Positions 1 to 29,263 of a stretch of DNA of 29,263 nucleotides are shown here, in pieces. The notes under the pieces were generated by a model. The model searched no databases. It saw only the letters and a program-made list of their open reading frames with translations, and had not been told where the DNA came from. Each line of letters opens with the position of its first letter. The stretch's first letter is position 1. Both the position numbers and the translations under genes were made by a program. Source of the DNA: an uncultured Faecalibacterium sp. (GTDB taxonomy: Bacteria > Bacillota > Clostridia > Oscillospirales > Ruminococcaceae); contig CAKSZM010000014.1 of assembly GCA_934525735.1 (NCBI GenBank), positions 1 to 29,263 on the forward strand. Reading direction: 5' to 3'.

Positions 1-45
1 GACCTGCATCTGGATGCCAATGAAATCAGATGGTATGAAATTTAA
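1..45 (+). CDS. 3' end of an upstream gene (partial)
   Basis: Frame 1 is open from the window edge and encodes 14 residues (DLHLDANEIRWYEI) before a TAA at 43-45. A strong terminator lies about 55 bases downstream, as expected at the end of a gene. The product cannot be identified from so short a tail, and it could be a chance open frame. Confidence 0.4.
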   Translation, partial: DLHLDANEIRWYEI

Positions 46-65
46 GTTCTCCTTCTTATCAATCT

Positions 66-140
66 GTGCAGTGAACGGCCACTGCACGGCATAAGAGAAA
101 ACGGTGGCTTTCCGCAATGCGGAAAGCCACCGTTTTTTTT
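66..140 (+). terminator. Hairpin followed by strong intrinsic terminator
   Basis: A perfect 15-bp stem (101-115 with 119-133, loop AAT) runs straight into eight T residues at 133-140. Just upstream is a second perfect 8-bp hairpin (66-73 with 80-87). This probably ends the transcript of the gene entering from the left. Confidence 0.85.
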
Positions 141-414
141 CGTTATACTCTTCTATGCTGAACCAGATAGGGTCGATAAAAAGTTGTTCCTACGACCAGT
201 TCTTTTTGAAGAGTGTTAGAACGAAGCCTTATACCAGTACCAATTGTTGCAAATCTTTTCTATATACAACAAAATATGCACAAAATCGAAGTGTTTGACT
301 GAAATGCAAAAAGATAAGCTGTCGATGTGGGAAAAACTGTAAAGGATGGTGTGATAAACCAGTTGACAATGTTGAAAGCTGTGGCAGAGATACCGGGACA
401 AAGTGCAAAAGGAA

Positions 415-446
415 AAGAGCAAAGGCGAAGATATGCCCTTGCTCTT
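415..446 (-). terminator. Terminator of the DUF4300 lipoprotein gene
   Basis: On the minus strand an 11-bp stem with one mismatch (415-426 with 435-446) is followed by a T-rich stretch. It lies 24 bases beyond the stop codon of the minus-strand lipoprotein gene. The rest of 141-414 holds nothing I can support as a gene. Confidence 0.65.
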
Positions 447-469
447 TGGCATTGAAAAGATTTCAGATT

Positions 470-1369
470 TCAGTCCGCTGTGTCCAATATGCGCCAGCCG
501 TCCATCAGGTCTGAATTTTCCAGAATAAAGGTGTGGGCAGTATCCTGTCCCCACGAGTTGTCGTATTTCAGCATCAGATAATCGCTCAACTCGGTTCGAT
601 TTTTGAACTTCAATAAGCGATACGGCTCCTGAAAAGCGACCTTTTCGACAAAATATACCGCATCCGATGTGGGAAGCATAACGCCGACATGACCGATCAT
701 AAGAGAATTGTCCGTTTCGGAGAACTGATCGTGCAGGACCACGGAGACGAGACGAATCTTATCATCTTCTACAAAGGAGAGGCCGCGTTTCTTCCATTCC
801 TGCTGAATCGTTTTCAAATGGGTAGGAATATCGGTCGTATTGGTGGTTTTGACCGGGGCGAACAGCGCATCAAACTTTTGCCGTTCATCGCCGCAAAGGG
901 ATTCCGGGTCAGAATCCAGTGTTTCATAGTCCATAAACAGGGTGTCCTCGGCTGAGTCAAGGTCTGCCTTGCCCGTGACAGTGATAAAATCACCGAACAG
1001 CCCACAAGCGGTGATCCGACAGTTCCAGCCGGGGAAGGTATCGTATTTTTCTGTCCATGCGTCCTGCATGGAGTAAGGATCGTATTTCAGATCCGAAGGC
1101 TTGGCATTTTCAAACCCTGTGGTGAGCCATGCCGGGTCCACAGCATTGTTGAACTTTTGCACATGATCAAAGAAGGTCTGTATCCGCAGGTCGGATACGC
1201 CGGCATCCTGCAAAAGTTTGGAAAGAAGAGCCTGTGTATCCGAATCTGCTAAATTGGAGTATTCAATTTGCTGAAGGACGGGCTGAGAAGTTTTTTGAGT
1301 GCAGCCTCCTGCCAGAAGCGCACCGCAAAAAAGTGCAGCGGTGCAGACAAGAAAAGTTCGACGTTTCAA
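470..1369 (-). CDS. DUF4300 family lipoprotein
   Basis: The 299-residue protein begins with a basic and hydrophobic signal sequence and a lipobox LLAGGC (Cys23), so it should be lipid-anchored outside the membrane. The rest resembles the DUF4300 family known from streptococci and clostridia. Matching segments include GWNCRITACGLFGDF, HVGVMLP, a VAFQEPYRLLKF segment and a C-terminal YLMLKYDNSWGQ segment. No function is established for this family. The start is TTG at 1367-1369, chosen because GAGGTGA lies about 6 bases upstream. The gene stands alone, with its own terminator, in an AT-richer region that also holds a pseudogene and an insertion-sequence remnant. Family recalled from memory, not searched. 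Confidence 0.8.
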   Translation of the reverse strand: MKRRTFLVCTAALFCGALLAGGCTQKTSQPVLQQIEYSNLADSDTQALLSKLLQDAGVSDLRIQTFFDHVQKFNNAVDPAWLTTGFENAKPSDLKYDPYSMQDAWTEKYDTFPGWNCRITACGLFGDFITVTGKADLDSAEDTLFMDYETLDSDPESLCGDERQKFDALFAPVKTTNTTDIPTHLKTIQQEWKKRGLSFVEDDKIRLVSVVLHDQFSETDNSLMIGHVGVMLPTSDAVYFVEKVAFQEPYRLLKFKNRTELSDYLMLKYDNSWGQDTAHTFILENSDLMDGWRILDTAD

Positions 1370-1477
1370 AAATGGTCACCTCGCTGTGTTTTTCGGAAAG
1401 CTGTAGTCTCCACCATAGGAGAAGAGAGCAATGCAATTGGACTCATAACGAATGGTATCACAGATAAACAAAGAAAA

Positions 1478-1846
1478 TCAATGACTTCTGTTGTATTTGA
1501 CCATATATAATGTTGCAGTATCCATATCCCATACGGCTAACGTCCATGTGGGGAAAGACGATGCGGCAGCTTTCCGAACGATTTTCTTCATGTCGGACAC
1601 AACAGGAGTATACCCAAGTTGGAATGAAAATTTTCAGTTTTTCCCGAACGGAAGGTCCAAATCGCTTTCTGAACAGACGGAGAATACCAACTTGCGAAGT
1701 GTGGTACGGCAATCCCATAGATCTCCCCATGTTGCGGTGGGAGCCTGAAGAAAAGCCTCGTCTACATTATAATAGGCCGCAATCGTGATGTGTGGGTGAC
1801 TTTCCTCCGTATAAGATTTGTAGAGCCAGGAAGACCGATAGAACAT
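1478..1846 (-). pseudogene. Possible disrupted gene with one in-frame stop
   Basis: One minus-strand frame is open over 122 codons except for a single TGA at 1634-1636. The part before the stop contains EESHPHITIAAYYNVDEAF; the part after contains YTPVVSDMKKIVRK and LAVWDMDTATLYMVKYN. Both look protein-like rather than random, with amphipathic and hydrophobic alternation. No ribosome site precedes the ATG at 1844-1846, so the 5' end is probably missing as well. I do not recognise the family. The neighbouring transposase remnant suggests decay around a mobile element. A chance open frame remains possible. Confidence 0.35.
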
Positions 1847-1860
1847 CTTTTCCAGACCGA

Positions 1861-2052
1861 TTTCACATAGATAATGTAAATACTGTAGGTGGCAACGAAG
1901 CCAAAATCCGCAAGTACATTCGAGATCAGGACGCTGATGACCAGATGTGTGATCAGCTGAGTTTCAAGGAATATGAAGATCCGTTCAAGAATGTAGCTGA
2001 CTTCGATGACGACGATTCGCCAGAAGTGCCTGCAGATCGTATGAGAAAGTAA
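1861..2052 (+). pseudogene. C-terminal remnant of an IS200-like/REP-associated transposase
   Basis: The frame ending at the TAA at 2050-2052 encodes VGGNEAKIRKYIRDQDADD and then DQLSFKEYEDPFK. This is the kind of C-terminal tail I associate with small Y1 (IS200-like, REP-associated) transposases of gut Clostridia. The catalytic HUH and tyrosine regions, which should lie upstream, are absent: the frame is closed by stops before 1790. It is therefore a 5'-truncated fragment. The run of four hairpins directly after its stop codon fits the palindromic ends these elements use. The family assignment is moderate only and rests on recall. Confidence 0.45.
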
Positions 2053-2161
2053 GAGCGACGTCAGTGTGCGGTTGACGTCGCTCATTGTGCGCCTTTAGGC
2101 GCGGCTGGTATTATGGCCCCTATGGGGCCGTTCTGCAAACCCCGCGTTTTCACGCGGGGTT
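2053..2161 (+). repeat. Cluster of four perfect hairpins after the transposase remnant
   Basis: Four stem-loops follow each other: 2053-2063 with 2073-2083 (11 bp), 2089-2093 with 2098-2102 (5 bp), 2115-2120 with 2124-2129 (6 bp) and 2138-2147 with 2152-2161 (10 bp). All stems are perfect. The first starts on the base after the stop codon. This arrangement suggests the 3' end of an IS200-like or REP-type element, where hairpins serve as cleavage-site recognition structures. Some of them may also stop transcription. Confidence 0.7.
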
Positions 2162-2192
2162 ATGATTTTGTTTATGGCCTGACCTCATTTGG

Positions 2193-2216
2193 TTTTGACC
2201 ACAATTTTGACCACAA
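2193..2216. repeat. Tandem 12-bp direct repeat
   Basis: The unit TTTTGACCACAA occurs twice with no gap (2193-2204 and 2205-2216). It lies 31 bases beyond the last hairpin of the mobile-element remnant and could mark an old insertion junction. Nothing else is recognisable between 2217 and 2410. Confidence 0.6.
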
Positions 2217-2415
2217 TGAGGGAAGGCTTATCTGGTCTGTTTTGTATGTTTCATTAATCGCAAGGACGGAAAAGCAACTCAGGAAAGAGCTGACTGACAG
2301 AAAATGTGAACCATCGTTTTTGTACGATGTGTAGAATATTTCTTCCAAAACTGTGCACAATCACCTATAAAATTTGCTTAAACGTGTTGATATTGAGAAA
2401 AAACCAGAGCGAACG

Positions 2416-2444
2416 TTTACAAAATGGTTACAGGCTGGTATACT
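2416..2444 (+). promoter_or_regulatory. Promoter of the secreted peptidase gene
   Basis: TTTACA (2416-2421) and TATACT (2439-2444) are separated by 17 bases, a good sigma-70/SigA-type promoter. The start codon lies 55 bases downstream. Confidence 0.65.
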
Positions 2445-2498
2445 ATAGTATGTACGAACGAATTAGAACCTGCTGGAAACTGAAAGGAGAACCGACCC

Positions 2499-3518
2499 GT
2501 GAACACCGCTGTATCGTCCCGCAAAAAACTGCTTGGCTTCGTGCTTACGCTGGTGTTTCTCATCACCTGCCTGCCTGCGGCCCTTGCAGTGGACCTGAAT
2601 GTGGACGCCGGCTTTTACTTCAAACAGAGCCGCGGCGGGACCTGCACGCTGACATCGGCGGCCATGATGCTGCGCCGGCGGGCTTACTTTGACGGACTGA
2701 CGGATTGGTCCACCGTTACGGAAAATAGTGTGCGTTCTACAGCGTGGTCCAACGGCCTTGCCCACTGTTTTACATATAAAGAAATGCAGGTGGGCTATGC
2801 TACGCTTCCTTCCCGTAAGCAGGAAAAGGTTCAGACGCTCATCACGCTGCTGTCTCAGCATCCGGAAGGGATCGTTTTGTATGACCGCAATCAGCCTCAT
2901 GCAGTTCTTCTGACGGATTACACGAACGGCGTATTTTATTGCTCGGATCCGGCGGGGAATATCTCCTCCGGGCGCATCCCGCTGGACAATTCCAGCGTTT
3001 CGATCAACGGCGCATCCTGTTACTGGTATGTGAGTTCTGACCACAATGCGGTGTCTGCTTCGGCTGACAGCCTGCGGCTGGAAGGCATGAGCTACCCTGT
3101 TAATATTCAGGCCGGCAAGGGCATGGCGCTGACCGGTACGGCAAACAGCCAGCTTGGCAGAACATTGACAGATGTTCAGGTGGCCATTCTGGACGGGAAT
3201 GATCAGGTAGTCCAGAGTACAGATGCGGCCCCCAATTCGGCAAGCTTCTCGTTCAAAACGATGGACAGCCAGATCCGCTTTGGAGCGCTGCCTGCCGGTA
3301 CATATACCTATATGGTCATTCTGACAGATTCTGAGGGCGAGAATCTTTGCTTCACCAGCGACTTTACCGTCTCGGACGGCTCCAACAGCAGTGCAACTTA
3401 CTGGTCGGTGCGGGACGTTGAGGGGGCAAAGCTTCTGGACAGCGTTCAGGAGGTGCAGACCGTCTTTACGGATGCGGCTCAGACGACGCTGGATTGGCTT
3501 GGAAGCCTGTTTGGTTAA
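2499..3518 (+). CDS. Secreted C39-like cysteine peptidase
   Basis: The 339-residue protein has a classical signal peptide (basic residues 8-10, hydrophobic 11-28, ALA cleavage near residue 30) and no lipobox, so it is probably secreted. The next domain fits a papain/C39-like fold: Cys49 in RGGTCTLTSAAMML, His134 in QPHAVLLTDY and Asp150 in YCSDPAG are in the order and spacing expected of a catalytic triad. Residues about 190-290 look like a beta-sandwich. The start is GTG at 2499, chosen for the AAAGGAGA 8 bases upstream. It is a single-gene unit with its own promoter and terminator. The substrate is unknown; cleavage of peptides or cell-wall cross-links is possible but not shown. Confidence 0.7.
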   Translation: MNTAVSSRKKLLGFVLTLVFLITCLPAALAVDLNVDAGFYFKQSRGGTCTLTSAAMMLRRRAYFDGLTDWSTVTENSVRSTAWSNGLAHCFTYKEMQVGYATLPSRKQEKVQTLITLLSQHPEGIVLYDRNQPHAVLLTDYTNGVFYCSDPAGNISSGRIPLDNSSVSINGASCYWYVSSDHNAVSASADSLRLEGMSYPVNIQAGKGMALTGTANSQLGRTLTDVQVAILDGNDQVVQSTDAAPNSASFSFKTMDSQIRFGALPAGTYTYMVILTDSEGENLCFTSDFTVSDGSNSSATYWSVRDVEGAKLLDSVQEVQTVFTDAAQTTLDWLGSLFG

Positions 3519-3530
3519 AACATATGATGA

Positions 3531-3570
3531 AAAGCTGCCGCACGGGGACTGGCCTGTGCGGCAGCTTTTT
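3531..3570 (+). terminator. Terminator of the peptidase gene
   Basis: A perfect 13-bp stem (3531-3543 with 3556-3568) ends in a T run. It begins 12 bases after the stop codon. The following stretch to 3820 is AT-rich and must hold the promoter of the next gene; the best candidate is an extended -10, TGATAAAAT, near 3752. Confidence 0.85.
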
Positions 3571-3826
3571 GTTTCAGCCTGGAAAAGTATTACTTTAACG
3601 AAAAAAGTGGTCGATTGACGGGAACTGGTAAAGAATTGGGTGTTTTTTTGTCGAAAACACACATTCTATTTTTGAAAAATGTAAAACAGATGTGCAAGGC
3701 GCAGAAAATCTTCCGGTGAAACAAATTGATATGGCGCAAACGTCAAATTGTGATAAAATAAAAACAGATATGCACTTTTGTGTGCCGATCGTTCGGATTG
3801 TATAGCAGCAATAAGGAGTTGTGATT

Positions 3827-4969
3827 ATGTCCATTGAAATTTCCCCGAAGTCCTTCTTCCAGCAGCCCAGTGTGGCGGATATGCGGCTCATCGCCTGCCC
3901 CGGTGCCGAGGAGCTTACCGGCCGGATCGATGAGCACCTGGTTCGCTGGGCCAAAGAGGCCGGCATCCAAAAGGATACCTTTATCATTCCCTGCGACTGC
4001 CCCCGCTTCCAGAGCGGCGACGCGAAGGGCCTGGTGAAGGAGTCGGTGCGTGGTGACGATATCTTCATCGTTGTGGACCCCGGCAACTACAGCGTGACCT
4101 ACAAGCTGTTCAACTACGAGAACCACATGTCTCCGGACGATCACTTCGCAAACCTCAAGCGCCTGATCCAGGCTGTGGCCGGCAAGGCACACCGTGTGTC
4201 GGTCATCATGCCCAGCCTGTACGGCGGCCGTCAGCACCGCCGCGTGGTGCGCGAGAGCCTGGACTGCGCTGTGGCCCTGCAGGAGCTGCAGACCATGGGT
4301 GTGAAGAACATCATCACCTTCGACGCACATGACCCCCGCGTGCAGAACGCAGTGCCGCTGATGAGCTTCGACAACGCAATGCCCACCTATCAGGTGCTCA
4401 AGAGCCTGCTGAAGAAAGACCCGGATATCTCCTTCGACAAGAGCAAGTTCACCGTGGTCAGCCCGGACGAAGGCGCCATGAACCGCAATATGTACTTCTC
4501 CAGCGTGCTGGGCTGCAATCTGGGCATGTTCTACAAGCGCCGCGATTATACCCGCGTGGTCAACGGCCGCAACCCCATCGTGGCTCATGAATATCTGGGC
4601 GAGAGCGTGGAAGGCAAGACTGTCTTTATCGCCGATGATATCATTGCTTCCGGCGAGAGCATGCTGGAAGTGGCCGGCAATCTGAAGGAGCGCGGCGCTG
4701 CCCGAATCATTGCCAACGCTACCTTCCCGCTGTTCACCAGCGGTCTGGAAAAGTTCGATCAGGCTGTGGCTGACGGCAAGCTGACCTACGTGGTCGGCAC
4801 CAACCTGACCTACCGCAAACCGGAGCTGCTCACCCGCGACTGGTACGTGGACGTGGATGTCTCCAAGTATGCTGCTTACTTCGTGGTGGCCCTGAACCAC
4901 GATATGTCCGTTTCCAGCATCATCGATCCGCTGAAGAAGATCGAGGCTCTGCTGGCAAACCGCAAGTAA
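3827..4969 (+). CDS. Ribose-phosphate pyrophosphokinase-like protein
   Basis: The 380-residue protein is a divergent relative of PRPP synthetase, which makes phosphoribosyl pyrophosphate from ribose 5-phosphate and ATP for nucleotide, His and Trp synthesis. Visible landmarks are FDAHDP (165-170), resembling the Asp-x-His metal site of class I enzymes; VSPDEGAMNRN (211-221), matching the family's SPD segment; and the PRPP-binding loop FIADDIIASGES (267-278). It is about 60 residues longer than usual (about 315) and its loop differs from the classical VDD-IDTGGT. A canonical prs elsewhere in the genome would make this a paralogue. The ATG at 3827 is preferred over the GTG at 3821 because AAGGAG ends 8 bases before it. 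Confidence 0.8.
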   Translation: MSIEISPKSFFQQPSVADMRLIACPGAEELTGRIDEHLVRWAKEAGIQKDTFIIPCDCPRFQSGDAKGLVKESVRGDDIFIVVDPGNYSVTYKLFNYENHMSPDDHFANLKRLIQAVAGKAHRVSVIMPSLYGGRQHRRVVRESLDCAVALQELQTMGVKNIITFDAHDPRVQNAVPLMSFDNAMPTYQVLKSLLKKDPDISFDKSKFTVVSPDEGAMNRNMYFSSVLGCNLGMFYKRRDYTRVVNGRNPIVAHEYLGESVEGKTVFIADDIIASGESMLEVAGNLKERGAARIIANATFPLFTSGLEKFDQAVADGKLTYVVGTNLTYRKPELLTRDWYVDVDVSKYAAYFVVALNHDMSVSSIIDPLKKIEALLANRK

Positions 4970-4982
4970 CTGTCTGCAAAAG

Positions 4983-5019
4983 AAATGCCGCTGCATCGTT
5001 TGGATGCAGCGGCATTTTT
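4983..5019 (+). terminator. Terminator of the PRPP synthetase-like gene
   Basis: A perfect 15-bp stem (4983-4997 with 5003-5017) has a 5-base loop and ends in a T run. It starts 14 bases after the stop codon. Confidence 0.9.
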
Positions 5020-5029
5020 GCGTGGGGAA

Positions 5030-5187
5030 ACCCTCTCGGTCTCGTCGCACTGCTCCTCGCCAGCTCCCCCTTTCGGGGAGCTTATAGCGTTGAAACAAAA
5101 GTTTGCGGTACAATGAGAAAGTTTACGGCAAGAAAAAGGCTCCCCCTTTCGGGGGAGCTGGCACGGCGTAGCCGTGACTGAGAAGGT
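5030..5187. repeat. Small palindromic element, complete copy (family 1)
   Basis: The ends 5030-5041 (ACCCTCTCGGTC) and 5176-5187 are inverted repeats matching at 10 of 12 positions. Just inside each end sits a C/G-rich hairpin: AGCTCCCC pairing at 5062-5069 with 5075-5082, and GCTCCCCC pairing at 5139-5146 with 5151-5158. On the minus strand the second hairpin is followed by CTTTTT and makes a terminator for the MATE gene, whose stop codon is one base away. It has no coding capacity and looks like a MITE-like element. Related copies lie at 10414-10588 and, as one half, at 16191-16237. Confidence 0.75.
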
Positions 5188-5188
5188 C

Positions 5189-6517
5189 TCACATCTTGTG
5201 GCTGCGCAGGTGACGCACCAGCATGGGCACCTCATAGAGAAGCATCAGCACCCAGCCGAAAACATAGCTGCAAGGCAGGGCTTCGATCTCCATCTTCCAC
5301 CACAGCACGAACACGGCAGCGGCAATCACACGGCCTACCATGTTGATGGTGCTGGACACCAGCGTGACCTGCAGATCTCCGATGCCGCGGAAGAAGCCCT
5401 GAATGCCGTTTGTGAAAGCGGGCATCAGGTAGAACAGCGAGACAGTGCGCAGGAACCGCACGCCCAGTTCAATGACAGCGGGGTCGGTGACGAACATCTT
5501 CATAATGGCGGGCGCGCCGGCAAAGCACACCACGGCGATCAGAATGCCGTAAGCGGCCTCAATGCGCATACCGCAGTGGAAGCCCTGATTCACACGGTCG
5601 TGCTTACCGGCACCCTTGTTCTGAGCCATCAGAGTGGTCATGGCGTGGCCGATGTTCTGCTGCGGGGTGTAGGCGAAGTCGTCGATGCGGGAAGCGGCGG
5701 TAAAGGCTGCCATGGCGTTGACGCCCATCGTGTTCACAATGGCCTGCACGGCAATCTTGCCCAGCTGCACGGTAGCCTGCTGCATAGCGCTGGCCCAGCC
5801 GTAGCTGACGGTCTTGCGCAGCAGGCTGCCGTCGAACACCAGCCAGCGGCGGCCCAGCTGCAGCACCGGAACCTTCCAGCGGATGTACAGCACGCACAGC
5901 ACGCAGCACATAGCCTCGCTGAGGACGGTGGACAGGGCACATCCCTCGCTGCCCCAGCCCAGCGCCTGCACAAAGAACAGATCGCCGCCGATGTTCAGCA
6001 CGGCACTGATCATCAGAAAATACAGGGCGCTTTTGCTGTCGCCCAGTGCGCGCATGGTGGCGGCAAGGAAGTTATAGAAAAAGGTGAAGATCAGTCCCGC
6101 GAACACGATGCGAAGGTAGTTTACCGCAATGGGCAGGATATCGGCGGGCACCTGCAGCAGGCGCAGCAGGGGATTGGCCAGAATGACGCACAGCGCCGAG
6201 AACGCCAGCGAAAACACCGTGCCAGCAATGGCGGTGGTGGAGACCTGCCGCTCCACCAGTTTGGTGTCGCCCGCGCCGAACGCGGTGCTGACGAGGATGC
6301 CGGCACCCAGACACATCCCGTTGATGAACAGGATGGCAAGGGTCATAAGCGGGTTGGAGGTGCCGACGGCGGCAAGGGCGGCTTCGCCCACGAACTTGCC
6401 CACAATGATGCTGTCAGCGGCGTTATAGGTGAGCTGGAACAGGTTGCCCAGCACCAGCGGGATAGTAAAGCGGATCAGGAGCGGCGTGATGGCCCCCTTT
6501 GTCATATCGTTTGTCAT
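5189..6517 (-). CDS. MATE family efflux transporter
   Basis: The 442-residue integral membrane protein has the two six-helix halves typical of MATE exporters, which expel drugs or metabolites in exchange for Na+ or H+. The N-terminus MTNDMTKGAITPLLIRF and the stretch LVLGNLFQLTYNAADSIIVG are hallmark sequences of the DinF/NorM-like branch in Firmicutes. Later segments such as MRALGDSKSALYF and QGFFRGIGDLQ are also family-typical, as is the length. An upstream in-frame TTG at 6553 would add 12 residues, but the ATG at 6515-6517 matches the family start; AAAGGA lies about 13 bases before it. The gene ends one base from a repeat element that supplies its terminator. The substrate is unknown. Confidence 0.9.
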   Translation of the reverse strand: MTNDMTKGAITPLLIRFTIPLVLGNLFQLTYNAADSIIVGKFVGEAALAAVGTSNPLMTLAILFINGMCLGAGILVSTAFGAGDTKLVERQVSTTAIAGTVFSLAFSALCVILANPLLRLLQVPADILPIAVNYLRIVFAGLIFTFFYNFLAATMRALGDSKSALYFLMISAVLNIGGDLFFVQALGWGSEGCALSTVLSEAMCCVLCVLYIRWKVPVLQLGRRWLVFDGSLLRKTVSYGWASAMQQATVQLGKIAVQAIVNTMGVNAMAAFTAASRIDDFAYTPQQNIGHAMTTLMAQNKGAGKHDRVNQGFHCGMRIEAAYGILIAVVCFAGAPAIMKMFVTDPAVIELGVRFLRTVSLFYLMPAFTNGIQGFFRGIGDLQVTLVSSTINMVGRVIAAAVFVLWWKMEIEALPCSYVFGWVLMLLYEVPMLVRHLRSHKM

Positions 6518-6580
6518 GGGGATACGGGATTCCTTTCTTTTAGGTAAAAGCAAATGAAAAGTTTCTCAAAGAGCCTGTGT

Positions 6581-6803
6581 GCCGGTAGCTTTCTCCTCGG
6601 ACACGAAATACGGGTTGCGGTTCCCAGCATCTGCGGCGGCTCTCGCCTTGCATCCTGCTGGCCGCTGCCCAAACAACAGCTCCCTGTTTCCGCCGCTGGC
6701 GGCGGTCGCTGTTGTTGCAAGCCATTCCATCGCCCGCCCTATTGCCGCTTCGCGGCAACAGGGTCCCACCCCAGCGGACGGTCCTCGGAGAAACTCCCGA
6801 CCC
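6581..6803. repeat. Structured repeat, long copy (family 2)
   Basis: The left end with TTTCTCCTCGGAC (6590-6602) and the right end with GTCCTCGGAGAAA (6781-6793) form an imperfect inverted repeat. Inside are two arms. Arm 1 pairs AACAACAGC (6672-6680) with 6708-6716 and carries an inner CCGCC/GGCGG stem at 6690-6702. Arm 2 pairs TTGCCGC (6742-6748) with 6752-6758, extended by CCCT/AGGG. A shorter copy lacking arm 1 is at 16051-16156. The two share nearly identical sequence at 6721-6741 and 6761-6794. It fills the gap between the PLP-fold gene and the MATE gene. Confidence 0.75.
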
Positions 6804-6829
6804 GCAGGCCGGAAAACAGGACGGTTATA

Positions 6830-7744
6830 TTATAAGGTATTGATAAACTGCCGACCGGGCAGGACGGCAAGGGCGGAACGGCTGGCACCGACGTTGATGA
6901 GCTGGGCGGCTGCCTGCAGCACTGCGCCGGAGGCGACCGTGGCCGGGATGGCATCGGTGCGCAGCACTTTCTGTGCGGCCCGCTGGGCGTCGGTGGTGTT
7001 CACGGCCACAACATTGTCCACCACATAGGAGTTGTAGTTCTCCGGAACGAAGCCGTAGCCGAGGTCGCTGATGCCGTGGGGGCCGGTCAGCCCGCCGCTC
7101 AGCGCCTGAGATTCGTAAGGCTCTACAGCGGCGATGCGGACATCGTTGGTCCACGCCTTGATGGTCTCGCCCACACCGGTCACGGTGCCGCCGCTGCCCA
7201 CACCGATGACGATGGCGTCCACAAGGCTCTTGCCCTCCCGGGCAATCGACTGCACGATGGCCGGGCCGGTGACACGCCGGTGATACTCCGGGTTGTCGTC
7301 GTTGGCCAACCAGTCCATGTCATACCAATGGTTTGCGGCGGCGGTCTGTGCGGCGAGTCTCCGTGCACCGGCAACGCCGCTGCGGGCGGGGCTGTGCCGG
7401 ATCTGGGCGCCCAGCCGCAGCAAAGCTTCCTGCCGCAGAGCGGGGGCGTCCTCCGGCATCACAAGCACCACCGGGTGCCCGGCGGTAAGCCCTGCCAGCG
7501 TCAGGGCAGCGGCAAAGGGGCCGGACGCGGCTTCAATGATGGGCTGGCCAGGCTGCAGCTTTTTCTTTTCGATGGCCAGCGCCAGCATCCCTTCGGCCAG
7601 ACCGTCGCGAGCCGTGCCGGTGGGACCGGAAAAATCCAGATACGCATACAGGCGGCCCTTCAGCCCGCAGGCTGCGGCGTAGCCCCGCAGCTCCACGATG
7701 GGGCAGGCGGTGAGCGTCTGATAAAAGTTCGGGTAGATCGGCAC
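6830..7744 (-). CDS. Cysteine synthase-like PLP-fold protein lacking the catalytic lysine
   Basis: The 304-residue protein follows the fold-type II (cysteine synthase/cystathionine beta-synthase) pattern from end to end: CPIVELRG (14-21), the phosphate-binding loop GVGSGGTVTGVG (181-192), VEP (207-209), SGGLTGPHG and LGYGFVP (228-234). The lysine that forms the Schiff base with PLP in the NPxGSVKDR motif is replaced: here the motif reads GPTGTARDG, with Arg46 (codon CGC) at that position. The substrate loop TSGNTG reads ASGPFA (73-78). It may therefore be a non-catalytic or altered-function relative. The GTG at 7742-7744 is chosen because AAAGGGGGC precedes it and family members start there; an ATG at 7813 would add 23 unlike residues that overlap repeat-like sequence. 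Confidence 0.75.
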   Translation of the reverse strand: MPIYPNFYQTLTACPIVELRGYAAACGLKGRLYAYLDFSGPTGTARDGLAEGMLALAIEKKKLQPGQPIIEAASGPFAAALTLAGLTAGHPVVLVMPEDAPALRQEALLRLGAQIRHSPARSGVAGARRLAAQTAAANHWYDMDWLANDDNPEYHRRVTGPAIVQSIAREGKSLVDAIVIGVGSGGTVTGVGETIKAWTNDVRIAAVEPYESQALSGGLTGPHGISDLGYGFVPENYNSYVVDNVVAVNTTDAQRAAQKVLRTDAIPATVASGAVLQAAAQLINVGASRSALAVLPGRQFINTL

Positions 7745-7910
7745 GGAAAGCCCCCTTTCGGAAAAATGACCCTCCCAACGCAAGGCTGAGAGGGCATCTG
7801 GAATACAACGCATTCATATCCTAACGCAAAAGCCCCCTGCACGTCAAGCGTCAGTTTGGCAAAAACAGCGAAATTTTGCCGCTTTTTTCAGAAAAATCTC
7901 CAGAATCCCC

Positions 7911-7939
7911 TTGACAGGCGGAACGGGTTCTGCTATACT
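7911..7939 (+). promoter_or_regulatory. Promoter of the ylxM-ffh operon
   Basis: Consensus TTGACA (7911-7916) and TATACT (7934-7939) are exactly 17 bases apart, and the ylxM ATG is 69 bases downstream. It is the strongest-looking promoter in the window and fits a highly expressed housekeeping operon. Confidence 0.85.
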
Positions 7940-8007
7940 TCATCCGTAAAGCAAAAAAGCTTTACATCACTTCTCGAAAGCGAAGGCGTAACACCGGGGG
8001 TCAGGCG

Positions 8008-8388
8008 ATGGCAAAAGATCTGGAAATGGGCTATCTGCTCGACTTTTACGGCGAGGTGCTGACCGAAAAACAGCGCGAGATGCTGCGCCAGTATTACAAC
8101 GACGACCTCTCGCTGAGTGAGATCGGCGAAAACTTCGGCATCACCCGGCAGGGTGCGCGGGACACCATCAAGCATGGAGAGAACGCACTGCGGGAGCTGG
8201 AGGAAAAGGTCGGCTTTGCGGCGCGTTACCGCCGGGTGCAGCAGAAGCTGGAAGAACTGGAACAGATGGTCATTGATGCACGGTTCGAGTGCACCGGCCC
8301 CGGCGGGCTGACCACCACCGAGTACGCCGCCCAGCTGACAAAGATGCTGGAGTTGATCCGTTCCATCGACGAAGCAAATGAGAGCTGA
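8008..8388 (+). CDS. ylxM: YlxM, SRP-associated helix-turn-helix protein
   Basis: The 126-residue protein has the YlxM N-terminus (LEMGYLLDFYGEVLTEKQRE), a sigma-like helix-turn-helix (LSLSEIGENFGITRQGARD, about residues 35-53) and a coiled C-terminal part. YlxM accompanies Ffh in Firmicutes and is reported to modulate SRP function in Gram-positive bacteria. It lies 24 bases upstream of ffh and directly behind a consensus promoter, so the two are co-transcribed. The ATG is preceded by GGGGGT. The C-terminal end is a little longer than common YlxM lengths (about 105-115). Confidence 0.9.
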   Translation: MAKDLEMGYLLDFYGEVLTEKQREMLRQYYNDDLSLSEIGENFGITRQGARDTIKHGENALRELEEKVGFAARYRRVQQKLEELEQMVIDARFECTGPGGLTTTEYAAQLTKMLELIRSIDEANES

Positions 8389-8412
8389 CAACTACGAAAG
8401 GAGCACCGTACA

Positions 8413-9768
8413 ATGGCATTTGAATCCCTGACCGACCGCCTTGCCGGTGTGTTCAAAAAGCTGCGCGGCCACGGAAAACTGACCGAGGCCGATATCAAGG
8501 CAGCGATGCGCGAAGTGCGCATGGCTCTGCTGGAAGCCGATGTCAACTATAAGGTTGCCAAGGACTTCTGCGCAAAGGTGTCCGAGCGCGCCATGGGGCA
8601 GGAGGTCATGGAAAGCCTGACCCCCGCTCAGCAGGTGGTCAAGATCGTCAATGAGGAGCTGGTCGCCCTGATGGGCGGCAGCGAGGCAGCCCGTCTGAAC
8701 ATCAAGAACAAGGGCCAGACGATCATCATGCTCTGCGGCCTGCAGGGCAACGGTAAAACCACCCATGCGGCAAAGCTTGCCAAATACTTCATCAAGCAGG
8801 GCCGCCGCCCCATTCTGGTGGCCTGCGATATTTACCGCCCTGCGGCCATCGATCAGCTGCAGGTAGTGGGCAAACAGGCGGGCGCGGAGGTGTTCACTCT
8901 GCCGGGCGCCAAGCCCCCGGAGATCGCCCGCAAGGCGCTGGCGCATGCGAAGGATTACGGCAATGACATTGTGATCCTCGATACTGCCGGCCGTCTGCAG
9001 ATCGACGATGTGCTCATGCAGGAACTGGTGGATATCAAGGAAGCTGTTCCTGTGGACGAGACCCTGCTGGTGGTGGACGCCATGGCAGGTCAGGACGCGG
9101 TGAATGTTGCCAAAACCTTCAACGAGAAGGTGGGCATCGACGGCATCATCCTGACCAAGACCGACGGCGACACCCGCGGCGGTGCAGCCCTCTCGGTGCT
9201 GGCCGTTACCGGCAAGCCTATCAAGTTCCAGGGCACCGGCGAAAAGCTGGACGATCTGGATGTGTTCCATCCGGACCGCATGGCAAGCCGCATTCTGGGC
9301 ATGGGCGATGTGCTGAGCCTGATCGAGCGTGCGCAGGAGACAGCCGACGAAAAGGCCGCCGCGGAGACCGCAAAGCGGATGATGGAGAACAAGTTCGACA
9401 TGAACGACATGCTGGACCAGTTCGCACAGATCCGCAAGATGGGCGGCGCAGGCGCCATGCTGAGCATGCTGCCCGGCGGCAGCGGCATCGACCCCAGTCA
9501 GGTCGACGAAAAAGCCTTTGACCGCATCGAGGCCATGATCTATTCCATGACCAAAGAAGAGCGCGAGAAGCCTTCCATCATCAACCCCAAGCGCAAGCGC
9601 CGTATTGCTGCAGGCAGCGGCACCACCGTGGCGGACGTCAACAAGCTGCTCAAGCAGTTTGAAATGATGCAGAAGATGATGAAGCAGTTCAAGAAGAGCC
9701 CCAAGGGCTTTGCCCGCCGTCTGGGCGGCATGATGGGCAACCCCAATGCATTCCGCGGGCTGAAATAA
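8413..9768 (+). CDS. ffh: Signal recognition particle protein Ffh (SRP54)
   Basis: The 451-residue GTPase binds signal peptides and 4.5S/6S RNA to deliver nascent membrane proteins to FtsY. An N-terminal helical bundle is followed by the G domain: P-loop GLQGNGKTT (109-117), DTAGRL, and TKTDGDTRGGAAL. The M domain holds the methionine-rich signal-peptide groove and the RNA-binding helix-turn-helix RRIAAGSGTTVADVNKLLKQF near residues 396-416 (first residues quoted only). Length is normal. AAAGGAG lies about 9 bases before the ATG. Confidence 0.97.
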   Translation: MAFESLTDRLAGVFKKLRGHGKLTEADIKAAMREVRMALLEADVNYKVAKDFCAKVSERAMGQEVMESLTPAQQVVKIVNEELVALMGGSEAARLNIKNKGQTIIMLCGLQGNGKTTHAAKLAKYFIKQGRRPILVACDIYRPAAIDQLQVVGKQAGAEVFTLPGAKPPEIARKALAHAKDYGNDIVILDTAGRLQIDDVLMQELVDIKEAVPVDETLLVVDAMAGQDAVNVAKTFNEKVGIDGIILTKTDGDTRGGAALSVLAVTGKPIKFQGTGEKLDDLDVFHPDRMASRILGMGDVLSLIERAQETADEKAAAETAKRMMENKFDMNDMLDQFAQIRKMGGAGAMLSMLPGGSGIDPSQVDEKAFDRIEAMIYSMTKEEREKPSIINPKRKRRIAAGSGTTVADVNKLLKQFEMMQKMMKQFKKSPKGFARRLGGMMGNPNAFRGLK

Positions 9769-9783
9769 TTTCTGGATACAACC

Positions 9784-9827
9784 CCCTTGCGGGTTTGTAG
9801 AATATAATCAACATGCGCCCGCAAGGG
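9784..9827 (+). promoter_or_regulatory. Leader inverted repeat upstream of rpsP
   Basis: CCCTTGCGGG (9784-9793) and CCCGCAAGGG (9818-9827) are a perfect 10-bp inverted repeat separated by 24 bases. The loop contains TATAAT (9802-9807), so the site could be a promoter, an RNA leader structure or both. A ribosomal-protein leader is possible because rpsP starts 34 bases further on. No good -35 is visible. Confidence 0.5.
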
Positions 9828-9861
9828 CTGCACAAAAACAATTTTCTGGAGGATATTTACC

Positions 9862-10104
9862 ATGGCAGTTAAGATTCGTCTGCGCCGCGTCGGCGCCAAG
9901 AAGGCTCCCTTCTATCGTGTTGTTGTTGCTGACAGCCGCTTCCCCCGCGACGGCCGTTTCATCGAAGAGATCGGTACCTTTGATCCGAACAAGGAACCCT
10001 CTGAGATCAAGATCGACGGCGAGAAGGCAAAACAGTGGATCGCCAACGGCGCACAGCCCACTGACACCGTCCGCGTGCTGCTGAAGAAGTCCAACGTTCT
10101 GTAA
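9862..10104 (+). CDS. rpsP: 30S ribosomal protein bS16
   Basis: The 80-residue protein is a complete bS16: [19 protein letters not shown], then [18 protein letters not shown] and TFDPNKEP. It is a small-subunit assembly protein that binds 16S rRNA. TGGAGG lies 10 bases before the ATG. Its place between ffh and the KH-domain gene is the classic Firmicutes order. Confidence 0.97.
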
Positions 10105-10121
10105 GTAGGGAGGGCTGACTC

Positions 10122-10355
10122 ATGCAGGAGCTGTTGCTGGCAGTTGCCCGCGGTCTCGTGGAGGACAAGGACGCCGTCAAGGTCACGGTGGACGAGCCCC
10201 GCGAGGACGGCACCATCGTCTACCACCTGAGCGTGGCAGAGGGAGATATGGGCCGTGTCATCGGCAAGCAGGGCCGGATCGCAAAAGCCATTCGTGTGGT
10301 GATGCGCGCGGCTGCTGTGCGGGTCGATGAAAAGGTCCTTGTTGAGATCGACTGA
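10122..10355 (+). CDS. khpA: KH-domain RNA-binding protein KhpA (YlqC)
   Basis: The 77-residue protein consists of one KH domain with the GxxG loop VIGKQGRIAKAIR (about residues 47-59). KhpA forms an RNA-binding complex with KhpB/Jag and affects cell division and elongation in Gram-positive bacteria. It starts 17 bases after rpsP with a GGGAGGG ribosome site, so it is in the same operon. Confidence 0.93.
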   Translation: MQELLLAVARGLVEDKDAVKVTVDEPREDGTIVYHLSVAEGDMGRVIGKQGRIAKAIRVVMRAAAVRVDEKVLVEID

Positions 10356-10367
10356 GCACCCTACAGG

Positions 10368-10397
10368 CCCTTTGCCCTTGCGGCAAGGGGTCTTTTT
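10368..10397 (+). terminator. Intrinsic terminator after khpA
   Basis: CCCTTTGCC (10368-10376) pairs with GGCAAGGGG (10382-10390, one G-T pair), and a T-rich run follows. It may separate rpsP-khpA transcription from rimM-trmD or act as a partial terminator. Confidence 0.7.
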
Positions 10398-10413
10398 GAT
10401 TTTTGACAGCAGG

Positions 10414-10588
10414 CTCGCCCTCTTCGTCATTGCTTGCGCAATGCCACCTTGCTCCCCTTTTTGTCGCTTGCGCGACATCTTCCCCCGGCGCGTGGGAAGT
10501 CTGTCAAAGGGAGAGGCAAGGGCCTGACCGGTACGTTCTTGGCTCTCCCTTTGGGAGAGCTGTCACCGTAGGTGACTGAGAGGGCGAG
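10414..10588. repeat. Small palindromic element, complete copy (family 1)
   Basis: The terminal inverted repeat is perfect over 10 bases: CTCGCCCTCT (10414-10423) and AGAGGGCGAG (10579-10588). Inside are several short hairpins (for example ATTGC/GCAAT and GTCGC/GCGAC around TTGC loops, and GCTCTCCC/GGGAGAGC near 10543-10561). The right end shares the GACTGAGAGGG signature with the element at 5030-5187. No open frame is credible. It is inserted between khpA and rimM inside an otherwise conserved operon. Confidence 0.7.
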
Positions 10589-10612
10589 GACGCAAAAACA
10601 AGGAGCAGAACA

Positions 10613-11149
10613 ATGCAGCAATATCTGGAAGCCGGAAAAGTTGTTACCACCCACGGCGTGCGCGGAGAGATGAAACTGGAACTCTGGTGCGACGGCGTGG
10701 ATTTTCTGAAGAAGGCCGGCAGACTGTACCCCTCCGCACAGGGCGGAAAAGCCTATAAGATCATCTCCATCCGCCCGCAGGGGCAGATGGCGCTGCTCCA
10801 GCTGGAGGGCGTGAACGATATGGACGCCGCCCGGGCGCTGCGCGGGCAGGTGTTCTACTTTGACCGCAACGATGCCACCCTGCCTGCAGGCAGATGGTAT
10901 GTGGCCGACCTCATCGGGTGCGAAGTGCGGGATGCCGACACCGGCAAGGTGTACGGAGTGGTGACCAGCGTGGATCACCCCGGCGCACAGGATATCTATA
11001 CGGTCAGATCCCCCAGCGGAAAAGAGTATATGTTCCCCGGGGTGGATGCGTTCCTGAAAGAGCGCAACCCGCCGGAAGGATATATCCTCGTCACGCCCAT
11101 TCCGGGGCTGCTGGATGACGACTTTGACAGCGAGCGGGAGGAAGAATAA
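10613..11149 (+). CDS. rimM: Ribosome maturation factor RimM
   Basis: The 178-residue protein has the RimM N-terminal beta-barrel (GKVVTTHGVRGEMKLE, residues 8-23) and a C-terminal PRC-barrel (WYVADLIGCEVRDADTGK onward). RimM assists maturation of the 30S head and binds uS19. AAGGAG lies 10 bases before the ATG. The stop codon is one base from the trmD start, so the two are translationally coupled. Confidence 0.95.
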   Translation: MQQYLEAGKVVTTHGVRGEMKLELWCDGVDFLKKAGRLYPSAQGGKAYKIISIRPQGQMALLQLEGVNDMDAARALRGQVFYFDRNDATLPAGRWYVADLIGCEVRDADTGKVYGVVTSVDHPGAQDIYTVRSPSGKEYMFPGVDAFLKERNPPEGYILVTPIPGLLDDDFDSEREEE

Positions 11150-11150
11150 G

Positions 11151-12386
11151 ATGGGAATGCGCGTGGACATTGTGACCCTGTTCCCGGAGATGTGCCAGCA
11201 GGTGCTGGACGCCAGCATCATCGGCCGGGCGGCAAAGCGCGGCTACATTGAAACGCACTGCCATCAGATCCGGGAATATACCCTGAACAAGCAGAAGCAG
11301 ACCGATGATTACCCCTACGGCGGCGGCTGCGGCATGGTGCTGTACGCCCAGCCCATCGCGGACTGTCTGCGGGCGGTGCAGAAGGAAGTGGCCCAGCAGG
11401 GCCGTCCGGCGCCGCATATCGTGTTTCTGACGGCAGGCGGCCAGCGCTACACCGAAGAGCACGCCAAACGGCTGGCGCAGTACGATAACCTGACGCTGGT
11501 CTGCGGCCACTACGAGGGCATCGATGAGCGGGTCATCAACGCTTTTGCGGATGAGGAGATCTCCATCGGCGATTATATCCTCACCGGCGGCGAGCTGGCC
11601 AGCCTTGTGGTGGCGGACAGCGTGCTGCGCCTGAAGCCCGGCGTGCTGGCCGAGCAGAAAGGCTACGAGGAAGAAAGCTATTGGGACGGCCTGCTGGAAT
11701 ATCCCCAGTACACCCGCCCCGAAGTGTGGGAAGGCCGTGCGGTGCCGCAGGTGCTGCTGGGCGGCGACCATCAGAAGATCGATGCATGGCGCGGCGAGCA
11801 GAGCCGGGAGCGCACCCGTCTGCGCCGCCCGGAACTGTATGAACAGTGGTGCGCCAGCCACCCCATTACCGAGCTGCCCAAGTGGAAGCGGGGCGAGAAT
11901 ATGCGTCTTGTCAGGACCGATGAGCAGTTTGCGGCCGCTGCACGCATTTTTGTGGAGGGACGCCGCACCACCTGCGCCGAAAACTGGACCGAGGAATACT
12001 GCCAGAGCCTGAGCGAAGAGGAATATCTGCTGCAGCTGCGGCAGGAAAAGGCTGCGGGCTGGGTATGCTATCTGCATACCACGAAGGATGTGCCGGACGG
12101 GATGGTCAGCGTCAACCACAAGGTGGGGCATATCGAGCATCTCTTTGTGACGGAAAGCGCCCGGGGAAAGGGCATCGGGCAGAAGATGCTGGACTTTGCC
12201 CGCAGAAAGCTGGAAGAGCACGAGCACCCGGTGCTGAGTGTCTTGAACACCAACACCCGGGCCATTGCGCTCTACACCCGCATGGGCTGGAAGCTGGCCG
12301 GCGGCACGGAGCTGGAATTTGACCCGGCGCAGTACCCGGCTGTGGTGAAGAAATGCGCGCTGGTGTGGATGCGGTACGAAGGCTGA
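11151..12386 (+). CDS. trmD: tRNA (guanine37-N1)-methyltransferase TrmD fused to a GNAT domain
   Basis: The 411-residue protein is far longer than TrmD alone (about 240-250). Residues 1-240 are a complete TrmD that methylates G37 of tRNAs with S-adenosylmethionine and prevents frameshifting. Landmarks are VTLFPEM (8-14), YGGGCGMV (56-63), GHYEGIDERV (119-128) and YILTGGELA (142-150) of the knotted SAM site. Residues 251-411 are a GNAT acetyltransferase: the acetyl-CoA loop RGKGIGQKM is at 338-346 and NTRAIALYTRMGW at 368-380. The ATG at 11151 lies one base after the rimM stop; ATG 11157 is an alternative. The acceptor of the acetyl group is unknown. Reading is continuous, with no stop or frameshift at the junction. 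Confidence 0.93.
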   Translation: MGMRVDIVTLFPEMCQQVLDASIIGRAAKRGYIETHCHQIREYTLNKQKQTDDYPYGGGCGMVLYAQPIADCLRAVQKEVAQQGRPAPHIVFLTAGGQRYTEEHAKRLAQYDNLTLVCGHYEGIDERVINAFADEEISIGDYILTGGELASLVVADSVLRLKPGVLAEQKGYEEESYWDGLLEYPQYTRPEVWEGRAVPQVLLGGDHQKIDAWRGEQSRERTRLRRPELYEQWCASHPITELPKWKRGENMRLVRTDEQFAAAARIFVEGRRTTCAENWTEEYCQSLSEEEYLLQLRQEKAAGWVCYLHTTKDVPDGMVSVNHKVGHIEHLFVTESARGKGIGQKMLDFARRKLEEHEHPVLSVLNTNTRAIALYTRMGWKLAGGTELEFDPAQYPAVVKKCALVWMRYEG

Positions 12387-12691
12387 GAGGAATGTCGGAA
12401 ACGGGCGGCCGAAGCCGGATGCTCTGCGTCGAAACCATACAAAATCAGCTGAGATAGGGTGCGATGGTCGAAAAAATGTTGAAAACTTTTGTACCTACCC
12501 GCCAAGCTTGAGGGATTATTTTTATTATCTTTGTATAAATAATGAAAAAAGGCCCCTCTTTCATTGGGAAAACCGCCAAAAATGCGCCGCAGGTCTGTAC
12601 AAGCGTTTCGACTTGCGCTAAAATAATCGTAACGCAACAGGCATACGATAGAATCTGTACCCAAAACGATATTAGATAGGAGCGCTTTACT
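12387..12691 (+). other. Intergenic region upstream of ptsH
   Basis: This 305-base gap turns AT-rich after 12500 and probably holds the ptsH promoter. I find no hexamer pair with good spacing; TACGAT at 12644-12649 and TAGAAT at 12649-12654 are weak -10 candidates. A 7-bp AT-rich hairpin (12541-12547 with 12559-12565) may end trmD transcription. No gene is visible. Confidence 0.4.
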
Positions 12692-12955
12692 ATGTACGTG
12701 AAAGAAGTTACCGTTGAAAATCAGGTTGGTCTGCACGCTCGTCCGGCTACCTTCTTCATCCAGAAGGCTAACGAGTTCAAGTCTTCCATCTGGGTCGAGA
12801 AGGAAGAGCGCCGCGTGAACGCAAAGAGCCTGCTGGGCGTCCTGTCTCTGGGCATCGTGGGCGGCACCACCATCCGTATCATCGCCGACGGCGCTGATGA
12901 GCAGGCTGCAGTTGACGGCCTGATCAAGCTGGTGGAGTCCGGCTTTGCAGAGTAA
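12692..12955 (+). CDS. ptsH: Phosphocarrier protein HPr
   Basis: The 87-residue protein is HPr, which passes phosphate from enzyme I to sugar-specific PTS components. The active-site histidine His15 lies in GLHARPAT (13-20). The regulatory serine Ser46 lies in NAKSLLGVLSLGI (43-55), the site used by HPr kinase for carbon catabolite control in Firmicutes. Presence of His15 separates it from Crh. TAGGAG lies about 10 bases before the ATG. It is a separate unit with its own terminator; no ptsI follows. Confidence 0.95.
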   Translation: MYVKEVTVENQVGLHARPATFFIQKANEFKSSIWVEKEERRVNAKSLLGVLSLGIVGGTTIRIIADGADEQAAVDGLIKLVESGFAE

Positions 12956-12974
12956 TTTGCACCTGTAAAAAATG

Positions 12975-13002
12975 AGCGGCGGGGGTTCCCTGCCGCTTTT
13001 TT
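12975..13002 (+). terminator. Terminator of ptsH
   Basis: AGCGGC (12975-12980) pairs with GCCGCT (12992-12997), with an inner GGG/CCC pairing, and a T run follows. It starts 19 bases after the ptsH stop. Confidence 0.85.
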
Positions 13003-13024
13003 AGTTTCAAGGAGGGCTTTTGTG

Positions 13025-13255
13025 ATGAAGAACAAACCAATGGAAAAGTTTCTTGCACTGTGTGATTCCGGCAAGCCCTGGTATGTGTTTCTCGTATTCT
13101 ACGGTGTCCTGCTGGCAGCATCGGCATTGGCTGAGCTGCTCACCAAGAAGAAACTGAAATGGTCGGTCTGGGTGCTCAATGCGCTGGGAATCCTTGACTG
13201 TCTGCTCAACATCTTCCGCTGCCGGCTGCAGCAGGAAAAGGCTGAAAACGAATGA
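13025..13255 (+). CDS. Small membrane protein of unknown function
   Basis: The 76-residue protein has two likely membrane segments (about 20-38, WYVFLVFYGVLLAASALAE, and about 47-63) joined by a lysine-rich TKKKLKW turn, and a charged C-terminus. I do not recognise a family. AAGGAGGG precedes the ATG at 13025; a GTG three bases earlier is also in frame. Its last four bases overlap the uvrC start (ATGA), so the two genes are translationally coupled, but nothing links it to DNA repair. Confidence 0.75.
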   Translation: MKNKPMEKFLALCDSGKPWYVFLVFYGVLLAASALAELLTKKKLKWSVWVLNALGILDCLLNIFRCRLQQEKAENE

Positions 13256-15099
13256 CCAAGGCAGAACTGTACCAGAAGGCCTGTATGCTGCCGCTGCTGC
13301 CCGGGGTGTATATCATCCGGGATAAGACTGATACCATCATCTATATCGGCAAGGCAAAACGCCTGCGCATCCGGGTGAGCCAGTATTTCCGCGAGGGCGT
13401 GCCCCACGACAACAAGGTCAGCCAGATGATCGCCCACGCATATGCCTTTGATGTGATCGTCTGCCAGAGCGAGTTTGAGGCGCTTGTGCTGGAGGCCAGC
13501 CAGATCAAGGCCCACACCCCGAAATACAACATCCTGCTCAAGGACGACAAGGGCTACAGCTATATCAAGATCACAAAAGAACCGTGGCCGCGGCTTTCCT
13601 TTGTGCTGCAGAAGGAGGATGACGGCGCCGAGTACCTCGGCCCGTACACCTCCAGTTTTGCGGCCCGCCAGATGGCAGAGACGGCCATGGATGCCTTTTT
13701 GCTGCCGCGGTGCAATAAGCGCTTCCCGCAGGAGATCGGCAAAGGGCGGCCCTGCCTGAATGCCCACATCGGCAAGTGCATGGCTGTGTGCAGCGGAAAG
13801 ATCAGCTGCGAAAACTACAATCAGGCCGTAAAAAGCGCCGTGCACCTGATCCGCTACGGAAAAAAGGACATTCTGAAGACGCTGAATGAGCGGATGATGG
13901 AGGCTTCCGACCGGCTGGAATTTGAGACGGCAGCACTGATCCGGGATCAGATCGCGGCCATCACCAAGGTGAGTGCCGGGCAGAAGGTGGTTGTGGATCC
14001 GGACGTGGAGATGGACGTGGTGGCGCTGGCGGGCACGCCCAGCAGCGTGTGCGCGGCGGTGCTGCGCTTCCGGGAGGGGCGTCTGACGGATAAGCGGGAG
14101 TTCCTGTTCCACGACACATCGGATATCGCCGCTGTGCGGGAAGAATTTCTGCCCCGGTATTATCTGGACGACGAGCAGATCCCGAAGGTCATTGCGGTGG
14201 ACGAACTGCCGCCGGATGCGGACGCTCTGCAGCAGGCGTTGAACGAAAAGCGTGGCAGCGAAGTGCAGCTGTATGTGCCCCAGCGGGGAGATAAAGCCCA
14301 TCTGGTGGAGATGGCGCACACCAACGCCGTGGAGCGCCTTGCCCGGGAAAGCGGACGCTATGCCCGGGAGGAAAAGCTTCTGGACGAGCTGGCGCAGGTG
14401 CTGGGCCTGCCCAAGCCGCCGCGCGCCATCGAGAGCTACGATATCTCCAACTGGGGCGACGGCTCCAGTGTGTGCGGCATGGTCACCTTCAAGGACGGCA
14501 GGCCCTTCAAGGCAGGCTACCGCAAATTTAAAATGAAAACCGTGGCGGGCACCGATGACTACGCTTCGCTGGCCGAGACGGTTTCCCGCCGGGCGGCAGA
14601 GTATGAAAAGTACGCAGAACTGGCGAAAAACGGCGAACCAAGTAATAACTGGTTCGGCCAGAAACCGGACCTGCTGCTGATGGACGGCGGCCGCGGGCAG
14701 GTAAGCGCCGCCAAAGAAGCACTGGCAGGCACCGCTCTGGCGGATGTACCGCTGTACGGCATGGTGAAGGATGACCACCACCGCACCCGCGCTATTGTGG
14801 ACAGCGACGGGCGGGAGATCGCCATCAACATGAACCGGGGCACTTTTACCTTCATCACGGCCATTCAGGACGAGACCCACCGTTTCGCGAATGCCTACCG
14901 CAAGCAGCAGATGAAGCAGAAAAGTTACTCTTCCACTCTGACCGAGATCCCGGGCATCGGCCCCAAGACGGCCAAAGCGCTGCTGGCGCAGTTCAAGAGC
15001 GTAGGCGCCGTGAAGGAAGCAACGCCCGACCAGCTGGAGAACACTCCCGGCGTCGGCAGGCAGACCGCACAGATCATCTACGATTATTTTCATGCATGA
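13252..15099 (+). CDS. uvrC: Excinuclease ABC subunit UvrC
   Basis: The 615-residue nuclease makes both incisions in UvrABC nucleotide excision repair. The N-terminal GIY-YIG domain shows LPGVYIIRDKTDTIIYIGKA (15-34). A UVR motif (LEFETAALIRDQI) lies near residue 225. The RNase H-like domain begins IESYDISNWGDGSSVCGMV near residue 393. Tandem helix-hairpin-helix motifs (EIPGIGPKTAKAL and NTPGVGRQTAQII) end the protein. Length is normal. The start overlaps the preceding small membrane gene by four bases. Confidence 0.97.
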   Translation: MTKAELYQKACMLPLLPGVYIIRDKTDTIIYIGKAKRLRIRVSQYFREGVPHDNKVSQMIAHAYAFDVIVCQSEFEALVLEASQIKAHTPKYNILLKDDKGYSYIKITKEPWPRLSFVLQKEDDGAEYLGPYTSSFAARQMAETAMDAFLLPRCNKRFPQEIGKGRPCLNAHIGKCMAVCSGKISCENYNQAVKSAVHLIRYGKKDILKTLNERMMEASDRLEFETAALIRDQIAAITKVSAGQKVVVDPDVEMDVVALAGTPSSVCAAVLRFREGRLTDKREFLFHDTSDIAAVREEFLPRYYLDDEQIPKVIAVDELPPDADALQQALNEKRGSEVQLYVPQRGDKAHLVEMAHTNAVERLARESGRYAREEKLLDELAQVLGLPKPPRAIESYDISNWGDGSSVCGMVTFKDGRPFKAGYRKFKMKTVAGTDDYASLAETVSRRAAEYEKYAELAKNGEPSNNWFGQKPDLLLMDGGRGQVSAAKEALAGTALADVPLYGMVKDDHHRTRAIVDSDGREIAINMNRGTFTFITAIQDETHRFANAYRKQQMKQKSYSSTLTEIPGIGPKTAKALLAQFKSVGAVKEATPDQLENTPGVGRQTAQIIYDYFHA

Positions 15100-15100
15100 A

Positions 15101-15132
15101 AAAAGAGGACGGCCGGTTGGCTGTCCTCTTTT
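15101..15132. terminator. Bidirectional terminator between uvrC and the ABC binding-protein gene
   Basis: AAAAGAGGAC (15101-15110) pairs perfectly with GTCCTCTTTT (15123-15132). With A runs on one side and T runs on the other it can end both convergent genes. Confidence 0.85.
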
Positions 15133-15146
15133 GCATATCTGGAAAA

Positions 15147-16007
15147 TCAGTTTTCGGAAGAGATATCCTGACCGAAATACTTCTCGCTCAGTTCTTTCAG
15201 GGTGCCGTCGGCGCGCAGTTCATCGATGGAGGTGTTGATGGCTTCCAGCAGGGAAGCACTGTCGTCGCCCTTGCGCAGGGGAATGGCAACATGAGAAGCA
15301 TCCTCGGTCTGCGCCACGATCTTGAAGTCGGCGTCCGGATGGACGTTCAGGTAATCGTAGAAGGAGACGTCGGCGTTCAGGGTGGCGTCGATGCGTCCGG
15401 CGGTCAGCAGCTGGATGGTCTCCTCCAGCGTGTCGATACCCTGCACGGTAGCGCCGTAGCTCTCGGCCAGCTCCATGTAGGTGGAAGCCAGACTGTTGGC
15501 GGTAGTCTTGCCGTTCAGATCCTCAAAGCTCTGGATGTCTTCGTTGTCCTTGCGGACAGCCAGAGCAGTGTGGATGTAGGCGTAGGGGTTGGTGAAGTCG
15601 TAGGTCTTGGAGCGCTCGTCGGTCACTTCCACGCCGTTGCACACCAGATCGTAGCGGCCGGCGTCCAGACCGGCAAACAGGCTGTCCCAGTCGCTCTCGA
15701 CGTACTCCGGCTCCACGCCCAGCTTTTCTGCGATGGCGCGGGAGACTTCCACATCGTAGCCCACCAGTGTGTCGGACTCGTCGTGGTAGCTCCAGGGCTG
15801 CCATGCGCCCTCAAGGGCAACGATCAGCTTGCCGCTGCTCTGAATGTTGGACAGCTGGTCCCCGGCAGAAGGCGCCACAGAAGCGGCCGTACCGGATGCG
15901 GCAGAAGAGCTGCCGGAGTTGCCGGAATTGGAGGAACAGCCGGCCAGAGTCAGCACACCGGCTGCAGCCATGACGCTCATGAGAGAAATAAAAGTTCTGC
16001 GTTTCAT
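15147..16007 (-). CDS. Polar amino-acid ABC transporter substrate-binding lipoprotein
   Basis: The 286-residue protein has a lipoprotein signal with lipobox TLAGC (Cys24) and a Ser/Gly-rich linker to about residue 50. The family 3 solute-binding fold shows AWQPWSYHDESDTLVGYDVE, then DWDSLFAGLDAGRYDLVCNG and RSKTYDFTNPY. It captures a polar amino acid outside the membrane; cystine or cysteine is plausible from overall likeness but unproven. AAAGGA lies about 9 bases before the ATG. The permease and ATPase genes are upstream on the same strand, separated by two repeats and a terminator, so this gene may have separate transcription. Confidence 0.9.
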   Translation of the reverse strand: MKRRTFISLMSVMAAAGVLTLAGCSSNSGNSGSSSAASGTAASVAPSAGDQLSNIQSSGKLIVALEGAWQPWSYHDESDTLVGYDVEVSRAIAEKLGVEPEYVESDWDSLFAGLDAGRYDLVCNGVEVTDERSKTYDFTNPYAYIHTALAVRKDNEDIQSFEDLNGKTTANSLASTYMELAESYGATVQGIDTLEETIQLLTAGRIDATLNADVSFYDYLNVHPDADFKIVAQTEDASHVAIPLRKGDDSASLLEAINTSIDELRADGTLKELSEKYFGQDISSEN

Positions 16008-16050
16008 AATGATAAGTCCTTTCAGTAGATACTATAAGTTGGCAGGTCAT

Positions 16051-16156
16051 CGGGAAGCTTTCTCCTCGGACACGAATCGGGCCATTCCATCGCCCGCCCT
16101 ACTGCCTGCGGCAGCAGGGTCCCACCCCAGCGGACGGTCCTCGGAGAAACTTCCCG
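16051..16156. repeat. Structured repeat, short copy (family 2)
   Basis: The ends CGGGAAG (16051-16057) and CTTCCCG (16150-16156) extend inward into a 20-bp imperfect inverted repeat (TTTCTCCTCGGAC against GTCCTCGGAGAAA). The inner hairpin pairs CTGCC (16102-16106) with GGCAG (16110-16114), extended by CCCT/AGGG across an A-C mismatch. The central 40 bases match the long copy at 6581-6803, but its arm 1 is absent here. It sits between the ATPase and binding-protein genes. Confidence 0.75.
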
Positions 16157-16190
16157 CCGCCCTGCCGGGAAGTTTTGCAGTATTGCCAAA

Positions 16191-16237
16191 AGCTCCCCCT
16201 TCGGGGGAGCTGGCGAGCGAATACGAGACTGAGAGGG
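16191..16237 (-). terminator. Half copy of repeat family 1 acting as terminator
   Basis: Read on the minus strand, CCCTCTCAGTCTCG starts on the base after the ATPase stop codon. A perfect 9-bp hairpin (AGCTCCCCC/GGGGGAGCT, 16191-16199 with 16203-16211) and TTTTGG follow. It is one end of the element seen whole at 5030-5187 and forms a strong intrinsic terminator between the ATPase and binding-protein genes. Confidence 0.75.
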
Positions 16238-17038
16238 TTACTCCGTATGCGCGATCCTGCGCAGGAATTCGCGGGTGCGCTCTTCCTTCGGGGCGGCGAA
16301 AAATTCGTGCGAGAGTGCCTGCTCCACCACGACACCGTTTTCCATGAACACGGTCTTGGAGGAGACGTTGCGGGCGAAGCCCATTTCGTGGGTGACCACC
16401 AGCATGGTCATGCCTTCTTCGGCCAGTTGGCGCATGACGGTGAGCACCTCGCCGGTCAGCTCCGGGTCGAGGGCGGAGGTCGGCTCGTCAAAGTAGATGA
16501 TCTCCGGGTCGGATGCCAGCGCACGGGCAATGGCTACGCGCTGCTGCTGGCCGCCGGAAAGCTGGCGGGGGTAATAGTCGGCCCGGTCGGCCAGACCCAC
16601 CTTTTCCAGCATCTTCCGGCCGATGGCGTCGGCCTGCTCTTTGGGCATCTTCCGGGCGACGATGAGCCCCTCGGTGACGTTCTGCAGGGCAGTCTTATTC
16701 CGGAAGAGGTTATAGTTCTGGAACACGAAGGCCGTCTTTTTGCGCAGACGGGCGATATCGGCGCGGCTGGCGTGGGCGAGGTCGAAGTTTTCGCCATCAA
16801 AGGTCAGCTGGCCGCTGTCGGCGGTCTCGAGAAAGTTCAGGCACCGAAGCAGGGTGGTCTTGCCGGAGCCGGACGGGCCGAGGATGGCGACCACGTCGCC
16901 TTTTTCCACGGTCAGATCCACGCCCTGCAGCACCTGCAGTTCGCTGAGCAGTTTCTGGGCACTGGGACGATGGAAGGCCCCGGGCTTTGCGTAGGTGCGG
17001 AAGGACTTGCGGACGTTGCGGATCTCAAGCATTGCCAT
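16238..17038 (-). CDS. Polar amino-acid ABC transporter ATP-binding protein
   Basis: The 266-residue protein is a GlnQ/HisP-type ATPase that powers uptake by the neighbouring permease. It has Walker A GPSGSGKTT, the Q-loop region FVFQNYNLF, signature LSGGQQQRVAIARAL, Walker B IIYFDEPTSALDPEL and the H-loop VVTHEMGFA. A segment of about 15 residues (KPGAFHRPSAQK) inserted near the N-terminus is slightly unusual. The ATG at 17036-17038 is used; an in-frame GTG at 17048-17050 is too close to GAAAGGGG. The gene starts about 20 bases after the permease stop. Confidence 0.93.
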   Translation of the reverse strand: MAMLEIRNVRKSFRTYAKPGAFHRPSAQKLLSELQVLQGVDLTVEKGDVVAILGPSGSGKTTLLRCLNFLETADSGQLTFDGENFDLAHASRADIARLRKKTAFVFQNYNLFRNKTALQNVTEGLIVARKMPKEQADAIGRKMLEKVGLADRADYYPRQLSGGQQQRVAIARALASDPEIIYFDEPTSALDPELTGEVLTVMRQLAEEGMTMLVVTHEMGFARNVSSKTVFMENGVVVEQALSHEFFAAPKEERTREFLRRIAHTE

Positions 17039-17059
17039 GGTGGTTTCCACACCCCTTTC

Positions 17060-17743
17060 TTACTGGAAGCCGCGGGCGTTGAGCTGGCGTTCCAGCAGCG
17101 CCTGCAGCTTGGTGATGACGGTACAGAACAGCAGATACACCACGGCTACCTCACAGTAAATGGGCAGAAAGATATAGGTGCGGGCGGCCACACGCTGCCC
17201 GGCCATGAACATCTCGGCTACCGTGATGTTGGATGCCAGCGAGGTATCTTTGATCATGCCGATGAGGGAGTTGGACAGGGCGGGTACGGCAGTGCGCAGG
17301 GCCTGCGGCAGCACGATGCGGCGCATGATCTGCCACCAGCTCATGCCAACGCAGTAGCCGGCTTCCAGCTGACCCTGGGGCACGCTTTCCAACGCACCGC
17401 GCATGGTCTCGGCGCAGTAGGCGCCTTCATTGAAAGCAAAGGCGATGACGGCCGCCGGGAAAGCGTCCAGCATGATGCCCACGCTGGGCAGGCCGTAGAA
17501 GATGATGAACAGCTGCACCAGCAGTGGCGTGCCGCGGATGACCCAGATGTAGAACCGGGCGATCTGCCGCAGCACCGGCACGTTGGCATATTGCACCAGC
17601 GCCACAACCACAGCAATGATCATGGCGAAAAAGAAGGAAATGACCGTCAGCGGGATGGTCATGGTCAGGCCGGACATCAGGATGCGGGGCAGCGCCTCGG
17701 CCAGTACGCTGACGGTGCGGTTGGATAAAAGTGCTTCAAACAT
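17060..17743 (-). CDS. Polar amino-acid ABC transporter permease
   Basis: The 227-residue membrane protein is a HisM/GlnP-type permease. Several hydrophobic segments surround YIWVIRGTPLLVQLFIIFYG and the EAA loop (EAGYCVGMSWWQIMRRIVLPQA), which docks the ATPase. GAGGG lies 7 bases before the ATG. It is the first gene of the minus-strand transport operon. A single permease implies a homodimer. Confidence 0.93.
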   Translation of the reverse strand: MFEALLSNRTVSVLAEALPRILMSGLTMTIPLTVISFFFAMIIAVVVALVQYANVPVLRQIARFYIWVIRGTPLLVQLFIIFYGLPSVGIMLDAFPAAVIAFAFNEGAYCAETMRGALESVPQGQLEAGYCVGMSWWQIMRRIVLPQALRTAVPALSNSLIGMIKDTSLASNITVAEMFMAGQRVAARTYIFLPIYCEVAVVYLLFCTVITKLQALLERQLNARGFQ

Positions 17744-17811
17744 GGATGACCCTCGGAAAAATCGTTCAGAATACTTTCAAATCTATGGATAACGTGGGTT
17801 ACGGAGAATAC

Positions 17812-17842
17812 AGTATAAACCTTGAAGTATGGTTCAAGTCAA
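17812..17842 (-). promoter_or_regulatory. Promoter and overlapping palindromic operator of the amino-acid ABC operon
   Basis: On the minus strand TTGACT (17842-17837) and TATACT (17817-17812) are 19 bases apart. Between them, overlapping the -35, lies the palindrome CTTGAAGTATGGTTCAAG (17821-17838), with perfect 6-base arms. An outer CCTTGA/TCAAGG pairing adds symmetry. The layout suggests repressor control. The long spacer makes a weak basal promoter possible. Confidence 0.5.
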
Positions 17843-17975
17843 GGCTTTTTGCCAAAATTCCTACAAAACCTACCAGAATACTATAACATGAATCCGGACA
17901 GAGTGCAAACGGTTTGGATAAAACGCGAGAACTCCACAAAAAGTGCCAGTAACAGGTACTAACTTTGTGCAATGA

Positions 17976-18013
17976 GTCAACCGGTTGACGGCGCACCGGC
18001 TTTCGTGTACAAT
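17976..18013 (+). promoter_or_regulatory. gpsA promoter with 14-bp palindrome over the -35
   Basis: TTGACG (17985-17990) and TACAAT (18008-18013) have a 17-base spacer. The perfect palindrome GTCAACCGGTTGAC (17976-17989) covers most of the -35 box, which is where a repressor would block polymerase. The gpsA start is about 94 bases downstream, leaving a leader in which I see no further clear structure. Confidence 0.65.
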
Positions 18014-18106
18014 GGACACAGAAACGCGCACCGGGCAGACTGCCCGGCAAAGGCGCAATTTCACCGCCGGCTGCGGCTGTGCGGTGCAGACACGGAGGAT
18101 ACGAAC

Positions 18107-19141
18107 GTGACAAAGAAGAAAATTGGCGTTCTGGGTGCAGGCACCTGGGGCATGGCTCTGGCGCGGATGCTGACCGTCAGCGGAAACGATGTGCAGGTAT
18201 GGTCGGCCATTGAGGCCGAGGTGGACAACCTCTCTGCCACCCGGGTTCACCCCAACCTGCCGGGCATGAAGATCCCGGCCGAGCTGCAGTTTACAAAGAG
18301 CATCGAGGAAGTGTGCACCGGCAAGGATGTGCTGCTGTTTGCGGTGCCGTCGGTGTTTGTGCGTTCTACCACAGCAAAGGCGCGGCCCTTTATCCCGGAC
18401 GGCCAGATCATCGTGGATGTGGCCAAGGGCATGGAGCCGGATACCTTATACACTATGACCGAGGTCATGGCCGACGAGCTGAACAAAGAGGACGGCCCGA
18501 AGAGCGTGAAGCTGGTGGCGCTGTCCGGCCCCACCCACGCTGAGGAAGTGGCGCTGGATCTGCCCACCACCATCGTCTCGGCCAGCCCGGACGAGGAAGC
18601 AGCGAGGTTTGTGCAGGAAGTGTTCAGCAACACCTGTATGCGTGTGTACACCAACACCGACATCAAGGGCGTGGAGCTGAGCGGTGCACTGAAGAATGTC
18701 ATCGCGCTGGGCGTCGGCATTTCCACGGGTCTGGGCTACGGCGACAACGCCCGCGCGGCGCTGATCACCCGCGGTATTGCTGAGATTGCCCGGCTGGGCG
18801 TGGCCATGGGCTGCAATATCCACACCTTTGCAGGCCTGGCAGGCATCGGCGACCTGATCGTGACGGCCACCAGTATGCACAGCCGCAACAACCGCGCCGG
18901 CATCCTGATCGGCAAGGGCGAAAGCCCGGAGCAGGCCGTGAAGGAAGTGGGCATGGTGGTGGAGGGCATCAATGCCCTGCCTGCTGCCATGGAGCTGGCT
19001 GCAAAGTACAAGGTGGAAATGCCTATCGTGCAGACGGTGAACGCCATCGTCAAGGAGGGCATGAGCGCCAGCGACGCACTGTGCACCCTGATGGACCGCG
19101 ACAAGAAGAACGAGATGCCGCAGGGGTATGAGAACGGCTGA
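18107..19141 (+). CDS. gpsA: NAD(P)H-dependent glycerol-3-phosphate dehydrogenase
   Basis: The 344-residue enzyme reduces dihydroxyacetone phosphate to sn-glycerol 3-phosphate for phospholipid synthesis. The nucleotide loop GVLGAGTWGMALA (7-19), VPSVFVR, AKGME and ALSGPTHAEEVA are family hallmarks. The catalytic lysine lies in GALKNVIALGVGI, and LAGIGDLIVTATS follows. Length is normal. The GTG at 18107 is chosen because CGGAGGA ends about 8 bases earlier and the glycine loop then starts at residue 7; the longer in-frame extension overlaps the promoter. Confidence 0.95.
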   Translation: MTKKKIGVLGAGTWGMALARMLTVSGNDVQVWSAIEAEVDNLSATRVHPNLPGMKIPAELQFTKSIEEVCTGKDVLLFAVPSVFVRSTTAKARPFIPDGQIIVDVAKGMEPDTLYTMTEVMADELNKEDGPKSVKLVALSGPTHAEEVALDLPTTIVSASPDEEAARFVQEVFSNTCMRVYTNTDIKGVELSGALKNVIALGVGISTGLGYGDNARAALITRGIAEIARLGVAMGCNIHTFAGLAGIGDLIVTATSMHSRNNRAGILIGKGESPEQAVKEVGMVVEGINALPAAMELAAKYKVEMPIVQTVNAIVKEGMSASDALCTLMDRDKKNEMPQGYENG

Positions 19142-19160
19142 GAAATACAGAAAATAACAG

Positions 19161-19200
19161 AAAAGTGCTGATGTGCCTGTGACGGCGCATCAGCACTTTT
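19161..19200. terminator. Terminator of gpsA
   Basis: AAAAGTGCTGATG (19161-19173) pairs perfectly with CATCAGCACTTTT (19188-19200). The A and T flanks would permit function in both directions. Confidence 0.9.
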
Positions 19201-19334
19201 ATATTATTCAAATTTTTTACTGAAATCAGACACAAAAGGGTAGAAGGTCGGGAAAGTTTCTGCTATACTGGAACCGAACGCGAAACCGGGAGCGGGTTTC
19301 GCCCCTGCCGGAAATGGAATGGAGGAACGCTGCA

Positions 19335-20132
19335 ATGCCGTCAACTTATGCGCACCGCCGGTTCGGTGCCAATGTGCTGGAACACCTGCCCGAAGAACTG
19401 AGAACGCAGCTGGAACAGAACCGTGAACTCTACGATATCGGCCTGCACGGGCCGGATCTGCTGTTCTATTACCACGCGGCAAAATCCAACCCGGTGAGCG
19501 CACTGGGCAACGCCATGCACGAAAAGCCGGGCCGGGTGTTCTTCAATCGTGCCCGAGATGTTGTGAAGCAGGAAGACGACCGCGCGGCGGCGCTGGCCTA
19601 TGCGCTGGGTTTTGTGTGCCACTTTGCACTGGACAGCACCTGCCACCCGTATGTGGAGCAGTTCACCCGGGAAAGCGGTGTGACCCACTGCGAGATCGAG
19701 ACCGAGTTCGACAACATGCTGCTGCGCCGGGACGGATACGACCCGCTGAAGTTCTTCACGGCCAGCCATATCCATCCGTCGGAACGGAATGCAAAGGTCA
19801 TTGCACCGTTCTATGAGGGCATCTCGGAGCAGACGGCGCTGGACTCCATCAAGGGGATGATCTCGGTGCACCGGCTTCTGCAGGCGTCCAACCCCGTCAA
19901 GCGCTGGGTGGTGCTGACCGGCATGAAGGCGGTGGGCAAGTACGATACGCTCCATGGCCTTGTGGCAAACCCGAAGCCGAACCCGAAGTGCACAGAAAGC
20001 GGCAAGAAGCTGGAAGCGCTGTACACGCAGGCTCTGCCGCTGGCCGAAAAGCTGATCCTGGAGTTTGCGGCAAAGCTGGATACGGACGAACCGCTGGATA
20101 AGGCCTACGACCATACATTCGGGGAGTTCTGA
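19335..20132 (+). CDS. Zinc-dependent phospholipase C-like protein
   Basis: The 265-residue protein fits the zinc-dependent phospholipase C family, which uses His and Asp residues for metal binding. Visible candidates are STYAHRRFGANV (3-14), DIGLHGPDLLFYYH near residue 35, FVCHFALDSTCHPY near 95 and HCEIETEFD near 120. No signal peptide is present, unlike secreted clostridial toxins, so it is likely a cytoplasmic hydrolase of unknown substrate. The ATG at 19335 follows GGAGG by about 9 bases. An extended -10 (TGCTATACT, 19261-19269) lies upstream without a clear -35. Confidence 0.8.
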   Translation: MPSTYAHRRFGANVLEHLPEELRTQLEQNRELYDIGLHGPDLLFYYHAAKSNPVSALGNAMHEKPGRVFFNRARDVVKQEDDRAAALAYALGFVCHFALDSTCHPYVEQFTRESGVTHCEIETEFDNMLLRRDGYDPLKFFTASHIHPSERNAKVIAPFYEGISEQTALDSIKGMISVHRLLQASNPVKRWVVLTGMKAVGKYDTLHGLVANPKPNPKCTESGKKLEALYTQALPLAEKLILEFAAKLDTDEPLDKAYDHTFGEF

Positions 20133-20205
20133 GAAAGCGGAGATCCTTTTAAAAATCGGAATTTGAAAAGAGGGGGCACCGCCCGGCGGTGCGAGAGGAA
20201 ACAAG

Positions 20206-21462
20206 ATGAAACATGAAAAATTCAAGGTGACACCGCTGGAACGGGCGTGGATCCTGTACGATGTGGGCAACTCGGCCTTTGTGCTGATGATCGCAACACT
20301 GGTGCCCATCTTCTTCAATGCGCTGGCAGAGGCCGGCGGCCTGAGCTCAGTGGATTATCTGGCTTATTGGGGCTATGCAAGCTCGGTGGTCACGGTGGTC
20401 ACGGCGGTGCTGGGGCCGATCCTCGGCACGCTGGCGGATACCAAGGGTTTCAAAAAGCCAATCTTTATGCTCTGCCTGTTCGTGGGCGTGATCGGCTGTT
20501 CGGCCATGGGCCTTGCCGCGACCTGGCTGCCGTTTCTGGTCATCTTTATCATTGCGAAGATCGGCTTCTCAGGCAGTCTGGTGTTCTATGACTCCATGCT
20601 GGGCGATGTGACCACCCCGGAGCGGATGGACAGCGTTTCTTCGCAGGGATACGCATGGGGCTATATCGGAAGCTGCATCCCCTTTGTGGTGTGTCTGGCG
20701 CTGGTGCTGGGCAGCAGCGCCGTCGGTCTGAGCCAGATGAAGGCACTGACCATCGCTCTGCTCATCACCGCCGTGTGGTGGCTGGCGACCACCCTGCCGC
20801 TGCTGCGCAGCTACCGGCAGATCAACTATGTGGAGGTGGAAAAGCACGCCATCCGGCAGAGTTTTGTGCGCATCGGCCACACCTTGAAGCACCTCTATGA
20901 GGACAAGCAGGTGTTCTGGTTCCTGCTGGCGTTCTTCTGCTACATCGACGGCGTATATACCATTATCGACATGGCTACGGCCTACGGCACGGCGCTGGGT
21001 CTGGACACCACCGGACTGCTGCTGGCATTGCTTGTGACCCAGATCGTGGCGTTCCCGTCGGCGCTGATCTTCGGCCGGCTGAGCGCAAAATACCCGTCCA
21101 GCCAGCTGATCCCGGTGTGCATCGCGGCCTATACAGGCATTGCGGTGTTCGCCTTCTTTATGACGACCCAGTGGCAGTTCTGGGTGCTGGCCGTGGTGGT
21201 CGGCATGTTCCAGGGCGGTGTGCAGGCGCTGAGCCGCAGCCACTTTGCAAAGATCATCCCGGCGGAAAAATCCGGCGAATATTTCGGCCTGTTCGATATC
21301 TGCGGCAAGGGCGCGTCCTTCCTGGGCACGATGATCGTCAGCGTGGGCAGCCAGCTGACCGGCAGCGCAAATGTGGGCATCGGCATGCTGGCACTGCTGT
21401 TTGCCGTGGGCTTTGTGCTGTTCCGGGTGTCCTGCCGGACCGAAAACGCAAAACAGGTGTGA
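20206..21462 (+). CDS. UMF1 (Atg22-like) family MFS transporter
   Basis: The 418-residue membrane protein has about 12 hydrophobic segments and the UMF1 signature near the start: ERAWILYDVGNSAFVLMIAT (about residues 12-31). Further typical pieces are LGTLADTKGFKKP and QALSRSHFAKIIPAEKSGEYF, seen in Atg22-like effluxers. Substrates in bacteria are not established; amino-acid efflux is suggested by the yeast relative. AGAGGA lies about 7 bases before the ATG. A small GC-rich hairpin (20176-20182 with 20186-20192) sits just before the ribosome site and could modulate translation. Confidence 0.88.
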   Translation: MKHEKFKVTPLERAWILYDVGNSAFVLMIATLVPIFFNALAEAGGLSSVDYLAYWGYASSVVTVVTAVLGPILGTLADTKGFKKPIFMLCLFVGVIGCSAMGLAATWLPFLVIFIIAKIGFSGSLVFYDSMLGDVTTPERMDSVSSQGYAWGYIGSCIPFVVCLALVLGSSAVGLSQMKALTIALLITAVWWLATTLPLLRSYRQINYVEVEKHAIRQSFVRIGHTLKHLYEDKQVFWFLLAFFCYIDGVYTIIDMATAYGTALGLDTTGLLLALLVTQIVAFPSALIFGRLSAKYPSSQLIPVCIAAYTGIAVFAFFMTTQWQFWVLAVVVGMFQGGVQALSRSHFAKIIPAEKSGEYFGLFDICGKGASFLGTMIVSVGSQLTGSANVGIGMLALLFAVGFVLFRVSCRTENAKQV

Positions 21463-21485
21463 TCTCAGAAAAAGAATCGTCCGAG

Positions 21486-21526
21486 AGGGCCTTGTACCGT
21501 ACACAAGCACGGTGCAGGCCCTTTTG
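21486..21526 (+). terminator. Terminator of the MFS gene
   Basis: AGGGCC (21486-21491) pairs with GGCCCT (21517-21522), an inner ACCGT/ACGGT stem continues it past a bulge, and TTTT follows. Confidence 0.7.
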
Positions 21527-21549
21527 GGTTATTGTTTACAAACCGATAA

Positions 21550-21578
21550 TTGTGTTTTGCTGCAGTGAATGATACAAT
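21550..21578 (+). promoter_or_regulatory. Promoter of the M16 peptidase gene
   Basis: TTGTGT (21550-21555) and TACAAT (21573-21578) are 17 bases apart, 39 bases before the start codon. An 8-base ATGATACA/AGTATCAA near-symmetry covers the -10. Confidence 0.55.
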
Positions 21579-21616
21579 AGTATCAATGACTTTAAAACCG
21601 AAAAGGAGAAACTGCA

Positions 21617-24370
21617 ATGAAGCAATATCCCGGTTATACCGTTCTACGCACTGAGGAGTGCCCCGAGCAGCACGGTGTGCTGACCGTGCTGACCCACGAC
21701 GTCAGCGGAGCAACGATCCTTCTGGTGGAAAATGAGGACAACAACAAGGCGTTCGGCATCGGGTTCGGCACCTTCCCGTCCGACGACACCGGCGTGTTCC
21801 ACATTCTGGAGCACTCGGTGCTGGCGGGCAGTGAAAAATACCCGGTCACCTCGCCGTTCCTGCAGCTGCTCAAGAGCAGTATGGCATCCTTCCTGAATGC
21901 CATGACCTTCCCGGACAAGACGGTGTACCCGTTTGCGACCCCAAACGAGGCCGACTTCAAGAACCTGATGGATGTTTACCTGAATGCAGTGTTCTGCCCG
22001 CTGGCCATGGTGGACAAATCTGTGTTCGAGCAGGAAGGCTGGCACCGGGACACGGACGGCACCGTCAGCGGCGTGGTGTACAATGAGATGCAGGGCGCGC
22101 TGGCTGCGCCGGATGCCCAGCTGGAAAATGCGCTGGAGCGGGCCATGTTCCCGGATACGGCCTACGGCTTTGTGTCCGGCGGCGACCCGGAGAGCATCCC
22201 GGCGCTGACCTATGAGAAGTATAAGCGGGTGTACCGCCGCCACTACAGCGCCGAAAACTGCTGCATCACCCTGTACGGCAAAATGGATATGGCCGAAAAG
22301 CTGGCTCAACTGGACGGGGACTATCTCTCGAAGATGCCGAAGAGCGGCAGCCGCCCGCATCTGACCGCGCAGCAGCCGCAGAACGGTGCCTGCGTGGAGC
22401 TGCCCTATTACACCGAAAAGCCGGAGCCGGACGAGGTACAGTGCGCACTGGCATGGTACACCGGCGACTTTGCCGACCGGGAGCGTCAGCTTGGGGTGGA
22501 GATCCTTCTGGATGCGCTGCTGGGCACCAACAACTCCCCGCTGAAGGCGGCGCTGCTGGCCGAAAAGCTGGGCGCGGACATCGACGTCGGCTTTGACGAC
22601 AGCACCCTGCAGCCGGTGCTGGAACTGGTGCTGCGGGGCGCCACCGAGGAAAGCGCCCGCAAATTTGCCCCGGCGGTGCGCAAGGCGGTGGACGATATCC
22701 TGCGCGAGGGCATCCCGCAGGAGCTGTTGCTGGCGTCTTTGAACAGCACGGAGTTCGCTTCGCTGGAGCGGCCGGGCAGCCTGCCGGACGGCGTACTGGA
22801 CGCCATTAACGCGGCTACTGGCTGGCTGCACACTGGCGACCCGGCTCTGCTGCTGCATACCGACCGGCTGTTTGCCTCTCTGCGGGAGAAAATGGCCGGC
22901 GGCTGGTTTGATGAACTGCTGCGGCAGCTGTTCGAGGCTGCGCCGGTGCAGGTGATTCAGGTGCCCGTCCTGCCGAAAAAAGATGACGTACAGGAGAGCA
23001 TCCGCACTGACGGCAAGCTGGTGCTGGAACACCCGCTGACCGTTGCGGATCTGGGCGAGGGCGCAAAGAGCGCCCTCGGCGAGCGCGAGCTGCTGGCCGG
23101 TGCGCAGCTGCTGCACCACCCTTCGGCGGGCAGCCTGTATCTGAATTTCTACTATGACCTCGGCAACGTGAAGCCGGAAGATCTGCCGTATCTCGACCTG
23201 CTGACCGACGTGTTGGACGAGCTGGACAGCAGCCGCCACACGGCGCAGCAGCTGAACACCCTGCGCAACACCTGGCTGGGTGACAGCCGGGTGCAGCTGG
23301 ACTTCTGGACCGGGCGGCAGGACGGCGCACCCTGCCATGCAAAACTAAGCCTGTGCCTGAGCCTGCTGGAACGCAGTCTGGACAAGGCTGTGGAGCTGGG
23401 CGGTGAATGGCTGTATGACACCAAACTGACCGGCCCGGCGGCGGAAGCAGCCTTTGCCCGGGTGCTGAGCCAGCAGAAGCTGAACATGGAGCAGCAGTTC
23501 ATCCAGCAGGGCAACGCCTATGCCGCTGTCCGCGCCGGAGCGCATTATTACACAGAGGGCGCTGTCACCGAGCGGTGCAGCGGCGTGAGCTATTACAAGT
23601 TCCTGTGCGGCGTGCAGGAACGGGGCAACTGGGCGGCTCTGGGCGAAAAGCTGGACGCCCTGCGCAACGAAGTGCTGCAGAACGCGGCGCTGACCGTCAG
23701 CCTGCACGGCAGCGACGAAGCCCTTGCAAAGCTGCGCACCCTGCTGCCGGAAAGCCCCTTTGCCGCTGAGAACCGCGCCCCGGCAAAACCCTACACCGAA
23801 CCGCTGACTCCGCCGGTGAACGAGGCGTTCATCATTGACGGCGGTGTGAACTATGATGTGCAGATGTGGCCCATGGAGCGCCGCAGCGACCGCAAGGTGC
23901 TGGCCCGGGTGATGAGCTATGAATATCTGTGGCACAACATCCGCGAGGTGGGCGGCGCTTACGGCACCGGAATGCTTTCTTCGGACGGGGTGGAATACCT
24001 GTATACCTACCGTGACCCCCACATGCAGGAAAGCTACAAGACCTTTGCAAAAGGCCCGGCAGAGCTGGCGGCCCGGGAGTACACGGAAAAAGACCTGAAC
24101 GACTTTATCGTGGGCACCGCTGCCAAGCTGGACACGCCCCGCAAGCCGCGTGCCGAAGCACGGGAGCTGGACCGCCGGTTCTTCTGCGGCATCACCGATA
24201 CCATGCTGGCAGCCGACCGCAAGGCGCTGTGCGCGGTGGACGCAACCCTGCTGAAAGCGCAGGCGGCGGAGCTGGGCGCAGCAATGGCCAGCGGTGTGAA
24301 GGTGGCCTTCGGCAGCCGGGAAGTCGTGGAAGCAGCAAAGGATCTGTTTGATACGGTGGAAGCGTTATAA
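21617..24370 (+). CDS. M16C family zinc metallopeptidase (presequence protease-like)
   Basis: The 917-residue protein belongs to the insulinase superfamily, M16C branch, which degrades peptides inside a closed chamber. The inverted zinc motif HxxEH is HILEH (His62, Glu65, His66), and the third ligand region GVVYNEMQGALAAPD (152-166) supplies Glu157. Other typical stretches are SPFLQLLKSSMASFLNA and YPFATPNEADF. No signal peptide is visible, so it should act in the cytoplasm, perhaps clearing signal-peptide fragments or other oligopeptides. AAAGGAG lies about 9 bases before the ATG. Length is close to the family norm of about 970. It is transcribed alone. Confidence 0.93.
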   Translation: MKQYPGYTVLRTEECPEQHGVLTVLTHDVSGATILLVENEDNNKAFGIGFGTFPSDDTGVFHILEHSVLAGSEKYPVTSPFLQLLKSSMASFLNAMTFPDKTVYPFATPNEADFKNLMDVYLNAVFCPLAMVDKSVFEQEGWHRDTDGTVSGVVYNEMQGALAAPDAQLENALERAMFPDTAYGFVSGGDPESIPALTYEKYKRVYRRHYSAENCCITLYGKMDMAEKLAQLDGDYLSKMPKSGSRPHLTAQQPQNGACVELPYYTEKPEPDEVQCALAWYTGDFADRERQLGVEILLDALLGTNNSPLKAALLAEKLGADIDVGFDDSTLQPVLELVLRGATEESARKFAPAVRKAVDDILREGIPQELLLASLNSTEFASLERPGSLPDGVLDAINAATGWLHTGDPALLLHTDRLFASLREKMAGGWFDELLRQLFEAAPVQVIQVPVLPKKDDVQESIRTDGKLVLEHPLTVADLGEGAKSALGERELLAGAQLLHHPSAGSLYLNFYYDLGNVKPEDLPYLDLLTDVLDELDSSRHTAQQLNTLRNTWLGDSRVQLDFWTGRQDGAPCHAKLSLCLSLLERSLDKAVELGGEWLYDTKLTGPAAEAAFARVLSQQKLNMEQQFIQQGNAYAAVRAGAHYYTEGAVTERCSGVSYYKFLCGVQERGNWAALGEKLDALRNEVLQNAALTVSLHGSDEALAKLRTLLPESPFAAENRAPAKPYTEPLTPPVNEAFIIDGGVNYDVQMWPMERRSDRKVLARVMSYEYLWHNIREVGGAYGTGMLSSDGVEYLYTYRDPHMQESYKTFAKGPAELAAREYTEKDLNDFIVGTAAKLDTPRKPRAEARELDRRFFCGITDTMLAADRKALCAVDATLLKAQAAELGAAMASGVKVAFGSREVVEAAKDLFDTVEAL

Positions 24371-24410
24371 AGAGCTGTCAGCCTGCAGTGAACGAGCTGA
24401 TCATTTAAAA

Positions 24411-24448
24411 AAGTGCCCGATGAAACGAAAAAAATTCATCGGGCACTT
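24411..24448. terminator. Terminator of the M16 gene
   Basis: A perfect 14-bp stem (24411-24424 with 24435-24448) has a 10-base A-rich loop and is flanked by A and T runs, so it can work in both directions. Confidence 0.9.
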
Positions 24449-24488
24449 TTACTTTATGGTAAGAAACGGTAAAATTTTGCCGATGGGG

Positions 24489-24517
24489 TTGACGAATGAA
24501 AAGGTGAGTGGTAAAGT
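24489..24517 (+). promoter_or_regulatory. Promoter of the mgtE leader
   Basis: TTGACG (24489-24494) and TAAAGT (24512-24517) have a 17-base spacer. Initiation near 24524 would give a leader of about 220 bases before mgtE. Confidence 0.6.
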
Positions 24518-24523
24518 AATGGG

Positions 24524-24744
24524 CGGAAAAGGCAGAAGCGCCTTTTAATACACAGAAAACGAGGTGGTCGTCATGGAACCTGCTGGCAGTAGTACCAGCC
24601 TTTCTCCCCGATTATTTTATCCGATGGCAGCCGCCGTTTCTGCTTTGCGCAGAGCCTGCTGTGCGTGAGTGCGCACGGTGTGTGTTTGCGCACCCCAAAA
24701 CAGGAAACGAGAGCTGCCATCCCTGAAAAGGAGGCAGCTTTTTT
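24524..24744 (+). promoter_or_regulatory. Structured attenuator-like leader of mgtE
   Basis: Stems, in order: 24527-24533 with 24540-24546; 24582-24586 with 24595-24599; A 24647-24652 with 24659-24664 (one G-U); B 24661-24665 with 24672-24676; C 24669-24675 with 24687-24693; terminator D 24712-24718 with 24733-24739, then six T. B excludes both A and C. GATGGCAGC (24623-24631) is a perfect 9-bp complement of 24713-24721, the 5' arm of D, and would act as antiterminator. The mgtE ATG follows the T run directly. The classical M-box consensus was looked for and not recognised. Confidence 0.65.
24573..24668 (+). CDS. Putative 31-residue leader peptide upstream of mgtE
   Basis: An ATG at 24573, 5-8 bases after GAGGTGG, opens a 31-codon frame ending in TGA at 24666-24668. 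The peptide begins MEPAGSSTSLSPRLF and ends RRACCA. It starts with MEP like the enterobacterial Mg2+ leader peptide MgtL, which also carries prolines and arginines, though the resemblance is short and may be chance. Its codons include the 9-base antiterminator strand (24623-24631), and its stop codon falls in the loop of stem B, so ribosome position could decide which hairpins form. Translation is unproven. Confidence 0.5.
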   Translation: MEPAGSSTSLSPRLFYPMAAAVSALRRACCA

Positions 24745-26106
24745 ATGTCTGAAATTTCGATCAATACCTTAAAGACCATGCTGGCCAATCTGGACGACGC
24801 CAAAAAGTATCAGAGCCTGCGGGATGTGATGGAAACTCTGCCCGCGCCGGATCTGGCAGCCGTGTTTGAAGATCTGCCCGCCGAGAAGCTCCCGGTGCTG
24901 TTCCGCCTGTGCCCGAAGGATCTGGCGGCGGATGTGTTCAGTGAGCTGACGGCAGCCACACAGCAGAAGCTGATCGACGGCCTGACCGATACAGAGCTGA
25001 AGGCCGTGGTGGACGACCTGTGCATCGATGATGCCACCGACCTTGTGGAGGAGATGCCGGCCAATGTGGTCAAGCGCATCCTGAGCCAGGCAGACCCCGC
25101 TACGCGCCGGATGATCAACGAGCTGCTCAAGTACCCGGAGGACTCGGCCGGCGGCGTGATGACCACCGAGCTGATGGAGCTGCGGCCGGATATGACCGTG
25201 CAGCAGGCCATGGACACCATCCGGGAAAAGGGATTTGACAAGGAGACCATCAACAACTGCTATGTCACCGACGGCAGCCGGAAACTGGTGGGCGTGGTCT
25301 CGCTGCGGGCGCTGGTGCTGGCGAAAGATCTGGACCAGCCCATCCGGGAGCTGATGGACGACCATGTGGTCAGTGTGAGCACCACCACCGATCAGGAGGA
25401 CGTTTCCAACCTGTTTGAAAAGTACGGCTTCCTCGCTATTCCGGTCGTGGATGCCGAGAACCGGCTGGTGGGCATTGTGACCATTGACGATGCCATCAGC
25501 ATCCTGCAGGACGAGGCCAGCGAGGATATCGCGAAGATGAACGCCATCGGCCCGTCCGACAAGCCCTACTTCAAGCAGAGCATGTGGGATCTGTACAAAA
25601 GCCGTGCGCCGTGGCTGCTGTTCCTGATGATCAGCGCCACCTTCTCCAGCATGGTCATCCGCGGGTACGAGGATGCGCTGGCTGCGGTGACGGTGCTGAC
25701 CGCTTACATCCCCATGCTGACCGATGCGGGCGGCAACGCGGGCAGCCAGAGCACCTCCACCATCATCCGCGGCATGGCGGTGGGTGATATCAAGCCCCGC
25801 GACTTGCCCCGCATCCTCTGGCGCGAGAGCCGTGTGGCGCTGATGTGCGGCGCGACGCTGGCAGTGTGCAATTTTGCAAAGCTGCTGCTGTTTGACCGCA
25901 TTTCGGCTCCTGTGGCACTGGTGGTGTGCCTGACCCTGATCAGCACCATCCTGCTCAGTCAGCTCATCGGCGGCATCCTGCCGGTGGTGGCGGAAAAGCT
26001 GCATGTGGATCCGGCAGTGATGGCTTCGCCCCTGATTACCACCATTGTGGATACCACTACACTGCTGATCTACTTCAATATCGCAAAGATGCTGCTGCAT
26101 CTGTAA
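24745..26106 (+). CDS. mgtE: Magnesium transporter MgtE
   Basis: The 453-residue protein is a full-length MgtE Mg2+ channel. The cytosolic helical N domain occupies about 1-128. Two CBS domains (about 135-260) follow, with DSAGGVMTTELMEL at their start and YGFLAIPVVDAENRLVGIV in the second. A plug helix and five membrane segments complete it, with the pore signature PMLTDAGGNAGSQST near residue 326 and TIVDTTTLLIYF near 435 carrying the conserved pore Asp. The N and CBS domains gate the pore by intracellular Mg2+. AAAGGAGG ends 10 bases before the ATG but lies inside a terminator hairpin. It forms its own unit. Confidence 0.95.
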   Translation: MSEISINTLKTMLANLDDAKKYQSLRDVMETLPAPDLAAVFEDLPAEKLPVLFRLCPKDLAADVFSELTAATQQKLIDGLTDTELKAVVDDLCIDDATDLVEEMPANVVKRILSQADPATRRMINELLKYPEDSAGGVMTTELMELRPDMTVQQAMDTIREKGFDKETINNCYVTDGSRKLVGVVSLRALVLAKDLDQPIRELMDDHVVSVSTTTDQEDVSNLFEKYGFLAIPVVDAENRLVGIVTIDDAISILQDEASEDIAKMNAIGPSDKPYFKQSMWDLYKSRAPWLLFLMISATFSSMVIRGYEDALAAVTVLTAYIPMLTDAGGNAGSQSTSTIIRGMAVGDIKPRDLPRILWRESRVALMCGATLAVCNFAKLLLFDRISAPVALVVCLTLISTILLSQLIGGILPVVAEKLHVDPAVMASPLITTIVDTTTLLIYFNIAKMLLHL

Positions 26107-26120
26107 AATAAGACACTGCC

Positions 26121-26163
26121 AGAAGGACTGCTGCGCGAAACGACGTGCAGCAGTCCTTCTTTG
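26121..26163 (+). terminator. Terminator of mgtE
   Basis: A perfect 14-bp stem (26121-26134 with 26147-26160) is followed by TT. It starts 14 bases after the stop codon. The T run is short, so efficiency may be moderate. Confidence 0.8.
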
Positions 26164-26290
26164 CGTGAAGAAATGTTTTCCGGAAAGAAAAAGAGCACGG
26201 AGGATACGCGGCAAAGAAAGAATTATCCCTGAAAATATTTTTCAAAATATACAAATTCAAAAGCAATACTTTTCTGGACGGTGCAACATT

Positions 26291-26483
26291 TTGTGATCTT
26301 TTTGAAAGAAAAACAACACATTCTTTTCCAATTTATCTGTTGGTTGCAAAAGCATGAAAAATTGTGATACTTCGAGAAAAGAAATTGTCTTCGACAAAAA
26401 TCATTTGTGAAAACATCACAAAATATTTCCTCCAATCTTGTGAACTTGTTCTCTTGAACCGAGGGGTGGAACAAGGGTATAAT
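26291..26483 (+). promoter_or_regulatory. mgl operon promoter with repeated TTGTGA boxes and palindromes
   Basis: TTGAAC (26454-26459) and TATAAT (26478-26483), spacer 18, form the promoter. Upstream, TTGTGA occurs at 26291, 26363, 26405 and 26438, and the copy at 26405 sits in the inverted repeat TTTGTGA-N5-TCACAAA (26404-26422). A second inverted repeat, CTTGTTC (26445-26451) with GAACAAG (26469-26475), brackets the -35. These are candidate activator and repressor sites for sugar control. The 400-base gap 26107-26559 contains no gene. Confidence 0.55.
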
Positions 26484-26559
26484 ACGAACAGGAATTACAG
26501 GCGCATGAAAGATTGCTCCTGTGAAAATGCTGAGATACGAATTGAAGGAGAACACTATT

Positions 26560-27609
26560 ATGAAAATGATTTCTCGTCGTGACTTCCTGAAGGCTTCTGC
26601 TGTTGTGGGCGCTGCTGCTGCTATGACCGCATGCGGCGGTTCTTCCAGCTCTACTGCTGCTTCTTCTGTTGCTTCCTCCGCTGCAGCTTCTACCGCAGCC
26701 GAGGCTACCAACGGTTCCGCCAACATCGGCGTTTGCATCTATCAGTTTGCTGATAACTTCATGACTCTGTACCGCTCCGATCTGGAAGAGTATCTGAAGG
26801 ATATGGGCTACTCCGTCACCATCATGGACGGCAAGAACGACCAGAACACCCAGACCGAGCAGATCAACACCTTCCTGCAGCAGGGTGTCGATGTCCTGAT
26901 CATCAACCCCGTGCAGACCACTTCCGCACAGACCATCGTGGACACCGTTTCTCCCTCCGGCACTCCCATCGTCTTCATCAACCGTGAGCCTGACAAGAGC
27001 GTTCTGGATTCCTACGCAGACAAGTGCTGCTACGTCGGCGCTGACGCACGTCAGTCCGGTACTTATCAGGGCGAGCTGATCCTGGAGACCGAGACCCAGG
27101 GCGATATCAATGGCGACGGCAAGATCACTTACATTATGTGCAAGGGCGACCCCGAGAACATCGATGCTCAGTACCGCACCGAGTACTCCATCAAGGCTCT
27201 GACCGATGCCGGCAAGGAAGTGGAGTGCCTGTACGAGTACCTGGATAACTGGGATCAGACCACTGCTCAGCAGGACGTTGCAAACGCTCTGTCTCAGTAC
27301 GGCGACAAGATCGAGGTTGTCTTCTGCAACAACGACGCAATGGCTCTGGGCGCTCTGCAGTCCATCCAGCAGGCAGGCCGTACTGTCGGCAAGGACATCT
27401 ATCTGGTCGGCGTCGATGCACTGGCCGAGGCTGTTCAGGACGTTCTGGATGGCAACATGACCGGTACCGTTCTGAACGATGACGTGGGTCAGGCTACTGC
27501 AGCTGCCGAGGCTGCCAAGCTGTACGTCGAAGGCTCCGCTGTTGAGCAGTACTACTGGGTCGACTACGTCAAGGTCACCAAGGACAACGCTTCTGAGTAT
27601 GTGAAGTAA
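26560..27609 (+). CDS. mglB: Galactose/methyl-galactoside ABC transporter substrate-binding lipoprotein
   Basis: The 349-residue protein is a periplasmic-binding type 1 sugar receptor. The N-terminus carries a twin-arginine-like motif SRRDFLK (5-11) plus a lipobox MTAC (Cys25), followed by a Ser/Ala-rich tether to about residue 52. The sugar-binding fold includes MDGKNDQNTQTEQINTFL, VDVLIINPV and VVFCNNDAMALGA. DINGDGKIT (182-190) is the EF-hand-like calcium loop characteristic of galactose-binding MglB. That, with the MglA-type ATPase next door, favours galactose or glucose as substrate. GAAGGAGA lies about 9 bases before the ATG at 26560; an in-frame GTG at 26521 is rejected because it would bury the signal. 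Confidence 0.88.
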   Translation: MKMISRRDFLKASAVVGAAAAMTACGGSSSSTAASSVASSAAASTAAEATNGSANIGVCIYQFADNFMTLYRSDLEEYLKDMGYSVTIMDGKNDQNTQTEQINTFLQQGVDVLIINPVQTTSAQTIVDTVSPSGTPIVFINREPDKSVLDSYADKCCYVGADARQSGTYQGELILETETQGDINGDGKITYIMCKGDPENIDAQYRTEYSIKALTDAGKEVECLYEYLDNWDQTTAQQDVANALSQYGDKIEVVFCNNDAMALGALQSIQQAGRTVGKDIYLVGVDALAEAVQDVLDGNMTGTVLNDDVGQATAAAEAAKLYVEGSAVEQYYWVDYVKVTKDNASEYVK

Positions 27610-27677
27610 GACCAAAGTTCCCCGATCGCAAATGCAAGGTGCGCAGTGGACCTTGACGGCTTGACAAAAGCTATAAA

Positions 27678-27720
27678 GCGCGTGCGTGCGAGAAAATTTC
27701 TCCGCGCACGCGCCTTGTTT
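27678..27720 (+). terminator. Intercistronic hairpin between mglB and mglA
   Basis: GCGCGTGCG (27678-27686) pairs perfectly with CGCACGCGC (27705-27713), and CTTGTTTT follows. A leaky terminator here would give more binding protein than ATPase, as is usual for such operons. Confidence 0.6.
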
Positions 27721-27770
27721 TGAAAAAGGTTTTTCTGCGGCCTGAAAAAAGAAAAGGAGGCTTCTGCGGA

Positions 27771-29263
27771 ATGTCAGAATACCGTCTGGTAATGAAAGGC
27801 GTGGTCAAGACCTTCCCCGGCGTCAAAGCGCTGGATCACGCACAGCTGGAGCTTCGCCCGGGCAAGGTCATGGCGCTGATGGGTGAAAACGGCGCCGGTA
27901 AGTCCACACTGATGAAATGCATGTTTGGCATTTACAAGATGGACGAGGGCGAAATTGAATACGAGGGCGAAAAAGTTACCATCACCACCCCTTTGGATGC
28001 ACTGAACCGCGGCATTGCCATGGTGCATCAGGAACTGCAGCCGATCCCGGCACGCACCGTGGCCGAGAACATCTGGCTGGGCCGCTACCCCACCAAAAAG
28101 TACGGCCCCATCACGGTGGTGGATCACGCCAAAATGTACAAGGATACGGAGGAGCTGCTGAAAAAGCTGAAGCTGGAGATCAATCCCCATGCAAAGCTTG
28201 GCTCTCTGAGCATCGCACAGATGCAGATGGTGGAAATTGCAAAGGCTGTTTCCGCAAACTGCAAGGTGCTGATCCTGGACGAGCCCACTTCCTCGCTGAC
28301 CGCAAACGAAGTTGAGTCGCTGTTCCGCATCATGCGCGAGCTGAAGGCTCTGGGCGTGGCACTGGTCTATATCAGCCACAAGATGGACGAGATCAAGGTG
28401 ATCGCGGACGAAGTCACCATCATGCGCGATGGCCAGTACATCGGTAAGTGGGACGTTGCCAACATGACCAAGGAAGAGATCATTGCAAAGATGGTCGGCC
28501 GTGAGCTGTCGAACTTGTATCCCCCGCTGGAGAACCATCCCTCCGACGAGGTCATGATGAAGGTGGAGGACTTCACCTCCATCCATCCGCGTTCCTTCCG
28601 CCACTGCAGCTTCGAGATCAAAAAAGGCGAGATCCTGGGCGTGGCCGGTCTGGTGGGTGCACAGCGTACCGAACTGATGGAAGGCATCTTCGGCCTGCGT
28701 GCCCATACCTCTGGTAAGGTGTGGATCAAGGGCGAAGAGGTCACCATCAAGCAGCCCCGCGACGCCATCCGGAAGAGCGTGGCTCTGCTGACCGAGGACC
28801 GCCGCGCCACCGGCATCATGGGTGTGCTGAGCGTGGCCGACAACATCTCCATCGCTTCGCTGGACGCCCTGCGCAAGGGCCCCATCATGCTGGACAACAA
28901 GAAGATCCTGGATCTGGTGGCCACCAACAAAGAGAAGATGGCCATCAAGGTGCCCAGCCCCAAGACCCAGATCAAGAGCCTGTCCGGCGGCAACCAGCAG
29001 AAGGTGCTGATCGCCCGGTGGCTGGCAAACAACCCCGATGTTCTCATTCTGGACGAGCCCACCCGCGGCATCGACGTTGGTGCCAAGTACGAGATCTACT
29101 GCATCATTGCCGATCTGGCAAAGCAGGGCAAGAGCATCATCATGATCTCCTCCGAAATGAGCGAGATCATTGGCATGTCCAACCGCGTCATGGTCATGTG
29201 CGACGGCCGCATCACCGGCTTCATCGACGGCAAGGACGCCACCCAGGAAAACATCATGGCTCT
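27771..29263 (+). CDS. mglA: Galactose/methyl-galactoside ABC transporter ATP-binding protein (partial, 3' end cut)
   Basis: The frame is open for 497 codons to the window edge, close to the family's full length of about 500-510. It has two fused ATPase halves, as in all monosaccharide importers of this class. The first half has Walker A GENGAGKST (38-46), HQELQ and VLILDEPTSSLT. The second half has a degenerate P-loop GLVGAQRTE, the TEDRRATGIMG segment, signature LSGGNQQKV and VLILDEPTRGIDVG. AAAAGGAGG lies 10 bases before the ATG. The permease gene (mglC) should follow outside the window. Confidence 0.93.
   Translation, partial: MSEYRLVMKGVVKTFPGVKALDHAQLELRPGKVMALMGENGAGKSTLMKCMFGIYKMDEGEIEYEGEKVTITTPLDALNRGIAMVHQELQPIPARTVAENIWLGRYPTKKYGPITVVDHAKMYKDTEELLKKLKLEINPHAKLGSLSIAQMQMVEIAKAVSANCKVLILDEPTSSLTANEVESLFRIMRELKALGVALVYISHKMDEIKVIADEVTIMRDGQYIGKWDVANMTKEEIIAKMVGRELSNLYPPLENHPSDEVMMKVEDFTSIHPRSFRHCSFEIKKGEILGVAGLVGAQRTELMEGIFGLRAHTSGKVWIKGEEVTIKQPRDAIRKSVALLTEDRRATGIMGVLSVADNISIASLDALRKGPIMLDNKKILDLVATNKEKMAIKVPSPKTQIKSLSGGNQQKVLIARWLANNPDVLILDEPTRGIDVGAKYEIYCIIADLAKQGKSIIMISSEMSEIIGMSNRVMVMCDGRITGFIDGKDATQENIMA

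Follow-up and report, generated by a model that had tools for sequence, protein, structure and literature searches.

A conserved small frame in the mgtE leaders of Faecalibacterium and other Clostridia: a candidate ribosome-read attenuator associated with Mg2+ transport genes

How is the gene for an Mg2+ transporter controlled when its leader carries no Mg2+ riboswitch? The M-box is the Mg2+ control usually ascribed to Firmicutes, and leader-peptide control by Mg2+ is, to our knowledge, known from enterobacteria only. The question is raised by the mgtE gene of an uncultured Faecalibacterium sp., which lies in the 29,263-nucleotide stretch of DNA analysed here (hereafter, the window). An earlier note on this DNA, in which no M-box was recognised, proposed that a small frame upstream of mgtE acts as a leader-peptide attenuator. 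Rfam searches agreed as to the M-box: no family matched the window at gathering thresholds, and between positions 24380 and 24800 no M-box was returned up to an E-value of 10, the 13 weak matches to other families found there all lying below gathering scores. The M-box was thus rejected as a candidate for the window, the covariance model RF00380 giving no match. Four related whole genomes also yielded no M-box, in a search for which the B. subtilis and L. lactis controls were positive. We consider it probable (roughly 0.62) that the leader is a four-strand attenuator read by the ribosome, in which mgtE would be turned on when a ribosome stalls at, or falls off, the small frame, likely at low Mg2+.

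Direct reading of the sequence bore out the promoter-like pair, the 31-codon frame with its own Shine-Dalgarno (SD) sequence and the terminator at the mgtE start that the earlier note had described, while Pfam confirmed the identity of mgtE (Table 1). Of 28 close relatives, the window counted, 23 have a TTGAC..TGGTAnRRT-like pair no more than 420 nt from mgtE. The terminator, which ends in six T, was not equalled by any of 200 shuffles; its end abuts the mgtE ATG, and its 3' arm (strand 4) contains the mgtE SD AAGGAGG (24728-24734). The proposed antiterminator pairing is exact, with GATGGCAGC (24623-24631) in the frame perfectly complementing GCTGCCATC (24713-24721) in the terminator, and a perfect match of at least 9 nt between frame and terminator arm arose in 10 of 2000 shuffles of the frame. 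The hairpins that the note had drawn around the stop codon of the frame fared less well: 13 of 200 shuffles fold as well as this stretch, which is only moderately better than shuffles overall, and the hairpins appear secondary. The more important competitor is probably a helix absent from that account, in which the SD and start of the frame pair with a strand further into the frame at 11 of 12 positions, G-U included.

Table 1. Features of the mgtE leader in the window.
Feature	Position	Strand	Basis
Promoter-like pair TTGACG (24489-24494) and TAAAGT (24512-24517), spacing 17	24489..24517	+	sequence reading
SD of the small frame, GAGGTGG	24561..24567	+	sequence reading
Strand 1 (5' side of helix 1:2), covering SD and start of the small frame	24563..24574	+	duplex and swap tests
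Leader-peptide frame MEPAGSSTSLSPRLFYPMAAAVSALRRACCA, 31 codons (ATG at 24573) and TGA (24666-24668)	24573..24668	+	ORF reading, family-wide tests
AGT AGT (Ser6, Ser7), codons favoured in frame across the family	24588..24593	+	codon statistics
CGA (Arg13) after CCC (Pro12); in-frame CGA conserved, candidate pause site	24609..24611	+	
Strand 2, shared by helix 1:2 as its 3' arm (24624-24635) and by the antiterminator (24623-24631)	24623..24635	+	
Hairpin(s) around the stop codon of the small frame	24646..24692	+	folding, z -1.53
Strand 3: 5' arm of the terminator, exact complement of 24623-24631	24713..24721	+	
Intrinsic terminator (helix 3:4), T run 24739-24744	about 24709..24744	+	z -4.44
mgtE, Mg2+ transporter, 453 aa	24745..26106	+	Pfam PF03448 (MgtE_N), PF00571 (CBS), PF01769 (MgtE)

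Two other features of the window were recorded. A very strong, near-symmetric terminator-like hairpin (24405-24455; z -7.7) lies downstream of an M16-type peptidase gene (21617-24370), and positions 26521-27609 encode a periplasmic sugar-binding-like protein (Peripla_BP_4) whose N-terminus fits the Pfam TAT signal model.

In the mechanism that we propose, strand 1 would be the SD and start of the frame, strand 2 would lie within the frame, and strands 3 and 4 would be the arms of the terminator, the latter bearing the mgtE SD. Complete translation of the frame would leave strand 2 masked, or captured by strand 1, whereupon helix 3:4 would form and transcription would stop. Early failure of the ribosome at the block of acidic, Pro, AGU and CGA codons would instead leave strand 2 free to pair with strand 3, in which case neither the terminator nor the hairpin that masks the mgtE SD would form; stalling and fall-off alike would have this effect. 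The analysis established the frame itself, its conservation, its codon bias, the competing complementarities and the association with Mg2+ transporter genes and M-boxes. From these we infer that the frame is translated, that ribosomes stall or drop off on it, that this depends on Mg2+ and that the response runs in the direction given.

The earlier note had made its reading depend on whether the frame and the antiterminator strand are found in relatives. A scan of species genomes with the MgtE protein gave 30 loci, of which 26 belong to records of Faecalibacterium, Gemmiger or Subdoligranulum. Of the 27 readable leaders, all but L025 contain a frame preceded by an SD of this type, and its first dozen codons, as well as the hairpin at mgtE, are alike in most of them. 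With the antiterminator strand also present in relatives, the reading was not refuted. In the family of Faecalibacterium 89 of 197 genomes have MgtE matches, as do 145 of 245 in its class, and leaders were taken from a part of these. The resulting 182 testable leaders comprise 28 from close relatives, 66 from the family and 88 from the class, and include some second genes of tandem mgtE pairs. The 28 close relatives among them consist of the window plus L001-L028 minus L026; the 28 leaders used for the codon and strand-2 analysis, which include the window and L032, form a set that differs slightly. Left out of the 182 were L026, which lacks a 5' end, the distant matches L029 and L030, the duplicates L031 and L033, and also L061, L096 and L148.

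Under a strict rule (an SD of at least 5 matches, ATG or GTG, a second codon GAN, and 10-60 codons), a frame was found in 107 of the 182 leaders (23 close, 36 family, 48 class) versus 15 of 910 dinucleotide-shuffled leaders. In the loci covered over longer stretches, the density of such frames tells the same story, with 51 in 26.1 kb of leader versus 16 in 604.7 kb elsewhere in the loci on both strands (0.026 per kb). No strict frame was found in the other 75 of the 182 leaders, some of which have looser frames. When the second codon was left free and an SD of at least 6 matches was demanded, Asp or Glu still occupied residue 2 in 66 of 73 leader frames versus 2 of 23 frames elsewhere in the loci; hence, the acidic second residue is not a product of the search rule. 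We conclude that the small frame is genuine and is one of a large family. Adjacent tandem mgtE genes were seen in, for example, G045, G079, G150, G169, G414, G449, G525 and G634, and the Faecalibacterium genome G001 has a second, distant mgtE (L081; C1:1650600-1651420) with its own MD-type frame, MDPDHSRSRTTG, containing CGA AGT.

At class level, many frames take the form MDxxPLP (for example, MDSGPLPNSY, VDPVPLPANS and MDYPDPLPCS). All four Pro codons are used in this motif, the prolines being kept while their codons vary synonymously. Codon statistics were computed on 79 representatives of the 107 frames (below 75% identity); one leader has two candidate frames, and its omission alters nothing of note. 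Of the 100 Arg codons at positions 2-16, 52 are CGA, versus 12 of 104 further along the frames and 16 of 633 in the mgtE genes; among Ser codons, AGT accounts for 98 of 162 at positions 2-16, 5 of 95 later and 52 of 715 in mgtE. In the reading frame fall 99 of 116 AGT and 19 of 19 CGAAGT occurrences and, when CGA is counted by itself, 52 of 78. An early in-frame CGA or PxP is present in 67 of the 79 representatives (CGA in 49, PxP in 23), and in each of the 28 close relatives the CGA nearest the start is in frame, in L021 as late as codon 21. Since residues are kept and CGA and AGT are biased towards the frame, conservation covers both the peptide and the choice of codons. The frame of the window has Glu2, Pro3 and Pro12; that it contains a single acidic residue and no early PxP was counted against the attenuator reading. 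A destabilisation model acts on the peptide, yet specific codons are also conserved, and this is a further point against that reading.

Other targets of the frame were sought by pattern searches. The pattern GGTG..TGGAYGCNGGNAGTA matched in 8 of 396 genomes of the family: six matches lie at known mgtE leaders, the seventh (G276/L107) also has MgtE downstream, and the eighth (G239/L106) has no MgtE nearby. The PLP pattern matched in 12 of 245 class genomes, nine times at mgtE, with five matches to a reversed control pattern; its other matches lie at the start of what we read as recombinase-like proteins (L201, L203) or have no MgtE nearby (L205). In view of this distribution, no pattern match outside Mg2+ genes rises above noise. 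The Faecalibacterium motif occurs once per genome in two genomes, at mgtE.

The helix at the frame start recurs in the family. The SD/start region pairs with a strand approximately 30-110 nt downstream, and for 61 of 107 leaders this duplex is among the best 5% when set against shuffles. When strands were swapped between loci, the own strand ranked within the best 5% for 35 of 79 representatives, where 4 are expected; a segment lying 40-60 nt before the start, taken as a control, gave 4. Taken alone, helix 1:2 of the window is unexceptional (9 of 60 shuffles as good; stretch z -1.28). Its strand 2 is common to helix 1:2 and the antiterminator 2:3, and the strands of the window permit the mutually exclusive pairings 1:2, 2:3 and 3:4. 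The core of strand 2, GGCAGC or a one-letter variant of it, stands in one reading frame in 18 close relatives and in another in 9, which argues for conservation of the RNA rather than of the peptide. Its start lies 14-21 nt downstream of the CGA in 25 of 27 leaders, and 26 and 38 nt downstream in the other two. Since a ribosome covers some 15-16 nt from the P-site codon to its 3' edge, one that held CGA13 in the A site would end at 24621-24622, adjoining strand 2.

Folding models of transcripts cut before strand 4 were computed for 23 of the 28 close relatives, L015, L020, L021, L027 and L032 being excluded because strand 2 or 3 is absent or unlike the searched hexamer. In the 'stalled' models all RNA upstream of the front edge of the ribosome was assumed to be barred from pairing. 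The mean probability of pairing 2:3 is 0.79 in the free transcript, 1.00 with a ribosome stalled at the CGA and 0.35 with one at the stop codon, while helix 1:2 is a minor state at 0.14, 0.00 and 0.31, respectively. For the window itself, pairing 2:3 has a probability of 1.00 in all three modelled states, so that its 9-bp antiterminator could be blocked only by a ribosome placed on strand 2 itself, or through kinetics. Full-length equilibrium folds showed no change in SD exposure in 23 close relatives (0.36, 0.38 and 0.38); the 'at stop' values from such folds are an artefact for frames that end near mgtE, where the modelled ribosome covers the SD. On stalling in whole-leader equilibrium folds, SD exposure was gained in 22 of 83 leaders, lost in 9 of 83 and unchanged in the window, and such folding failed as a test of the switch. 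The static folds of the window itself do not tell the states apart, and the modelling as a whole lends the switch partial support only.

The location of the mgtE SD within strand 4 bears on the level at which such a switch would act. Events on the frame might do nothing beyond opening or closing this SD, by release or translational coupling, with the T run being incidental. Consistent with this, a run of at least five T is missing from the mgtE start in 8 of the 28 close relatives, and several other genomes have a frame that adjoins or overlaps mgtE at its end. Set against it are the strength of the window hairpin as a terminator and the 5-7 T in which 20 of the 28 close relatives, window included, end. 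We consider control through the SD alone rather unlikely. In six leaders (L021, L059, L060, L071, L157 and L164) the frame runs into the start of mgtE, an arrangement suggestive of translational coupling and not of attenuation at those loci.

Is Mg2+ the signal? The earlier note drew its Mg2+ link from mgtE, and the evidence is now broader. In the class sample, the strict frame precedes 5 of 16 MgtA loci over the family cut-off, the remaining 11 failing the strict rule; these 16 derive from 17 matches over the cut-off, and L211 and L212 have identical leaders. Looser frames at MgtA loci include MSDESSSGMEPDG in L211/L212 and MDGSPDG in L219. By comparison, the strict frame was found before none of 14 P-type ATPase loci below the MgtA cut-off (L227, L237 and L239 included). 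An M-box lies upstream in 3 of 15 scanned MgtA loci (L211, L214 and L217; the sixteenth, L212, shares the leader of L211), and of the mgtE leaders that bear an M-box, 14 of 20 have the strict frame downstream of it. Eight of these 20 were identified directly and 12 by coordinate matching from a scan with stricter filters, so that more M-boxes may exist. With frames at MgtA loci and alongside M-boxes, the link to Mg2+ no longer depends on one gene name; it is still a link by association. The leaders of MgtA (an Mg2+ P-type ATPase) in which similar frames were seen are L211, L213, L214, L215, L216, L217, L219 and L220, five of them strict. At L042, a THF riboswitch (3629-3729, minus strand) lies close to the mgtE locus.

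A ribosome-read attenuator could sense general translation stress, the charging of Arg, Ser or Pro tRNA, or a release or rescue factor in place of Mg2+ itself, with CGA, AGU and Pro as its sites. The codon data given above lend this some weight, in that codons are conserved and not residues alone: CGA and AGT are enriched among the early Arg and Ser codons, and AGT keeps to the frame. The frames, however, precede two unrelated Mg2+ importers and adjoin an Mg2+ riboswitch, and codons 2-13 of the window frame contain no run for the same amino acid longer than two codons. We regard a signal other than Mg2+ as unlikely. The wide co-variation of helix 1:2 in the swap test and the conservation of much of its loop in close relatives would also suit a riboswitch aptamer, with the helix closing a conserved loop as the binding site of an ion or metabolite, and with the open frame as a by-product. 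No Rfam family was matched, and conservation tracks the reading frame, as seen in AGT, CGAAGT, the acidic second residue and the synonymous Pro codons; for the latter reason an aptamer is ranked low, as very improbable. That the arrangement is a chance by-product of a GC-rich leader with a constitutive terminator, as the indifference of the static window folds might suggest, is hardly credible when the frames are so rare in shuffles, elsewhere in the loci and before the below-cut-off genes.

Returning to the attenuator read by the ribosome, leader-peptide attenuation as such is already known; what is new here is the lineage, the target family, the type of terminator, the codon signature and the pairing with M-boxes. 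No description of this leader-frame family was found in the titles, abstract openings and passages of the open-licence PMC literature. A wider reading, to which we give slightly less than even odds, is that the Clostridia possess a class-wide Mg2+ regulon read by the ribosome, in which M-[D/E] frames before MgtE and MgtA would work in tandem with the M-box or replace it, sensing through codons as well as residues. In such a regulon, the Pro, AGU and CGA codons would sit inside the hairpin that masks the start of the frame itself, and MgtL, which has the same Pro-Arg(CGA), would be either one branch or a convergent copy of the sensor. If this were true, ribosome-based Mg2+ sensing would be widespread in Clostridia, including genomes without an M-box, and its control would extend to the MgtE family in addition to P-type pumps. 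The bias towards CGA and AGU poses the question of whether Mg2+ may be read through the speed of decoding at particular codons. Furthermore, tandem leaders would allow a riboswitch and a ribosome sensor to be compared on one mRNA.

How does this leader compare with systems already described? Leader attenuators of the trp type have four strands, and the position of the ribosome chooses between the antiterminator and an intrinsic terminator. The window differs from these in that its frame has no stretch of codons specifying a regulated amino acid and in that strand 1 is the SD and start of the frame itself rather than the control codons. The M-box (ykoK, RF00380) has the same target genes and, in the 14 mgtE leaders counted above, stands upstream of the frame; it is absent from the window. 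In mycobacteria, as described in passages of PMC12810186, the M-box is followed by a conserved uORF2 (Rv1805A) with a conserved Pro7, whose peptide is there called specific to mycobacteria. Its Pro7 resembles the proline of MDxxPLP, and, to judge from that description, it may be a relative. The mgtE motif of Thioalkalivibrio is a leader element before mgtE that holds the SD and start codon within a stem. Passages of PMC11109978 report it from that genus only and class it as a strong riboswitch candidate and not as a uORF.

The likeness to MgtL of Escherichia coli and Salmonella, which the earlier note had suggested, is supported. Both systems place a short SD-led frame before an Mg2+ importer, mgtA in the case of MgtL. 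MgtL of E. coli K-12 has an acidic residue 2, prolines and then Pro-Arg, its first Arg being encoded by CGA, and the frame of the window reads MEPA..SPR(CGA). The MDxxPLP of many class-level frames resembles E. coli MgtL, an acidic residue 2 is dominant in the family, and the comparison gains further from the frames before MgtA genes and beside M-boxes. Passages of PMC11282234 describe ribosomes dropping off at the EPDP of MgtL at low Mg2+, which turns mgtA on, the loss of detectable expression of an mgtA fusion when Glu2 and Asp4 are changed, and action through Rho-dependent termination. The window differs in having one acidic residue and not EPDP, a transporter of the MgtE family, a host of another phylum, and an intrinsic terminator that overlaps the SD where MgtL relies on Rho.

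Salmonella mgtQ, in the mgtC-mgtB intergenic region, is closer in its architecture. According to passages of PMC8092293, in which it is compared with trp-type attenuators, stems 1:2 and 3:4 alternate with 2:3 and the SD of the transporter lies in 3:4; Asp2 and Glu5 are required, and the Pro codon matters for pairing only. By analogy, this last point was counted against the attenuator reading of our leader. As described in those passages, mgtQ is a frame of 8 codons located between genes and acting on translation only, whereas the window has a 31-codon frame in the leader of mgtE itself, with an intrinsic terminator. Of these systems, mgtQ offers the closest tested logic and MgtL the link to Mg2+, and the leader of the window may well combine the same elements with an intrinsic terminator.
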